Shown piece by piece: positions 1 through 64,000 of a DNA stretch of 64,000 nt. Below the pieces are notes generated by a model that was given only the letters and a program-made list of their open reading frames with translations, did no database searches and had not been told where the DNA came from. Each line of letters begins with the position of its first letter. Positions within the stretch are counted from its first letter, which is position 1. The translations under genes were made by a program, and so were the position numbers. The DNA is from Acidilobaceae archaeon (GTDB taxonomy: Archaea > Thermoproteota > Thermoprotei_A > Sulfolobales > Acidilobaceae), in contig JANXEI010000002.1 in assembly GCA_025058835.1 (NCBI GenBank), positions 248,001-312,000 on the forward strand, written 5' to 3'.

Positions 1-590
1 GAGACCTTTCCGACGGGGCTCCCCTCGGGCCTGTGAATTATGGGGGCCTTCGGGGAGACGAGCTCCGTATAGTCTACTTCCTCGTAAGAGGGCGCTGAGT
101 CTAGGACCTTTCTCAACTCCTCCCAACTCTTGTCCTCAGTAGATATGACTGCAGGCATAACTCCCTGCTCCCTCAGGACCTTCACTATCGCTCTAGTGTC
201 CACTCTGTATATGCCTGGAACCCTGTTGCTCTCCAACCACTCCGCCAGGGAGGAGACGCTCAAGTAGTGGTTGTGAGGAGGAAGCTCTGAGACGACGAAT
301 CCCTCCACAGCTATTTTGTCAGACTCATAGTTGATTGGGACGCCGCAGAAGGTATGTTCCCTGCTGGGCACGCCGTAGCAGCCGACCATTGGATGGGTCC
401 ACACGAGGATTTGGCCTGCATAGCTCGGATCTGTCAGAGCTTCCGGGTAGCCCGTCATGCCCGTGCTGAACACGAGCTCTCCCGTTTTTGTGGTATTATA
501 GCCAAAGGCACAGCCTTCTATTGCCGTGCCGTTAGCTAGCAGCAGCCTTGCCCTGCGGGTACACTTCAACCCCTTCAGGGTATTGATCAT
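1..590 (-). CDS. carA: Carbamoyl-phosphate synthase small (glutaminase) subunit, N-terminal part
   Basis: The gene runs off the left edge, leaving about 196 N-terminal residues. The product is the small subunit of carbamoyl-phosphate synthase, which releases ammonia from glutamine for arginine and pyrimidine synthesis. The visible part is the CarA-specific N-terminal domain, with the family signature STGMTGYPEALTDPSY near residue 45 and SNRVPGIYRVDTRAIV near residue 140. The glutaminase domain lies outside the window. Two in-frame ATG starts exist, at 608 and 590. I prefer 590 because GGGAGG lies six bases before it and it matches the usual CarA start; a TATA box (634-644) would put the transcript start near 613, so 608 is also possible. 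Family call is secure; start is not. Confidence 0.93.
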   Translation of the reverse strand, partial: MINTLKGLKCTRRARLLLANGTAIEGCAFGYNTTKTGELVFSTGMTGYPEALTDPSYAGQILVWTHPMVGCYGVPSREHTFCGVPINYESDKIAVEGFVVSELPPHNHYLSVSSLAEWLESNRVPGIYRVDTRAIVKVLREQGVMPAVISTEDKSWEELRKVLDSAPSYEEVDYTELVSPKAPIIHRPEGSPVGKV

Positions 591-633
591 CAAACCCTCC
601 CGGCTCATGGGAGCTCGCCTTATTAACATTTAC

Positions 634-644
634 ATATATTTAAA
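634..644 (-). promoter_or_regulatory. TATA box of carA
   Basis: On the minus strand this reads TTTAAATATAT, an archaeal TATA element about 26 nt before the expected transcript start near 613. It overlaps the 3' end of the upstream ACT-domain gene, so carA can be transcribed on its own. Confidence 0.55.
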
Positions 645-1314
645 CGGATTGTGTCCTGATGGACTTGATGAGCGTTTCGAGCGCCCTATACGCCTCAGAG
701 GCCTTCGCTGAATCGACAAGTATTATCGTGTCGTTGTAACACGACACGATTTGGGAAATGTTGATGTCGTTCTCGTAGAGGGTCGACGAGACGAGCGCTA
801 TGACTCCGGGCGTTTCCAGTATCTCTTTCGGGCTTATGAGCACGAGAGCGACTTGGTCGTCCCTTGTCTCTATAATGCTGTCAGGACCAAGTAGCTGTAT
901 GATTTTCTCTTTGTCCTCGCTCGATATTATCAGAGTGAAGGAACTTACCCCCTGGAGGAGCTGGAGGAACCTGGCGCTTTTCATGATCTTCGTTATCTCT
1001 GCCAGTTTCTCAAGGACCCTCTGCTTGTGTACAGTTATTACCGTGAGGTCTGACTGGAGTTGGATGACGGAGGAGCCTATTACGTGTTTCAGCTTTACCC
1101 TAAGCTTCTTCTCCTCCTCCATTATCTCCTCTCTCACCCTTATCAAGGACATCTTTATGGCGGCCTGGGATGCTGAGACCCCCCGCTTCTCTAGCTCATC
1201 TGCAAATAGCCTTGCGAGGGCACTATAGTTAACGATCCCGTCCGCCAAACAGCTCTTTACGAACGGCCGCGAGAGGACGAGGCCTCTGACCATATTCGAA
1301 ACGCGGACCTTCAC
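640..1314 (-). CDS. ACT-domain protein, probable amino-acid-responsive regulator
   Basis: A 224-residue soluble protein. The C-terminal 100 residues look like paired ACT-type beta-alpha-beta units: SSFTLIISSEDKEKIIQLL, then a strand running into ETPGVIALVSSTLYENDINI, the pattern by which ACT domains present a ligand loop before a helix. The N-terminal half is basic and helical and could be a helix-turn-helix or dimerisation part (residues 20-65), but I cannot name the fold. The start is a GTG at 1314 with GGTGA upstream. It sits just before carA on the same strand, which fits an amino-acid-sensing role, but this is inference; the ligand is unknown. Confidence 0.75.
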   Translation of the reverse strand: MKVRVSNMVRGLVLSRPFVKSCLADGIVNYSALARLFADELEKRGVSASQAAIKMSLIRVREEIMEEEKKLRVKLKHVIGSSVIQLQSDLTVITVHKQRVLEKLAEITKIMKSARFLQLLQGVSSFTLIISSEDKEKIIQLLGPDSIIETRDDQVALVLISPKEILETPGVIALVSSTLYENDINISQIVSCYNDTIILVDSAKASEAYRALETLIKSIRTQSV

Positions 1315-1385
1315 GAGTTCACCTAGTTACAGTTTCTAACAAAAACTGATAAACATAATGTAGTGTTTCAAAAGACAGATTAGAG

Positions 1386-2597
1386 TTAAGTTTGAGACAG
1401 GAGGTCCCCGAACCTCGCAACTCCCTCCCTTATCCTCTCAGGACTCTCCCGCGTGAAGCTCAGCCTTACGCTCCAGACAGTAGAGTTGCCAAAGAACTCG
1501 CCTGGCACTACCGCGACGTGCTTCTCCCTCAACAACTTGTCTGCAAAGGCGGAAACGGTGAGACCTTTCCTGGCAAGGACCTCCTTCGCGTCGACGAGGA
1601 CGAACATCGAGCCCTGCGGCTTGTAGAAGCTGATCCCCTCTATTTTTCTCAACTCCTCTACCATCAAGTCTCTCCTGTAAGCATAAACCCCTCTGAAATA
1701 CTCTATGTGCCTCCTCCTGACCTCCCTGTTCCTCAGGTATGTGAGCACCAAGTATTGTGCTACGCTCGGAGGGTTGTAGGTAGTGGCTTCGGAGACCAGT
1801 GCTATCCTCCTCACGATCTCTGCCGGACCGTACACATAGCCGAGCCTCCAGCCTGGAATGCCCGGGTCTTTGCTGAAGGCATAGAGGGAGATCGTGTTCT
1901 CCGGCGCCAGCTTAAAGAAGGAAACGTGAGAGCCCTCGTATATGAGGGTCTTGTAGGGCTCATCGTACACGATCCAGATCCCATGGTCCTGTGCTATCTC
2001 TGCTATAGCCCTCGCCACGTCCTCGCGAATCAGCCTTCCTGTGGGGTTGTCGGGGCTTACCAGCACTATTGCCTTCGTCTTCCCTCTCTTGACGGCTTCT
2101 TTGATCCCCTCCACATCGGGCTGGTAGGCAGTCTCTGCAGGAGACACTATGGGCACTAGTTTTACGCCAAAGTAGGGGAGGATGTTAAGGTATCCGAAAT
2201 AAGTGGGATCCATTATTATCACCTCATCTCCAGGCTCTAGTATGGCAGCGAAGGAGGAGAAAATGGCGTTCTGGCCTCCCGTGACGACCAATATCTGGTC
2301 TGGGCTCACCTCAACGCCTTCCAGCTCCTTCATGTCCATGGCTATGGCCTCTCTGAGGTCCATGAAGCCGGGAGAGGGAGTGTAGGAGTAGAGCCTCATG
2401 CTCTCCTCCTCTAGCGCCTTCGCTAACCAGAGTCTCACTTCGCGAGGGGGCGGGACGCCGGGCTCGCCTGCGGAGAGCATTATCACATCGAGGCCTTTCT
2501 TCCTCATCTGCTCTACTACTCTGTTGATGGCCCTCGTGGGGCTCTCGCGGAGGGCCTCTACCCGCTTGTTGTAGGGGGGAATCAAAGTTAACCCCAA
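1386..2597 (-). CDS. PLP-dependent class I aminotransferase (aspartate aminotransferase family)
   Basis: A full-length fold-type I aminotransferase of 403 residues. Visible landmarks are LSAGEPGVPPP near residue 41, VTGGQNAIFSSFAAILEPGDEV (positions about 105-127, cofactor phosphate-binding side), VSPDNPTGRL near 180, VYDEPYKTLIY near 215 (Asp and Tyr contacting the pyridine ring) and SKDPGIPGWRLGY near 243, whose Lys forms the Schiff base. The C-terminal arginine region RLSFTRESPERI is intact. The start is a TTG at 2597, which a TATA box at 2617-2622 makes leaderless; a second TTG at 2585 is possible. The amino-acid substrate cannot be read from the sequence; aspartate, alanine or an aromatic acid are all possible. 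Confidence 0.9.
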   Translation of the reverse strand: MGLTLIPPYNKRVEALRESPTRAINRVVEQMRKKGLDVIMLSAGEPGVPPPREVRLWLAKALEEESMRLYSYTPSPGFMDLREAIAMDMKELEGVEVSPDQILVVTGGQNAIFSSFAAILEPGDEVIIMDPTYFGYLNILPYFGVKLVPIVSPAETAYQPDVEGIKEAVKRGKTKAIVLVSPDNPTGRLIREDVARAIAEIAQDHGIWIVYDEPYKTLIYEGSHVSFFKLAPENTISLYAFSKDPGIPGWRLGYVYGPAEIVRRIALVSEATTYNPPSVAQYLVLTYLRNREVRRRHIEYFRGVYAYRRDLMVEELRKIEGISFYKPQGSMFVLVDAKEVLARKGLTVSAFADKLLREKHVAVVPGEFFGNSTVWSVRLSFTRESPERIREGVARFGDLLSQT

Positions 2598-2616
2598 TAA
2601 AACATCTAGAGGATCA

Positions 2617-2622
2617 TTTAAA
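2617..2622. promoter_or_regulatory. Shared palindromic TATA element between aminotransferase and YHS gene
   Basis: The self-complementary hexamer TTTAAA lies 20 bases from the TTG start of the minus-strand aminotransferase and 31 bases from the ATG of the plus-strand YHS gene. It can be read as a TATA box in both directions and no other candidate is present in the 55-bp gap. Confidence 0.5.
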
Positions 2623-2652
2623 CCCTATCTGTCATTCGCTGGGGAAGTCGGA

Positions 2653-2820
2653 ATGGAGATAGACCCCGTCTGCGGAATGATGGTGGACGTTGCGAGAGCA
2701 AGGTATAGGCACATCTACAAGGGGAAGGTCTACTATTTTTGCAGTCATCACTGCCTGAAAGCCTTCGAAAGAGATCCGGAGCACTACCTCAAGCATGGCC
2801 CTCAAGGGATGCCGAAGTAG
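2653..2820 (+). CDS. Small YHS-domain metal-binding protein
   Basis: A 55-residue protein that is almost entirely one YHS domain: it opens with MEIDPVCGMMVD (the DPVCGM signature with its Cys), continues with YKGKVYYFCSHHCLKAF (two further Cys and paired His) and ends with DPEHYL. YHS and TRASH domains bind soft metals, chiefly copper, and occur fused to or next to CopA-type ATPases. Here the gene faces a P1B ATPase tail to tail and overlaps it by 32 bp, so a role as copper sensor or shuttle for that pump is likely. The ATG follows a TATA element by about 30 bases. Confidence 0.85.
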   Translation: MEIDPVCGMMVDVARARYRHIYKGKVYYFCSHHCLKAFERDPEHYLKHGPQGMPK

Positions 2821-5176
2821 GCCGCCAGGCTAGCACAGTGAAGGAGTTCAGTATAACAGATATGTCACTCAATATCATCGCTATAGCAGCCAGCTCAGGC
2901 GTCAGGTAGATTCCACGATCAAAGAGTATGCCGGCAGCGACGGGAATGAGAGCAACGTTGTACAAGAAGGCCCACCAGAAGTTCTCCAGCGCCTTCCTCC
3001 TGACCACCTTCGCGAGGGAGAAGAGGTCGAGGACAGAGAGGAGGTTGTTGTTCAGCACCACGACGTCTCCTGCCTCCTTCGATATGTCAGCCCCTCTCCC
3101 CATCGCTATCCCTACCGAGGACTTACCAATAGCTATGGCATCGTTTATTCCGTCTCCAATGAAGGCTACCCCCTTGCTCCCCATTTTCTCCACCAGCTCT
3201 GCCTTGTCTTCAGGCGTGAGCTCAGCGTAAACCTCCTCTATGCCTAGCTTCTCAGCTACCACCTTCGCAGTAGCGTAGCTGTCTCCCGTAGCCAATACGG
3301 GCTCTATCCCCGCTCTCCTGATCCCCTTCACGAACTCCTGGCTCTCCTTCCTAATCTCATCTCCTACTTCGATTAGGAAGACAACCTCCCGCTCCACAAT
3401 GCCCAACACAGCCGTGTTGCCTCTCCTCGAGACCTCTTCTAAGACTTCCTCAATTCCCTCAACTCTGGCTCCCAGAAGCTCTGCCATCTTTTTAGATCCG
3501 ACTGCTACCTCTCTCCCCTTGACCCTCGCGAGGACCCCCAGGCCAGGGAAGCTCTCGAAGGAGGAAGGCTCTTCAAAAGATATACCCCTCTCCTCACAGT
3601 ACCTTACTATGGCCTTCCCTATGGGGTGCTCGCTCCTCCTCTCTGCGGAGCAGATGAGGCTTATGTCTTCTTCGCGGTTCCCGAAGGTTCTGCTGCTGAT
3701 GACCTTAGGAGACCCGATGGTCAGCGTTCCTGTCTTGTCCAACATCAAGACCTTTACGCCGAGAAGCCTCTCGAACAGGTCACCCCTTCTCACTAACACG
3801 CCCATCCTGAGGGCCTTCACAGAGGAGAGGGAGATCACCATGGGCACAGCTATGCCGAGGGGGCAAGGACAGGTAACCACTAACACCGCAACGGAAAAGA
3901 GCAGGGCCTTCGCCACGCTCACATCTCTCACAAAATACCAATATGAGAAGGTGAGGAGGCTCAGCAAGATGACTGCCCACGTAAGCCTGCCCACCACGAG
4001 ATCTGCTAGCCTCTGGATCTCTGGCTTGTAGAACTGCGCCTCTTTCACTGCCCTTATCACATAGGCTAGGTTCGTCTCTCCTCCTGCTCTAGTTACCCTA
4101 ACTAGCAGGTAGCCCTGCACAAGGGTCGAGCCGGCGAGGACTACGTCTCTCCTCTCCCCGTCCTTTGGTTTCGGCATAGGCTCGCCCGTAAACAGAGACT
4201 CATCCACGTACCCCTTCCCCTCTACCACGACTCCGTCCACTGGCACCCTTTCCCCCTCTCTCACCTCTACGAGTTCCCCCTCTCTCACGTCCTCTACTTT
4301 CACCTCCACAACTCTCCCGCCTCTGAGCACCCGCGCGTTGTCGACCATCTTGCTCATGAGTTCTGCGAGAGATTGAGTGGACCTCTTCCTTAACCTCTCC
4401 TCTAGGTACCTGCCGAAGGATATGAAGCCCATGACGCCAGCAGCAGCCTCAAAGTATACGTCAGGACTGTTGCTCAACATAGCCCACACGCTGTAAAGGA
4501 AGATCGAGCTCACAGATAGGGAAACGAGGGAGTCCATAGTGGGAGCCCTGCGGAGAAGAGATCTGAAGCCCCTCCTCATCGTGTCTATGTTTAGAGCTAT
4601 AACTATGCTGGCGATGAGGAAGAGGATGTAGTTACCGTACTGCCAGAGAGGTGGATGAATGCCGAAAACGCCAGAAGTGTGGTATAGAATAGCGCCGAGG
4701 CCGAGAATGAACGAGACGAGCTTTGGAATCTTCTCATCCCTTTCCTCCTCCTGCTCCCTCTCTCCCTCAATCTCTCTGATCTCGGGGAACAGGGACTTTA
4801 CCCTCTCTAGCAACTTCTCCCTCGTTACCGTTCTAGGGTTGAACAGGATGCTGGCCATATTCGTTACAGGAGAGTAGCGAGCTTGGATCACGCCAGGGAG
4901 CTCGGCAAGGGAGGCCTCGAAGGCTCCTCCCTCTTCTTCAGAGATGTCCACCTGGAGGTAGAGGTGTTCCTTCTCTACGTCATACCCCGCATCTCTTATG
5001 GCCTTTACTATTTGCCAGAGAGTCACCCTTTCGTCGAAACTTACCACTGCCTCTCCCGTGGTCACGTCGGCGCTGAGTTCCACTCCAGGTAACTTCTTCA
5101 ACTCCTTTTCTATGGCTAGAACGCACGTAGGGCAGTCGACGCCAATTATCCTGATCTTCTCGCTCCTTCTCCCCAT
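2789..5176 (-). CDS. P1B-type heavy-metal ATPase, probable copper exporter
   Basis: A membrane pump that moves soft-metal cations using ATP. Order of parts: an N-terminal heavy-metal domain with GVDCPTC (Cys-x-x-Cys, but Asp in place of the usual Met); a second, degenerate heavy-metal fold without cysteines (about residues 75-135); membrane helices; the actuator loop with SLFTGEP; the metal-transport helix motif CPCPLG near residue 440; the phosphorylation motif DKTGTLT near 484; SEHPIG; and GDGINDAIA. CPC in the sixth helix and SEHP define the Cu/Ag subgroup. ATG at 5176 gives 795 residues; an in-frame TTG at 5188 with GGAG just upstream is an alternative. The YHS gene lies opposite its 3' end. 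Confidence 0.93.
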   Translation of the reverse strand: MGRRSEKIRIIGVDCPTCVLAIEKELKKLPGVELSADVTTGEAVVSFDERVTLWQIVKAIRDAGYDVEKEHLYLQVDISEEEGGAFEASLAELPGVIQARYSPVTNMASILFNPRTVTREKLLERVKSLFPEIREIEGEREQEEERDEKIPKLVSFILGLGAILYHTSGVFGIHPPLWQYGNYILFLIASIVIALNIDTMRRGFRSLLRRAPTMDSLVSLSVSSIFLYSVWAMLSNSPDVYFEAAAGVMGFISFGRYLEERLRKRSTQSLAELMSKMVDNARVLRGGRVVEVKVEDVREGELVEVREGERVPVDGVVVEGKGYVDESLFTGEPMPKPKDGERRDVVLAGSTLVQGYLLVRVTRAGGETNLAYVIRAVKEAQFYKPEIQRLADLVVGRLTWAVILLSLLTFSYWYFVRDVSVAKALLFSVAVLVVTCPCPLGIAVPMVISLSSVKALRMGVLVRRGDLFERLLGVKVLMLDKTGTLTIGSPKVISSRTFGNREEDISLICSAERRSEHPIGKAIVRYCEERGISFEEPSSFESFPGLGVLARVKGREVAVGSKKMAELLGARVEGIEEVLEEVSRRGNTAVLGIVEREVVFLIEVGDEIRKESQEFVKGIRRAGIEPVLATGDSYATAKVVAEKLGIEEVYAELTPEDKAELVEKMGSKGVAFIGDGINDAIAIGKSSVGIAMGRGADISKEAGDVVVLNNNLLSVLDLFSLAKVVRRKALENFWWAFLYNVALIPVAAGILFDRGIYLTPELAAIAMILSDISVILNSFTVLAWRPTSASLEGHA

Positions 5177-5211
5177 TCTCGAGGCCAATTTCTCCTTTCT
5201 GCGAATATCTT

Positions 5212-5221
5212 AATATTTAAG
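5212..5221. promoter_or_regulatory. Divergent TATA element for metal ATPase and methyltransferase
   Basis: AATATTTAAG contains AATATT and TTTAA in near-palindromic form and lies about 36 bases before each of the two divergent ATG starts (5176 minus, 5257 plus). It is the only AT-rich element in the gap. Confidence 0.45.
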
Positions 5222-5256
5222 AGTATTTGCACTTACGGTCGCCTCGAGGAAACTTC

Positions 5257-5988
5257 ATGTGGGAGACCCGCATTCCGAGCTGGCTATACGCGAGGCTATA
5301 CGCCAGCTGGCGAAGAGTGAGGAGGGAGGTCGATCTGATTGATCAGGTTTTCTCTAGGCTCGGTGCCAGGAGGCTTTTGGAGCTCGGTTGCGGAGTGGGG
5401 AGGCATGGTTACCTGCTAACTAAGAGAGGCTTCTCTGTGCTCCTTACAGATACGAAGGACTGGAGGCATGGAGCAGCCAAGCGGCTCCCCTTCGTAGAAT
5501 ACGATCTCCTCAAGGGAGGGGAGGTAGGATGGCAGTTCGAGGGCGCCTATGCGATAGGAGTCTTCATAGTTATGGAGTACGTAGATATAAAGAGGGCCTT
5601 CCGCAACGTAGCAGAGCTAACGGGCGGAAGGCCCTTCATGTTCGACTATAACTTCGTCGTTCACGGGGAGCCAAAGGAGGTCTTTGTGAGGTCAAGGGGC
5701 AGGACTTATAGAGCCCTGCTGAAGAGAGAGGAGGTCAAAGAGATAGAGGGGGGCTTTCGTTACGATTACAGAGTGGAGGTGTTAGACGAGGAGAACAGAG
5801 TTCTAGGAGTAGAGGACACGGGATATCCTGTGTACAAGAAGGAGAGGATACTCGAGGCCCTTGAGGATGCAGGGCTAGAGGTCCTGGAAACAATATGGGC
5901 CTCCTGGGACAGAGAAAAATATATGTACAGGTTTTCGGAAAAAGAGGGGGACAGCGCCTTCTTTGTGGTCAGGAGAGCTACCTCCTGA
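5257..5988 (+). CDS. SAM-dependent class I methyltransferase, substrate unknown
   Basis: A 243-residue protein with the Rossmann-like SAM-binding motif I LLELGCGVGRHGYLL near residue 40, followed by an acidic strand end TDTKDW and VMEYVD further on. The rest is strand-rich (GRTYRALLKREEV, YDYRVEVLDEENRVLG), resembling small-molecule methyltransferases in which the substrate sits under a beta cover. I chose the ATG at 5257, preceded by GAGG; an in-frame TTG at 5227 adds ten residues of little family-like character. It overlaps the convergent phosphodiesterase by 11 bp. No neighbour suggests a substrate. Confidence 0.8.
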   Translation: MWETRIPSWLYARLYASWRRVRREVDLIDQVFSRLGARRLLELGCGVGRHGYLLTKRGFSVLLTDTKDWRHGAAKRLPFVEYDLLKGGEVGWQFEGAYAIGVFIVMEYVDIKRAFRNVAELTGGRPFMFDYNFVVHGEPKEVFVRSRGRTYRALLKREEVKEIEGGFRYDYRVEVLDEENRVLGVEDTGYPVYKKERILEALEDAGLEVLETIWASWDREKYMYRFSEKEGDSAFFVVRRATS

Positions 5989-8182
5989 GGACGAAGCCTA
6001 CCGCAGCTCCTAGCAGGAGCGCTATGAGCGCCGCTATAGCCAACAGGTCCGTCCTCAGCTCCCTCTCCACGGTCGTCGTGGTCCTCTCCAGGAGGCTCGT
6101 CACGACCTTCGTGACTGGGACCTCTGTGGTCCTGACCTGAGTCTCCGTCTTCGTCCTCTCCACCGTCTGAGTGTTGGTAACAGTCCTCTCCACCGTACTC
6201 GTGACCGTTCTGTCGACGGTGGTCGTCCTCACCTGGGTGACGGTAGCGGTTTGGGTAACGGTCATAGCCTCCCTTATCGCTAGGGGCACTGCCTCTGCAT
6301 CCCTCGGCCTCGGGATACCTAGCAGCTCTGCTATCGTGGGGGCAATGCTGAGAGAGCTGGAGAGCCCTAGGAAGCCCCTCTTCACAGGCCCTCCGAAGAA
6401 GATCACTGTTGCATGTAGGTCAGGATAAGTGGGCATGACGCTGCTGTGATCGGCAACGAGGGTCCTCAAGGGGACGGCGGGGGAGAACACCACAGCAGTT
6501 CCGTTCACAATGCTGGGGACGCCTCCAGTCGTCGTGTAGCCGCACTTCGTTGCTATTATCACGTCTCCAGCCGTGGGGCCGCCTACTCCGAGGGTCACTG
6601 CCTGAGCCCTCGTCATGACCACGTCGAACACCTGCTCTCCGGTGGAGGGATCTCTCAGAGCTTGGAACGCTCTGACTATGGAGTCAACCACCCTATCGTA
6701 CTCCTCTGGCCTGACTATCCCTCCCGTCTCCCTCCCAGCTAGGTTCACATAAACGTTGCCCTGAGAGAAGAATATGGCTCTAGTCTCGTTGGCTGCTATA
6801 GCCCCTCCCCTTACCGACAAGAGGCCCGCGTTGTAGAGGACGGCGTTCACGTTAATTATGCTCTTGACCGGACATTGACCGTGATCCGAGCTCACCACGA
6901 CGACGGTGTTCCTGAGGTCTACGGAGTCTATTACTGCTTTGACGAACTCGTCCACCATCCTGTACGTTCTAAGAATGAGGCCGCGATAGTAAGCTTCCTG
7001 GTCTGCCCTGTAGTAAGGCATGTTCCTATAGAGCATGCCGAGGAACTGGTGGTAAACGTTGTCCACCACAGGCGTGTAAGTCATGAGGAGGTCCCACTGC
7101 GTGTTCCTCATAACGTAAAGCGTGAACTCCCTGAAGAAGGTGTTGGTGAAGTTAACAGTCTCCATGTAGGTCTCTACGTCTATCCATCCTCTGGTGAGGG
7201 CAAACCAGTCGCCGTCGGTGAATGCCCCTACTCTCACCACCACGTTGTTCCACACGCCCCTTGCAAGGGCAGGATCATTGTACCAGGCAGCCTCCATAGG
7301 CCTCGCTATGCCCCTGTATAGCCTGAAGTCGCTCACGTCTATCTTGATGAGCTTGAACATGGGAGCAATAGTGAAGGTGCTGCCTCCCCTGACTATGGTG
7401 GTGTTCAGGGGCCTGCTCCACTGGCCCTCCCTCAACACTGTCAGGGCTCTGCTGGCATCCTTTGCTCCCGCTACTATTGCTGCTACGTCAGGCCTGCCGT
7501 CGCCAGTGTTGTCTGCTATCAGCACGAACCACCTGCTGTCGCCGAGAGTGAAGTTGAACTCCCATGCTCTGGACACCGTGCCGAGGCTCCCTAGGCCCGT
7601 CCAGTTCCTGGCATCTGTTATAGTGACGAGGGTAGCTCCAGAGATGGCCCTGTTGTTAGTATAGAGGGTGGAGGGAGTGACGCCTGTTATAGAGGCATCG
7701 TATATGTTGAACAGCTTGACCCTCGAGCTATCCACTCTCCAGGCTGGCGGAGTAGACTGGGGGAAGGAGACTACCGCAGCCCTTAGGCCGCTCCTGTTGA
7801 CGGTCATCCAGATCGGCTCTGCCAGCAGGTGCCTCCCGTCAAAGCCGGAAACCGTTGCAGTTATGCTAGTGTTGGGCAAGTGCATAGTGTTCCCTGATAT
7901 CCCAGTCCTGATAGGGTGGGCTCCCGTAGAGAGGGAGGCGTGGCTGACCGCGGTGGCAGGCGGGTAGATGACCGTCATGGGACCATGGGCTCCCTCTTCA
8001 AACAGCCTCTTGAACGTTGGCAGCGAGCCCTCTCTCGAGAAGTTGAACAACCTGTAATAGTTAGCAGAGTCCACGCTTATCCACACGACCTTGAATCTCT
8101 CGGCGCTCTGGCTCGAAGCATGGATGGTCAGAGGGAGGACTAGCAGGGTCAGGAGAGCCACAGCTAGCACGATCTTCCTCAC
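5978..8182 (-). CDS. Cell-surface alkaline-phosphatase-superfamily phosphodiesterase with Thr-rich stalk and C-terminal anchor
   Basis: A 734-residue secreted enzyme. Residues 1-23 form a Sec signal peptide (KIVLAVALLTLLVLPL). The catalytic body is of the type I phosphodiesterase/nucleotide pyrophosphatase kind: metal-binding VWISVDSAN, a nucleophile region PPATAVSHASLSTGAHP, VVSSDHGQ and a late HATVIFFGGP. From about residue 640 comes a stalk built of TVT, TVERT and TETQVRTT units, then a single hydrophobic helix (LLAIAALIALLLGAAVGF) and RR, so the protein is tethered outside by its C-terminus. The start is a GTG at 8182, with a TATA-like AAAGTTATGA about 30 bases before it. The substrate is unknown. 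Such enzymes may scavenge phosphate from extracellular nucleotides or lipids. Confidence 0.87.
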   Translation of the reverse strand: MRKIVLAVALLTLLVLPLTIHASSQSAERFKVVWISVDSANYYRLFNFSREGSLPTFKRLFEEGAHGPMTVIYPPATAVSHASLSTGAHPIRTGISGNTMHLPNTSITATVSGFDGRHLLAEPIWMTVNRSGLRAAVVSFPQSTPPAWRVDSSRVKLFNIYDASITGVTPSTLYTNNRAISGATLVTITDARNWTGLGSLGTVSRAWEFNFTLGDSRWFVLIADNTGDGRPDVAAIVAGAKDASRALTVLREGQWSRPLNTTIVRGGSTFTIAPMFKLIKIDVSDFRLYRGIARPMEAAWYNDPALARGVWNNVVVRVGAFTDGDWFALTRGWIDVETYMETVNFTNTFFREFTLYVMRNTQWDLLMTYTPVVDNVYHQFLGMLYRNMPYYRADQEAYYRGLILRTYRMVDEFVKAVIDSVDLRNTVVVVSSDHGQCPVKSIINVNAVLYNAGLLSVRGGAIAANETRAIFFSQGNVYVNLAGRETGGIVRPEEYDRVVDSIVRAFQALRDPSTGEQVFDVVMTRAQAVTLGVGGPTAGDVIIATKCGYTTTGGVPSIVNGTAVVFSPAVPLRTLVADHSSVMPTYPDLHATVIFFGGPVKRGFLGLSSSLSIAPTIAELLGIPRPRDAEAVPLAIREAMTVTQTATVTQVRTTTVDRTVTSTVERTVTNTQTVERTKTETQVRTTEVPVTKVVTSLLERTTTTVERELRTDLLAIAALIALLLGAAVGFVLRR

Positions 8183-8307
8183 TACCTAACACCATCATAG
8201 GGGCTCAGCGTCATAACTTTTAGCCATGGTCTAATAAGGGATAGGTCTCTCTATAGACATTTAAGGTTCTATACCGCTTCGAGAAGTTTCTGAGAGAGGA
8301 TAGATGG

Positions 8308-10476
8308 ATGGGCGTTTTGGAGCTGAGAGTATCAGAAGCATACTCCGTGGATGTGGGCAGGAAGATTGCTAGGATGAGCTCTGCAGACATGAGGAAGCTC
8401 GGCGTGGAGATAGCGGACTTCGTGAAGGTAGAGAGCGACGGTAGGTTCACTATAGTCAGAGTTTGGCCAGCGAGGGAGGAGGAGAGGGGCATCATCAAGA
8501 TAGACGGCTACCTACGCGAGTCGCTCGGCGTGAAGACGGGGGACATAGTGAAGGTCAGCAAAGTAGAGAGGGTAGAACAGGCCCAGAGGGTGGTCCTGGC
8601 CCCCGTGGAGACCCAGATCGAGGTCTCCAAGAACCTCGTCGACTACGTGAAGGAATCCCTTCTAAACAAGCCGGTGAGCAGGGGGGAGACGGTAGTGGTG
8701 CCGACCCTCTACGGCTACCTGACTTTCCTCGTCACCTCTACTCATCCTTCACAAGTAGTGTTTGTGTCAAAGGAGACCGAGGTAGAGGTCAAGGGGTCGC
8801 CGGTGCCAGCGGAGAGGCTGCCGAAAGGGGTGCCGAGGGTAACCTGGGAGGACATAGGCGACCTCCAGGAGGCAAAGGAGAGGATAAGGGAGATCGTAGA
8901 GCTGCCCATGAAGCACCCCGAGATCTTCAGACATCTCGGCATAGACCCGCCGAAGGGCATATTGCTCTACGGCCCTCCTGGCACCGGCAAGACGTTGCTG
9001 GCAAAGGCTCTAGCCAACGAGATCGGGGCATACTTCTTGACGATAAACGGCCCCGAGATCATGAGCAAGTTCTACGGCGAGAGCGAGCAGAGGCTGAGGG
9101 AGGTCTTCAAGGAAGCGGAGGAGAATGCTCCTGCGATCATCTTCATTGACGAGATAGACGCAATAGCCCCCAAGAGGGAGGAGGTGACAGGGGAGGTGGA
9201 GAAGAGAGTAGTGGCGCAGCTGCTCACCCTCATGGACGGGCTGAAGGAGAGGGGCAAAGTAATAGTAATAGGAGCGACCAACAGGCCTGACGCAGTAGAT
9301 CCTGCGCTCCGGAGGCCGGGGAGGTTTGACAGGGAGATCGAGATCAGGCCTCCCGACAAGGAGGCGAGGGCTGAGATACTGCGGGTCCACACCAGATACA
9401 TGCCCCTCGCAGAGGACGTTGACATAGGCAAGATTGCCGAGATAACTCACGGTTTCACGGGCGCAGACATTGCGGCCTTGGCAAAAGAGGCGGCCCTCTC
9501 AGCACTGCGGCGGTTCGTGAGGGCCGGCTCGGTGGACCTCTCGAAAGTGGAGAAAGTACCCGTCGAGATACTGAGGGACCTTAAAGTAACCATGGGAGAC
9601 TTCGCGGAGGCCTTGAAGTTCGTGAGGCCAACTCTCATGAGAGAGGTCTACGTGGAGGTGCCGAAGGTCAGGTGGGAGGACATAGGGGGGCTGGAGGAGG
9701 TCAAGCAGGAGCTGAGGGAGGCAGTAGAGTGGCCGCTGAGAAGGCCGGACGTGTTCGAGAAGATGGGGGTGAGGGCTCCTAGGGGAGTGCTCCTCTACGG
9801 CCCTCCCGGCACTGGCAAGACGTTGCTGGCAAAGGCTGTGGCTACGGAGAGCGGCGCTAACTTCATTGCGATCAGGGGGCCCGAGATCTTGAGCAAGTGG
9901 GTGGGGGAGAGCGAGAAGGCAGTGAGGAAGGTCTTCGAGAGGGCTAGACAGGTGGCTCCAGCTGTCATATTCTTTGACGAGATAGATTCCATAGCCTCCG
10001 CCAGAGGCTACAGGTTTGACTCTGGCGTCACGGACAGGATAGTCAACCAGATGCTCACGGAGATGGACGGCATACAGGTCTTGAAGAACGTGGTGGTGTT
10101 GGCAGCGACTAACAGGGCAGAGCTCATCGATCCCGCCCTCCTGAGGCCAGGGAGGTTCGACAGAATCATATACGTGCCGCCTCCCGACAAGGCAGCTAGG
10201 AAAGAGATCTTCAAGATCCACCTGAGGCTTGTCCCCCTGGCGGGAGAGGTGGACCTGGACAGGCTGGCAGAGCTCACCGAGGGCTACACGGGGGCTGACA
10301 TAGAGGCAGTGGTGAGGGAGGCAGTCATGCTTAAACTGAGGGAGCGCTTCGAGGCAGAGCCTTTGAGGATGGACCACTTTGTGAAGGCTCTGGAGAAGGT
10401 GAGGCCTAGCTTAACCAAGGAGGTTATAGCTAGGTACGAAAGGACTTACCAGGAGCTCAAGAGGACCATAGGTTAG
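8308..10476 (+). CDS. Cdc48/VCP-type AAA+ unfoldase
   Basis: A hexameric ATP-driven protein unfoldase of 722 residues, a standard length for archaeal Cdc48 (VAT). Residues 1-190 are the N domain (double-psi barrel plus beta clam). D1 has Walker A GPPGTGKT near residue 222, Walker [13 protein letters not shown] near 278 and the arginine-finger region [13 protein letters not shown]2 repeats these: GPPGTGKT near 498, [11 protein letters not shown] near 553 and [15 protein letters not shown]. The C-terminus ends in [11 protein letters not shown]. It is expected to feed substrates to the proteasome and remodel complexes in the cytosol. It stands alone on its strand behind the TATA-like CATTTAAGG near 8257 and overlaps the convergent moeA by 4 bp (TTAG). 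Confidence 0.97.
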
Positions 10477-12101
10477 AGCCTTGCCAGATAGACTTTCTCC
10501 CTCTCTAGTACAATGCCCTCGTGAGGAGAGTACTCTTCCGGAACCACTGCGCAATCAACGTAGGAGAGCTCGTACAGTATCTTTGCCGTCTCCGCTCGCG
10601 GCACCTCCATCTTCCTCCCCCTGTAGAGCTCTGAGTATACATCATATACTGCTGCCAGCCTACAATCGCCTCTGCCCACGAGAAGGATCTTCCTCTCCAC
10701 CTCTTCCAGGACCTCCCCTACATATCCTGCTCTGGAGCTAGAGATGAGGAGACTGCCAGACCCCCTCAGCACGCTCACGGTGTTGAACCTCTCCTTTCCC
10801 ATGGGGTACACGACCTTGATCCCTTGCTGGGGTAGGCCTATGAGCTTCGTGTCCACGAGGGAAACCACCGTTTCCTCTGGCGCCTGAAACTCTTGCGCCC
10901 TCACCTTGGAGAGAGCTCCTAGCAGCCTCCCAGACTCTATTGTAGAGTGAGCGTTTGCCTTAGGGAGGCTCGCTATGGAATAGCTCTCCACGGCGACAGG
11001 GTATCCCAGCAGGCCCTCCGTTGTCCTAACCGTAGCGAGGGGAAGGTAGAGTCTCCTCCTGGGGTCCAGCCTTACGCTCGTTGCTAGCGTCACCTCCACG
11101 CTCCTCTCCTCAACCGCCGCGGGTAGGCCCAAGGAGTCCAGGAGGCCCATGACGAAGGAGTTCACTACGTTCACTGCGGCCCTCGGGTTACCAGGGAGGC
11201 CTATCACGAGCCTCCCCCCTACGATACCTACTGTAGTGGGCTTGCCGGGCTTCACTCGTAAGCCCCTCACCAGCACTTGACCCATCGCGTCCAGCACCTT
11301 CGGCACTACATCTCCCGTGCCGAGGCTGGTGCTGCCGCTAGTGATCACTATGTCGCTACCCTTCGCCCTCTCCAGCGCCCTCTCCACCTCTCCTTCTGTG
11401 TCCCCCACTATGCCGAGGTCGATTATTTCGTAACCTAGCGAGGACATCACGGAGGCTATGTAATATCTGTTCGCGTCATATGTCTTCCCTGCCTCGAGGA
11501 GGCCCCCTGGTTCTAGGAGCTCTCTGCCTATGCTGAGCACTGCTACCCGCGGCCTTCGAGAGGCCAAGACCCTGTCGATACCCAGTGACGCAAGGGAAGC
11601 GACCGTGACTGCAGTGATCCTAGAGCCGCGGTGGAGGACCACGTCTCCGCTGGAGACATCCGTAGCGGGAAGGGCAATTCCGTCGCCGAGCGACGGAACG
11701 TCTTTGATCACTACGCTATCTCCTGTTACCTCTGCGTTCTCTACCGGCACCACGGCCTCCGCTCCTGGCGGCACAATAGAGCCCGTGTCCACGTAAGCGC
11801 ACTCTCCCTCTCCCAGCCTAGGAGGGATCCCCTCCCCTATCGCTTGCCTGAAGGCAAGCTTCAGGGGCTTGCGCCCATTGGGAGAGCTGGCCAGGTCGAG
11901 AAGAGAGACTGCATATCCGTCGAGCGTCGACCGCGGCAAGGGAGGGAGGGATATAGGCGCCCTTATGTCCTCTGCCAGCAGTCTACCTCGAAGGGCGGAG
12001 ATGGGGACCTCCTCCGAGTCTTCCAGGAGAGAATCAGCTATTCTCCTCCCCACCGCCCTCCTTACCTTCTCGATAGCCTGTGAAGGGTCCAGGAGCTCCA
12101 T
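10473..12101 (-). CDS. moeA: Molybdopterin molybdenumtransferase MoeA with C-terminal extension
   Basis: MoeA inserts molybdate (or tungstate) into adenylylated molybdopterin. Visible: RSTLDGYAV near residue 60, GTGDVVP and the gephyrin-type core SSGSTSLG region near 250, and [11 protein letters not shown] near 305 (usually GLPGNP-V-S-A). The MoeA core ends near residue 400, but the protein continues to 542. The extra 130 residues ([14 protein letters not shown] onward, with [16 protein letters not shown]) have alpha/beta character and may be part of the periplasmic-binding-like domain found behind some archaeal MoeA proteins; that assignment is inference. The enzyme would serve the molybdenum formate dehydrogenase at 55.5 kb. 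It overlaps the convergent cdc48 gene by 4 bp. Confidence 0.93.
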
Positions 12102-12172
12102 GATCTGCCTACCCTTTCATTACCTTACAGTACATATAAGACCTTACACGCCGCTCCCGATGGCGGGGGCAG

Positions 12173-12961
12173 TTGGGCAAGGAGGTCACCATATGGGAAC
12201 ACCTAGAGGAGCTGCTGGTGAGGCTGAGGAAAGCCCTCATAGTGTTTGCCCTCGCAACGCTGATAGTTCCCTTCCTCCCCGTGAGCCTCTCCTCCTACGA
12301 ACCGCTCGTCTACTGGGTGCCAAGGGTTCTGATAGATCACACGGTGCCTGACAAGATAGAAGTATTTGGAAAAGAGGTCGAGGTAAAGCTATCCCAGACT
12401 AGCCCTTTCGGAGGCCTGAGGATCCTTCTTTATTCAGCCTTGCTGATAGGGTTCCTCGTCTCTAGCCCATACATAGCATACCAGCTCTATGCCTTCATAG
12501 AGCCAGCTCTGTACCCACGGGAGAAGAGGTGGCTGCTCTTCGGAGGCCTTGCCGCAGTGGTCCTCTTCGTCGCAGGCGCCTCCCTCGCCCTGCTCGTAGT
12601 GCTCCCCTTCACCTACAGGATCATGTTCATTCTTTCCTATCTCGTGGTGGGAGACATGCTGATATCTTATGCAGATCCGGTCGACATAATGTCGTCAGCC
12701 CTGTTCATAACCGTTGCAACCGGCATAGCCTTTGAGATACCTCTCATCATCTTCATCCTTGTGTATCTTGACGTAATACAGGTGGGTTCCCTTGGCAGCC
12801 CCTACCTTCGCTACCTTCTCCTATTCTCTGCAATAATAGCTGCTCTGATAAGCCCAGACCCTTCCGGAATCGGAATGATAATTATGCTAGTCCCATATTT
12901 CTCCTTGATAGTAGGAGCTGTGCTGTTGGCTAACTTCCTGAAGAAACGCTCTCGCTCTTGA
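12173..12961 (+). CDS. tatC: Twin-arginine translocase subunit TatC
   Basis: The polytopic receptor of the Tat pathway, which exports folded proteins. It starts with [15 protein letters not shown], the TatC N-terminal signature whose Glu contacts the twin arginines, and has six membrane helices. The conserved segment [16 protein letters not shown] and [22 protein letters not shown] (first cytoplasmic loop) are intact. The first outer loop (residues 36-85) is longer than in bacteria. The start is a TTG at 12173; the ATG at 12160 is out of frame. A likely cargo is the Tat-signal formate dehydrogenase at 55.5 kb. No TatA gene is visible nearby. It overlaps L10e tail to tail by 32 bp. Confidence 0.95.
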
Positions 12962-13466
12962 GAGATTTGATCACGATCCTCGAGGGGAGCGATATCTTCC
13001 TAGCTCCTCTCCTCAGCGCCTCCTTGATCTTCTCCTCACTGCCTGCCCTTCCCCAGACATCGATCACTACTTGCCCTGCATTCACCCTTGCTGCCGTCCC
13101 TATGGGCTTCCCGAAAGCCAGCCTCATGCCGTCCTGGAGCCTGTCTGCTCCCGCAAACGCCATCATCTTGTTCTCTCTCAGCACATGATGCGGGTAGATG
13201 CGGATCCTCATGTAATAGTTGGCCTCCCCAAGCAACGTAGTGAGGGTCTTGTTGACCATGATTCTCGCTGCCTCCAGAGCATTATGCCTTATGTTCCCTG
13301 ACTCTAGAGCTATGAGCTCCCCCTTTACCTCGCCCTCCTGCATCAGGGCACGGTTACCCATCTCGAACTTCGTTATCTTCGGCATTGGCACGCCGGGTAT
13401 GTACTCCTTCCTCGTGTAGGGCGGCCCGCTGAAGTGGGTGTAGCACCTTGCAGGCCTAAGGGGCAT
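12930..13466 (-). CDS. rpl10e: Large-subunit ribosomal protein L10e (uL16 family)
   Basis: A 178-residue ribosomal protein that contacts the A-site side of 23S rRNA. The N-terminus [20 protein letters not shown] is nearly invariant in archaeal L10e, which fixes the ATG at 13466 over the GTG at 13475. Further signatures are [20 protein letters not shown] and [23 protein letters not shown] ribosome site precedes the ATG. The start lies inside the end of the upstream tRNA-modification gene (overlap about 11 bp), so the two are co-transcribed. Confidence 0.97.
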
Positions 13467-14442
13467 ACCTCTCACCTCCCCTGTCGCTCCCTCTGAGGCT
13501 TAAAAGTGGAGAAGTGGTATATGGAGGAGAGCGCATGCCCAGCTCCTCCAGGAGCTCGCAGAGCCTGCAGATACTCCTACTAGGCGCGGTAGGAGAGCCG
13601 CACCTCGAGCACCTCTCAACCCTCTCCTCTCCCGGCACCAACAACTCGTCTAGCAACTCAAGGGCTCTCAGGAGGGCTCCCGGGCTCTCCCTCTCCAGCC
13701 TGTACAGCTCTCCCCTCAACCTTGCCCGCAAGGTGGGATGTTCTGAGATGAACATGCACTCTGCTCGCTGGAAGGGGAAGTTCCTTATCATAGCATAGGT
13801 AGCTGACTCCCACTCGTATATCTTCCTCATTGGTTTCACTCTCCTAACGCCCGCCCCCTTGCTTAAGGGGTGGAGCTTCAGGAGTCCAGCAAGATCCCCT
13901 CTCAAGATGTTCATTATAGCAGTCTGCACTTCGTCGTCCAAGTTGTGAGCAGTGGCGAGCTTGTCCACGCCCAACTCCTCCGCTACGCTGCTCATTATCC
14001 TTCTCCTGGCTACTCCGCAGAAGGTGCAGGCAGAGGTGGGGCTACCCCTCGCCCTGGCCTCCTTCACCATCTCATGAACGCTTAGCCCGGCGAAGTCTTT
14101 CACCCTCACCACCATGATCTCCACGCCATAACCCTTTGCCACCTCTTTCAGCGCGGCTACGTCCTCCTCCCTGTTGTAGCCCGGTATCCCCTCCACTATC
14201 GAGAGGCCTACCAGCTTAGAGGGGCTGTGGTAGAGGGCTATGCTCTCGAGGAGGACGTAGCTGTCCTTGCCCCCGCTCAGCGCAAGGAGAACTCTGTCCC
14301 CCGGCTCTATCATTCGCCACCTCTCAACCTCAGCCCTAACCCTCGAGCGAACGTCCTCTAAGAAGCACTCTTTGCACAGGGCTCTCCTCTTCGCCGGCTG
14401 AAACACAGAGGCCTTTCTCACTCCGCAGAGAGCGCAGTTCAT
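13456..14442 (-). CDS. tRNA 2-thiolation-type ATPase (NcsA/Ctu1/TtcA family)
   Basis: A PP-loop ATPase that adenylates a tRNA base for sulfur insertion. The N-terminal zinc finger is CALCG near residue 3 with a later CKECF; the PP-loop is [13 protein letters not shown] near residue 54; the central Cys pair is SACTFCG near 140, followed by [10 protein letters not shown]-like [14 protein letters not shown]; and a C-terminal zinc finger has CSRCGSPT and ICRLCE. This five-Cys-motif layout is that of the archaeal and eukaryotic NcsA/Ctu1 group, which makes 2-thiouridine at position 34 (or 54 in relatives); I cannot tell which position. ATG at 14442 is chosen; a TTG directly before it is equivalent. 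It is the first gene of an operon with L10e. Confidence 0.9.
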
Positions 14443-14561
14443 CAAGACGAGAGCTGGACTCGCTCGAGCTTTTAATTTTGTAAGTGCCAGCGGAGCTCGA
14501 CGAGCAGGTCAATAGCCTTTTATATTAATGCCCCTACCCTCCTCCCATAAGGGGGGACACG

Positions 14562-15701
14562 TTGGACGGGAGCTTGGAATCCATAAGGGCGAGCACGCGG
14601 GAGTTCGCGGAGAAGGAGCTACGGAGGGTTGCAAAGCTCGTAGACGAGAGGAACGCAGTACCAGAGGAGGTCCTCCGGCAGGTCGCCGAAATGGGGTACT
14701 TCTCGCTGAGGGTGCCAGAAGAGTACGGCGGCCCAGGCCTCTCTGTCTTGGAGAGCACGGTAGTGATAGAGGAGCTCTCTAGGGTCTCCAGCGCTATAGG
14801 TATAATGGCTACGGTGAGCGGCAGCATGGTGCCGTACCCAATAGTCAAGTACGGCACTCCAGAGCAGAAGGAGAAGTACTTAGGCATCCTGGCCAAAGGG
14901 GGCATCGGAGCTTTTGCGCTCTCCGAGCCCTGCTGTGGGAGCGACGCGGCCTCCATAACCACGAGGGCGACGTTGGAGGGGGACGAGATCGTTATAGAGG
15001 GCACCAAGACATACATCACGAACGCTCCTTATGCAGACTTCTTCCTCGTGGCAGTGAGGACGGGGAGGGAGGAGGACAGACACAAGGGCGTCTCTCTCGT
15101 GATCCTCGACAGGTCTCCTTGCATGAAGATCTCCAAGCTCGAAATGATGGGTTACAGGGGGAGCGGCACCTCCGAGCTCAAGCTGGAGGGCTGCAGGACT
15201 AGCAAGGAGAACTTGATAGGGGAGCTGAACGCGGGCTTCAAGAAGATCATGATGACGCTTAACGAGGGTAGAGTAACCACTGCAGCAACAGGGTTGGGCA
15301 TAATGCAGGCTGCCTTCGAGGAGGCCTTCGAGTACGCAAAGCAGAGGACCAGCATGGGGGTGCCCATAATAGAGCACCAGATGGTGCAGCACCTGCTCGC
15401 AGAGATGAACATGTTGCTAGAGACCTCTAGGCTCATAGTCTACGAGGCTGCCAGGAGGCTTGACGCGGGAGATCCGGACATCGCTAGATTTTCGAGCATA
15501 GCAAAGCTGTTCACAGCCAGCAGAGGCGTGGACCTCGTCAGGATGGCCATGCAGGTGATGGGGGGCATAGGATACAGCAAGGACAGCCTTGTGGAGAGGC
15601 TCTACAGAGACATCAAGATGATAGAGATAGGCGACGGAACTAACGAGATCCAGCGCATGGTTATAGTGAAGAGCCTACGGGGGAAGATCAGGGGCGACTA
15701 G
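14562..15701 (+). CDS. Acyl-CoA dehydrogenase
   Basis: A flavoenzyme of 379 residues that oxidises an acyl-CoA to the 2-enoyl-CoA. Signatures: VPEEYGGPGLSVLE near residue 50, FALSEPCCGSDAASI near 120 (FAD contact), GTKTYITNAPYADFFLV near 148, NEGRVTTAATGLGIMQAA near 230, and QVMGGIGYSKDSLVERLYRD near 330. At the place where medium-chain enzymes carry their catalytic Glu (Y-E-G-T) this one has GDGT, i.e. Asp. The start is a TTG at 14562 with GGGGGG seven bases upstream and a TATA box CTTTTATATTAA near 14517. It may belong with the mutase and the fused hydratase/dehydrogenase in a C4 acyl-CoA pathway; chain length is not readable. Confidence 0.93.
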   Translation: MDGSLESIRASTREFAEKELRRVAKLVDERNAVPEEVLRQVAEMGYFSLRVPEEYGGPGLSVLESTVVIEELSRVSSAIGIMATVSGSMVPYPIVKYGTPEQKEKYLGILAKGGIGAFALSEPCCGSDAASITTRATLEGDEIVIEGTKTYITNAPYADFFLVAVRTGREEDRHKGVSLVILDRSPCMKISKLEMMGYRGSGTSELKLEGCRTSKENLIGELNAGFKKIMMTLNEGRVTTAATGLGIMQAAFEEAFEYAKQRTSMGVPIIEHQMVQHLLAEMNMLLETSRLIVYEAARRLDAGDPDIARFSSIAKLFTASRGVDLVRMAMQVMGGIGYSKDSLVERLYRDIKMIEIGDGTNEIQRMVIVKSLRGKIRGD

Positions 15702-16732
15702 ATAACGATCCGCCTGCTCGCAGCCCTCCTCAGCCTGTTCATTACTGCCAGCCCTAGCCCCCTCTCCTCGAAGCCCTCTGCCACAGCTACATCGACCCCC
15801 AGCTCGTCGACCCTCCTGAGCGCATCGAAGAGGGCTCTAGCTATAGAGAACATGTCGCCCCTGGAGCCCAGCTCTATCACCTTAAGTCCCCCGTAGAACC
15901 GGGCCGTTTCCTTCGAGGCCAATATTGCCGCCCTCCCGTGCTTTTCTGCCTCCTCCCTCACTGTCCTTGCATATGCCTCTAGCTGGGAGTACTCCCTTGC
16001 CTCCACCAGGATCAGAGGGGTCCTAGGGGCGTAGTGCCTGTGCTTCATCCCCGGCGCTAGCGCTCTGGATGCCTCCGCTAGCCCCCTCGCGAAGTCTGGG
16101 ACGTAGATTTTCTCCCCTAGGATCTTCTCCAGCTCCTCCACAGGATATGCTCCCGGCCTGAGTAGCACAGGGGGTTCCGAGAGCAGGTCCACTATGGTGG
16201 ACTCTACGCCGTAAAGGGTCTCCCCCGCATCAATGATCACCTCTACCCTGGAGCTCAGGTCCTTCACTACATGCTCCCCCCTCGTCGGGCTAGGCCTTCC
16301 AGAGATGTTGGCGCTAGGGGCGGCTATGGGGGCGGAGAGCTCTATGAGCTTCAGCGCTACTGGGTGGGCAGGCATCCTGACTGCGAGGGTTTCCTGGCCT
16401 GCGGTGACGGCATAGGGGACTCTCGGGGACTTCCTCACGAGCAGGGTGAGGGGCCCAGGCCATAACCTTTCTGCTAGCCTGTAGGCCTTTTCCGGCACAT
16501 ATGAAGAGAGCAGCTCCAGCTGACCTGTTTCGCAGATGTGAACTATTATCGGGTTGTCCGGAGGCCTGCCCTTCACTGCATAGATCTTCCTCACCGCTGC
16601 CTCGTTAAGCGCGTCTGCCCCCAGCCCATAAACGGTCTCCGTGGGAAAAGCCACGAGCCCTCCTCCCTTGATGGCCTCTGCTGCCGGCAGCAGCTGGCTC
16701 TCGTCAAAGGAAGAGGGATCTAGCTTGATCAC
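15698..16732 (-). CDS. sua5: L-threonylcarbamoyladenylate synthase (Sua5 type)
   Basis: Makes threonylcarbamoyl-AMP from threonine, bicarbonate and ATP, the first step of the universal t6A37 tRNA modification. The YrdC domain (residues 1-205) shows GGLVAFPTETVYGLGADA near 24, KGRPPDNPIIVHI near 53, LAVRMPAHPVALKLI and the serine region APSANISGRPSPT. A linker with HRHYAPRTPL leads to the C-terminal Sua5 domain (to residue 344), which separates Sua5 from the shorter YrdC. The start is a GTG at 16732 overlapping the TGA of the upstream BtuF-like gene (GTGA). It overlaps the convergent acyl-CoA dehydrogenase gene by CTAG. Confidence 0.96.
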   Translation of the reverse strand: MIKLDPSSFDESQLLPAAEAIKGGGLVAFPTETVYGLGADALNEAAVRKIYAVKGRPPDNPIIVHICETGQLELLSSYVPEKAYRLAERLWPGPLTLLVRKSPRVPYAVTAGQETLAVRMPAHPVALKLIELSAPIAAPSANISGRPSPTRGEHVVKDLSSRVEVIIDAGETLYGVESTIVDLLSEPPVLLRPGAYPVEELEKILGEKIYVPDFARGLAEASRALAPGMKHRHYAPRTPLILVEAREYSQLEAYARTVREEAEKHGRAAILASKETARFYGGLKVIELGSRGDMFSIARALFDALRRVDELGVDVAVAEGFEERGLGLAVMNRLRRAASRRIVI

Positions 16733-17565
16733 CAGGGTAATGGCTCTCCCCTCCTCCTCTTCACCCTCTCCACAAATGCACGTAAGGCTTTGAAGAAGGA
16801 GGGGCCGTAGTGGGCTAGGCTGTCGTACTCCATCAAGATCAGCCCTTCCCTAACGGCCCTCAGGCCCCCGAGCCCCCTCGCCTCCAGCCTAGGCCTCAGC
16901 CAGCTCTCCTCCAGAGGGACCCCTAGCTGGAACTCGTAGCCGAAAACGTCAGGGTCGAACTGCACTATGGCCTCTGAGCTAGGGCTTATGACCCAGCTCT
17001 CCCGCAGTTGGTCGAAGGTGGACCTAGCCCCCATGTAGTGGAAGCTGTCTGCTATGTAGCTGACCCCGCCAGGCGAGACGGGGCCCCCCAAGTCTATCTC
17101 GTAGTGTACCTTTAGCCCTGTGAGGGCGCCCCTGAGGGCCCTAGCCTCCTCCTCCAGCCTTCTTGCTAGCTCCCTCGCCCTCTCGAGCTCCCCCACCACC
17201 GCTCCCACCTTGATCACGTACTCGAAGAGCCCGGGGAGCGTGACGGGGAGCGATATCGGGAACACAGTGTAGCCCTTCTGCACCAGCTCCCTCAGCGCCA
17301 CCAGCTGTGCCCCCGTCGTGACCAGTATTAGGTCTGGCTTGAGGGGCTCCAGCTTCGAGTACAGGACCTTCCAGTAGCTCCCCACCTTGGGCTTCTCCCT
17401 TGCCTGGGGCGGCTTGTTGCAGTAGATGCTGACTCCTGCCACCCTCTCCTCCAGCCCCAGCATGAACAAGATCTCCGTTATGGCAGGCGCCAGGCTCACT
17501 ATCCTCTGCGGACTGTCCGGGACCTCCACCTCCTTGTCTAGCGCTTCTGCGTAGAGCTTTACCAA
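16729..17565 (-). CDS. BtuF-like helical-backbone metal/cobalamin-binding protein without signal peptide
   Basis: A 278-residue protein of the class III solute-binding fold: N-lobe SPQRIVSLAPAITEILFMLGL near residue 19, central VGSYWKVLYSKLEPLKPDLILV near 63, long backbone helix ARELARRLEEEARAL near 130, and C-lobe IADSFHYMGARSTFDQL near 170. This order is typical of BtuF and iron-siderophore receptors. No signal peptide or lipobox is present: the protein begins at a TTG (17565, after GGGAGGG) directly with VKLYAEALDKEV. It therefore probably works in the cytosol. It is translationally coupled to sua5, and the B12-dependent mutase follows 0.8 kb away on the other strand. Cobalamin as ligand is inference. 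Confidence 0.8.
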   Translation of the reverse strand: MVKLYAEALDKEVEVPDSPQRIVSLAPAITEILFMLGLEERVAGVSIYCNKPPQAREKPKVGSYWKVLYSKLEPLKPDLILVTTGAQLVALRELVQKGYTVFPISLPVTLPGLFEYVIKVGAVVGELERARELARRLEEEARALRGALTGLKVHYEIDLGGPVSPGGVSYIADSFHYMGARSTFDQLRESWVISPSSEAIVQFDPDVFGYEFQLGVPLEESWLRPRLEARGLGGLRAVREGLILMEYDSLAHYGPSFFKALRAFVERVKRRRGEPLPW

Positions 17566-17718
17566 GAGCCCTCCCGCCTGCGATTGCTATGCCGTTCTAT
17601 TATTTCTTCTCTGCTGACCTAACGAGCAAGGTGGACTAGTCCAGAGATGATGTCATGTAGGTCGTAATGTAGACGTTGCTCGAGAAGCACAGAAGGGAAT
17701 CGCCGGTACAGCAATAGC

Positions 17719-17725
17719 CTTTAAG
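17719..17725 (+). promoter_or_regulatory. TATA box of the unknown gene at 17763
   Basis: CTTTAAG lies 29 bases before the strong ribosome site GGAGGCGG at 17749-17756, giving a transcript start right at that site. Confidence 0.4.
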
Positions 17726-17762
17726 CCTCGGACGGACCATACTCTACTGGAGGCGGCACCTT

Positions 17763-18143
17763 TTGGCTAAAGGAAGAGGTGAACTAGCTGATAGAATAGC
17801 GAAGGGAATATATAGCAATGACCCGATTGAGATGATAGCTAGGGAAATGATAGCTAGAGGCGAGCTGAAAATAGTCAGAAACAGCTGGCGTAGCGGCAAG
17901 AACAAGGAGTTCCTGGAAAAGCTGTGCAGGACTGCCAGCTCTGAATACGTTCTCAGGCGGGTACCGAAAATTGGAAGCAGAGGTCAGAAGCCCAAGAAGC
18001 AGAGCACAGCCTCTGAGGCTGCGAAGGTGCTCGAGGAGAGGCTCATAGCGATGGGCGTTCCCAGGACCGTCCTGGAGACGCTGACTAATCCAACACATGG
18101 GGCTGATAAGGAGAGCAAGTGCGCTGGCAGTGCCCATGTCTAG
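17763..18143 (+). CDS. Unknown 126-residue basic protein
   Basis: I do not recognise this protein. It has good expression signals: a TATA element at 17719, GGAGGCGG six bases before a TTG start, and an open frame to 18143. The product is soluble, helical and basic. The middle is rich in Lys and Arg (SWRSGKNKEFLEKLCR, then SRGQKPKKQ) and two Cys lie near residues 55 and 121. MIAREMIARGEL near residue 24 suggests a helical hairpin. Codon use is more AT-rich at the 5' end than in its neighbours. It lies between the BtuF-like gene (divergent) and the mutase (255 bp downstream, same strand). A nucleic-acid-binding role is possible but only from charge. Confidence 0.65.
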   Translation: MAKGRGELADRIAKGIYSNDPIEMIAREMIARGELKIVRNSWRSGKNKEFLEKLCRTASSEYVLRRVPKIGSRGQKPKKQSTASEAAKVLEERLIAMGVPRTVLETLTNPTHGADKESKCAGSAHV

Positions 18144-18326
18144 GTCAGCTCCTCGCGAAGGAGCGGCACCGTTCTAGTTTTCTGGAGAGCTCCTCCTCGA
18201 AGGCCCCAGCCTTGAAAGAGGCTGCCCACGAGGAGGGTCCTCTTTGATATCGCAGAGGAGGCCATGAGGGCGTCGAGCTTTGCCAGGCTTTCTCCCGGCC
18301 GTCAGGTTACTTTAACGTTTAGTCTA
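18144..18326 (+). other. Intergenic stretch with inverted repeats, no gene seen
   Basis: No plausible gene starts here. GCTCCT-CGCGA-AGGAGC (18148-18164) is a clean hairpin shortly after the upstream stop and could be part of its 3' end. A larger imperfect fold between about 18190 and 18235 pairs CTCCTCG with CGAGGAG, and CCTCT near 18240 pairs with AGAGG near 18255. These may be mRNA structures or remains of an older element. Confidence 0.35.
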
Positions 18327-18345
18327 CCTGGATACGGTATCCAGG
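18327..18345. promoter_or_regulatory. Perfect 19-bp palindrome, operator candidate for the mutase operon
   Basis: CCTGGATAC-G-GTATCCAGG is a 9+1+9 inverted repeat with no mismatch, ending 27 bases before the TATA box of the mutase operon. Its size and single central base suit a dimeric helix-turn-helix regulator. I see no second copy in the window. Confidence 0.55.
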
Positions 18346-18371
18346 AGTAGGCTTAACGTGGGAATCTTAAC

Positions 18372-18381
18372 AGATATAAAG
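18372..18381 (+). promoter_or_regulatory. TATA box of the mutase operon
   Basis: AGATATAAAGG is centred about 26 bases before 18402, so transcription should begin at or just after the ATG at 18399. Confidence 0.5.
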
Positions 18382-18398
18382 GTTTCAAAAACAAAAAC

Positions 18399-20114
18399 AT
18401 GGTGGTAGTCGCTATGGCAGATTTGTACTCTGAGGAGGCGAAGGAGGAGATTCGGAGGGCGCTGAAGAAGTGGGAGGAGCAGGTCCTGCCAGAATGGCTT
18501 AGCAGGATGCCGGAGAGGGAGGAGCAGTTCACGACCCTCAGCGGCATCCCGCTGAAGAGGATCTACACGCCCCTGGACCTCAAGGATCATGACTACTTGC
18601 AAAAGCTCGGCTTTCCGGGCGAGTACCCGTTTACGCGCGGGATCCATGCCACCATGTACAGGGCTAGACTATGGACGATGAGGATGTTCAGCGGCTTCGG
18701 GGGGCCGGAGGAGACTAACGAGAGGCTGAAGATGTTGATAAGGGCAGGGGAGACAGGCCTGAGCCTTGCCTTCGACAATGCCACCCTCGTAGGCGTGGAC
18801 CCCGACGACCCCCTGGCAGAGGGCTCCATAGGCATAGTGGGTGTAAGCGTCCCCACTTTAGTAGACATGGAGGTCGTCTTCAAGGACATCAACCTCGGCG
18901 AGGTGACTACCAACATGACCATAAACCCGCCAGCTCCCGTGCTCCTCTCCTTCTACGTTACGGTCGCAGAGAGGCAGGGGGTCCCTTATGACAAGATAGG
19001 CGGCACGATACAGAACGACCCCCTGAAGGAGTTCATTGCCCAGAAGACCTACGTGTTCCCTCCTGAGGCTGCGGTGAAGATAGCCGTAGACGTGATGGAG
19101 TGGAGCGTGAAGAACCTGCCCAAGTGGAACCCGGTGAGCATTAGCGGTTACCACATAAGGGAGGCCGGAGCTACTGCAGTGCAGGAGCTCGCCTTCACGC
19201 TTGCCGACGGCATAGAGTATGTGAGGCAGCTGAGGGCGAGGGGGATGGACATAGACGAGTTTGCGCCGAGGCTCAGCTTCTTCTTCGACTCCCACATCAA
19301 CTTCTTCGAGGAGATCGCCAAGTTCAGAGCAGCCAGGAGGATGTGGGCTAAGATAATGAAGGAGTGGTTCGGGGCTAGGAAGCCGAGGAGCATGTGGATG
19401 AGGTTCCATGTGCAGACTGCCGGCTGCAGCCTCTACCCGCAGCAGCCCTGGATAAACATAGTGAGGACAGCCATAGAGGCGCTGGCAGCAGTGCTCGGCG
19501 GCTGCCAGAGCCTTCACACTAACTCCTTCGACGAGCCTTTCCGCGTGCCCAGCGAGTTCGCTGCAAAGATAGCCCTGAGGACGCAGCAGATCATAGCACA
19601 CGAGACTGGGGTAGCAGATGTCATAGATCCCTTGGCAGGCAGCTACTTCGTGGAGTGGCTCACAGATGAGGTGGAGGAGAGGGCTTGGAAGTACATAGAC
19701 AAGATCGAGAGGATGGGAGGGATGCTCGAGGCCGTGAAGAAGGGGTTCCCGCAGAGGGAGGTGGAGGAGGCCTCCTACAGGTTCCAGAAGGAGGTGGAGG
19801 AGAAGAAGAGGATAATCGTGGGGGTGAACGAGTATAGAGAGGAGGAATCAGAGGACGTGAGGAAGGTGCCACTCCTTGAGTTCGACCAGCAGGAGGTGGA
19901 GAGGAGGCAGATCGAGAGGGTGAGGAAAGTGAGAGCCAGCAGGGACCAGGAGAGGTGGAGCAGGGCACTGGAGGAGCTGGAGAGGGCTGCGGAGAGGGGG
20001 GAGAACGTCGTGCCCTACGTGCTAAGAGCCGTCAAGGCATATGCAACCCTTGGCGAGATCATGGGAGCTCTGAAGAGGGTGTACGGGACCTATGCAGAGC
20101 CCCCGTACTACTAG
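18399..20114 (+). CDS. B12-dependent acyl-CoA mutase, large catalytic subunit (isobutyryl/2-hydroxyisobutyryl-CoA-like active site)
   Basis: A 571-residue TIM-barrel subunit of the methylmalonyl-CoA mutase superfamily, without the B12 domain, which is the next gene. Typical parts: [16 protein letters not shown] near residue 86, [12 protein letters not shown] near 200, [14 protein letters not shown] near 245, [12 protein letters not shown], and [10 protein letters not shown] near 370. Two specificity positions differ from methylmalonyl-CoA mutase: Gln215 (EFIAQKTY) stands where that enzyme has the carboxylate-binding Arg (EFMVRNTY in human), and His83 (GIHATMY) stands at its Tyr (GPYATMY). Isobutyryl- and 2-hydroxyisobutyryl-CoA mutases also have Gln there. 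I therefore doubt the usual methylmalonyl name. ATG 18399 or 18414 may be the start. Confidence 0.9.
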
Positions 20115-20532
20115 GAGGATCAAGGTACTCGTGGCAAAAGTAGGGCTAGATGGCCACGACAGAGGGGCTAAGGTAATAGCGAGAGCCCTTAGGGATGCGG
20201 GCTTCGAGGTAGTGTACACAGGCCTGAGGCAGACCATAGATCAGGTGGTGGCAGCTGCGATCCAAGAGGACGTAGACATAATAGGCATAAACCAGCACGA
20301 GGGCTCCCACTTCCACATAGCAAGGAAGCTGCTCCAGAAGCTCGAGGAGAGCGGAGCAGGCGACATACCTGTGGTGATGGGCGGGAGCATCCCGCTAGTG
20401 GACGTGGAGCCATTGAGGGCCATGGGGGTCAAGGAGGTCTTCCTGCCAGGAACTCCCATTGCGGAGATCGTGAAGAGACTCGAGGAGATAGCATCTGAGA
20501 GAAAACATTTAGCCCCTAGGGCGAAGGGGTAG
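20092..20532 (+). CDS. B12-binding small subunit of the acyl-CoA mutase
   Basis: A 146-residue cobalamin-binding domain. It has [12 protein letters not shown] near residue 16, where His22 replaces the lower axial ligand of B12, then GINQHEGSH-like segment near 68 and VVMGGSIP near 100, which cradle the nucleotide tail. The start ATG (20092) lies 23 bp inside the end of the large-subunit gene, so the two are translationally coupled and should form one holoenzyme. The order large subunit, B12 subunit, GTPase is that of archaeal split mutases and of IcmA/IcmB/MeaI systems. Confidence 0.95.
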
Positions 20533-20536
20533 GGGC

Positions 20537-21496
20537 TTGTCAGATCCGTCAGTCCTAATAGAGAGGGCAAAGGCAGGGGACAAGAGGGCTCTCGGTAGGC
20601 TATTGACCCTCCTAGAAGAGCTCAACGCCGACAATGCCTGGATACTCGAGAGGCTCAGCTCAGAGGGCGGGAGGGCCCATGTGGTGGGCATCACCGGCAT
20701 GCCGGGAGCGGGGAAGAGCACCCTCATATCGAGGCTCGTAAGGGCCTTTAGGGACATGAGCTACAAGGTGGCCGTCATATCCATAGACCCCACCAGTCCC
20801 ATCAGCTCCGGCTCCATAATGGGGGACAGGCTGAGGATGCAGGAACATGCCACAGATCCTGGCGTTTTCATCAGGAGCGTGACGAACAGGGGCATTCTCG
20901 GCGGCGTGAGCCTTGCGGCTCTAGCCATGATAGAGGCATTCGACGTCATGGGCTACGACAAGATCATAGTGGAGACGGTGGGCGTGGGGCAGAGCGAGAC
21001 AGACATAATGAACGTTGCAGACACGATAGTCGTGCTCACCATGCCAGGGGCAGGAGATGATGTGCAGGCGCTCAAGGCGGGGGTCTTTGAGATAGGAGAC
21101 GTCTACGTAGTTAACAAAAGCGACAGGCCGGATGCTGCTAAAACCTACGAGTACATGCTCTTCGTTGCGGAGAAGGAGGCTCTGGGCAGAGGGGGCTCGT
21201 GGAGGCCGGCTGTGGTGAAGACCAGCGCTGCCCTTGGCCTCGGCATCAGGGAGCTGGCAGAGACGATAAACAGACACTTCAGCTATGTGCTGGAGTCAGG
21301 AGAGAAGGAGAGGAGGCTCATAGCTAGGAGGACCCATCTGGTGAGACTCGTTGCAGCTAGACTGCTGCTCCAGTCCCTCAGCGAGGTCATGGAGGGGGAG
21401 AGGGAGAGGGTAGGGAAGGTGGTGAGGGACATGAGAGGGTTCTACGATGAAGCAATGAGGATAGTGAGGCTTACAGGAAAAAGGCTAGTTGAGTGA
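20537..21496 (+). CDS. meaB: MeaB/ArgK-family G-protein chaperone of the mutase
   Basis: A P-loop GTPase of 319 residues that gates cobalamin loading and protects B12-dependent acyl-CoA mutases. Walker A is GMPGAGKSTLI near residue 54; the switch region has ISIDPTSPISSGSIMGDRLRM; ETVGVGQSETD is the family's Walker B and signature; and VNKSDRPD near 192 is the guanine-specificity motif. The C-terminal helical arm that mediates dimerisation is present. The TTG start at 20537 follows the small-subunit stop by four bases. It ends at TGA directly against the TGA of the convergent gene (TGATCA). Confidence 0.95.
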   Translation: MSDPSVLIERAKAGDKRALGRLLTLLEELNADNAWILERLSSEGGRAHVVGITGMPGAGKSTLISRLVRAFRDMSYKVAVISIDPTSPISSGSIMGDRLRMQEHATDPGVFIRSVTNRGILGGVSLAALAMIEAFDVMGYDKIIVETVGVGQSETDIMNVADTIVVLTMPGAGDDVQALKAGVFEIGDVYVVNKSDRPDAAKTYEYMLFVAEKEALGRGGSWRPAVVKTSAALGLGIRELAETINRHFSYVLESGEKERRLIARRTHLVRLVAARLLLQSLSEVMEGERERVGKVVRDMRGFYDEAMRIVRLTGKRLVE

Positions 21497-22138
21497 TCAC
21501 TGCTCGGGCGGCGGGAGGGACTTCTTCAGGAGCTCTACATGCTCATCTATCAGGCTTGCCTCGTCGTAGGGCTGGGGCTTCACAGCACTGTTCTCGACCT
21601 TTACCTTGTGGAAGACGAACTTCTTCTGCTGCAGGTCTGCCGTGAAGACTCTTATCTCCCTAAGGGAGGAGAGGTAGCTTGCCAGCCTCTGCTCGGCAAC
21701 TATGTTGCCTAGCTGTTTCGTAGCTAGCCAGGTCCTTACGTGGATCGCTAGGGCGCCGCTGAAGCCTGCCTCCTGGAGGGCCTCTACTGTCGTCTTTGCC
21801 TTCTCTGCTACCTTGCTCATCCTCTCTTCCCCTCCAAACACAATGAAAACTGCATCTGGCTTGAACTCTGCAAGGGCTGCTCTGACCTTCTCTACTAGCT
21901 TTGCCCTGTCGTCCTCGTACATGAGGATCCTTGCCAAGCTCCCCTTGTAGCCAGAGTGGGCGAGTAGGGACGAGGAGATGGCCGCAGAGAGGGAGGAGCA
22001 TATCCTGTCAGGGAGAGTTATGATGAGCACCCTCTCGAAGCCCTTTAGGAGCCTGCCTGCAACCACGTAGCCCGTAAGGGATCTCAGATATACCTCTTCG
22101 TCCAGACTGGCCCTGCTCATGCTCAAGTCGTTCACCAA
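21497..22138 (-). CDS. Unknown 213-residue conserved-looking soluble protein
   Basis: I do not recognise a family. The product has an alpha/beta pattern: FERVLIITLPDRICSSL near residue 34, FKPDAVFIVFGGEERM near 92 and SGALAIHVRTWLATKQLG near 125 look like alternating strands and helices of a Rossmann-like layer; the tail is charged and Pro-rich. No membrane segments. The start is a TTG at 22138 (or GTG 22135) with GGAGG upstream, and a TATA box AAAATATATT near 22164-22173 gives a nearly leaderless mRNA. It lies downstream of the surE operon on the same strand but has its own promoter. Confidence 0.75.
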   Translation of the reverse strand: MVNDLSMSRASLDEEVYLRSLTGYVVAGRLLKGFERVLIITLPDRICSSLSAAISSSLLAHSGYKGSLARILMYEDDRAKLVEKVRAALAEFKPDAVFIVFGGEERMSKVAEKAKTTVEALQEAGFSGALAIHVRTWLATKQLGNIVAEQRLASYLSSLREIRVFTADLQQKKFVFHKVKVENSAVKPQPYDEASLIDEHVELLKKSLPPPEQ

Positions 22139-22176
22139 TCTTCCCCCTCCCTGTCCTCCAAATATATTTTACGTTA

Positions 22177-23478
22177 TTACAGAGCTCTAGATTTCTCACA
22201 GACCATTTCGCCGGAGAGGAACTCCATGATCGTCTTTAGGTTCATGAGCACGTTGATTACAGAGAAGGCGAAGAAGACAGTTGGCACCAAGGCCCCCATA
22301 GCTAACGCTCCAAGGCCGTAATGTGTTGCCTCGTACTTCAGGGACAAAACCTCGTAGTCCATGACGAAGAGGAGAGGCAGGGTTAGGAGGTATAGGGCTG
22401 AGTTGAGGATGGTGTAAGTAAGGTAGAGCAGCTCCATTGTCCTAGCTCTCTTCTGATGGTACAATAGGAGGAGGGGGAACAGGGAGAGGAAGTACTGCTC
22501 GTGGATTACCTTATTGAACCCTAGGAAGAAGGACATAGTAACGAGCACTCCCTCAGGGAGGTTAGTGCCTCTCCTGAACATCAGGAACAGTAGAAGAAGG
22601 TAGGAGAAGAGGAAGAGGACAGAGTACGCGCTGAGCAAGGCAGAGGCAAGGTGGCTGTCCTCTGCCACGACGAGAGCCCTCAGCGGCGTCATCCCGCTCG
22701 GGTTTCTCAGCCCGTGAAAAAGGAAGGAGGTGTAGAGAAACTCTTGAGGCGAGAGAAGGAGAGGGGCGAAGGTGGGCAGCTGGCCTGCGAGGAAGCCGAG
22801 GGAAAACTTTGCGAGCGCCCCGATGTTATGTCTATAAAAGTAGAAAAGGAAGGGGGGTAAAGCGAACAAAGAGTATGGCTTTACCATACTCAGCCCAAAG
22901 GAGAACCCAGAGAGGAAGGGCATCCCTCTCTCTGCAAGTATGAGAGCTAGCAGAAGGAAGAGCCCCACCAGGCCGTCGAACATCCCCCAAGCAGCCGATA
23001 TGATCAGGGCGTAAGGGCTGAAGGCATAAACTGTGGCTATTTCCACGCTCCTCCTACTGAGCAGGTACACTATAATCAGGTCTGCGAGGAGGAGGGGCAG
23101 TTTGATGATGGCGAGGAAGAGGAAAACATCGAGCGAAGCGACGAAGCCTTCCTCAGGCACCAGGCTTAGCGCGGCGTTGCTCTCAATCTTGATAGGCCTA
23201 GGGTCCCCGCCGAGCGAGAGGTACAAGAGGTAGAAGGGGAAGAGGAAGCACGTGAGATGTGGCGGATAGGCATAGCCTTCGAAGAAGAGAGGGAGGCCGG
23301 TAGCGTTCTGGAGCTTCACGCTCTTCTCGTACACATACGAGTAGACGCTCTCCCCCTGAAGCGTGAGGTAGAGACTCTCCTGTATCATTGCCATGTCCCA
23401 GAGGTGGGCGGAGAAAGGAGCTACTGCTATGCGCAGAAGGAAAGCAAAGAGGAGGAGCTTTTTCACATCTTTCTCCAT
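22177..23478 (-). CDS. Polytopic membrane protein, probable GT-C glycosyltransferase
   Basis: A 433-residue protein with about eleven hydrophobic helices. The first outer loop holds WDMAMIQESLYLTLQGESVYSY (residues about 27-48), resembling the acidic loop and 'G-x-x-x-Y' start of lipid-sugar-dependent GT-C transferases (PMT/ArnT and GT87-like), where the Asp is catalytic. A mid-protein FHGLRNPSGMTP and KVIHEQYFLSLFPLLLL (around residue 325) are also GT-C-like. It would transfer a sugar from a dolichyl donor to a surface acceptor outside the cell. Start ATG 23478 lies 16 bp inside the upstream gene, so it is operonic. Exact donor and acceptor unknown. Confidence 0.7.
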   Translation of the reverse strand: MEKDVKKLLLFAFLLRIAVAPFSAHLWDMAMIQESLYLTLQGESVYSYVYEKSVKLQNATGLPLFFEGYAYPPHLTCFLFPFYLLYLSLGGDPRPIKIESNAALSLVPEEGFVASLDVFLFLAIIKLPLLLADLIIVYLLSRRSVEIATVYAFSPYALIISAAWGMFDGLVGLFLLLALILAERGMPFLSGFSFGLSMVKPYSLFALPPFLFYFYRHNIGALAKFSLGFLAGQLPTFAPLLLSPQEFLYTSFLFHGLRNPSGMTPLRALVVAEDSHLASALLSAYSVLFLFSYLLLLFLMFRRGTNLPEGVLVTMSFFLGFNKVIHEQYFLSLFPLLLLYHQKRARTMELLYLTYTILNSALYLLTLPLLFVMDYEVLSLKYEATHYGLGALAMGALVPTVFFAFSVINVLMNLKTIMEFLSGEMVCEKSRAL

Positions 23479-24284
23479 AGCGCCCAGCCCAAGGCCACAG
23501 CTCCGATGGCCACAAGGGGGAGAAGGATCTGAACGAACCTGTGGTTCACTACGTTCGTGGCTAAGATGGATATCGGGCTTACTGCGGTAGATTCCATCTC
23601 TCCTCTAACAGTCATGGAGAGCCTCTCCCCATAATACTCTATAGCAATGGTACAACGATCCTTGTCCCTCAAGACCTTGACCTCTGCAGGAGAGGAGAGG
23701 TTGAAGTCCACCACTCCCTTCCCTACTCCTTTCACTTCGAAGCCCATAGAGAACCTTTCCCTGTAGAACTCCAGAGTGCTCCTGCTCCCTCCCAGCTCCA
23801 TTCCGTTGACCATGCTACAGTTTCTCCCCTTCATGACCAGCACGAACTCGCTGCTCTCTTCGGACTCTAGCGAGATCGTTACCCTCTCCTCCTCTGGCCA
23901 TATGATTTTCCTTACGATGACCTCTCCCTTTAACTCGTAGTTGAGGATCACTGTGGTCTCCCTTTTCCTCAGCGTCAAGTTCTCGAGGTCATGGTAGAGG
24001 CTGTAGCCGTTAACCGTAGTCTCTCGATCGTCGAACTCTACTAGCATTATGGGCCTGTATGAGGAGTTGGGGGCGTAGATGTATATCCTGGGTTTTCCAA
24101 GACCTTCTGGGAAGCCTGCTATCCTCACCTCTAGTTTGTTGTTCCTATAGTAGTAGGCCCCCCTCTCGAATCCCACCCACTCGCCGTTCCTGAAGAAGCT
24201 GTTGACTAGGGGGACAAAGGAGAGGGACACTATGTAAACAGCTACTATGACGAAAACCAGCTTATTCAGAGCGGTGAGCTTCAC
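23463..24284 (-). CDS. Membrane-anchored extracellular beta-rich protein, unknown
   Basis: A 273-residue protein with one N-terminal helix (LVFVIVAVYIVSLSFVPLV, residues 9-27) and one at the C-terminus (ILLPLVAIGAVALGWAL). Between them lies a 200-residue strand-rich outer domain with several N-glycosylation sequons (NSSY, NLTL, NCSM, NLSS) and two Cys. I do not recognise a family. It sits between surE and the probable glycosyltransferase in an operon with overlapping ends, which suggests work on the cell envelope. GTG start at 24284 lies 23 bp inside surE. Confidence 0.75.
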   Translation of the reverse strand: MKLTALNKLVFVIVAVYIVSLSFVPLVNSFFRNGEWVGFERGAYYYRNNKLEVRIAGFPEGLGKPRIYIYAPNSSYRPIMLVEFDDRETTVNGYSLYHDLENLTLRKRETTVILNYELKGEVIVRKIIWPEEERVTISLESEESSEFVLVMKGRNCSMVNGMELGGSRSTLEFYRERFSMGFEVKGVGKGVVDFNLSSPAEVKVLRDKDRCTIAIEYYGERLSMTVRGEMESTAVSPISILATNVVNHRFVQILLPLVAIGAVALGWALWRKM

Positions 24285-25071
24285 TCCTCACCAGCTCCTC
24301 CAGTTCTCTCTTTAGCACGAGGAGTGGGGCACCGTCGCTGCTATCGTGGAGGAGGGCTCGGATTCTGATAGGAGTGATGGACACCAGGCCGTTAAGGGCA
24401 GCCCACACGTCGCTCCCTTCCTGCACGTCCCAGTAGCTCTCCCTGATGTCGCTCTCCTTAAACCTCATAGAGGACCCGTTCAACTCATACCTCAGCCTGT
24501 AGCTGTTGACGGCGAGCCTTGTGACCATGACTCCCCGGGGGGAGGGGGGGACGTTCAGGTTCAGGAGGTCGTATAGTCTGCTCCAGATAGGATAGCTCAT
24601 CGCCAGCCGGGCAGCTATGCTCCCTGCTAGCATGTAGTTTTTCTCGGGCATCACCTTGTAGCTAACCAGACTGACGGCAATGGCTGGAACGCCGTGTAAG
24701 GAGGCCTCTATGGCAGCTCCTATAGTGCCGCTGGTGAAGAAGTCCTCCAGGCCCAGGTTCGGGCCTATGTTAACGCCCGAGACTACCACGTCGGGCCGAA
24801 ATCCCATGAGCTCTAGCCCTATGAGGACAGACTCTGCTGGGGTCGCGTTGAGAGCCCAGGCCTCCTCCGCCCCCTCCATCCTGACCCTTCTGATCTCTAC
24901 CTCGCCGTTCCTCCCCAGCCTCTTGAAGTTCACGGTCTTGCTCATCCCACTCATTTGCTCCCTGGGGGCACTCACGTAAACCTTGAAGCCTGCCTGCTGG
25001 AGCTCTATGACTAACGACCTGAGCCCTATGCTATCAATACCGTCATCATTGACTGCCAGCGCAACTGGCAA
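24262..25071 (-). CDS. surE: SurE-type 5'-nucleotidase/phosphatase
   Basis: SurE hydrolyses nucleoside monophosphates with a divalent metal. The diagnostic motif NDDGIDSIG lies near the N-terminus, followed by VSAPREQMSGMSKTV, VVSGVNIGPNLG near residue 110 (the SGxNxG metal site) and SGTIGAAIEASLHG. SurE proteins begin a few residues before NDDG, so I place the start at the TTG at 25071, just downstream of a TATA box (CTTATATTA near 25100-25108). GTG codons at 25086 and 25119 would add 5 and 16 unlikely residues. It heads the operon with the outer beta-rich protein and the glycosyltransferase. Confidence 0.92.
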   Translation of the reverse strand: MPVALAVNDDGIDSIGLRSLVIELQQAGFKVYVSAPREQMSGMSKTVNFKRLGRNGEVEIRRVRMEGAEEAWALNATPAESVLIGLELMGFRPDVVVSGVNIGPNLGLEDFFTSGTIGAAIEASLHGVPAIAVSLVSYKVMPEKNYMLAGSIAARLAMSYPIWSRLYDLLNLNVPPSPRGVMVTRLAVNSYRLRYELNGSSMRFKESDIRESYWDVQEGSDVWAALNGLVSITPIRIRALLHDSSDGAPLLVLKRELEELVRSEAHRSE

Positions 25072-25182
25072 GCACTTTCCCAGCACTCTTCTCACATGTA
25101 CTAATATAAGCTTGATCACTGTAGCTTACCTAGGCTTCAGTTTTAGGCTCCGAGGGAGCCCTCTGGTCCTAGGGATATACGG

Positions 25183-25791
25183 TTGGTAGAGCTGGCGGAC
25201 GTGTTGGAGCTGGGGAAGCCCATAATCATGCTCTTCGTTACTCTAGACCCTGTGGGTACCATCCCTTACTACCAGTCCTTGGTCTCAGGAATGGAGGCTA
25301 AGAGGAGGAATAGAGTGCTTAGGCTCTCCCTGTTCGTTGCTTCTCTCCTCCTCGTCCTCTTCATCCTCGTGGGGGAGCTGATCTTCATGCTCTTCAACAT
25401 AACCTTCAGCGACTTCCGAGTCGCAGCAGGCCTCGTCCTACTCATAACCTCTGTAGCCCTCCTCCTCGATATCCAGCTAGGCGCTATCAGGCCGGGGACG
25501 GAGAACATAGCTATAGTGCCGCTGGCCACTCCACTCCTCGCGGGCCCTGCGGCCATTTCCATATCCATTTACATTAAGTACCACTGGGGCCTTCATGTGG
25601 CGATATTTTCGATAGCCCTGGTAGCAGCCCTCTCATATGTAATACTAGCGTTGAGCGACATCATTTTCAGGCTAGTGGGTAGGCAGGGGCTGATAATATT
25701 CGACAAGTTCATGAGCCTGATAATGGCTGCCCTCGCAGTGTCACTGATAAGAAACGGGTTGGAGGAGGCGATAAGGGCTACCTCCCCTTGA
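25183..25791 (+). CDS. MarC-family integral membrane protein
   Basis: A 202-residue protein with six hydrophobic helices. VTLDPVGTIPYY near residue 19 and VPLATPLLAGPAAIS near 110 are the two inverted half-motifs (D-P-x-G-x-x-P and P-L-x-P-x-x-x-G-P) that define the MarC family. The function of the family is unsettled; the old link with multiple antibiotic resistance was withdrawn, and a transporter role for a small solute is the usual guess. The TTG start at 25183 follows a weak TATA-like GGATATACGG. It overlaps the convergent fused dehydrogenase gene by 14 bp. Confidence 0.9.
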   Translation: MVELADVLELGKPIIMLFVTLDPVGTIPYYQSLVSGMEAKRRNRVLRLSLFVASLLLVLFILVGELIFMLFNITFSDFRVAAGLVLLITSVALLLDIQLGAIRPGTENIAIVPLATPLLAGPAAISISIYIKYHWGLHVAIFSIALVAALSYVILALSDIIFRLVGRQGLIIFDKFMSLIMAALAVSLIRNGLEEAIRATSP

Positions 25792-27802
25792 ACTTGGGCT
25801 TCCTCTTCTCCAGGAAAGCGCTCACGCCTTCCACCACGTCCTCGCTGCTGAACAGCAGGGAGAAGAGGCCTGCTTCCATCATGAGGCCCCCCCATATATT
25901 GGTCTCCAGCCCCATGTCTATGCTGAACTTAGCCATCATGAGGCCCAGCGGAGGCTTCTCGGCAAGCTTCAGCGCTAGGTTCCTCGCCTCGTCCTCCAGC
26001 GTCCCCGGCTTGACGAGCCTGTTAACTAGCCCTATCTTGTGGGCCTCCGCAGCTGGCAAGAACTCTCCGGTCATGATCAGCTCCTTTGCCCTTGCTGCTC
26101 CTACTAGCCTAGCTAGCCTCTGAGTACCGCCAGCGCCAGGGATGAAGCCTAGGTTGATCTCTGGCTGGCCCAGCATGGCGTCCTCGCTGGCTATCCTCAG
26201 GTCGGCGCTCATAGCTATCTCCAACCCCCCGCCGAGGGCGTAGCCGTGTATTGCAGCTATGACGGGCTTGGTGTAGAACTGTATCTTGAGGGTGAGCTCC
26301 TGGAACTTCCTGGAGAACTTCATTATGTCAAGCGGCGTGACGGCAGCAAAGGAGGTAACGTCAGCCCCCGCGCTGAAGGCCCTGCCAGAGCCCTTGATAA
26401 TGACGACTCTTACCTCCTTGTCCTCCTCCAGCTCGTCGAGGGCCTTGCTCATCTCTTCTATCATCTTTGGGCTTATAGCGTTCAGCCTCTCAGGCCTGTT
26501 CAGAGTAATCCAGGCTATGGGCTTCTCCTTCCTGATCACCAGGGTCTCCATTACCACCTCCTCTATTGCTGCATAGCTGTAGAAGCCCTCTCCGCTCTTC
26601 CTCCCCAGCTTGCCCAGTCTCACCATCTCCTGCAGGAGGGGATCAGGGGAGAACACCTCTGCTCCCGTCTCAGCCTTCATTCTCGAGAGAGCCTCCACTA
26701 CCTTGTCTATGCCGAGCTCGTCGGCGTACTCGAAAACGCCTTTAGGCCACCCCAGCCCTAGCTTCACGCTCGTCTCTATGTCCTCCTTAGAGGCAACGCC
26801 GGTCCTCAGCAGGTGCGCTGCCTCGTTTATGGCAAGGGAGAGGAGGAGCGCCGGATCCACCTTTGCCATCTCCTTTTGATGGGACGGCTTGACGAACTTC
26901 CCGGGCTCAGGGTACTTGTAGAAGCCCTCCCCCCTCTTCACGCCGTACTTCCCTGCATTGAACTTCTCCTCGAAGACCTTGCACGGCAAGATCTCCATGC
27001 CCCTCTCTGCCATGGCTTTGGTCACGAGGTAGAACACATCGATCCCGCTGTAATCGGCAAGCTCGAAGACCCCCATGGGGAAGCGGAGAGAGTAGAAGGC
27101 CGTAGCGTCCACCTCCTGAACGCTAGCGATCCCCCTGTCCACGAGGAAACAGGCCAGGTTCATGAGCCTACCGAGGATCCTGTTCACTATGAAGCCGGGC
27201 ACGTCCTTGTGCACTACAACAGGGGTCTTGCCCATCTTCCTTGCTACCTCCACTATGACCTTCACTACCTCGTCGCTCGTCCTAGCCCCCTTGATCACCT
27301 CTACCAGCGGCATGAGGACGGGCGGGTTGAAGAAGTGCATCCCCACCACCCTCGTGGGGTCCGAGGTAGCGCTCGCTATCTCGGTTATGGGGAGACTGCT
27401 CGTGTTAGTGGCAAGGATAGCGTTTGGGCCCATGCGGGAGCTGGCAAAGGCGAAGAGGTCCTGCTTCATCTTGAGGTTCTCTGGGATGGCCTCTATCATG
27501 AGCTGGGACTCGGCAAGGGCTCTCCCCAACTCTTCGCTGAAGCTCCCGTCCTTAACGCTCACTACAGGCTCTATTCTGCCCATAACCGTGTCTACAGGCT
27601 CTTTCAGAGTGCCCTTCTCAGCTAGCTTGCTCAGGCTCCACCTTATCTTGCTCATTGCGCTGTTCAGGATGTTCGAGTCTATGTCTGCTAGGTATACCTT
27701 GAAGCCGCTCATTGCAGCTAGCTCTGCTATCCCGTGACCCATTGTGCCAGCTCCCACTACCGTAATGGTCTTTATGTCTTCTACCCTGATCAATCTGAGC
27801 AC
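25778..27802 (-). CDS. Fused 3-hydroxyacyl-CoA dehydrogenase / enoyl-CoA hydratase
   Basis: A bifunctional protein of 674 residues. Residues 1-190 are the NAD-binding dehydrogenase domain (VVGAGTMGHGIAELA near 15, and the catalytic His region GMHFFNPPVLMPLVE near 150); two C-terminal dehydrogenase units follow (about 195-290 and 310-395); residues 415-674 are crotonase, with SGRAFSAGAD, HGYALGGGLEIAMS and QPEINLGFIPGAGGTQ. Both catalytic glutamates of enoyl-CoA hydratase are kept. This order is that of the crenarchaeal crotonyl-CoA hydratase/3-hydroxybutyryl-CoA dehydrogenase of the 4-hydroxybutyrate pathways. GTG 27802 is leaderless behind TTATATATC (27824-27832); TTG 27793 is an alternative. 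Confidence 0.95.
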   Translation of the reverse strand: MLRLIRVEDIKTITVVGAGTMGHGIAELAAMSGFKVYLADIDSNILNSAMSKIRWSLSKLAEKGTLKEPVDTVMGRIEPVVSVKDGSFSEELGRALAESQLMIEAIPENLKMKQDLFAFASSRMGPNAILATNTSSLPITEIASATSDPTRVVGMHFFNPPVLMPLVEVIKGARTSDEVVKVIVEVARKMGKTPVVVHKDVPGFIVNRILGRLMNLACFLVDRGIASVQEVDATAFYSLRFPMGVFELADYSGIDVFYLVTKAMAERGMEILPCKVFEEKFNAGKYGVKRGEGFYKYPEPGKFVKPSHQKEMAKVDPALLLSLAINEAAHLLRTGVASKEDIETSVKLGLGWPKGVFEYADELGIDKVVEALSRMKAETGAEVFSPDPLLQEMVRLGKLGRKSGEGFYSYAAIEEVVMETLVIRKEKPIAWITLNRPERLNAISPKMIEEMSKALDELEEDKEVRVVIIKGSGRAFSAGADVTSFAAVTPLDIMKFSRKFQELTLKIQFYTKPVIAAIHGYALGGGLEIAMSADLRIASEDAMLGQPEINLGFIPGAGGTQRLARLVGAARAKELIMTGEFLPAAEAHKIGLVNRLVKPGTLEDEARNLALKLAEKPPLGLMMAKFSIDMGLETNIWGGLMMEAGLFSLLFSSEDVVEGVSAFLEKRKPKFKGR

Positions 27803-27833
27803 CGAGAAGGGGAGAGGGGCGAAGATATATAAT

Positions 27834-28913
27834 TTAGTCTCTCCTGCGAAGAGCCATAACGCTCATCAGCATGAAGATCGAGGCAAAGAGGGCGAGGATG
27901 CCAAGCTCCCTCCCAATCTCTGTTATTCCCCACCCTTTGATCACTATAGCCCTTATGGCCTCTATTGCGTACGTGGGAGGAACTAGGTAGGAGAGGGGCC
28001 TTACCAACTCCGGAATAGCTTCTATGGGCCAGAAGACGCCGGAGAGCAGTATCGAGGGCAGGGTCACCATCGGCATCACCTGCGGCGCTTGAGCCTCGTT
28101 CCTCACGAGCCCGGAGAGGAGCAGCCCCAGGTTCACCCCAGAGACTGCTAGGAGAGAGCCAGCAGCTATTGCGTATAAAATGTTCCCCCGCACCTTCACC
28201 TCGAAGAGCAGAATACTTACTGTAAAGAGCTCCACCACCTGGAAGGCCGCGATTATACTGAACGCCAAAGAGTAGCCTAGCACTATGTCCAGCTCCCTAA
28301 CGGGTGTGGCGTAGAGCCTGTACAGAGTGTGGCTCCTCCTCTCTACTACGAAAGAGACGAGAGTGAGGAAGATAGAGAGGAAGAAGATGGCTATGGAGAC
28401 AACGCCTGGCATGAACGCGTCCATGAAGCCGGCCTCCCCTCCATATACGTATGTGATGTTCTGGGTGACAAGGGGCCTAAGGCCAAAGGACCTGGCAAGG
28501 GAGGAGAAGCTGCCAGCTATCTCGGCAGTTATTCTGTCGGCAGCAAGCACGTTGCTCCTATCTACGTAGAGCTGAACGCTTGCCCTCCCCTCCCTGGCCC
28601 TCAAAGAGAAGTCTTGCGGTATAACCACTGCCGCCCACGCCCTCCCCTCCCTTACTTCCCTCTCAGCTAGTGCAGGATCTTCCATAGGCTCCACCTTGAA
28701 CATCTCGCCGTCTATGTGCATAGCAATCATCTCGGGCGCAAGCAGAGGGTCCTTGCTCACCACTATCAGCCTCACCCCCTTCAGGTCTCCTGCGAAGGCG
28801 AAGCCGAACACTATCATGATCAGCACTGGCGCAATCACTATGAGGGCTATGGTCCTCTTGTCGTTCCTCAGGCTCTTGAAAACCCTCCAGGCTATGGTGA
28901 AGGCTAACATCAC
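27834..28913 (-). CDS. ABC-2 type exporter permease
   Basis: A 359-residue permease with one N-terminal helix (IALIVIAPVLIMIVFGFAF), a soluble outer domain of about 140 residues and then five or six helices, the usual plan of ABC-2 (DrrB/YhhJ-like) exporters. The segment MPMVTLPSILLSGVFWPIEAIP near residue 285 is the family's conserved re-entrant region. Its start overlaps the stop of the ATPase gene by four bases, so the pair forms one exporter. The substrate is unknown; drugs, lipids or polysaccharides are typical of the family. Confidence 0.9.
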   Translation of the reverse strand: MMLAFTIAWRVFKSLRNDKRTIALIVIAPVLIMIVFGFAFAGDLKGVRLIVVSKDPLLAPEMIAMHIDGEMFKVEPMEDPALAEREVREGRAWAAVVIPQDFSLRAREGRASVQLYVDRSNVLAADRITAEIAGSFSSLARSFGLRPLVTQNITYVYGGEAGFMDAFMPGVVSIAIFFLSIFLTLVSFVVERRSHTLYRLYATPVRELDIVLGYSLAFSIIAAFQVVELFTVSILLFEVKVRGNILYAIAAGSLLAVSGVNLGLLLSGLVRNEAQAPQVMPMVTLPSILLSGVFWPIEAIPELVRPLSYLVPPTYAIEAIRAIVIKGWGITEIGRELGILALFASIFMLMSVMALRRRD

Positions 28914-29626
28914 TTCCCGCCCCTCACGTACCTCACGTAAGCCTCCTCCAGATCCTCAGTGCCTACTTTCCTCGCTAACTCTTCAGGCCTGCCCTCGGAC
29001 AACATCCTCCCGTTCATGATGAAGCCTATTCTGTCGCACCTCCTAGCCTCGTCCATGTAGTGGGTCGTGATGAGTATTGTCGCCTCCATCTCCTTCGTTG
29101 CCCTCCTCAGGTAGTCCCACAACTCAGCCCTGAGGAGAGGATCTATTCCTACCGTGGGCTCGTCGAGGAGGAGAAGCTTTGGTTTGTGAAGGAGGGCCAC
29201 CCCTAGCGAGACCCTCCTCTGCATCCCCCCGCTCAGGCTCTCGACGAGCTCCTTCCTCTTCTCCTCTAGCCTGAGCAGTGATATGATTTCCTCTACCGCC
29301 TCCCTCAGCCGCGGCACTCCGTAGAGCTTACCGAAGAAGACCAGGTTATCCTCTACGCTCATGTTAGAATAGAGGGCCGGCTCCTGGGGCATGTAGCCCA
29401 CGTCCCTTAGCAACTGCTTGCTAGGAGCCCGCCTGCCCAGCGCAAAGAGCTCCCCTTTGTCAAGCTTTACTATGCCCAAGAGCGACTTGATGAAGGTACT
29501 CTTCCCCGAGCCGTTAGGACCTATGAGCCCGTAGATCTCGTTATACTCTATTCGAATGTCAAGCCCATCGAGAGCCCTGACTCTTCCATAACTCTTAACG
29601 AGCCCCCTCCCAATGACAGCAGTCAT
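28910..29626 (-). CDS. ABC exporter ATPase
   Basis: A 238-residue nucleotide-binding protein: Walker A GPNGSGKST near residue 36, Q-loop MPQEPALYS, signature LSGGMQRRVSLG near 130, Walker B LLLLDEPTVGIDP near 150 and switch His in TTHYMDEA near 187. This is the ABC-2 exporter subfamily. The ATG at 29626 has its own TATA box (AGCTTAAAG, 29650-29658) and the acetyltransferase gene ends 27 bp upstream. It works with the permease downstream. Confidence 0.95.
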   Translation of the reverse strand: MTAVIGRGLVKSYGRVRALDGLDIRIEYNEIYGLIGPNGSGKSTFIKSLLGIVKLDKGELFALGRRAPSKQLLRDVGYMPQEPALYSNMSVEDNLVFFGKLYGVPRLREAVEEIISLLRLEEKRKELVESLSGGMQRRVSLGVALLHKPKLLLLDEPTVGIDPLLRAELWDYLRRATKEMEATILITTHYMDEARRCDRIGFIMNGRMLSEGRPEELARKVGTEDLEEAYVRYVRGGK

Positions 29627-29652
29627 ATGCCCCCGTAGATCCTGTGAAGGCT

Positions 29653-30192
29653 TTAAGCTTGGGTAGGTTTTAGCCGTAGCACCATGACGTAAGCGTCCTC
29701 CCCGTCCGAGTAATAACCCTTCACTATCCTTGCCTTCCTGAAGCCGAACTTCTCGTACAGGCTTATTGCCGGGTAGTTCGTCACCCTCACCTCGAGGTAG
29801 AGGGACTCGGCGTTGTAGAACTTGTCCACCACGCTAATGGTCTCTCTCAACAGGGCAGTTCCAATACCGATCCGCCTGTAGGGGGCCCTGACTGCAATGG
29901 AGACTAGGTGTCCCACCTTCCTCAGGTCTCCCTTGATCGTGGATATGACCCTCCTCCAGACGCTCACCTCATCCTTCGCGAGGCCGAGCAGTACCGGGTC
30001 GCTCTGCTCCTCTATCCTACTCATCGCATAACCTACGAGAACCCCCTCCTTCTCTGCTACGAGGAAAGCCTCCCCCCAGTTGTCCAGGAGGTTCTTGTAG
30101 AAACCGTACCAGTAGTTTTCGGGCAGGGTCTCGAGGTTTATCTTCATGACTTCCGGTATATCGCTGTCCTTGGCCTTCCTGATCTTGAACAT
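29653..30192 (-). CDS. N-terminal protein acetyltransferase, Ard1/RimI family
   Basis: A 179-residue GNAT enzyme that transfers acetyl from acetyl-CoA to protein N-termini. The acetyl-CoA-binding motif is VRAPYRRIGIGTALLRE (R/Q-x-x-G-x-G/A) near residue 100; LEVRVTNYPAISLYEKFGFRKARIVKGYYSDGEDAYVM is the conserved Ard1 tail with the Tyr that helps catalysis (positions about 135-170). The opening KIRKAKDSDIPEVMKINLETLPENY matches the archaeal Ard1 type, which acetylates Ser, Ala and Met termini in Sulfolobus. It is divergent from the CoA-synthesis cluster and shares its TATA region. Confidence 0.93.
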   Translation of the reverse strand: MFKIRKAKDSDIPEVMKINLETLPENYWYGFYKNLLDNWGEAFLVAEKEGVLVGYAMSRIEEQSDPVLLGLAKDEVSVWRRVISTIKGDLRKVGHLVSIAVRAPYRRIGIGTALLRETISVVDKFYNAESLYLEVRVTNYPAISLYEKFGFRKARIVKGYYSDGEDAYVMVLRLKPTQA

Positions 30193-30231
30193 GCAGCCGC
30201 ACCAGCAGCTTCCGTGTTCAGGTCTGTCTGG

Positions 30232-30244
30232 AAATTTATATAAT
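30232..30244. promoter_or_regulatory. Divergent TATA element for Ard1-type gene and CoA cluster
   Basis: AAATTTATATAATC reads as a TATA box on both strands. It places the plus-strand transcript start near 30262-30265 (leaderless coaBC) and the minus-strand start near 30212, about 20 bases before the acetyltransferase ATG. Confidence 0.5.
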
Positions 30245-30261
30245 CTCTATGTTCCCTCCTA

Positions 30262-31509
30262 GTGGTAAAGATGATCTCTCCGCACCACCCGTCGAGGGGA
30301 ATAGTTGGAGCAGTGAACAGGTATCTTGAGGGACACATAGTGATGCTCGGCGTTACAGCAAGCGTTTCCTCTTACAAGTCCGTAGACACTGCCAGGTGGC
30401 TGATGAGGAGGGGAGCACAGGTGATCCCAGTGATGACCCCAGAGGCGACTAAGTACGTAGGCCCTATGCTTTTCCACTGGGCTACGGGAGTGGAGCCTAT
30501 TGTGGAGCTGACGGGGGAGACGGAGCACGTTGGGCTGGTAGAGAAGGTCAGCTCCGTTGTCATAGCTCCCGCAACCCTGTCTACCATCGCAAAGGTTGCC
30601 TACGGCGTTGGGGACACCTCTGTCAGCATGGTGGCCATATCTGCGCTCGGCTATGGGAAAAGGGTGGCCTTTGTGCCTGCCATGCATGACAACTTGTACA
30701 ACGCTGAGCAGTACAGGAGGGCAAAGGCTATCCTGGAGGAGATGGGAGCCAAGATCGTCCCGCCCTTGCTGGAGGAGGGAGTGGCGAAGTATCCCCCTCC
30801 AGAGCTAGTAGGGAGGGTAGCCGCTGCCTTTACCTCGAGAGGGGAGGACCTGAAGGGCATGAGAGTGCTCGTGACGGGAGGGCCTACGAGGGAGTGGATA
30901 GACAGGGTTAGGTTCATCTCTAACCCGAGCAGCGGGATCATGGGGGTGGAGCTGGCAGCAGAGGCATGGGCTAGGGGGGCTACAGTCGACTTCGTCCACG
31001 GGCCTCTCAAAACGAGCGCTCCCCACTTCGTCAACAGCTTTAGGGTTGAGACGACTGCAGAGATGGCAGAGAGGGTAGCAGAGCTCAGCGAGAAGAACGC
31101 TTACGACATAGCCGTCTTTGCAGCAGCGCCCGTAGACTTCGCCCCAGCAGAGCTCTACGAAGGGAAGATCAGGAGCGGGAGGGAGCTACAGCTCCTGCTG
31201 AAGCCTACAGTAAAGGTGTTAAGCAGCCTTCGCAGCAGGCCAAAGGTTGTGATAGCTTTTGCTGCTGAGAGCACCATGGAGGAGGAGAAGCTGGTGGAGG
31301 CGGCAAGGGAAAAGCTTTCGAAGTACTCTGCAGACCTAGTAGTAGCGAACTCCGTGGGCTACGCCGGCACCGGCTTCGCTTCGGAGACCGACAGGGCGAT
31401 CCTGGTTTCTCACTCAGAGGCCAGGAGCCTTGGCCTGATGCACAAGGAACTGCTTGCCAGGCTCATATTCGATGAGGCCTTGAAGATAGCAAGGGGTGCG
31501 TCGAAATAA
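30262..31509 (+). CDS. coaBC: Bifunctional phosphopantothenoylcysteine synthetase/decarboxylase (CoaBC, Dfp)
   Basis: Catalyses two steps of CoA synthesis: joining cysteine to phosphopantothenate and FMN-dependent decarboxylation. Residues 1-190 are the flavoprotein CoaC half, with GVTASVSSYKSVD near 30 (FMN phosphate), a His in MLFHWATG near 75, the PALHDNMY-like PAMHDNLYNAEQ near 140 and GRGRV-like tail. Residues 195-415 are the CoaB half with GGPTREWIDRVRFISNPSSG near 210 and VANSVG near 365. It heads a cluster with pantoate kinase and phosphopantothenate synthetase, completing the archaeal route from pantoate. GTG 30262 and ATG 30271 are both possible starts. Confidence 0.96.
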   Translation: MVKMISPHHPSRGIVGAVNRYLEGHIVMLGVTASVSSYKSVDTARWLMRRGAQVIPVMTPEATKYVGPMLFHWATGVEPIVELTGETEHVGLVEKVSSVVIAPATLSTIAKVAYGVGDTSVSMVAISALGYGKRVAFVPAMHDNLYNAEQYRRAKAILEEMGAKIVPPLLEEGVAKYPPPELVGRVAAAFTSRGEDLKGMRVLVTGGPTREWIDRVRFISNPSSGIMGVELAAEAWARGATVDFVHGPLKTSAPHFVNSFRVETTAEMAERVAELSEKNAYDIAVFAAAPVDFAPAELYEGKIRSGRELQLLLKPTVKVLSSLRSRPKVVIAFAAESTMEEEKLVEAAREKLSKYSADLVVANSVGYAGTGFASETDRAILVSHSEARSLGLMHKELLARLIFDEALKIARGASK

Positions 31510-32345
31510 TCTGTGCCTCATCCCCCCATCACGTAACTGCCCTCTTCTCCCCCCGTTTCGGGGAGGACGCGAGGAGCACCGGCTCCCTTGGCATAGGGAT
31601 TGCTGTGGAGCCCAGGGCCAAGATCTGCACTGAGGGAGAGGAGGAGGCCCGCATGAGCCCTGTAGCTACCGTGAGAAGAGTAGCAGAGGTGCTGGGGGCA
31701 GAGGAGAAGATCCTTACGGTGCTCCCCCTCCCCGTCGGGGTCGGCTATGCTGTGAGCGCCTCCGCAGGGATAGCTGCAGCGCTAGCCCTTGGAGCTCAGA
31801 AGCATAAGGTCAGCGAACTCCTTGCCCTAGCCCACGAGGCAGAGGTGAGGGAGCGCACGGGGCTGGGGGACGTGCTCGCCATATCGTGCGGCATAGGCCT
31901 AGTTGCTAGACTGTCCCCTGGGGCCCCAGGGATCGGGAGGGCAGAGTGCAAACAGCTCCCCCCCAGCATCTCCCTAATCAGCGTTGCCGCGGCGAGGGAG
32001 CATGCCGGGGAGTACGTGAGGAGGTACACCTCCATGAGGCTCCACGAGGCGGCAGAACCCATCATAGCCAAGGTATCGGAGAGCCTGGACTTCCACCTGT
32101 TTGCTGAGGAAATCCTCAGGTTCAACTTAGAGAACGGCCTCATAAGGAGCGTGATAGGGGAGAAGGGGGAGGAGCTAGTGCTCAGGACGCCTGGCCTGAT
32201 AACGGCTTACGGCAAGAAGGGCCTAGTGTTGCTGGCAGTAGAGAGGAGCAGGGCGAGGGAGGCGGTGGAGCACCTCTCACCTCTGGGATATAGCTTGTTC
32301 TACCTCCGCCCCTCTAGCAGCAGCGTATCGTTAGAGGTGGTGTAG
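31506..32345 (+). CDS. Pantoate kinase (GHMP family) with apparent AUA start codon
   Basis: Phosphorylates pantoate in the archaeal CoA pathway. The family N-terminus is fully encoded: SSPHHVTALFSP then RSTGSLGIGIAV, matching the archaeal pantoate-kinase opening (P-A-H-I-T ... T-G-S-L-G-x-G), and GHMP motif PLPVGVGYAVSASAG follows. Yet from the preceding in-frame stop to this region there is no ATG, GTG or TTG; the first is a GTG at 31605, which would delete the substrate-binding N-terminus. The best start is ATA at 31506, overlapping the TAA of coaBC (AATAATC). That gives 279 residues. Either a rare AUA start or a base error explains this. Confidence 0.8.
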   Translation: MICASSPHHVTALFSPRFGEDARSTGSLGIGIAVEPRAKICTEGEEEARMSPVATVRRVAEVLGAEEKILTVLPLPVGVGYAVSASAGIAAALALGAQKHKVSELLALAHEAEVRERTGLGDVLAISCGIGLVARLSPGAPGIGRAECKQLPPSISLISVAAAREHAGEYVRRYTSMRLHEAAEPIIAKVSESLDFHLFAEEILRFNLENGLIRSVIGEKGEELVLRTPGLITAYGKKGLVLLAVERSRAREAVEHLSPLGYSLFYLRPSSSSVSLEVV

Positions 32346-33128
32346 ATGCGCTGGCACATCCCAGAGAGCCACCCTAGATACAAATCTCTGGTAGCAAGGG
32401 AGAAGGTAGTGGAGGCCTTCCTCGAGGGAGCTGTAGTTCCACAAGGCCTGATCGCGCAGGGGAGAGGGGAGGCCTTTGACTACCTGCTGGGAGAGGTCAG
32501 CCACCCCTTTGCCCTGCAGGCAGAGAGGGCAGCAGTGGCTGCCATGTTGCTTGCCCAGAAGCCAGTGATCTCCGTCAACGGGAACTACGCTGCGCTGGCA
32601 GCAGCGGAGATAGCAGAGCTCTCCTCTGAGCTAGGCGTGAAGGTTGAGGTCAACATATTCTACAGGACAGAGGAGAGGGTGGCGAAGATAGAGGGGATGC
32701 TGAGGAGGGCAGGCGTGAGGGAGGTGCTGGGAGCTTCGTGCGAGAAGACAAGGCTCCCTAACCTAGAGAGCCCGCGGGGCATAGTGTGCAAGGAGGGCAT
32801 ATACTCTGCAGACCTCGTCATGGTCTCCATAGAGGACGGCGACAGGACCAAGGCCCTTAGGGAGCTAGGGAAGAAGGTCATAGCCATCGACCTGAACCCC
32901 TTCAGCAGGACTGCCCAGCTGGCTCACATAACTATAGTGGACGAGGCAGTGAGGGCCACTCAGAACATGGTGAAGATCGCTCGGGAGCTGAAGGGGCTCG
33001 ACCGGCCCTCTCTAGAGAAGATACTCTCCTCTTTCGACAACGCGCGGGCCCTCTCAGAGGCCTTCAGAGCAATCATGGTTCGGCTAGAGGATGCCTCAAA
33101 GAGGGGCCTTCTGCTAGAGCCCCCCTAG
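32346..33128 (+). CDS. 4-phosphopantoate--beta-alanine ligase (archaeal phosphopantothenate synthetase)
   Basis: Joins 4-phosphopantoate to beta-alanine with ATP, replacing bacterial PanC/CoaA in archaea. At 260 residues it has the expected length. Family landmarks are the opening IPESHPRYKSLVAREKVVE, LLLAQ-like AAMLLAQKPVISVNGNYAALA near residue 70, VEVNIFYRTEERV near 100, and the late DLNPFSRTAQLAHITIVDEAVRA region (positions about 180-203), which is nearly invariant. The ATG directly follows the pantoate kinase stop, so coaBC, pantoate kinase and this ligase form one operon. The 3' end overlaps the convergent gene by 56 bp, the longest such overlap here. Confidence 0.95.
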   Translation: MRWHIPESHPRYKSLVAREKVVEAFLEGAVVPQGLIAQGRGEAFDYLLGEVSHPFALQAERAAVAAMLLAQKPVISVNGNYAALAAAEIAELSSELGVKVEVNIFYRTEERVAKIEGMLRRAGVREVLGASCEKTRLPNLESPRGIVCKEGIYSADLVMVSIEDGDRTKALRELGKKVIAIDLNPFSRTAQLAHITIVDEAVRATQNMVKIARELKGLDRPSLEKILSSFDNARALSEAFRAIMVRLEDASKRGLLLEPP

Positions 33129-33690
33129 CCCCTGTCACCACTAGCTCGAAGAGCTCCAGCACCTCCTCTGCTGCCCTTATCTCCTCTTCAAGAGCCTCCT
33201 CCCCCAGCGCCCTTGCCTCCTCTATTACCTTAACTAGCAAGGGCAGCTCCTCGAAGGCAATCTTTCTCAACCTGGCTCTGTCTACCTCGCTGAGCTTCCT
33301 CCCCATCATCCCCCTCAGCGTCTCTGCCATTCCCCTCGGGTTGAGAGTGTGGAGCTGCGCCCTCAGCAGCCTCCCCCTTATGCTCAGCTCCTCTACCCCG
33401 AGCACCTCTTCAAGGGCATGCTTGTCCACTATTTTCCACCACCTCTGGGTGCTGGAACGGTAGCTGGTCTCTATGATCCCGATCTCCTTCTCCAGCTTCA
33501 TCAGAAGGGGGGCAGGGTTGTACTCTATGCCCATGACCTTGAGCCTGTTCCTCAGCCCCTTGAAGCTGAAGTCCCCTAGCTTTGCCGCAGAGGAGCTCCT
33601 TGCCTCCTCCAGCATGGCCCTCAGCAGCAGCTCCCCCCTTTCCCCGTACTCTGCAACGAAGGCCCTCAGCGCCTCTTTCATAAGCTTCAT
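33073..33690 (-). CDS. Unknown helical protein with winged-helix-like segment
   Basis: A 205-residue soluble protein with no family I can name. Residues 30-100 (KLGDFSFKGLRNRLKVMGIEYNPAPLL, then IETSYRSSTQRWWKIVD) look like a winged helix: recognition-type helix, then a basic strand turn. Residues 130-195 are a long acidic coiled coil (LVKVIEEARALGEEALEEEIRAAEEVLELFELV spans about 155-187). Such a plan suits a crenarchaeal DNA-binding protein, but it is a guess. The start ATG at 33690 and compact placement between operons support it as a real gene. Confidence 0.75.
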   Translation of the reverse strand: MKLMKEALRAFVAEYGERGELLLRAMLEEARSSSAAKLGDFSFKGLRNRLKVMGIEYNPAPLLMKLEKEIGIIETSYRSSTQRWWKIVDKHALEEVLGVEELSIRGRLLRAQLHTLNPRGMAETLRGMMGRKLSEVDRARLRKIAFEELPLLVKVIEEARALGEEALEEEIRAAEEVLELFELVVTGARGALAEGPSLRHPLAEP

Positions 33691-33739
33691 ACTACAGAGA
33701 GAGACGGGAGGTTAAGGCTAGACGGGGGAGTTAACTCAT

Positions 33740-34477
33740 ATGCCACAAGTTCCTCTGCATGCTGTGGAGGCAAGGGGCGTCGCGAAGAAGATAGGGAAGA
33801 GAGAGGTGTTGAGGGGCTTCTCCATAAGCGTAGAGAGGGGCTCTGTCCACGTGCTAGCGGGCCCGAACGGCGCCGGGAAGACCACGGCGATCAGGATCAT
33901 CATGGGGCTGGTGAGGAGAGATGCGGGGGAGCTGAGGGTCCTCGGTGCGGATCCGGAGAGCGAGGAGTGGGGGGAGGTGAAGCTAAGGATAGGTTACCTG
34001 CCAGAGGAGGCGCAGCCGTACGAGAGGCTCACAGGGGAGGAGCACGTGAGGCTCTTCGCCAGCCTATACGGGAGGGATGAGGAGGAGGCCATAAGGAGGG
34101 CCGCGGAGATCTCTGGCCTTGGGGAGGCAATGAGGGCGAGGACGGCCACCTATAGCAAGGGAATGAAGAGGAGGCTCATGCTAGCCCTCTCCCTCATGCA
34201 TGATCCTGAGCTAGCCATACTAGACGAGCCTACTGGGGGGTTGGACGTGGTCTCCAGCTACCGGATCAGGGAGGTCATAAGGCTCATGAGTTCCAGGGGC
34301 ACAACTTTCCTGATCACTACCCATGACCTGCAGGAGGCACAGCAAATGGCGAACAGGGTGACGTTCATCTCGAAGGGCCTGACTGTGGCAGAGGGAAAGG
34401 TGGAGGAGGTGCTGAGGGCCTACGGGGCTAGGACCCTTGAGGAAGCATATGTAAGGGCGGTGGGCTTTGAGGAGTAG
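33740..34477 (+). CDS. ABC transporter ATPase (second exporter)
   Basis: A 245-residue nucleotide-binding subunit with Walker A AGPNGAGKTTAI near residue 40, Q-loop GYLPEEAQPYERLTG, signature TYSKGMKRRLMLALSL near 135 (S-K-G-M in place of S-G-G-Q, a known variant of ABC-2 exporters), Walker B LAILDEPTGGLD near 155 and TTHDLQEA near 193. It is coupled to the permease gene downstream by an 11-bp overlap. The C-terminal VLRAYGARTLEEAYVRAVG is the usual tail of this exporter class. Confidence 0.95.
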   Translation: MPQVPLHAVEARGVAKKIGKREVLRGFSISVERGSVHVLAGPNGAGKTTAIRIIMGLVRRDAGELRVLGADPESEEWGEVKLRIGYLPEEAQPYERLTGEEHVRLFASLYGRDEEEAIRRAAEISGLGEAMRARTATYSKGMKRRLMLALSLMHDPELAILDEPTGGLDVVSSYRIREVIRLMSSRGTTFLITTHDLQEAQQMANRVTFISKGLTVAEGKVEEVLRAYGARTLEEAYVRAVGFEE

Positions 34478-35675
34478 GGCCGTCAAGGCCGTCCTCTGGA
34501 GGGAGCTGCTGGACCTCTCTAGGGACATAAGGGTAGTCCTGGCAACGATCCTCCTCCCCCTCGTCTCCCTCCCTACCATAGCGCTCATGTCCGTTGTCCT
34601 GTACTCCACCCAGAGCGTTTCTGTGATCGTGGAGCTAGAGGAGGAGGCTGCGAGGGACTTCGCAGAGAGGCTGAGGGCCTCTGTAGAGGAGAAGGGGAGG
34701 CTCCTGGGGGTGGAGCTCTCTGCCAGCCTCGGCTCTAGGTCGGAGAGGGCGGACGTTTACGTCACCATACCTCGAGGCTTCTCTGACAACCTGAGCAGGT
34801 TGGACGGGAGGGCATATGTGAGGGTGAGCAGGCTTGTGGGCTCCTCTGCCGGAGACGTGGCATACAACGCTGTCCAGCTGGCCCTCTCGGAGGAGAGCTC
34901 TAGGATAGTTAACGAGAGGATCTCGCGCCTCTCCTCCTTGGCCAACGTCACAGTAGACCCTGAGTCCTTCAAGAACCCCCTCTACGTGTTCACCGGCTAT
35001 CACGCTGTTACGGGCGCGGAGGTGAAGGAGGAGGTAGCGGCTGCGGCCCTCACCGCAAGGGTGCTCCAGCTGGCCCTCCTCTTCGTGGTTTACCCTGCAG
35101 TGGTCTTCATGACAGACGCGGTGCTGGGGGAGAGGGAGAGGAGGACTCTGGAGAAGCTCCTCTCAGCGACCCGGCGGAGGGAGGACCTCCTGCTCGGGAA
35201 GATGATTGCCTCAGCCCTCCTAGGCCTCCTGGCAGCAGTTGCAGACAGCGCAGCAGTACTGATCTTCTTCCTCCTTGCAGGCATAGGGCTGGGGGTCTCT
35301 GCTCCCCTAGCCCTCTTCTGGCTCCTCTCAGCCCTGGCTCTCATAGCCCTCTCCTCTGCCGTGGCTGCCATCATATCCTCCCGGAGCGAGACGGTGAGGG
35401 CAGCCCAGGTGCAGTCCGTGGCAGTCCTCTCCCTGGCAATGCTCGTCTACTTCGCCTCCTTCGCCGTGGACTTCACGAAGCTCCCAGTCCAGGTGCTAGC
35501 GCTCCTCTATCTAATCCCCTTCACGCACGCATCCCTCGCGGTCCAGTGGGCCTCTACAGGGGGCCTCCTGCAAGCCCTCCTCCACCTCTTGCTGCTCTAT
35601 GCCTCCTCAGCCCTCTTCCTCTTCCTCTCCTTCAGGGAGTTCCGCTCGGAGAGGCTACTTCTGCTTAGGAACTAG
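34467..35675 (+). CDS. ABC-2 type permease (second exporter, NatB-like)
   Basis: A 402-residue permease: N-terminal helix LATILLPLVSLPTIALMSVV near residue 27, an outer domain of about 150 residues (VIVELEEEAARDFAERLR onward), then six helices from residue 195. GERERRTLEKLLSATRRREDLLLGKM near residue 225 is the ABC-2 cytoplasmic coupling segment seen in NatB and other sodium or drug exporters. TTG start at 34467, within the ATPase gene's end. The substrate is unknown. It overlaps the convergent VTT gene by 21 bp. Confidence 0.9.
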   Translation: MRSRAVKAVLWRELLDLSRDIRVVLATILLPLVSLPTIALMSVVLYSTQSVSVIVELEEEAARDFAERLRASVEEKGRLLGVELSASLGSRSERADVYVTIPRGFSDNLSRLDGRAYVRVSRLVGSSAGDVAYNAVQLALSEESSRIVNERISRLSSLANVTVDPESFKNPLYVFTGYHAVTGAEVKEEVAAAALTARVLQLALLFVVYPAVVFMTDAVLGERERRTLEKLLSATRRREDLLLGKMIASALLGLLAAVADSAAVLIFFLLAGIGLGVSAPLALFWLLSALALIALSSAVAAIISSRSETVRAAQVQSVAVLSLAMLVYFASFAVDFTKLPVQVLALLYLIPFTHASLAVQWASTGGLLQALLHLLLLYASSALFLFLSFREFRSERLLLLRN

Positions 35676-36341
35676 GCTCCTCAGCTCCCTGAGGAGCTCC
35701 CTCACTGCCCCCCTTACTCCCCCGCTTGCATAGCCAGCGATCACCTTCAGCCAATCTATCGTGATCACGACATAGGTGATGAGAAGGGAGAGGGAGATCA
35801 CTATTGCTCCTGCCACAGCTACGTCCATCAGAGTCGCCCTCCCCACGCTGTCAAGGTATGCTGACACAAAGTTCTTTGCCACAAGGCCGAGGGAGTAGGC
35901 GAAGGTAGCTAGCGCTATCTTGCCCAAAACGACAGAGATGGCAAATTGGAGGGGGCTAAAGCCTGCTACGGCAAGGGGGATGTACAGGAGATCGTCGGGG
36001 AGGGGGAGGGCGGCGAAGAGGAACACCAGTATCTGCAGGCTCCTCCCTCCTTGGAGCAACTTCTTGAGCAGCTTCCTCCTCTTCCTCACATAGCCCAGCC
36101 TGGAACCCAGGGCGCTGGAGGAGAGGAAGAGAGTTACCTTCCCCAACCCGGCGCCAGTCCCTGCGAGGAGGACTGCTGAGAGCGAGTGGAGGGAGCTCGG
36201 GGAGACTGCGGCGTAGGAGGCTATGAGGGAGAGGTATATGGCGGGGAAGCCGGGGAACAGGTTGGAAATGAAAGAGAGTATAGCTAGGCCCAGAGGGCCG
36301 TATTTCAACAGCTCCTCTATGAGAGGCCCCAGCTCCCCCAT
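35655..36341 (-). CDS. VTT/DedA-like membrane protein
   Basis: A 228-residue polytopic protein. The early re-entrant segment SFISNLFPGFPAIYLSLIAS near residue 24, GTGAGLGKVTLFLSSSALG near 62 and LPDDLLYIPLAVAGFSPLQF near 118 match the VTT (DedA, SNARE-associated) family, whose members scramble or move lipids such as undecaprenyl phosphate and phosphatidylethanolamine. A lipid-carrier role in this archaeon is inference. A further helix near residue 180 and a basic tail (KQK) follow. It has ATG at 36341 and ends inside the convergent ABC permease gene. Confidence 0.8.
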   Translation of the reverse strand: MGELGPLIEELLKYGPLGLAILSFISNLFPGFPAIYLSLIASYAAVSPSSLHSLSAVLLAGTGAGLGKVTLFLSSSALGSRLGYVRKRRKLLKKLLQGGRSLQILVFLFAALPLPDDLLYIPLAVAGFSPLQFAISVVLGKIALATFAYSLGLVAKNFVSAYLDSVGRATLMDVAVAGAIVISLSLLITYVVITIDWLKVIAGYASGGVRGAVRELLRELRSLVPKQK

Positions 36342-36368
36342 AGCTCCCCGCTCAAGCCCCGTCCCTAA

Positions 36369-36378
36369 ACCTTAATAC
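36369..36378 (+). promoter_or_regulatory. TATA box of candidate C/D RNA
   Basis: AACCTTAATA is centred 26-27 bases before 36401, the first base of the terminal stem of the candidate C/D box RNA. Confidence 0.4.
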
Positions 36379-36400
36379 GTGATGCCCCACCATAGCGCTA

Positions 36401-36459
36401 GGGCTATGAGGTGGCTCGAAAGGGCTGAGCTGTGATGCGCCCGCGCAGGGCCGAGCCCC
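36401..36459 (+). ncRNA. Candidate C/D box sRNA (2'-O-methylation guide type)
   Basis: A 59-nt region with archetypal archaeal C/D layout: terminal stem GGGC (36401-36404) with GCCC (36455-36458); box C-like ATGAGGT (36406-36412, 5 of 7 to RTGATGA); 12-nt guide; box D' CTGA (36425-36428, exact); 3-nt spacer; box C' GTGATGC (36432-36438, 6 of 7); 12-nt guide; box D CCGA (36451-36454, 3 of 4). Both spacers have exactly the 12 nt that the archaeal L7Ae/Nop5/fibrillarin particle prefers. A TATA box lies at the right distance. The guides are GGCTCGAAAGGG and GCCCGCGCAGGG. By eye I found only a 7-bp match of the second to 16S rRNA (GCACGCGGGC region), so the target is open. Confidence 0.5.
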
Positions 36460-36460
36460 G

Positions 36461-36469
36461 CATATTTAT
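36461..36469 (+). promoter_or_regulatory. TATA box for structured RNA or rRNA leader
   Basis: CATATTTAT is the strongest TATA element upstream of the rRNA genes. Its centre is 26 bases before 36491, the base of a 10-bp stem. It may drive the candidate RNA, the whole rRNA operon, or both. Confidence 0.5.
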
Positions 36470-36491
36470 CCTCCCCCCAGATCTTGATACC

Positions 36492-36577
36492 TGGCCCGCG
36501 GTATCCCGGCGGCGGCGCTACGGCAACTGGGAGCAGAGCTCCCGAGGATGAGCCTGAGGCCTCCTACCGCGGGCACA
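36492..36577 (+). ncRNA. Candidate structured small RNA, possibly H/ACA-like
   Basis: An 86-nt region closed by a perfect 10-bp stem: GCCCGCGGTA (36494-36503) with TACCGCGGGC (36565-36574), followed at once by ACA (36575-36577). Inside are a perfect hairpin GGGAGC-AGA-GCTCCC (36529-36543) and GAGG-ATGAGCCTGAGG-CCTC (36544-36563), in which ATGA and CTGA could form a kink-turn type L7Ae site. A stem, an internal loop, a kink-turn and a 3' ACA are the parts of archaeal H/ACA pseudouridylation guides. The fit is not tight and an rRNA leader structure is an alternative. TATA element 36461-36469 supports transcription from the stem's base. Confidence 0.4.
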
Positions 36578-36601
36578 CCTCATTGCTACCGAGGGCAAGC
36601 G

Positions 36602-36609
36602 TTTTAAGC
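36602..36609 (+). promoter_or_regulatory. Possible proximal rRNA promoter (TATA)
   Basis: GTTTTAAGC lies 24 bases downstream of the candidate RNA and would start transcription near 36633, ahead of the 16S leader hairpins. Confidence 0.35.
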
Positions 36610-36649
36610 TCTGGAGGATCTAAGAAAGGAATGGTCCACAATTACGGCA

Positions 36650-36693
36650 TGGGGGCCTGAGATAGCCCGGCCCTAAGCCGGGAGCCCTCAGGT
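36650..36693 (+). other. rRNA leader hairpin
   Basis: GGCCTGAG at the left pairs with CTCAGGTC at the right, enclosing a perfect inner hairpin CCCGGC-CCTAA-GCCGGG. It precedes the 16S processing stem and is probably a folded part of the pre-rRNA leader. Confidence 0.45.
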
Positions 36694-36708
36694 CCGACGA
36701 GGGCGCTT

Positions 36709-36737
36709 GGGCTGAGGCTCCGCGAGATGCCCGCCCC
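36709..36737 (+). other. 16S rRNA processing stem, 5' strand
   Basis: GGGCTGAGGCTC (36709-36720) pairs perfectly with GAGCCTCAGCCC (38282-38293), and GCCCGCCC (36729-36736) with GGGCGGGC (38266-38273), with an unpaired bulge between. This is the bulge-helix-bulge style stem that the archaeal splicing endonuclease cuts to free pre-16S rRNA. Confidence 0.75.
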
Positions 36738-36759
36738 GCCAGTCGGCCCTTGCGGCCGA

Positions 36760-38253
<1,494 letters not shown>

Positions 38254-38263
38254 CGCCATCTGG

Positions 38264-38294
38264 CTGGGCGGGCGCGCGAGAGAGCCTCAGCCCC
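38264..38294 (+). other. 16S rRNA processing stem, 3' strand
   Basis: Partner of 36709-36737: GGGCGGGC (38266-38273) and GAGCCTCAGCCC (38282-38293). It begins ten bases after the 16S 3' end. Confidence 0.75.
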
Positions 38295-38341
38295 GGCGCC
38301 CCCTTACAGGGGGCGCTCTCGAGCCAGCCCAGAACGCGCTG

Positions 38342-38369
38342 GCGCTGGGCCCTCGAGGACCCTTGGGCC
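38342..38369 (+). other. 23S rRNA processing stem, 5' strand
   Basis: GCGCTG (38342-38347), CCTCGAGG (38351-38358) and GGGC (38365-38368) pair with CAGCGC (41426-41431), CCTCGAGG (41416-41423) and GCCC (41410-41413). The short internal loops make a bulge-helix-bulge stem for releasing 23S. The 16S-23S spacer is only about 115 nt and holds no tRNA-Ala. Confidence 0.7.
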
Positions 38370-41407
<3,038 letters not shown>

Positions 41408-41432
41408 TCGCCCATCCTCGAGGCTCAGCGCG
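41408..41432 (+). other. 23S rRNA processing stem, 3' strand
   Basis: Partner of 38342-38369 (GCCC, CCTCGAGG, CAGCGC in order), directly after the mature 3' end. Confidence 0.7.
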
Positions 41433-41510
41433 GTGCGTGGGTATGTGGCTCGAGGGCGCCCCCTTATTTACCCTCCTCCCCTGCTCCTATAGCTACAAGG
41501 TGCTGGGCCC

Positions 41511-42161
41511 GTGAGGCTGCTAGTAGTTAACATGAAGGCCTACGAGAACGCCTTCGGGCCTGGGGCAAGGGAGCTGGCCAGGGAGGCCTCTAGGGTTGAG
41601 GGAGTTAGGGTTATCCTGGCAGCCCCAGCCCTCGTTGCTCTGAAGATAGCAGAGATCCACCCTGACGTTTACGTGCAGCACGTGGACGCAGTGGGCTATG
41701 GAGCCTTCACCGGCTTTTTGCCCCCGGAGGCCCTCAGGGCAGAGGGCATCAGGGGGGCCCTCGTTAACCACAGCGAGCACAAGGTAAGGCTGAAGGAACT
41801 GGCAGAGCTGATCCCTAGAGCTAGGGAGCTGGGGCTGGAGGTGCTTGCCTGCGCAGATACGCCTGCAGAGGCCAGCGCCCTGGCAGCCCTCTCCCCATAT
41901 GCTATTGCAGTGGAGCCCCCCGAGCTCATTGGCACAGGGATCTCCGTCTCCAAGGCAAGGCCAGAGGTCATAGAGGGGGCAGTGAGGGCTGTGAGGAGGA
42001 TAGCTGAGATACCGGTGCTAGCTGGAGCAGGCATATCCTCTGGCGAGGACGCCAGGAGGGCAGTGGAGCTAGGAGCTTCAGGAGTGCTGGTGGCGAGCAT
42101 GGTCATGAAGGCTAAGAGTCCCCGCGAGAAGCTGAGGGAGCTGGCGGAGGCTTTGGCATGA
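41511..42161 (+). CDS. tpiA: Triosephosphate isomerase
   Basis: Interconverts dihydroxyacetone phosphate and glyceraldehyde-3-phosphate. At 216 residues it is the short archaeal type. The N-terminal [10 protein letters not shown] carries the catalytic Lys (N-x-K); [13 protein letters not shown] near residue 85 holds the catalytic His95 equivalent; [20 protein letters not shown] near 130 holds the catalytic Glu and loop 6; and [27 protein letters not shown] (positions about 165-191) binds the phosphate. The GTG start at 41511 follows a TATA box (CTTATTTAC near 41463) after the rRNA operon. It overlaps the next gene by ATGA. Confidence 0.97.
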
Positions 42162-43108
42162 TAGACTTCCACACCCACCTCCCCTGGGGGCTGGGGCTAA
42201 GGGAGGCTGCAGAGGCCCTCAGGGCTGAGATGAGGAGGGCTGGGGTAGGCCTCTCAGTGGTCATAAACGTGGAGGCCGGCCTGAGGACCTTCAGGGAGAA
42301 CGTGGGCTGGGAGAGGCTCCAGAGGGCCCTGAGGGAGGCGCTAGAGTACTCCTTCAGCCCCAGGGCGGGGTACATAGCGAGCATCTTCCTGGAGCCCGAG
42401 AGGGCCCTCATGGAGCACGAGAGGGTCTTGGCAGAGATCAGCAGGGACTCCCTCGAGTTCGCGAGAGGCCTCTCTGGTTACAGCGACCTGGTGCCTGTCA
42501 TCTCCTACAACCCCGACCTCTCCCCCCAGCAGAACCTGGAGAGGCTGAGGGAGCTAGGGGAGCTCTCTCTAGGCATGAAGGTCTTCCCCACCCTCCACTT
42601 CCTAGATCCTGACAGGCCCTCCCTCCAGCCCCTCTACGCGGAGATAGGCTCCATGGGAGGCATCGTTATAGTCCACACCGGCTGCGACCCGGGCATCTGG
42701 GAGCTCCCTGCCTTCTGCACTGCAAGGCCCTCTAGCGTTGCGAGGGCTGCCAGGAAGAACAGGGGGGTCAAGTTCGTGGTGGCTCACCTGGGGGCCTACA
42801 GCGCCCTTAACCCAGGGATATACTTCAAGGAGGCGCTGGAGGCCCTAGCGGAGGAGAACGTGTACGCGGACACTTCTGCAGCAGAGCCGGAGTTCGTGGA
42901 GAGGGCAGTGGACGAGGTGGGCTATGACAAGATACTTTACGGGAGCGACTACCCTGCCGTGGCAGGCCTCAGCATGGAGAGGGCAGTGAGGGAGGTGCTG
43001 GGCCTGAACATAGAGGAGAGGGCAAAGAGGGCCATAACGAGGGAGAACGCCCTGAAGGTCCTGAAGGGCTGGGCAGGGTGGAGGAGGATCAGCGCCTCAG
43101 CTCCATGA
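42158..43108 (+). CDS. Amidohydrolase-superfamily metal-dependent hydrolase
   Basis: A 316-residue TIM-barrel hydrolase: [11 protein letters not shown] at the N-terminus (H-x-H metal ligands), HTGCDPG near residue 170, [20 protein letters not shown] near 207 and [11 protein letters not shown] near 265 (the metal-binding Asp). This set belongs to the amidohydrolase-2 group, which includes decarboxylases and lactonases. The substrate is unknown. It is translationally coupled to tpiA, though no carbohydrate link can be shown. The 3' end overlaps a LysX/ArgX-type gene by 20 bp. Confidence 0.88.
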
Positions 43109-43907
43109 GGTACTCTGCTATGGCTCTAGCTACGTTTACCCCCGTAGCCTTGTAGAGGGCCTTGAACTCGGGCACCACGTTCACCTCGTTAACGAGGAGG
43201 CTCTCTCCGTAAAGTAAGTCCACGCCAGCCACCTCAGCCCCCACCGCCTCTGCGGCCTTGAGGGAGAGCTCCTCCACCTCATGGCTTGGCTTGAGTGCTG
43301 TGGCAGAACCTCCTATCGCTGCGTTGCTCCTCCACTCCCCCTCCCTCCCCCTCCTCTCCATGCATGCCACCACGCGAGATCCTACTACGAGGCACCTCAC
43401 GTCCCTCCCCAGCTCTGCAGGCCTCTGCAGAATGTGCACCCTGAGCGCTGGGGTGGGCAGGGCTCTCCGCTGGGCAGCTATGGCAGAGAGGGCCTCTGGG
43501 CTCCTAGCTAGGCTCACTAGCCTGCCCCAGCTGCCTATGGGGGGCTTGTCTATGAGCGGGTAGTCTAGCCCTGCTCCCTCTAGCTCAGCCCCATCCAGGG
43601 CCACCCAGCTCTTCGGGATCTTCAGGCCTCTCCTGAGCAGGGCAGAGTATGTCAAGAGCTTGTCGTGCCCGAGCACTATTGCCCTCGAGCTGTTCACAGC
43701 CCTGCTCCCGCTCGCCTCCACTATGGCAGCCATGTAGGCGCTGTTTGTTGCTGATATGTTCCTTATGAGCACCACCGGGGGGAAGGGGCTCTCGCCGAGG
43801 GAGAAGAGGGTAGAGGAACTGATCACCTCGTAGCTGATCCCCAGCTCCTCAAGCGCCCGTTTTATGAACTCCTCCTCTGCTCTCTCTATGTCGAGAGATA
43901 TGCCCAC
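43089..43907 (-). CDS. LysX/ArgX-type ATP-grasp ligase (second copy)
   Basis: A RimK-family ligase that attaches an amino acid (2-aminoadipate or glutamate) to the C-terminal Glu of LysW. Of 272 residues: N-terminal domain to residue 95 with RNISATNSAYMAAIVEASG near 50; SSRAIVLGHDKLLTYSALLRRGL near 75; ATP-binding PLIDKPPIGSWGRLVSLA near 118; and EVAGVDLLYGESLLVNEVNVVPEF near 225 with the metal-binding Glu and Asn. It resembles the copy at 46981 along its whole length. Having two suggests one each for lysine and ornithine, as in Sulfolobus; I cannot say which is which. It ends the lysW arm. GTG start. Confidence 0.88.
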   Translation of the reverse strand: MGISLDIERAEEEFIKRALEELGISYEVISSSTLFSLGESPFPPVVLIRNISATNSAYMAAIVEASGSRAVNSSRAIVLGHDKLLTYSALLRRGLKIPKSWVALDGAELEGAGLDYPLIDKPPIGSWGRLVSLARSPEALSAIAAQRRALPTPALRVHILQRPAELGRDVRCLVVGSRVVACMERRGREGEWRSNAAIGGSATALKPSHEVEELSLKAAEAVGAEVAGVDLLYGESLLVNEVNVVPEFKALYKATGVNVARAIAEYLMELRR

Positions 43908-43950
43908 CTTAATAGAGATCCCTCGCGAGAAAAAAGTAGGACTAATTTCC

Positions 43951-44364
43951 TTATCTCTTCGCGGAGAACCAGTAGAGGAGGGCCATGGGGAGAAGGGCGA
44001 GGAGGCCGACTAATATCGGCTCGAGCCGCAAGGAGCCTCCCGTCAAGATCGCGGAAAGAATTGAGAGGGGCCAGACTATGTGGAGGGCTGAGCTGGCGAG
44101 GTACACGTTCCTGAGGAGCGGGGAGCTCTCCCCCCTGCTGAGGAGGAAGGAAAGGACGAGCGCGAGGGTTGCGGGAGGGTAGAGGAAGAAGGACAGCAGC
44201 ATAAGCGTGAACACGCCGGGCAGCCTGGAGGGGAGGAAGCCCGGCCCTGCAGCGGGCGGCCCTGCAGTGAAGTCCTCGTAGATCCCGTATATGCCTACTG
44301 CTCCGAGGAGAAGCAGAAGGAGGAAGCCTATGATTGCTAGAGCCTTGGCTAGGAGCATCCTCAT
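43951..44364 (-). CDS. Small membrane protein B in the LysW operon, unknown
   Basis: A 137-residue protein with about four hydrophobic helices: AKALAIIGFLLLLLLGAVGI near residue 6, VFTLMLLSFFLYPPATLALV near 50, SALHIVWPLSILSAILTG near 93 and PILVGLLALLPMALLYW near 117. I do not recognise a family. The start ATG at 44364 overlaps the stop of the upstream membrane gene (ATGA), so the two are made together, perhaps as a complex. They lie between lysK and the second ligase gene, all on one strand. A longer reading frame to 44637 exists but duplicates the upstream gene's region in another frame. Confidence 0.75.
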   Translation of the reverse strand: MRMLLAKALAIIGFLLLLLLGAVGIYGIYEDFTAGPPAAGPGFLPSRLPGVFTLMLLSFFLYPPATLALVLSFLLSRGESSPLLRNVYLASSALHIVWPLSILSAILTGGSLRLEPILVGLLALLPMALLYWFSAKR

Positions 44365-44816
44365 GCTTGACCACCCTGGGAACGGAGGCGGAAGCCTAGG
44401 AAGACCTGGACTAGGCCCACCGAGAGTATCCCTAGGAGGGGGAGGAGGGCAGAGAACTGCAGGGTTAGGCTCCCTATTTCTATCCTGGGAGTGTAGGCCC
44501 TGTGCACGCCTCCTACGATGAGCTCCAGGGAGCCTATGATGCTGAGCGTCCCGGCTATGAGCAAGGGGTTGCTCAAAGCCTTCGTCTTCGGGGAGCGGAG
44601 GTAACCGAGGAAGATCAGGATGGTGCCCAGAACCCATATCGCTCCCGCTGCGATCAGGAAAATGGCATAGATAAGCGCAGCCAGAAAGCCTTCCGCTCCT
44701 CCTATGAAGAGGAGGGGGGCGTTAATAGCGAGGAAGGAGATCACGTAAGCCAGGAGGCCCAGAGATATCAAAGCAGACAACAAGGACCCTAGGGCGAGGC
44801 TGGAGGCAAAGGACAT
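44361..44816 (-). CDS. Small membrane protein A in the LysW operon, unknown
   Basis: A 151-residue protein with four hydrophobic helices: LLSALISLGLLAYVISFLAI near residue 12, AALIYAIFLIAAGAIWVLGT near 46, a third near 85 (LLIAGTLSIIGSLELIVGG) and a fourth near 125 (LLPLLGILSVGLVQVFLG). No family recognised. ATG at 44816 stands in a TATA-like ACATATAGCAATAT, so it may also be transcribed leaderless from a promoter in the lysK tail. It forms a pair with the gene at 43951. A link to export or uptake of basic amino acids would fit the place but is unproven. Confidence 0.75.
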   Translation of the reverse strand: MSFASSLALGSLLSALISLGLLAYVISFLAINAPLLFIGGAEGFLAALIYAIFLIAAGAIWVLGTILIFLGYLRSPKTKALSNPLLIAGTLSIIGSLELIVGGVHRAYTPRIEIGSLTLQFSALLPLLGILSVGLVQVFLGFRLRSQGGQA

Positions 44817-44832
44817 ATATTGCTATATGTAC

Positions 44833-45870
44833 TTACTCCCTGTGCTTTACCGAAAGTTTCCCCAGCTCCGTGAGGGCGCGAGAGTATGCCTCTATGCCGA
44901 GAAAGTACTCCTCCAAGCTGATCCTCTCCTCCTCTGAATGGGACAGCTCTGCCCTCCCGGGGCCGTACTCTGCTATGTTCTTGGTGATCTTCCCTAAGAT
45001 GTTCATGTCGCTTGTGCCTAGCTTGACGGTGTAGCGGGGCTTCAGCTGCATAGAGCTCAGTGCCCTTGCCAGCGACCTGGCAACGGGGTTGGAGGGAGAG
45101 GTCTGGAAGGGCTCAGAACAGTCGCTCAGCTCCCAGCCGCACCTCAGGTCCTTCAACAGCTCCTTCAGCTGTTCTGAGCTCTTCCCTACAGGGATCCTCA
45201 CGTTCACCTCTGCTCTCGCCCTCTTCGGCAAGACGTTGTCCCCAGATTTCTCGCAGCAGAGGAAGACGGGGGCAAAGGTGTAGCCGTCATGGGAGGAGAG
45301 CTCTCCCAGAACCTCTAGGAGCGTCCTGCAGGCAGAGTCTGCCTGCGGAGTCGCCGCATGTCCTCCCGGCGAGCGGCACTCAAGGGATAGCCTGCAGCTC
45401 CCCCTACAGCCTATGGCGATTCCGTCTAGGTTCGTAGGCTCCCCAACTATTATGTGCTCTGCCCTTAGCCTCCCAAGCAGGGCCTTCGCTCCCCTGCTGT
45501 CTGCCTCCTCCCCCACCGAGGCCACAAAAACGACCCTTACGCCCTCTGCAAGGCTCCCCCCCACCATCATGGCAGCCAGCGGGCCTTTCGCATCTACGGC
45601 GCCCCTGCCCCAGACCTCCCCTCCCTCCTCCCTCACCTCTAGGAACCCAGCGACAGTATCTACGTGGCCCACGAGGGCTACCCTTGCGCCCTCCCCCCTC
45701 TCTGCCACAAAGTTCCCTACCTCGTCCACGTATACCTCCTCGTAGCCTAGCTCCTCTGCATAGCGCTGTAGGACGCCCAAGGCCCTGGCCTCCTCCCCTG
45801 ATGGGGTGTAGGCCTTGAGCAGCTCAACGAGGAGCTCTACTGCTAAGCTCTTCGTCGAGGCACTTAGCAA
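44833..45870 (-). CDS. lysK: [LysW]-lysine/ornithine hydrolase (LysK, M20 peptidase family)
   Basis: Releases lysine or ornithine from the carrier protein LysW in the last step of the pathway. A 345-residue zinc M20 peptidase: VALVGHVDTV near residue 66 (first metal His-Asp), GRGAVDAKGPLAAMM near 88 (bridging Asp), VASVGEEADSRGAK near 115 (catalytic and metal Glu), and VGEPTNLDG near 142. The dimerisation insert begins after GSCRLSLECRSPGGHAA. The TTG start at 45870 gives a 47-bp overlap with lysJ, long for this genome, so a start a few codons later is possible. Confidence 0.93.
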   Translation of the reverse strand: MLSASTKSLAVELLVELLKAYTPSGEEARALGVLQRYAEELGYEEVYVDEVGNFVAERGEGARVALVGHVDTVAGFLEVREEGGEVWGRGAVDAKGPLAAMMVGGSLAEGVRVVFVASVGEEADSRGAKALLGRLRAEHIIVGEPTNLDGIAIGCRGSCRLSLECRSPGGHAATPQADSACRTLLEVLGELSSHDGYTFAPVFLCCEKSGDNVLPKRARAEVNVRIPVGKSSEQLKELLKDLRCGWELSDCSEPFQTSPSNPVARSLARALSSMQLKPRYTVKLGTSDMNILGKITKNIAEYGPGRAELSHSEEERISLEEYFLGIEAYSRALTELGKLSVKHRE

Positions 45871-46984
45871 GCGCCCCTACCCCCCACTCTGCGTCCTCCC
45901 TCGTGATCATATAGGGAGGGAGGAACCTGACGGTGGTGCTCCCTGCCTTTAGCGACAGCACCCTCCTCGACTGGAGACACCTTATGACCCCTGCCGGCGC
46001 CACTCTGAGCTCTACCCCTATCATGAGCCCCATGCCCCTCACCTCCCTCACTAGCCTGTGCTCCCCGAGGGGGGAGAGCATTTCCCTCATGACAGCGCCC
46101 ATGTAGCGGGCTCTCTCAGCCACGTTCTCCTCCAGCAGGACCTCTACTGCTGCCCTTACTGCAGCGCAAGCCAGGGGGTTCCCTCCATATGTAGAGCCGT
46201 GGTCCCCCTTCTCTAGCCTTGAGCCCACCTCCTCCCTCATGGACACTACGCTCACAGGGAACCCTCCGCCTATTGCCTTCCCCGCAACCAGAACGTCCGG
46301 CTCTACGCCGTAGTGCTGGGAGGCCCATATGCTCCCTGTCCTGCCAAATCCTGCCTGCACCTCGTCCACGATCAGGAGAGCTCCGACCTCCCTGCTCCTC
46401 TCCGCTACTGCTTTGAAGAACTCTGCCTTTGCAGGCACCACTCCCCCCTCGCCCTGGACGGGCTCCAGGATCACTCCTGCCGTCTCCTGATCTATTGCCT
46501 TTATGGACTCGAGGCTGTTGTAGGGCAAGAACTCTACCCCTGGCACCAGGGGCTCGAAGGGCCTCCGGTAGCTCTGGTTCCCTGTGACGGACAGAGCCCC
46601 CATGCTCCTCCCGTGGAAAGAGCCGAGGAAGGAGACCAGCTTCTTCCTCCCCGTAGCCCTTCTTGCGACCTTCAGCGCCAGCTCCACCCCCTCGCTCCCG
46701 CTGTTGAGGAAGGTGACGAAAGAGTGGCCCTTCGGCATCACCTTCTCGAGGGCAGCTACCGCCTCCTCCCTCGCCCTCACTTTAAAGGAGGGGGTGGCGC
46801 TGATCACCTCCTCCAGCTGGGCCTTCAGGGCCTCCACTACCTTCCTGTTCCTATGGCCCAGGAAGGCAACCCCATGCCCAGTGTGCATGTCGAGGTACTT
46901 CTCTCCAGCCCTGTCCCACACGTACTGGTCTTTTGCAACGAAGATCTCTATGCCCCTCTCCTCGTAGAACGAGAGGTACTTCAC
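45824..46984 (-). CDS. lysJ: [LysW]-aminoadipate/glutamate semialdehyde aminotransferase (LysJ/ArgD type)
   Basis: A class III PLP aminotransferase of 386 residues that converts the LysW-bound semialdehyde to LysW-lysine or LysW-ornithine using glutamate. Key parts: DMHTGHGVAFLGHRN near residue 33, LNSGSEGVELALKVARRATG near 93, FHGRSMGALSVTGN near 123, LIVDEVQAGFGRTG near 200 (the Asp contacting the pyridine ring), and VAGKAIGGGFPVS near 232 with the Schiff-base Lys. The GTG start at 46984 overlaps the TGA of the lysX gene. The LysW setting favours LysJ over free acetylornithine aminotransferase. Confidence 0.95.
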   Translation of the reverse strand: MKYLSFYEERGIEIFVAKDQYVWDRAGEKYLDMHTGHGVAFLGHRNRKVVEALKAQLEEVISATPSFKVRAREEAVAALEKVMPKGHSFVTFLNSGSEGVELALKVARRATGRKKLVSFLGSFHGRSMGALSVTGNQSYRRPFEPLVPGVEFLPYNSLESIKAIDQETAGVILEPVQGEGGVVPAKAEFFKAVAERSREVGALLIVDEVQAGFGRTGSIWASQHYGVEPDVLVAGKAIGGGFPVSVVSMREEVGSRLEKGDHGSTYGGNPLACAAVRAAVEVLLEENVAERARYMGAVMREMLSPLGEHRLVREVRGMGLMIGVELRVAPAGVIRCLQSRRVLSLKAGSTTVRFLPPYMITREDAEWGVGALAKCLDEELSSRAPR

Positions 46985-47814
46985 TTCCTTGCCCTCCCTA
47001 GCAAGTATTCGACCATCTTCCCTGCCAAGTCGTAGCCGGTAACTGCCACCGTGTTCCTGAAGTCTGGCACTGCGTTCACCTCGTTGACCAGCAGCCCTTC
47101 CTTGCTCTCGAAGACGTCTATCCCAGCTATCTCCGTCCCAACGGCTCTCGAGGCCTTTAGCGCCAGCTCAGCCAGCTCTGCGTCAATTGGCGCAGGCACG
47201 GCTCTGCCGCCCCGCGACGTGTTGGTTATCCAATGGTTGCTCACCCTGTATATTGCTACAGGAACCTCGTCTCCCACCACGAAGACCCTGATGTCCCTCC
47301 CCGGCTTCTCCACAAACTCTTGGAGGAGGTGGACCTTCATGCGCGGGTCGCCCATGAGCTCGCGGTGCTCCACTATGGCCCTCAGCGTCTCCTCCTCCTT
47401 TGCGAGGCTCACCAGCCTCCCCCAGCTCCCGTCTACCGGCTTGACTACCAGGGGGAAGCCCAGCGCTACAGAGGAGCTCAGGGCTGCCCTCTCGCTTAGC
47501 GCTAAATATGTCCTGGGCACCCTAATGCCTTGTCTGTGGAGGAGGGAGAGGGTCCAGAGCTTGTTGTGAGCCGTAGCGATGGCCCTGGAGTTGTTGATCA
47601 CCTCTGTCCCTCCCGACTCTAGCGCTATTGTGGAGGAGAGAGCTGCCGCATGGCTCAGGCTCCTCTGTAGCGCCACTTCCGCAGCCTTTCTCCCCAGCTC
47701 AAAAGAGAAAGTCTCTGTGTGAAATATCTCTACCGAAACCCCTCTTGCCTTCAGCGCCTCTAGGAGCGCCCTCTCCTCCCACCTGGCTACATCATATACT
47801 AGGGCTACCTTCAC
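46981..47814 (-). CDS. lysX: LysX/ArgX-type ATP-grasp ligase (first copy, next to lysW)
   Basis: Adds 2-aminoadipate or glutamate to the gamma-carboxyl of the last residue of LysW. Of 277 residues: VALVYDVARWEERALLEAL opens the family-typical N-terminal domain; NNSRAIATAHNKLWTLSLLHRQGI lies near residue 75; PLVVKPVDGSWGRLVSLAKEEE near 125 is the ATP-grasp strand; and EIAGIDVFESKEGLLVNEVNAVPDFRNT near 232 holds metal ligands. GTG start three bases after the lysW stop, with GGAGG straddling that stop. Whether it acts for lysine, arginine or both cannot be read here. Confidence 0.92.
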   Translation of the reverse strand: MKVALVYDVARWEERALLEALKARGVSVEIFHTETFSFELGRKAAEVALQRSLSHAAALSSTIALESGGTEVINNSRAIATAHNKLWTLSLLHRQGIRVPRTYLALSERAALSSSVALGFPLVVKPVDGSWGRLVSLAKEEETLRAIVEHRELMGDPRMKVHLLQEFVEKPGRDIRVFVVGDEVPVAIYRVSNHWITNTSRGGRAVPAPIDAELAELALKASRAVGTEIAGIDVFESKEGLLVNEVNAVPDFRNTVAVTGYDLAGKMVEYLLGRARK

Positions 47815-47817
47815 CTC

Positions 47818-47982
47818 CTATTCGCCCCAATCTTCCCCCACTTCAAGGGGCTTCAGCAAGATCCTGTTGCCGTCCACCACCACTTCCAGGGAGACGCCGC
47901 AGTCGTGATCAATTACCTCTCCAGGGAGCACGTCAGGTGGTAAGACTACCTCTCTACCACATACGGGACACTTGGATTTCAT
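47818..47982 (-). CDS. lysW: Amino-group carrier protein LysW
   Basis: A 54-residue acidic zinc-finger protein on which lysine and ornithine are built. It has CPVCGREVVLP (first Cys pair), GEVIDHDCG (later Cys and His) and the hallmark C-terminal EDWGE, whose last Glu is the attachment site. The start is the ATG at 47982: a longer frame upstream would add residues encoded by the promoter region. TATA box GCTTATATACC (about 48013-48022) lies 35 bases upstream. It heads the minus-strand arm lysW, lysX, lysJ, lysK, two membrane genes and a second lysX-type gene. Confidence 0.95.
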   Translation of the reverse strand: MKSKCPVCGREVVLPPDVLPGEVIDHDCGVSLEVVVDGNRILLKPLEVGEDWGE

Positions 47983-48140
47983 CTCTATCGCCGACGTGGA
48001 TTCTGTGGCAGAGGTATATAAGCTTTTATAAAAGTAACAGAAAAAACAGAACAGAAACAAAAAAGAAGCAAATGCAAGCTTTATGTGGCGAGAAGGAAGT
48101 GAATATAAACTTTCTGCAGTTGTCCTGGGACGGTAGATTA
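47983..48140. promoter_or_regulatory. Divergent lysW/lysY control region
   Basis: A 158-bp AT-rich gap. It holds the lysW TATA box, the perfect 12-bp palindrome CTTTTATAAAAG (48023-48034), A-rich direct repeats of ACAGAA (48037-48056), AAGCTTTAT (48075-48083) and the lysY TATA box AATATAAAC (48102-48110). AAGCTTTTAT also stands at 48020-48029 and again before argG, which suggests a shared regulator such as an Lrp/LysM-type protein. Confidence 0.55.
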
Positions 48141-49193
48141 GTGGTGAAGGTCGCCGTTCTCGGAGCCTCGGGCTACACTGGGGGAGAGTTGCTGAGGATC
48201 CTAGCCCTCCATCCTAATGTAGAGGTTACACTTGCAACCTCTCGGGAGTTCGTAGGTAGGCCCATCCACTATGTCCATTTCAACCTGCGCGGCTATTACA
48301 AGGACCTCAGGTTCTCTCGGCTCGCTCTCGACGCCCTCCTCAAAGAGGCAGAAGTCGTCTTCTCTGCCCTCCCCCACGGCGTGGGCATGCACATAGTTGC
48401 TAGTGCTCTCGAGGCAGGGCTGAAGGTGATAGACCTTAGCGCGGACTTCCGGCTGAAGGACCCTGCCGTCTACAAGCGGTGGTACGGCATGGAGCACCCC
48501 TATCCTGACCTCCTCCAGAAGGCCGTGTACGGCCTCCCAGAGCTCCACAGGGAGGAGTTAAGGGGAGCTCAGCTCATAGCCTCCCCCGGCTGCAACGCTA
48601 CCGCGTCTATCCTAGCCCTTGCTCCTCTCGTGAAGCAGAAGCTCATAGATCTGGAGAAGATAGTGGTGGACGTGAAGGCGGGGAGCAGCGAGGGAGGGTC
48701 AGAGCCCTCCAGGGGCAGCCATCATCCAGAGAGGGAGGGGGCCATCAGGCCATATGAGGCGGAGGGACACAGGCACTCTGCTGAAGCATCGCAGGAGCTC
48801 AGCGCCCTAGCAGGGGAGGAGGTGAAGGTCTCCCTTGTCCCCCACGCCGTGAGCTCCGTGAGGGGGGCCCTTGCCTCTGCCCACGCATGGCTGGTGGGCG
48901 GAGCAGGTAGGGAAGATGTGACGAAGGCCTTCGTTGACATGTATAGCAGGGAGCCCTTTGTGAGGTTCATCTTCATGGCCCCGCCCGGCTACCCCGATCC
49001 AAAGTATGTGGTGGGCAGCAACTATGTGGACGTGGGGGCTGCCGTAGAGTCCTCCCTGTCAAGGGTGACCGCCTTTGCGGCCCTGGACAACCTCATGAAG
49101 GGTGCTGCAGGGCAGGCTGTGCAGGCCTTCAACATATCCATGGGCTTTGACGAGAGGACGGCCCTTAGGCTCATCCCGCTCAAGCCAGGGTGA
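48141..49193 (+). CDS. lysY: [LysW]-aminoadipate/glutamyl-phosphate reductase (LysY/ArgC type)
   Basis: Reduces the LysW-bound acyl phosphate to the semialdehyde with NADPH. A 350-residue dehydrogenase: VAVLGASGYTGGELLRIL at the start (NADP-binding), FSALPHGVGMH near residue 75, VIDLSADFRLKD near 99, and ASPGCNATASILAL near 150 with the catalytic Cys. KAGSSEGGSEPSRGSHH near 180 is the LysY/ArgC loop. The start is a GTG at 48141 (or 48144), about nine bases after the transcript start predicted from AATATAAAC at 48102; an open frame continues far upstream into lysX but is not coding. It is coupled to lysZ by GTGA. Confidence 0.95.
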   Translation: MVKVAVLGASGYTGGELLRILALHPNVEVTLATSREFVGRPIHYVHFNLRGYYKDLRFSRLALDALLKEAEVVFSALPHGVGMHIVASALEAGLKVIDLSADFRLKDPAVYKRWYGMEHPYPDLLQKAVYGLPELHREELRGAQLIASPGCNATASILALAPLVKQKLIDLEKIVVDVKAGSSEGGSEPSRGSHHPEREGAIRPYEAEGHRHSAEASQELSALAGEEVKVSLVPHAVSSVRGALASAHAWLVGGAGREDVTKAFVDMYSREPFVRFIFMAPPGYPDPKYVVGSNYVDVGAAVESSLSRVTAFAALDNLMKGAAGQAVQAFNISMGFDERTALRLIPLKPG

Positions 49194-49996
49194 AGGTTAT
49201 GCTAGTGGTGAAGGTAGGCGGGAGGGCTCTCCTGAGCAATGCGAGGGGGATTGCGGAGGACATCTCCTCCCTCTGGAGGGAGGGGAAGGACGTCCTCCTC
49301 GTCCACGGAGGGGGGGATCTAGTGACGGAGGTGTCCAAGAGGCTGGGCGTGGAGCCCCTCTTCGTGACCTCCCCCGAGGGCATAAGGAGCAGGTACACCT
49401 CTGCAGCAGAGCTAGAGGTTTACGTCATGGTCATGGCAGGGAAAGTCAACAAGGGGCTCGTCTCCCTCCTCACCTCCCTCGGCGTGAGCGCCGTGGGCCT
49501 CAGCGGGGCTGATGGGCCCACGGTGGTGGCAGAGAGGAAGAAGAAGATAGTGGTGTTGGACGAGAGGGGAAGGAAGAGGGTTATGGAGGGCGGCTACACG
49601 GGGAAGATAAGAGAGGTGAGGACAAGCCTCTTGAAGGCCCTCCTGAGGGAGCGCTACCTGCCAGTGGTGGCACCCATAGCTGTTGACACAGAAGGGACGA
49701 TGCTCAACGTTGACGGAGATCAGATGGCAGCAGAGCTAGCAGTGGCGCTTGGCGCGGAAAGCCTCGTCTTCCTCACAGACGTGGAGGGGCTCGTGCTAGA
49801 GGGGGAGAAGGTGTCGAAGCTTGCAAGGGAAGACCTTGACCGCGCAATAGCCAAGGCGGGGGCTGGCATGAACAGGAAGCTCCTGCAGGCAAAGAGGGCT
49901 CTCGAGGGCGGGGTAAGGCAGGTGCTGATATACAACGGCAAGGAGGGGGGAGCGGTGAGGAAAGCGCTGGAGGGGCAGGGTACCACCATATCTTAG
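49190..49996 (+). CDS. lysZ: [LysW]-aminoadipate/glutamate kinase (LysZ/ArgB type)
   Basis: Phosphorylates the LysW-bound amino acid. A 268-residue amino-acid kinase: LVVKVGGRALLS at the start, LLVHGGGDLVTEVSKRLGVEP near residue 37, SAVGLSGADGPTVVAERKKK near 105, VDGDQMAAELAVALGAESLVFLTDVEGL (positions about 175-203) and GAGMNRKLLQAKRALEGG near 222. The GTG at 49190 overlaps the lysY stop; ATG 49199 is another option and matches the family start better. argG follows after a 93-bp AT-rich gap. Confidence 0.94.
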   Translation: MKVMLVVKVGGRALLSNARGIAEDISSLWREGKDVLLVHGGGDLVTEVSKRLGVEPLFVTSPEGIRSRYTSAAELEVYVMVMAGKVNKGLVSLLTSLGVSAVGLSGADGPTVVAERKKKIVVLDERGRKRVMEGGYTGKIREVRTSLLKALLRERYLPVVAPIAVDTEGTMLNVDGDQMAAELAVALGAESLVFLTDVEGLVLEGEKVSKLAREDLDRAIAKAGAGMNRKLLQAKRALEGGVRQVLIYNGKEGGAVRKALEGQGTTIS

Positions 49997-50019
49997 TTTT
50001 GTTTCAAACATAACAAAAC
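49996..50019. promoter_or_regulatory. Inverted repeat between lysZ and argG
   Basis: GTTTTGTT (49996-50003) and AACAAAAC (50012-50019) form a perfect 8-bp inverted repeat, and GTTTCAAAC (50001-50009) is a nested palindrome. It directly follows the lysZ stop and precedes the argG TATA box, so it may be an operator; the T-rich half could also end lysZ transcription. Confidence 0.4.
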
Positions 50020-50047
50020 ATCACTAATTTTGTATCTTTGTTACAAA

Positions 50048-50059
50048 AAGCTTTTTAAT
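50048..50059 (+). promoter_or_regulatory. argG TATA region with AAGCTTTT motif
   Basis: AAGCTTTTTAAT carries the TATA element TTTTTAAT and the AAGCTTTT motif also seen before lysW and lysY. The transcript would start near 50080, ten bases before the argG ATG. Confidence 0.45.
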
Positions 50060-50089
50060 GTTATTTGCATGGGGACAGTGGGCTCAAAA

Positions 50090-51265
50090 ATGAGGGTTGT
50101 GTTAGCATATTCAGGGGGCTTGGACACCTCCGTCATCCTCAAGCTCCTCCAGGAGAAGCTGGGGGCGGAGGTCGTTACAGTAACAGTTGACGTGGGGCAG
50201 GAGGACGACCTTGCGGAGGTGGAACAGAAGGCCTACAGGCTAGGGGCAAAGGCTCACTACACCGTGGAAGCAAAGGAGGAGTTCGTTAGGGATTACGTTT
50301 TCAAAGCCGTCATGATGAACGCGCTTTACGACGGGGCCTACCCTCTCTCCACAGCGCTGGCAAGGCCGCTCATAGCTGAGAAGGTGGCTGAGGTGGCGAA
50401 GAAGGAAGGGGCGGACGCGGTGGCTCACGGCTGTACCGGCAAGGGGAACGATCAGCTTAGGTTCGATATAGCTTTCAAAGCGCTGTTGCCAGGCATAAAG
50501 ATCATAGCGCCGGTGAGGGAGTGGGGACTGACCAGGGAGTGGGAGGCCCAGTATGCGGCGAAGCATGGGATCCCCGTAAAGAGCAAGGCCTACAGCATAG
50601 ACGAGAACCTGTGGGGCAGGTCTGTGGAGGGAGGGGCTATAGAGGACATAACGGCAGAGCCTCCTGAAGAAATATACGCCTGGACGGTCAACCCTGCAAA
50701 GGCCCCAGATGAGCCCCTCTATCTGGAGGTGGAGTTCTCTGCAGGGGTCCCGAGCAGGGTCAACGGGGAGAAGATGGGGCCGGTGGAGATGGTGAAGTTC
50801 CTGAACCAAGTTGCTGGGGCCCACGGAGTGGGGAGGGTTGACATGATAGAGAACAGGGTCGTAGGACTCAAGAGCAGGGAGATCTACGAGGTGCCTGCAG
50901 CAACTGTGCTGATCACCGCTCATAAGGAGCTCGAGAGGTTAACCCTCACCAAGAGGTCCATGGACTTTAAGGAAATGGTAGACGGGGAGTGGGCGAAGTT
51001 GGTCTACCAAGGCCTCTGGTTCGAGCCGCTGAGGGAGGCCCTCGAGGCCTTTGCGTACAAGCTGGAGTCAAGGGTAACAGGGAACGTGAGGCTCAAGCTC
51101 TTCAAGGGCAGCGTGAGCGTGGTGGGGAGGAACTCCCCATATGGGCTTTACGACTTCGACCTCATCTCCTACTTCAGGAGCGGCTTCGATCAGAAAATGG
51201 CAATAGGTTTCGTGGAGCTGTTCGGCTTCCAAGCAGTTGCCTCCCATCACAAGAGGCCTTCGTGA
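50090..51265 (+). CDS. argG: Argininosuccinate synthase
   Basis: Condenses citrulline and aspartate with ATP. A 391-residue protein: VVLAYSGGLDTSVIL is the ATP-binding PP-loop at the start; TGKGNDQLRFD near residue 117, KSKAYSIDENLWGRSVEGG near 172 and GIGRVDMIENR-like GVGRVDMIENRVVGLKSREIYE near 250 are family motifs. I use ATG 50090 because it matches the family's start and the TATA box; ATG 50069 and an ATG at 50030 would place the transcript start inside the gene. With argH it shows that the LysW cluster serves arginine synthesis. Confidence 0.96.
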   Translation: MRVVLAYSGGLDTSVILKLLQEKLGAEVVTVTVDVGQEDDLAEVEQKAYRLGAKAHYTVEAKEEFVRDYVFKAVMMNALYDGAYPLSTALARPLIAEKVAEVAKKEGADAVAHGCTGKGNDQLRFDIAFKALLPGIKIIAPVREWGLTREWEAQYAAKHGIPVKSKAYSIDENLWGRSVEGGAIEDITAEPPEEIYAWTVNPAKAPDEPLYLEVEFSAGVPSRVNGEKMGPVEMVKFLNQVAGAHGVGRVDMIENRVVGLKSREIYEVPAATVLITAHKELERLTLTKRSMDFKEMVDGEWAKLVYQGLWFEPLREALEAFAYKLESRVTGNVRLKLFKGSVSVVGRNSPYGLYDFDLISYFRSGFDQKMAIGFVELFGFQAVASHHKRPS

Positions 51266-51271
51266 GGAACC

Positions 51272-52657
51272 TTGTACCGCGCCCCCCTTCTCGGGCATCA
51301 GGGCGAGCTCCTACTGCGCTACACCTCCTCCCTCCAGGCAGATAGGAAGATAGTCTGCGAGGTCCTAGAGGTCCTTGAAGCCCACGTGGAGGAGCTGCGG
51401 GAGTCCCATCTGATCCCCCACGAGGCATCGGAGGACATATTGAGGGAGCTGAGGGCTCTGAAAGGAGCTCCAGAGGCGCTCTTCGCCTACCGGGCAGAGG
51501 ACGTTCACGAAGCCATCGAGATGTACCTGAGGGAGAAGCTGGGGGAGAGGGCAGGCTACGTGGGCCTGGGGAGGAGCAGGAACGATCACGTTGCAGCAGC
51601 CCTCCGGCTGAAGACGGCCAGGCTCCTCCTGCTCCAGCTATTGGCTCTCGCAGAGCTCAGATCGTTGCTGCTAGATAGAGCAGAGGAGTGGGCAGAGGTC
51701 CTCATGCCCTCCTACACCCACTTCAGGCCGGCACAGGTCTCCACCCTCTCGCTCTACCTTGCCAGCGTGGACGAGATGCTCTCTGACTACTCTGAAGCGT
51801 TAGCGAAGGCCTTCGAGATCGCTCTGAAATCGCCCCTCGGCGCCGGCGCATCGGCAGGAGTCTCAGCCCCTCTTAGCAGGGAGAGGGCTGCGGGGAGGCT
51901 CTTCCTAGGGAAGCTAGTGACGAACGCTCTATACGCGAGCGGGAGCAGGGACTTCTTGACCATAGCTCTCGCCCTCAGCGCTTCCCTTGCAGTGGCGCTC
52001 TCGAGGGTGGCGGAGGACTTGATCCTGCTCTCCTCTCCCCAGATAGGCTACTTCTCCCTCCCCTCGGAGCACCTGGCTACGAGCAGCATAATGCCCCACA
52101 AGAAGAACCCGGTGACCCTCGAAATAGCGAGGGCCGCAGCGGGGGAGGCCCTGGGGAACCTGGTGGCAGCGCTCTCCATACTGAAAGGCCTCCCCTCCGG
52201 CTACAGCCTCGACATGCAGCAGGTTAACCTCTATGCGGTGAGGTCCCTGGAGCTAGTGAGGGAGACCTTGCTCGTCCTGAGGGACATCTTCCAGAAGATC
52301 GAGATCTCTCGCGAGGCCATGAGGAGGGATCTGAAGGAATACCCCGTCTTGGCGCCAGATCTAGCAGAGATCATTTCCATGAAGACGGGGAGGCCCTTCC
52401 GAGAAGTGCATGCGGAGCTGGCGGCCCTAGTGAAGGAGGACCCAGGAGGGCTGTACGGAGAGGTGGAGAGGAGGTATGGGGTCAAGGCGGACGAGGAGGC
52501 TATCGTGAGGAGGCCAGTGAAGGGCTCCAGCAACCCGGAGGAGGTCAGGGAGTACGTGAAGAGCGCCAGAGGGTCGGTGGGCTCGCTCAGGAAGCAGCTC
52601 GAGGAGTTGTGGGAAAAGATAGGCCCTAGCTGCTCTCCTTCTGCACAGTCTTCTTGA
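51272..52657 (+). CDS. argH: Argininosuccinate lyase
   Basis: Splits argininosuccinate to arginine and fumarate. A 461-residue member of the fumarase/aspartase fold: GLGRSRNDHVAAALRL near residue 96 (first conserved region), SYTHFRPAQVSTLSLYL near 148 (catalytic His), and the signature SSIMPHKKNP near 270 with the mobile-loop Ser. TTG start at 51272, seven bases after the argG stop, with GTGAGG upstream. The last 32 bp overlap a small convergent gene. Confidence 0.96.
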   Translation: MYRAPLLGHQGELLLRYTSSLQADRKIVCEVLEVLEAHVEELRESHLIPHEASEDILRELRALKGAPEALFAYRAEDVHEAIEMYLREKLGERAGYVGLGRSRNDHVAAALRLKTARLLLLQLLALAELRSLLLDRAEEWAEVLMPSYTHFRPAQVSTLSLYLASVDEMLSDYSEALAKAFEIALKSPLGAGASAGVSAPLSRERAAGRLFLGKLVTNALYASGSRDFLTIALALSASLAVALSRVAEDLILLSSPQIGYFSLPSEHLATSSIMPHKKNPVTLEIARAAAGEALGNLVAALSILKGLPSGYSLDMQQVNLYAVRSLELVRETLLVLRDIFQKIEISREAMRRDLKEYPVLAPDLAEIISMKTGRPFREVHAELAALVKEDPGGLYGEVERRYGVKADEEAIVRRPVKGSSNPEEVREYVKSARGSVGSLRKQLEELWEKIGPSCSPSAQSS

Positions 52658-52859
52658 TCGCGACCTTCCACATCGAGGGATCGACGTCGAGGACCCACAG
52701 GGGCACCTTCTTCAGGAGCTCATATGCTTCCTCCCAGCTGGCCAAGCCTAGCGCTGAGGCCAGCTGCTCCAACGTCATCTCCGTCCTCTTATACCTCCTC
52801 AGCACTGCAAGGGTTTCCTCGTTTATCTCAATCTCTTTGTCCCCAACCACTATCTTCAT
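52626..52859 (-). CDS. Unknown 77-residue protein
   Basis: Not recognised. It opens with a beta-rich part (KIVVGDKEIEINEETL) and continues with a helical part that looks like a small helix-turn-helix (RTEMTLEQLASALGLASWEEAYELLK, residues about 26-52), then VPLWVLDVDPSMW. The ATG at 52859 follows GGGGATAAGAG. Acidic at the front and basic at the tail. It may be a small DNA-binding or adaptor protein. It ends inside argH (32-bp overlap) and is divergent from eL38. Confidence 0.65.
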   Translation of the reverse strand: MKIVVGDKEIEINEETLAVLRRYKRTEMTLEQLASALGLASWEEAYELLKKVPLWVLDVDPSMWKVAIKKTVQKESS

Positions 52860-52941
52860 CTCTTATCCCCCGTCTCCCCTCACATGAGCCTTAAAACAAT
52901 TTGCTTATTAGGCTAAGGGTTATGGGTAAGGGGGAGAAGAA

Positions 52942-53160
52942 ATGCCCATGGAGATCACGAGCCTGGAGAAGTTTGCGGAGATAGCCAAGGCCTCAATAGA
53001 ATGTAGGGTGAAGAGGAGCAAAGATGGAGTTAAAGTTAAGGCTAGGACGAAGAGGTACCTCTACACGTTCAAGACAACGGAGGACAAATTACAGGAAGTG
53101 CTGAGCAAGATAGCGTGCAAGCAGGTAGTGGACGTGGACAAGAAGAGGGCCGAGGGCTAG
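52942..53160 (+). CDS. rpl38e: Large-subunit ribosomal protein eL38
   Basis: A 72-residue ribosomal protein. EITSLEKFAEIAKAS at the start, VKVKARTKRYLYTFKTTEDKLQEVLSKI in the middle (residues about 29-56) and the basic body match eukaryotic L38e (R-Y-L-Y-T-L followed by an acidic helix). Among archaea eL38 is known from crenarchaea, which supports the taxonomic call. ATG at 52942 (a second ATG at 52948). The gene ends CTAG against the stop of the convergent RNase gene. Confidence 0.88.
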   Translation: MPMEITSLEKFAEIAKASIECRVKRSKDGVKVKARTKRYLYTFKTTEDKLQEVLSKIACKQVVDVDKKRAEG

Positions 53161-54413
53161 AGCTCTATGGTCTCCCCCACAGAGGGGGCCAGAACTTCCA
53201 CCTCGAGCTCCTCTCTTATTCTCTGGGCCAGGGCTTCCTGAGCCTTGGGAACTCCGTGTACCAGGATCACTTTCTCCACCTCCCTTAGCTCCCGGAGGAA
53301 CTTGAGGATGCCCCTCTGGTCTATGTGGCTCGAGAAGTCGAACCACTCCACCCTTGCCCTTATGGGCATCTCCTCTGGCAGAGCAAAGCCCGTCTCTAGT
53401 ATCTGCCTGCCAGGCGTGTTCTTCCCCTGGAAGCTCACCAGGAACACAGAGTTCTTCGCGTTACCCCCCAGCCTCTTCAGGTAGTAAAGGCTGGGGCCCC
53501 CCTTCAGCATCCCAGAGCTCGCCACTATTACCCCTGGCTCCTTCAGCGCCGACTTCCTGTCCTGCCATCCCCTCACCACGTTGTACTCCCTCAGGGCCTT
53601 TGCTAGGATGCCGTATAGCCTCACGTAACCAGGGTGCTTCACGTATATGTCAGCTACCTCCCTTATCATACCATCTACCCAAACGGTCCAACCCGGATCT
53701 CTCTCTGCAATGAGAGTCAAGATCTCCTGCCCCCTGCTCACGCTGAAGGCAGGCACGAGGGCTATCCCCCCCGACTCCACCACTTCCCTCACGGCAGAGA
53801 AGAACCTCTCCTCTGTTGCCTCCCTCGGCGGGTGGTTGGTGGAGCCGTAGGTGGACTCAATTATCACCGCGTCGGCCCTCACTCCGCTCATCTCTGCAGG
53901 CCTCATCAGCTTGGTCTCGATGACGTTAAGGTCGCTGGTGTACAGCAACACCTTCCGCCTGCTCTCCACGAGAACCCCCGCGCTGCCAGGTATGTGGCCT
54001 GAGGGGAGGAGCTTTATGTTGAAGTCGCCCAGCGCCACCTCCTCCCGGTAGGGAATGGAGGTAGCTCTAGCCAACATCTCCCCCACTACGCCCTCGTCGA
54101 AGGGGAGGAGCTGGCCGCTGAGCTTGATCATGTCGTGTAGCAGCACCCTTGTCACATCAAGCGTCAGGGGGGTAGCGAAGAGGGGCGGGGAGTGGCTTAC
54201 ATACAGCATGGGAGCCGCTCCTACGTGGTCCAGGTGGCTATGGGTGAGGACCACTCCGGCAAGGTCCCTAGGCCTTATGTGCTCGGGGAAGATGGGATGA
54301 TCGTTCTCGTCAAAGTTCACCCCGTAGTCCATGAGGAGAGCTCCGCCTGAGTCCTCGACAGCTATGGCTGCCCTCCCCACCTCCCTGCCGCTTCCAAGCA
54401 CCTTTACTCTCAT
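53157..54413 (-). CDS. Beta-CASP metallo-beta-lactamase RNase (archaeal CPSF-like, no KH domain)
   Basis: A 418-residue nuclease of the CPSF/RNase J superfamily. The beta-lactamase half has LTHSHLDHVGAAP near residue 56 (H-x-H-x-D-H zinc motif), LPSGHIPGSAGV near 133 and LYTSDLN near 155; the beta-CASP half has ESTYGSTNHPP, PAFSVSRGQEIL near 220, VIVASSGMLKGGPS (His-to-metal loop region) near 295 and VHGVPKAQEAL near 395. It starts directly with the lactamase fold, so it lacks the N-terminal KH domains of aCPSF1 and resembles aCPSF2. It likely trims RNA ends. Located 33 bp after fdhE. Confidence 0.92.
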   Translation of the reverse strand: MRVKVLGSGREVGRAAIAVEDSGGALLMDYGVNFDENDHPIFPEHIRPRDLAGVVLTHSHLDHVGAAPMLYVSHSPPLFATPLTLDVTRVLLHDMIKLSGQLLPFDEGVVGEMLARATSIPYREEVALGDFNIKLLPSGHIPGSAGVLVESRRKVLLYTSDLNVIETKLMRPAEMSGVRADAVIIESTYGSTNHPPREATEERFFSAVREVVESGGIALVPAFSVSRGQEILTLIAERDPGWTVWVDGMIREVADIYVKHPGYVRLYGILAKALREYNVVRGWQDRKSALKEPGVIVASSGMLKGGPSLYYLKRLGGNAKNSVFLVSFQGKNTPGRQILETGFALPEEMPIRARVEWFDFSSHIDQRGILKFLRELREVEKVILVHGVPKAQEALAQRIREELEVEVLAPSVGETIEL

Positions 54414-54446
54414 TATTCCTCGCTGGGAGAGAGCTCTTCTGCATAT

Positions 54447-55085
54447 TTAAGCAAATCTAGAGATCTCGTAGGCTATAGCTATGGGCAACCTCTCCCCCTC
54501 CACCCCTTCTTTGGCTATACCGATAACGTGTCCACACCTCATGCAAGCCCTGTACGTTACGTCTCCTGCGACGTAGAGGTCGAAGGCCTGCTTGTCCCTG
54601 TTACCGCAGACGGGGCAATGGAACTGCTCGATCGTCGCGCTATACCCGCACAGGCAGTGAAGTTCTACTACGTCCATGGAGAATATAGCCCCCTTCACCC
54701 TCTTCAGGACTCCAGCTATGGGATATAGGCCACAGACGGGGCAGGGGGAGGCCGGGGCATCGGGCGGGAGGGAGCCCTTCACCTTCTTGTAGAGAGCTCT
54801 CCTTATCACCAAGCTCAAGAGCCCTCCGGTCCCCTCCGCCTCTCCCCTTACTATCGCCTCCTTGCTCACTCCCTCTACCTCTATGCCCCTCCTCTCTAGC
54901 TCCTGCTTTGCCGCAGAGATGAGCTCCTCCATGTTGCTAACGTTCGATATAATAGGGTAGCCAGAGAGCTCCACCTTCACCAAGGCCTGAAGGGAGGAAG
55001 CTATGACCTCTATCTCTTCAAAGGTCTTCAATAGCTCCTCCAGCTCCTCCTCGCACTCCTTCTCACGGCAGATGTGCTTGCTCAC
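54447..55085 (-). CDS. fdhE: FdhE-like formate dehydrogenase accessory protein
   Basis: A 212-residue protein whose C-terminal half has four CxxC zinc-binding pairs in the FdhE order: CPVCGLYPIAGVLKR near residue 114, LHCLCGYSA near 143, FHCPVCGNRDK near 154 and YRACMRCGHVIGI near 178. FdhE helps mature the iron-sulfur subunits of formate dehydrogenase and binds their rubredoxin-like redox sites. The N-terminal 100 residues are helical. The GTG start at 55085 faces the formate dehydrogenase operon across a 186-bp AT-rich gap, which strongly supports the call. The bacterial proteins are longer, so the homology is partial. Confidence 0.8.
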   Translation of the reverse strand: MSKHICREKECEEELEELLKTFEEIEVIASSLQALVKVELSGYPIISNVSNMEELISAAKQELERRGIEVEGVSKEAIVRGEAEGTGGLLSLVIRRALYKKVKGSLPPDAPASPCPVCGLYPIAGVLKRVKGAIFSMDVVELHCLCGYSATIEQFHCPVCGNRDKQAFDLYVAGDVTYRACMRCGHVIGIAKEGVEGERLPIAIAYEISRFA

Positions 55086-55271
55086 CGACAGCTCTGTTCC
55101 CCGAGGTACGAAAGAAGGCTATTAGCATTTCAAGTAGCTCTTTTTCTCACTTATAATATATAATTTTTATTAGTATTCTAATTTCTAATTGTAGATCTCT
55201 GTTCGTTCTATAATGTTAACGATGTAAATATAAGCTCTACTTGGGATCAAGTTAGGTGAAGAGGTGGTTTT
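55086..55271. promoter_or_regulatory. Divergent fdhE / formate dehydrogenase promoter region
   Basis: AT-rich gap with TATA boxes for both sides: ATTATATATTATAAG (about 55152-55166, for fdhE) and AAATATAAG (55226-55234, for the dehydrogenase operon, with the transcript start near 55256). Two short inverted repeats, ATTAG-TATT-CTAAT (55169-55182) and TCGTT-N10-AACGA (55203-55222), could be operators. Confidence 0.5.
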
Positions 55272-55484
55272 GTGGAGGACCACTATGAAGGGATGAAAAA
55301 ACACATCCTAGAGGAGGCACGCCTTCTACCTGAGTTCCTCGACGGCCTCGTTAACCTAGTGGATGAGGCAGAGGACTACACGTGTCTTACCCTGAAAGCC
55401 ATGTACGGCAGGAGGGACAAGAGCTACGGGCTGAAGGGGAGTAGTAACTGCGGTGCCGCGTGTAGAGAGGGTGAGAAGGCATGA
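55272..55484 (+). CDS. Unknown 70-residue protein leading the formate dehydrogenase operon
   Basis: A small acidic helical protein (EDHYEGMKKHILEEARLLPEF, residues 2-22) with three cysteines, the last two in SSNCGAACREG near the C-terminus (CxxxC). The GTG start at 55272 has GAAGAGGTGG upstream and lies about 16 bases after the predicted transcript start, so it is the first gene of the operon. Its stop overlaps the ATG of the catalytic subunit (ATGA), a sign of coupled translation. I do not recognise a family. A chaperone or redox partner of the Tat-exported subunit would fit the position, but this is inference. Confidence 0.75.
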   Translation: MEDHYEGMKKHILEEARLLPEFLDGLVNLVDEAEDYTCLTLKAMYGRRDKSYGLKGSSNCGAACREGEKA

Positions 55485-58400
55485 GCGACCCCATCTCTAG
55501 AAGGTCTTTCCTCAAGTTGGCTGCGATAGCCTCCGCTGCGAGCATTATGTCAGCCATCCCAGCGCAAGCCCAGGACTCGCCCGTTCCGTTCAAGCAGTGG
55601 AAGACTAAGTGGAACCTGGGGGAGATAGGAAAGAAGGAGGGAGTAATAAGGGCAAAGGTAACCCCTGTAATATGCAACTATTGTTCAGTGGGCTGTAGCG
55701 TGGACTTCTACACGGTAGGCGACAACGTGATCTTCGCCTCGATAGGCTCTCCTGAGAGCCCCATCAACTTCGGAGGCCTCTGCTCGAAGGGTGCTGCTAT
55801 GTTCCAGCAGATCACGAGCGACGCTAGGGTGCTCTACCCAAGGATAAGGACCGGGCCGAAGCCCCCGCCTGAGGAGCTCCTCAAGGCGAGGAGCTGGGAG
55901 GAGCTCGAGGCGATAGTCAAGAAATATCCGCCTAAGTGGCAGACTGTGACCTGGGACGAGGCCCTCAGGTTCGTGGCAGAGAGGCTGAAAGCTATCCTCT
56001 CCAGCTGGAGGGCTAACAGCGGAGCTCCGAGGCAGAGTGACGGCTTCTACTACAACCCAGGCAGTGCTAACCCCGTGCAGCTCATCGGTTCCTCCATCAT
56101 GGTGAACGAGGCCTCCTATCTCGTGAGGAAGCTGGCAGCCTACCTCGGCACGAGCAACATGGACTCCCAGTACAGAAAGTGCCACAGCTCTACGGTAACG
56201 AGCCTGGCAGTCACTTACGGATGGGGAATCGAGACTGCAACTAACGAGGACGTAGCCCTTGCCGATGTTGTGCTCTTCTTCTCCAGCCCTGCCGAGGCTC
56301 ACCCGCTCTCCTTCTGGTACTTCTTCAAGGGCAAGAGGGAGAGGGGTACTGTGTTCATCACCTTCGACCCCAGGTTCTCCAGAACAGCCATGGTCTCAGA
56401 CATTTGGGTGCCCTTCAGGTCCGGGACTGAGACGGCTATCTTCAACTACATCCTCCACTACGCCTTCTTCGAGAGGAAGCCAGCCCTTGACGAGTTGCCG
56501 GAGTTCAAGAGGCTCAGGAGCAGGTGGAACCTCACCGATCAGGACCTTGAGGAGTTCAAGGAGCTCATAAAGGAGTACAACGCAGAGGAGGTTTCCAAGA
56601 TAACCGGAGTGCCCGTCGAGACCCTGAGGAACGTTGCTAAGATATATGTAGAGAGGAGCGGCGTCGTCTCCAACCACAAGAAGCACGGCATAATACAGTG
56701 GGCCATGGGGATGACGCAGCACACAAATGCAGTGATCAACATAATCAGGTCTGCTGCCATAGTCCAGCTCCTGCTCGGCAACGTGGGCTACCCTGGCGGC
56801 GGGACTCACCCGTTCAGAGGTCACAGCAACGTGCAGGGCACGAACGACATCCAGGGCGGAGGCATCGATGCTCTGCCTGGCTACCACGGCAACCCAGCCA
56901 ACGCTGCAGAGGTGAGGATGTACCAAGACTGGAAGCTCCAGGGCATGCCAGACGCATGGAGCTGGGAGGTCCCAGCATGGGCTCAGGAAGCTTTCCCAAC
57001 GCTAAGGGCTGCAGCAGCTAGGGGGAGAGCAGACCTCGCAAAGGTGCTCCAGGTGTACAAGTTCTACGGCTGGAGGAGGCATGAGCTGACGTGGGGAGTG
57101 TTCTGTGGCACTGACCCAGAGTCTGACCCGAGGGGCGGCAGGGTCATCTGCGACTTCCCGTTCGGTGCTGGAAGCACGGAGATAACCTTCGTGAGGAGGG
57201 CCCTCGGAGGAGAGATCAGGGCTGCCCTCATATTTGGCGAGAACCCTGCAGTCTCCAACCCCAACGCTAAGCTCGTTATGGCAGCCCTCTCCTCTCTTGA
57301 TCTGCTCGTGGTCGTAGAGACTTTCGACACTGAGACTGCCTGGTTTGCCGACGTGGTGCTCCCGGCTGCCTCCTTTGCAGAGGTAGAGGGCACTAGGACG
57401 AACGGCAACAGAGTGATCCAGTGGACTCACAAGGTCATGGAGCCAAGGGGGATGTCCAGGCCAGACTACTGGATAGTCGTGAAGCTCTTCGAGGCCCTGA
57501 ACGCTCACGGCGTGATAGCTCTGCCCAGCCAGCTGGCAGGGAAGAGGAGCGAGAAGGTCATGATAAGGAAGGGAGACAGGTTGGTGGAGCTATACGAGAG
57601 GAGGGTAGACGGCTCCGCTTCTTGGCAGTACTCTGGAGGTAACGGCGCTGCTATACCGATTAGCCCCATAGAGGCAGAGGTCAACCCCAGGCTCATAAAC
57701 AAGGAGATCAACTTCGCTGTCCTGATATACGACGGCATCTACAACCCCGTGAAGGACCAGTACACGACTATGAAGAGGGACAGGAGGCTGAGGAGAAGGG
57801 GAGAGATCGACGGGCTGTTCAGCGAGAAGTTCGAGATATACAAGGACTGGGGCTGGGCATGGCCGCAGAACGTGAGGCTGGCCTATAACTATGACTCCCT
57901 AGTCGCTGTGCTGGGAGAGAAGGACGTAGTAGAGGCTGCTGGTCAGAGGTTCGAGGTAACAGGGGAGACCGGGGAGTGGATAGACGAGTTCACGGGCGAG
58001 TACAAGCCTGCGTTCCTTCCGGGTCACAACTTCTGGGTGCCCAGGAGCTTCAAGAGGAAGCTGAGCGGCGTGGCTGACATCTGGGGAGGCTTGGACGTGA
58101 TACACTTCATCAGGACGAGGGAGCTGAGGTTCCCAGAGAAGAGCTTCGTGATAGAGGAAGGAGGTAGCGTGAGGACGCTCTCCTTCCAGGAGTTCATAGC
58201 AAGCACAGGTATGAGGTACCTCTGGGCCAACGACACTCTGTTCTGGGACGCAGACACCACCAGCTTCAGGGCTCAGGTGAGGAGGCCGTTCTTCTCTGGC
58301 ACGGGCTGGAGGGAGTACAAGCCCAAGTACGAGGAGTTCAGGGCAGAGCTCAGGAAGCTCTACGAGGAGAAGAAGAACATGAAGGAGGCCATGCTCAAGC

Positions 58401-58999
58401 TCATAGAGGAGAGGAAGTGGTATGCTGGCTATGATTTCAGGTACCCCATCCACACCGAGCCTGCAGAGAGCCCCGACGTAGAGATGGCTATTAAGTACCC
58501 GACGCTGGCATGGCTCAACCCGCACAACGTGAGGGTGCTGAAGGAGGAGCCTAATGCGAAGGGGACAGGGCTTGCGCTGATACCGCAAGAGCTGCCTGAG
58601 GAGGGAGAGCTCGTCATCATCACCTCTAACAGGCTTACGGAGATGATGCACACAGGCTCTACCACCAGGAACCTGCCTTACCTTGCGCAGCTAGTGCCCG
58701 AGCCTTACGTGAGCATACCTGAGAAGCTAGCGCAGAAGCTTGGCGTGAAGCCGGGAGAGTTCGTGGAGATAATAACTGCTAGGGGTTCAGTGAAGCTCAA
58801 GGCCTATGTCACGAAGGGCATGGGTGTGTTCAAGCTGGGCGAGAAGGAGGTGCCAGAGATCAGCGTCGTCTGGGCCTTCAGCTTTGCAGGCAAGACTCCC
58901 GGAATCCACGCCAACTTCCTGAACCCGGACGTGGGAGACGTGATCACCACGATCCAGGAGTCCAAGGCCTGGATAGGTAAGGTGAGGAAGGCGAGGTGA
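55481..58999 (+). CDS. fdhA: Formate dehydrogenase, catalytic molybdopterin subunit (Tat-exported, Cys type)
   Basis: A 1172-residue oxidoreductase of the FdnG/FdoG type that oxidises formate to CO2. Residues 1-30 are a Tat signal (SRRSFLK then a hydrophobic stretch and AQA). A [4Fe-4S] motif starts at Cys65 (CNYCSVGC) and ends at LCSKGA. The active-site ligand is Cys234 in YRKCHSSTV, where the E. coli enzyme has selenocysteine; the following His is kept. AEAHPLSFWYFF, FDPRFSRTA and FRGHSNVQG (with the substrate Arg) follow the FdnG pattern. The C-terminal cap (residues 1040-1172) carries ITSNRLTEMMH. With its Tat signal it acts outside the membrane. Confidence 0.93.
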   Translation: MSDPISRRSFLKLAAIASAASIMSAIPAQAQDSPVPFKQWKTKWNLGEIGKKEGVIRAKVTPVICNYCSVGCSVDFYTVGDNVIFASIGSPESPINFGGLCSKGAAMFQQITSDARVLYPRIRTGPKPPPEELLKARSWEELEAIVKKYPPKWQTVTWDEALRFVAERLKAILSSWRANSGAPRQSDGFYYNPGSANPVQLIGSSIMVNEASYLVRKLAAYLGTSNMDSQYRKCHSSTVTSLAVTYGWGIETATNEDVALADVVLFFSSPAEAHPLSFWYFFKGKRERGTVFITFDPRFSRTAMVSDIWVPFRSGTETAIFNYILHYAFFERKPALDELPEFKRLRSRWNLTDQDLEEFKELIKEYNAEEVSKITGVPVETLRNVAKIYVERSGVVSNHKKHGIIQWAMGMTQHTNAVINIIRSAAIVQLLLGNVGYPGGGTHPFRGHSNVQGTNDIQGGGIDALPGYHGNPANAAEVRMYQDWKLQGMPDAWSWEVPAWAQEAFPTLRAAAARGRADLAKVLQVYKFYGWRRHELTWGVFCGTDPESDPRGGRVICDFPFGAGSTEITFVRRALGGEIRAALIFGENPAVSNPNAKLVMAALSSLDLLVVVETFDTETAWFADVVLPAASFAEVEGTRTNGNRVIQWTHKVMEPRGMSRPDYWIVVKLFEALNAHGVIALPSQLAGKRSEKVMIRKGDRLVELYERRVDGSASWQYSGGNGAAIPISPIEAEVNPRLINKEINFAVLIYDGIYNPVKDQYTTMKRDRRLRRRGEIDGLFSEKFEIYKDWGWAWPQNVRLAYNYDSLVAVLGEKDVVEAAGQRFEVTGETGEWIDEFTGEYKPAFLPGHNFWVPRSFKRKLSGVADIWGGLDVIHFIRTRELRFPEKSFVIEEGGSVRTLSFQEFIASTGMRYLWANDTLFWDADTTSFRAQVRRPFFSGTGWREYKPKYEEFRAELRKLYEEKKNMKEAMLKLIEERKWYAGYDFRYPIHTEPAESPDVEMAIKYPTLAWLNPHNVRVLKEEPNAKGTGLALIPQELPEEGELVIITSNRLTEMMHTGSTTRNLPYLAQLVPEPYVSIPEKLAQKLGVKPGEFVEIITARGSVKLKAYVTKGMGVFKLGEKEVPEISVVWAFSFAGKTPGIHANFLNPDVGDVITTIQESKAWIGKVRKAR

Positions 59000-59004
59000 T
59001 GTAG

Positions 59005-59835
59005 ATGAAGGTGCCTAAGCCTGGGGCTCGGGAGGGCGTGGCTGTAATAGTAAACCTGGACAACTGCATAGGCTGTAGAGCGTGCCAGATAGCCTGCCAG
59101 GAGTGGAACGGCAGGAAAGCGGTGAAAACTCAGTTCAGCCCCACCTTCACTAACCCACAGGACTTGACGGCAGACTCTTGGAAGGTCGTCTTCTTCAAGG
59201 AGTTCTCCGTAACCAAGCTGCTAAGGCTCGCCGAGGGAGACATAGAGCTGAAGGACACTGTGGAAGTCGTGCCAGTTCCTTACAACTGCATGCACTGCGC
59301 TGACTCTCCATGTGCTAGGGCATGCCCCGTGGGAGCTATCAAGGTCTCGCCCGAGGGAGCCGTGGTAATAGAGTCGAGCGAGTGCGTAGGCTGCGGCTAC
59401 TGCCTCGCAGCTTGTCCATATGACGTGCCCAGGAAGGGCAGCGACGGCAAGTACTACAAGTGCTCCTTCTGCGTAGACAGGATACAGGTTGGGAGAGAGC
59501 CTGCTTGCGTGGAGGTCTGTCCCACTAACGTGTTCACCTTCACTAGCATGAGCGAGGCTGAGAAGCTACTGGCATCTGAGTTCAAGGACAAGAAGGTCTA
59601 CGGCCTCAACCTGGATGGTTACGTAGGCGGGAGGACAAGGTGGATATTCGTGGCGTCCAAGGACGCTGCAGACAAGGTGTTCCCAGCCATGTTCCCTGAG
59701 AAGGCTGAGAACGTGAACGAGGTAAGGGATCTCGCGAACGAGTTCGCCCTGCCAGGCCTCGGAGTTCTGGCGCTAGGAATGCTGGGACTGCTTGGGCTGG
59801 CTTGGCTGAGGTACAGGAGAAATGGGAGCCACTGA
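59005..59835 (+). CDS. fdhB: Formate dehydrogenase iron-sulfur subunit (FdnH-like, membrane-anchored)
   Basis: A 276-residue electron-transfer subunit with 16 cysteines in four ferredoxin motifs: CIGCRACQIAC near residue 22, CMHCADSPCARAC near 96, CVGCGYCLAAC near 130 and CSFCVDRI with CVEVC near 152-172. One C-terminal helix (LGVLALGMLGLLGLAWL) anchors it, as in E. coli FdnH. It takes electrons from the catalytic subunit to the cytochrome. It has no signal of its own and should be co-exported through the Tat system with the alpha subunit. ATG 59005 follows GAGGTGAT, an excellent ribosome site. Confidence 0.95.
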   Translation: MKVPKPGAREGVAVIVNLDNCIGCRACQIACQEWNGRKAVKTQFSPTFTNPQDLTADSWKVVFFKEFSVTKLLRLAEGDIELKDTVEVVPVPYNCMHCADSPCARACPVGAIKVSPEGAVVIESSECVGCGYCLAACPYDVPRKGSDGKYYKCSFCVDRIQVGREPACVEVCPTNVFTFTSMSEAEKLLASEFKDKKVYGLNLDGYVGGRTRWIFVASKDAADKVFPAMFPEKAENVNEVRDLANEFALPGLGVLALGMLGLLGLAWLRYRRNGSH

Positions 59836-59845
59836 GGTGAGGGGG

Positions 59846-60553
59846 ATGGAGGAGAAGAAGATAGAGCTCCTAAGCGCTGGCTACAGGACTTGGCACCTAG
59901 CTAACCTCATCATGTTCTCCCTGCTCCTAGTGACAGGCCTTTCCCTCATAGCTCTCCCATGGCTCTCCTGGCTAGCTTACGCTGTAGGAACGCCTCTCGC
60001 CACGCTCTCTGGGCTTGATCCTGACGCATATGCAGTCACTGCGGGGGTGCAGCTCTTCAGGACCCTCCACAGGCTCTTCGGCCCCATATGGGGAGCAGTT
60101 ACCATAGCTTACTTCCTATACCTCTTGCTGAGCAACAGGATCGTGATCCACAGGGCACTGTTGAAGCCCATAGGCGTTCAGCTCAGGGAGGCCTTCTACG
60201 TGGCTAAAGCGTACAGCATTGGTGGGGAAATACCTGAAGACGTGAGGAGGCACATGCATAGGCACAACGTGCTAGCTGTGTATGCTAACGCTTTCCTCGT
60301 CATCGGCTTCGTGCTGCTCGGCATCAGCGGAATCTCTATCATGTTCTTTACCCCTGCAGGAGATCTCCACAGGCTCATGATCGTGATCCACAACATCGGA
60401 TTCTACTCTATCATGCTGTTCGTCTTGAGCCACATCTTTGCCTCTCTACATCCGAGGAACTTCTGGCTGGCCTCTGCTATGTTTGGCAACGGCATGGTGT
60501 CGGAAAAGCACGCTAGGGAGGACATGCCTGCCTACTTCAATGAGAAGAAGTAA
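59846..60553 (+). CDS. fdhC: Formate dehydrogenase cytochrome b subunit (FdnI-like)
   Basis: A 235-residue membrane protein with four helices that carries two b haems and passes electrons to the quinone pool. Likely haem ligands are His in TWHLANL near residue 15, LHRLFGP near 75, IHNIGFYS near 180 and LSHIFASLHP near 195. The gap between the second and third helices has the PEDVRRHMHRHN segment. ATG 59846 is chosen because GAGGTGA, formed by the end of the upstream gene, stands five bases before it; ATG 59822 would add eight residues. Quinone reduction by formate would build a proton gradient. Confidence 0.93.
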   Translation: MEEKKIELLSAGYRTWHLANLIMFSLLLVTGLSLIALPWLSWLAYAVGTPLATLSGLDPDAYAVTAGVQLFRTLHRLFGPIWGAVTIAYFLYLLLSNRIVIHRALLKPIGVQLREAFYVAKAYSIGGEIPEDVRRHMHRHNVLAVYANAFLVIGFVLLGISGISIMFFTPAGDLHRLMIVIHNIGFYSIMLFVLSHIFASLHPRNFWLASAMFGNGMVSEKHAREDMPAYFNEKK

Positions 60554-60554
60554 C

Positions 60555-60579
60555 CTTTTTCCCCATTCCCCTTTTTCTT
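60555..60579 (+). terminator. Oligo-T termination region after the formate dehydrogenase operon
   Basis: ACCTTTTTCCCCATTCCCCCTTTTTCTT-like tract right after the cytochrome stop: two T5 runs within 25 bases on the coding strand, the usual archaeal intrinsic stop signal. fdhD starts just downstream at 60584, so read-through or partial termination is likely. Confidence 0.45.
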
Positions 60580-60583
60580 ATAG

Positions 60584-61357
60584 GTGGCATTTCACATGGT
60601 AAGGGAGCTGAAGATCTTCGAAACAGACGTGAAGTACCTCGAAGGAGACGACGGCCGTCCGCCCGTTGCAATAGATGACAAGCTAGATCTCTATGTTAAC
60701 GGAGCCCTGTACACCACCCTTTACATGAGCCCAACGCATGTGGAGGAAACCATCGTGGGCGTGCTCCTAGGCGATGGACTGGTGAGGAGCGCGGATGAGA
60801 TCGAGAGCGTGGAGGTAGATGAGAGGAACAAAAGGGCAGAGGTCAGAGTAAGGGGGCAGCCGGAGGCTAAGAGGGTCCATCTAGAGGACTGTAGCCCTGC
60901 CACGCTGAGGGCAATGAGGGTAGGCTTTGGCCTCAAGGTACCCTGGAGCAGGATAGTGGAGGTGTACGTGGACTTCAACAAGAGGACCATATCTGTGACG
61001 AGAGGCCTGGCAATGCACACCTCAGCCCTTTACGAGTTGGAGGAGGGTAGGGCAATAGTGGCTCACGACACGAGCAGGCACACCTCGATTGCCAAGCTCA
61101 TAGGCATAGCCCTAAAGGTGGGAGCACGTTTCGACAGATCTCTCCTGATAACCACGGGGAGGGCCTCAGCAGACATGGTTACGAGGGCCGCTAACGTCAG
61201 GTCTCCAATAGTGATCTCCACCAGAGGCCCCCTGTACAGCGGCCTCACGGCCGCGTCTCTGCTGGGCATAACCCTCGTCTCCTACCTGAGGAGGGGAGAG
61301 CAGGTAAGGGGCCTCACGGTGATGACTTACCCTGAGAGGATCCTGAGAGATGGCTAA
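60584..61357 (+). CDS. fdhD: FdhD-like sulfurtransferase for formate dehydrogenase, CxxC lost
   Basis: FdhD moves sulfur from a cysteine desulfurase to the molybdenum cofactor of formate dehydrogenase. The 257-residue protein shows VNGALYTTLYMSPTHVEETIVG near residue 35 (normally L-M-x-T-P), GLAMHTSALY near 142 (T-G-G-x-H-x-A), HDTSRHTSIAKLIG near 162 (E-D-V-G-R-H-N-A) and TTGRASADMVTRAA near 190. The sulfur-carrying CxxC should lie near residue 103; only Cys103 (LEDCSPATLR) is present. The GTG start at 60584 or ATG 60596 is close behind an oligo-T tract. Position after the dehydrogenase supports the function despite divergence. Confidence 0.85.
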   Translation: MAFHMVRELKIFETDVKYLEGDDGRPPVAIDDKLDLYVNGALYTTLYMSPTHVEETIVGVLLGDGLVRSADEIESVEVDERNKRAEVRVRGQPEAKRVHLEDCSPATLRAMRVGFGLKVPWSRIVEVYVDFNKRTISVTRGLAMHTSALYELEEGRAIVAHDTSRHTSIAKLIGIALKVGARFDRSLLITTGRASADMVTRAANVRSPIVISTRGPLYSGLTAASLLGITLVSYLRRGEQVRGLTVMTYPERILRDG

Positions 61358-61366
61358 GATATATAT
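61356..61366 (+). promoter_or_regulatory. TATA box of tRNA-Phe
   Basis: GATATATATCC is centred about 27 bases before 61388, just ahead of the tRNA 5' end. It overlaps the fdhD stop codon region. Confidence 0.5.
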
Positions 61367-61390
61367 CCCCTCGCCCCCGCTTGGCCCTTG

Positions 61391-61462
61391 GCCGCCGTAG
61401 CTCAGCGGGAGAGCGCCCGGCTGAAGACCGGGCGGTCGGGGGTTCGAATCCCCCCGGCGGCA
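61391..61462 (+). tRNA. tRNA-Phe (anticodon GAA)
   Basis: A 72-nt cloverleaf: acceptor GCCGCCG/CGGCGGC, D arm GCTC-AGCGGGA-GAGC, anticodon stem CCCGG/CCGGG with loop CTGAAGA (anticodon GAA), 5-nt variable loop, T stem GGGGG/CCCCC with loop TTCGAAT, discriminator A. All stems pair perfectly and there is no intron. The genome encodes ACC, so CCA is not fully encoded and must be completed. Confidence 0.97.
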
Positions 61463-61544
61463 CCTCAGCTCCTGTCTAACTGGCCTTCGCTCCTTGACGA
61501 TAAGCTTAAAAATCGCTGAGAGGGGAGAGAGGGAGGTGTTACCC

Positions 61545-62600
61545 TTGTCCAGAGTCGAGTCCAGCGTCGGCATCCATGGCTGGGGCGCTTACGTGCCGCG
61601 AGCAAGGCTCCCTATGAGCGAGATAGCCAGAGAGTGGGGCTGGAGCGAGCACCAGTGGAAGGCGCTTGGCATGATAGAGAAGGCGGTGGCTGCTTTTGAC
61701 GAGGACTCCACAACGATGGGCGTGGAGGCCGCTCTCAACGCTATCAAGAGGGCTGGCGTGAGAGGAGAGGAGATAGGGGCTGTCTTCTTCGGCTCCGAGT
61801 CCAAGCCCTATGCTGTGAAGCCGAGCGCTACCATAATTGCAGAGGCCCTCGGCATAACGCCCATAACTATGGCTAGCGACCTCGAGTTCGCCTGCAGGGC
61901 TGCGAGCGAGGGCATGAGGGCCTCGATAGGCCTCATCGCCTCAGGGATGCTCAAGTACACTCTGGTAGTGGGGAGCGATACGGCCCAGGCGAGCCCGGGG
62001 GACGTGCTGGAGTTCACAGCTTCCAGCGGGGCTGCAGCCTTTGTGCTCGGGAGGGCAGAGGGAGCCGCTGCCGTGTTTGAGGGGAGCTTCACATACGTTA
62101 CAGATACCCCCGACTTCTGGAGGCGCGAGGGGGCCCCTTACCCTAGCCACGGCGAAGGGTTTACGGGGGAGCCCGCCTACTTTAAGCACATAACTGAAGC
62201 TGTGAAGGGACTGCTCGGGGAGCTAGGCCTTAGGCCTTCTGACTTCTCATATGCAGTGTTCCATCAGCCCAACGGGAAGTTCCCAGTGAGGGTGGGAGAG
62301 ATGCTCGGCTTCAGGCAGGAGCAGATGAAAGTCGGCCTTGTGACGCCTCAGATCGGGAACACTTACAATGGGAGCGCTCTGATAGGCCTCTCCAGAGTCC
62401 TGGACCATGCCAAGGCCGGCGAGAGGATCCTTGTAGCTCCATTTGGTAGCGGTGCTGGGAGCGATGCTTACAGCATTGTCGTTACCGAGGCGATAGAGGA
62501 GAGGAGGGGGAGGGCTCCCTCTGTTGATCACTACATAAAGAACAAGAGGAACATAAGCTATTCAGAGTACGTAAAGATGAGGAGGATCCTGGTGAAGTGA
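61545..62600 (+). CDS. mvaS: Hydroxymethylglutaryl-CoA synthase (archaeal)
   Basis: Condenses acetyl-CoA with acetoacetyl-CoA to HMG-CoA, the entry to the mevalonate pathway for archaeal lipids. At 351 residues it has the archaeal length. GIHGWGAYVPRARL begins the thiolase-like fold; the nucleophile is Cys117 in LEFACRAASEG; FHQPNGKFP near residue 238 has the catalytic His; and QIGNTYNGSALIGL near 268 follows. The start is the TTG at 61545, with GGAGGTG six bases upstream and a TATA element AGCTTAAAAATC about 30 bases before; longer frames to 61494 would begin before the transcript. It should form a complex with the thiolase and DUF35 protein downstream. Confidence 0.95.
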   Translation: MSRVESSVGIHGWGAYVPRARLPMSEIAREWGWSEHQWKALGMIEKAVAAFDEDSTTMGVEAALNAIKRAGVRGEEIGAVFFGSESKPYAVKPSATIIAEALGITPITMASDLEFACRAASEGMRASIGLIASGMLKYTLVVGSDTAQASPGDVLEFTASSGAAAFVLGRAEGAAAVFEGSFTYVTDTPDFWRREGAPYPSHGEGFTGEPAYFKHITEAVKGLLGELGLRPSDFSYAVFHQPNGKFPVRVGEMLGFRQEQMKVGLVTPQIGNTYNGSALIGLSRVLDHAKAGERILVAPFGSGAGSDAYSIVVTEAIEERRGRAPSVDHYIKNKRNISYSEYVKMRRILVK

Positions 62601-62601
62601 A

Positions 62602-63717
62602 GTGTTCGTGACCAGGGTTGCAATGGAGAAGGTGGACAGGCATTATGAGAAAGGAGTGAGGGAGCTGGCAGCGGGCGTTGCGAGGAAGGCGCTCGAGGGG
62701 GTTGACGGAGTGGATTACGTGATCGTGGCCTCTAGCCTCTCCTATCTGCAAGAACCCCAACTAGACCTGGGGGCTCACCTGGCCTCTGCCCTTGGGCTGA
62801 AGGGCACGAGGGCCCTGAACGTGGAGGCTGGCGAAGCCTCTGGGCTTGCTGCGGCAGAGATGGCATCTGCCCTCCTCAAGGGCAAGGCCTCTCGAGTGCT
62901 GGTGGTCGGCGTGGACAAGCTCACGAACTTCCCCTCTGCAGAGACTTACGCTCACCTCTCCCTTCTGTATGACGAGAGCATATCGACCTACAGCTCTGGC
63001 TTCGGGAGCGTTGCTGGCATTCTCATGAGGCTTTACATGGAGAGGTATGGAGTTGACAGGCTCACCATGGCCCACTGGCCTGCCCTTATGCATAGCAACG
63101 CGAAGCATAACCCCTACGCCATGCTGCGCTTTGCAATAGCTCCGGAGAAGGTCCTCGAGGCCATGCCTATGGCAGACCCCATCACTCTCATGGACAGCTT
63201 CCCCCTCGGCGACGGTGCTGCTGCAGTTCTCTTGGAGTCCAAGCCTAGAGATGCGCTGGCAGAGCTGGTCGCGGTAGAGTCAGCAGTAGGCCCTGCTAGC
63301 GTGGCCTGGAGCGAGGATCCTCTGTTCATCGAGCCTCTCGCGCTTGCCTTCAACAGGCTCTCTGAGAGGTACCAGGTGGGAGAGGTAGACCTGGTGGAGC
63401 TCCACGATTCCTTTACCATAACTGCCCTCATGGTGCTAGAGTCGATGGGGCTAGAGGAGAGGGGGAAGGCAGCGGAGGCAGTCGCTTCTGGCCGCTTCTC
63501 TCCCAACGGCGAGTTGCCCGTCAACCCCAGCGGGGGGCTGAAGGCAAGGGGCCATCCCATTGGGGCGACTGGAGTGTACCAGCTGGCGGAGGTGGCGCTG
63601 CAGCTGGCGGGCAGCTTCCCGGGGCTGAAGGTCGAGGGAGCAAAGAGAGGTCTAGCAGTCTCAGTTAACGGCTTCGGCTCTAGCGCTTACGTTGCATACT
63701 TGAGGGGGGTGCTGTAG
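62602..63717 (+). CDS. Archaeal thiolase of the HMG-CoA synthase complex, catalytic Cys replaced by Glu
   Basis: A 371-residue thiolase-fold protein in the place of the archaeal acetoacetyl-CoA thiolase. NVEAGEASGLAAAEMA near residue 73 aligns with the family's N-V-E-A-A-C-A-S-G, so the nucleophilic Cys is Glu78. The second-half motifs remain: VELHDSFTITALMV near 270, NPSGGLKARGHPIGATG near 312 (catalytic His) and VNGFGSSAYVAYL at the end. GTG start one base after the HMG-CoA synthase stop; the DUF35 gene follows after three bases. In Methanothermococcus these three proteins form one complex. This copy may be structural only, with acetoacetyl-CoA coming from another source. Confidence 0.88.
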   Translation: MFVTRVAMEKVDRHYEKGVRELAAGVARKALEGVDGVDYVIVASSLSYLQEPQLDLGAHLASALGLKGTRALNVEAGEASGLAAAEMASALLKGKASRVLVVGVDKLTNFPSAETYAHLSLLYDESISTYSSGFGSVAGILMRLYMERYGVDRLTMAHWPALMHSNAKHNPYAMLRFAIAPEKVLEAMPMADPITLMDSFPLGDGAAAVLLESKPRDALAELVAVESAVGPASVAWSEDPLFIEPLALAFNRLSERYQVGEVDLVELHDSFTITALMVLESMGLEERGKAAEAVASGRFSPNGELPVNPSGGLKARGHPIGATGVYQLAEVALQLAGSFPGLKVEGAKRGLAVSVNGFGSSAYVAYLRGVL

Positions 63718-63720
63718 AGA

Positions 63721-64000
63721 ATGGTCAGGACGCCTCCGGTGGTCTGGAGGTCTAGAGTGCACAGGTATAGGCTCGTGGGGAGCAAGTGCAAGTCATGCGG
63801 GGAAGTTTACTATCCCAAGATCTTCTCCTGCCCTTGCGGCGGAGAAGCAGAGGAGGTAGAGCTGCCTAAGGTAGGAAGGCTGATCAGCTATAGCGTTGTG
63901 TACGCAGTGGACGAGGAGTCTCGCGACAGGAGCCCAGTTATCGTAGGCCTCATCGACCTGGGCGTGACGAGGCTCGTGGGAGAGATTGTGGACGTGACGC
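63721..64000 (+). CDS. DUF35 zinc-ribbon/OB-fold protein of the thiolase-HMG-CoA synthase complex, 5' part
   Basis: The first 93 residues are in the window. After a helical start (VVWRSRVHRYRL) comes a zinc ribbon with CKSCGEVYYP near residue 23 and CPCGG near 37, then OB-fold strands (VGRLISYSVVYAV, SPVIVGLIDL). This DUF35 protein (COG1545) bridges thiolase and HMG-CoA synthase and shares the pantetheine-binding site in the known archaeal complex. ATG 63721, three bases after the thiolase stop. Its 3' end is beyond the window. Confidence 0.93.
   Translation, partial: MVRTPPVVWRSRVHRYRLVGSKCKSCGEVYYPKIFSCPCGGEAEEVELPKVGRLISYSVVYAVDEESRDRSPVIVGLIDLGVTRLVGEIVDVT

Follow-up and report, generated by a model that had tools for sequence, protein, structure and literature searches.

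Where does translation of a pantoate kinase gene begin when its reading frame holds no conventional start codon ahead of the conserved N-terminus? AUA almost never serves as a start codon, and annotated prokaryote genomes contain very few starts outside the NTG set, one reason being that gene-finding programs do not search for such codons. The question is raised by one frame in the window (the whole stretch of 64,000 nucleotides analysed here), where an earlier note had proposed AUA, overlapping the stop codon of the upstream gene, as the only sensible start.

The pantoate kinase frame and its N-terminus

The features of the locus are given below; the 5' coordinate of coaBC is that of the longest-ORF start.

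30262..31509, plus strand: coaBC, bifunctional phosphopantothenoylcysteine decarboxylase / phosphopantothenate-cysteine ligase (TIGR00521, PF04127, PF02441), with stop TAA at 31507-31509
31473..31475, plus strand: TGA, the in-frame stop that closes the PoK frame upstream
31491..31499, plus strand: SD-like AAGGGGTGC, a 6/9 match to AGGAGGTGA, 6 nt from ATA, weak alone
31506..31508, plus strand: ATA, the proposed PoK start codon, aligned with the ATG of the sister species and in ATAA overlap with the coaBC stop
31506..32345, plus strand: predicted pantoate kinase (PoK), 279 codons and stop TAG (NF040725, PF00288, PDB 6jbc)
31605..31607, plus strand: GTG, the first ATG/GTG/TTG of the PoK frame by codon reading
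32346..33128, plus strand: 4-phosphopantoate--beta-alanine ligase (phosphopantothenate synthetase, PPS), with an ATG start (NF041123, NF010324, PF02006)

Direct reading of the codons shows that the PoK frame of SSPHHVTALFSP stays open between the TGA at 31473-31475 and the TAG at 32343-32345, with no ATG, GTG or TTG within codons 31476-31604. The earlier note had therefore been right that the gene lacks a canonical start ahead of its N-terminus and that the nearest one is a GTG 33 codons on: this is the GTG at 31605-31607, counted from the ATA at 31506-31508. It had also correctly placed this ATA over the coaBC stop, with which it shares the letters ATAA in a 4-nt overlap. The upstream in-frame TGA that it reported exists as well, one base away from the position given (about 31472-31474).

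The protein is predicted to be an archaeal pantoate kinase of the GHMP superfamily. It matches PDB 6jbc over residues 2-243 (E 8.1e-13) and NF040725 (7.1e-17), scores 22.8 bits against PF00288 (cut-off 22.3), and carries both the GHMP glycine-rich loop PLPVGVGYAVSASAG and the GLGD motif, here TGLGDV. Its scores lie far under the NCBIfam equivalog cut-offs (61.3 bits vs 380, and 59.2 vs 500); because the two NCBIfam pantoate kinase models bear the names of other lineages (Meth, Thplsm), the assignment rests on homology together with gene neighbourhood. PoK is flanked by coaBC (TIGR00521 at 5.8e-88 and 295.6 bits, cut-off 219.7) and by PPS (NF041123 at 6.3e-91, NF010324 at 4.6e-106, PF02006 at 3.6e-72), and the order coaBC-PoK-PPS thus points to a CoA operon.

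The region ahead of the GTG appears to be part of the protein, since conserved columns fall within it and the alignment with 6jbc begins there. Across the 37 aligned PoK loci, 10 of the 42 columns conserved at 90% or more lie before GTG 31605, and residue 3 of 6jbc, a solved pantoate kinase, pairs in alignment with the residue that follows ATA. Starting at the GTG would remove this conserved N-terminus. By sequence, the window PoK belongs to the same family as PDB 6jbc and 6jbd, which we take to be the pantoate kinase of Thermococcus kodakarensis, and its N-terminus lies at the same place; the difference is in the start codon.

The junction in related genomes

The window's genome (G000) was compared with that of a sister species, the MAG SKW39 (Acidilobaceae archaeon, contig JAOAKH010000004; G003), its nearest relative among the family genomes used. 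At the junction, the sister has GAGGGGCAGCAG-ATG-ATC-TGC where the window has AAGGGGTGCGTCGAA-ATA-ATC-TGT, and the codon aligned with ATA 31506-31508 is an ATG that overlaps the coaBC stop as ATGA. Ahead of the GTG, the 34 codons aligned between the two species differ at 5 first, 2 second and 17 third positions, a third-position bias. The earlier note had suggested comparing orthologous junctions for a start at the same spot, and four genomes of the family (G003, G004, G016 and G025) have ATG there, at the same distance from PHH as the window's ATA. A canonical start is present at 35 of the 37 PoK loci; the two without one are those of G000 and G013.

The ATG in the same column of the sister, the same stop register and, more weakly, the SD-like AAGGGGTGC at the usual spacing support AUA as the sensible start, and we consider translation of the window PoK from AUA 31506-31508 to be the best explanation and a probable one. 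From an ancestral ATGA overlap, a single G-to-A transition would have made two changes at once, AUG becoming AUA at the PoK start and UGA becoming UAA at the coaBC stop. Ribosomes ending coaBC would halt over the AUA and probably re-initiate there; the SD-like AAGGGGUGC may hold the small subunit nearby, and the initiator tRNA would pair with AU, two of the three bases of AUA. The 16S 3' end in this genome is GGATCACCTCC. The SD-like AAGGGGTGC offers a run of 4, which about 13% of internal codons reach in both G000 and G003.

Re-initiation at the coaBC-PoK junction is plausible, given that this archaeon has many NTGA overlaps and that experiments in Haloferax and E. coli have measured coupling where genes overlap by a few bases (PMC10666635). 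The junction resembles the ATGA termination-reinitiation of these systems in its 4-nt stop/start overlap, which has the standard ATGA form in the sister species. It differs in that an AUA start would be paired with a UAA stop; the classes of overlap in that study are built on NTG starts. A figure cited within the same paper puts the efficiency of ATT in E. coli at ~0.3% of that of ATG.

At the other locus without a canonical start, the PoK of G013 (L009, near position 1501), the sequence reads GGGGTGA-CAAGCT-TTT-TAC-TGT, with no ATG, GTG or TTG left. The upstream gene there is not coaBC.

Alternative explanations

The alternative that survives best is that the A at 31508 arose as an error of assembly or consensus calling, or belongs to a minor strain, and that the real PoK start is ATG as in the sister. 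ATA and ATG differ by a single base, and this draft genome comprises 29 contigs. On the other hand, the 484-kb contig speaks for good coverage, and a priori an error is unlikely to fall on precisely this base. We regard such an error as unlikely.

Recent loss of the start is a further alternative: PoK would be decaying, or made in very small amounts, and pantoate would be phosphorylated by other means. On the G000 branch, PoK has indeed accumulated more amino-acid change than its neighbours coaBC and PPS (nonsynonymous:synonymous 32:14 vs 54:60, Fisher p 0.014, with few outgroups and saturated third positions), and this mild excess makes a weakened PoK function conceivable. However, the frame is intact across its 279 codons and keeps 41 of the 42 near-invariant columns of the 37-locus alignment. 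It is also the single PoK match in the genome, where PPS, which needs the PoK product, is intact, and decay is accordingly an improbable account.

PoK might also start at another non-canonical codon near the ATA, for example ATC 31509 or GTC 31500, as ATC or CTG is apparently used by other genes here; with the sister's ATG column matched by ATA alone, 6 nt from the SD-like element, we think this very improbable. A CoaBC-PoK fusion made by -1 frameshifting just ahead of the coaBC stop is scarcely credible. In its favour, PoK lies in the -1 frame relative to coaBC, whose end it overlaps. Against it, TCGAAATAATC lacks a heptamer of the form X XXY YYZ, folding of the 70-nt junction is no stronger than that of shuffled sequences (z 0.32), and the sister species has a plain ATG.

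Other genes of the genus without a canonical start

Initiation of PoK at AUA is believable, and not ad hoc, because other genes of the genus also appear to start non-canonically. For this comparison, ~1.1 Mb of G000 and 1.03 Mb of G003 were used, giving 1031 ortholog pairs. A first screen of ORF pairs returned 324 candidates, most of them antisense frames or overlaps with adjacent genes; filtering on third-position differences reduced these to 50, which were read by eye, and we claim no exact gene count. The identities of the genes with non-canonical starts were checked by Pfam. In several conserved genes among the 1031 pairs, aligned codons whose differences favour the third position precede any canonical start.

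Two of the clearest cases are found in both species. The uS4 gene (rps4) appears to start at the CTG of GGGGTGA-N6-CTG-GGA-GAC-CC in G000 and G003 alike (L191/L192; G000:C11:547256, G003:C47), and this CTG is limited to the two genomes, the other 28 of the 30 family loci having ATG, GTG or TTG at that codon. In MetRS, the arrangement is GGTGA-N6-CTG in both species (G000:C11:268297-268869, minus strand; G003:C22:33832). The first canonical codon of MetRS falls beyond the HLGT motif, the Pfam domain tRNA-synt_1g begins two residues after the CTG, and this CTG would be the sole plausible start in G000 and G003. A pattern search of the relatives' genomes for a MetRS ATG, GTG or TTG directly ahead of the motif gave no match in any of them. 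As the missing canonical starts of uS4 and MetRS are common to an independently assembled sister MAG, they are not errors.

Three more of the clearest cases concern G003. The THEP1-type NTPase has ATG in G000 and CTG in G003. In G003, uS9 appears to start at an ATA in ATAG overlap with the upstream stop, where G000 has TTA, and uS7 also appears to start at ATA (GGTGA-N6-ATA). Less certain candidates are CTG in aIF6, HflX and TatA, ATC in RadA and RNase P p30, and ATA in a nucleotidyltransferase and a cytochrome bd-type subunit.

In both species, the first 78 frame codons of RNase P p30 lack ATG, GTG and TTG; the candidate ATC lies before YADLS/YVDLS (G000:C22 minus strand, reverse-complement offset 406723; G003:C11 offset 57186).

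Non-canonical initiation would thus recur in the lineage of G000 and SKW39, across two assemblies, which is a stronger result than the AUA of PoK alone. This lineage may tolerate non-canonical starts generally, with CUG in uS4 and MetRS and probably CUG or AUH in several others. The wider proposal is that start-codon selection has been relaxed in an Acidilobaceae-family clade to which this species and SKW39, at the least, belong. Essential genes including uS4, MetRS, uS7, uS9, aIF6, TatA and PoK would begin there at CUG, AUA or other AUG near-cognates, and the choice would depend mainly on where the SD lies or on coupling to the upstream stop. We hold this proposal to be evenly balanced between true and false.

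If it is true, a lineage in which uS4 and MetRS are fixed at CUG and PoK has gone from AUG to AUA would lend itself naturally to the study of archaeal start stringency (aIF1, aIF2, SD strength and coupling). Standard annotation would then truncate or miss essential genes in such genomes. For MetRS, a gene finder limited to ATG, GTG and TTG would begin after the HLGT motif.

Among 61,358 ancestral AUG starts in annotated genomes, two switches to CUG and one to AUU have been recorded (PMC5622118), a background against which it is unusual for two related species to have CUG in both uS4 and MetRS. Like those rare non-NTG starts, the window AUA is a near-cognate that differs from AUG at a single base, and its gene has a possible SD; the difference is that several conserved genes of one lineage are affected here, including uS4 and MetRS. 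The word AUA does not occur in the text of that paper, and the limited collection of literature searched yielded no account of an archaeal AUA start.

At positions with a conserved SD, CTG is modestly raised (0.154 vs 0.109 overall), whereas ATA is not enriched (0.103 vs 0.109 overall). Nor is ATA enriched at 4-nt overlaps in G000, where the counts are ATA 11, GTA 14, TTA 13 and CTA 7. The AUA starts are thus best read as individual cases backed by alignment, not as a frequent class. In a genome-wide count of codons at a fixed distance from all AGGTGA-type sites, coding sequence drowned the signal.

Two candidate causes of the start tolerance were considered and rejected. Loss of aIF1 does not apply, as SUI1 is found in G000 and G003, and an altered initiator tRNA does not apply either, this tRNA being identical in both species with the usual A1-U72 and G-C pairs. 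With aIF1 present and the initiator tRNA ordinary, no cause was found.

Outside the window, a PrmA/HemK-like methyltransferase gene (G000:C22 near 390807, plus strand) has TCG where G003 has TTG. This TCG follows an 8-base SD match at standard spacing, and the first canonical codon lies 49 codons in. RNase HII of G003 likewise has TCG at the SD-spaced position.
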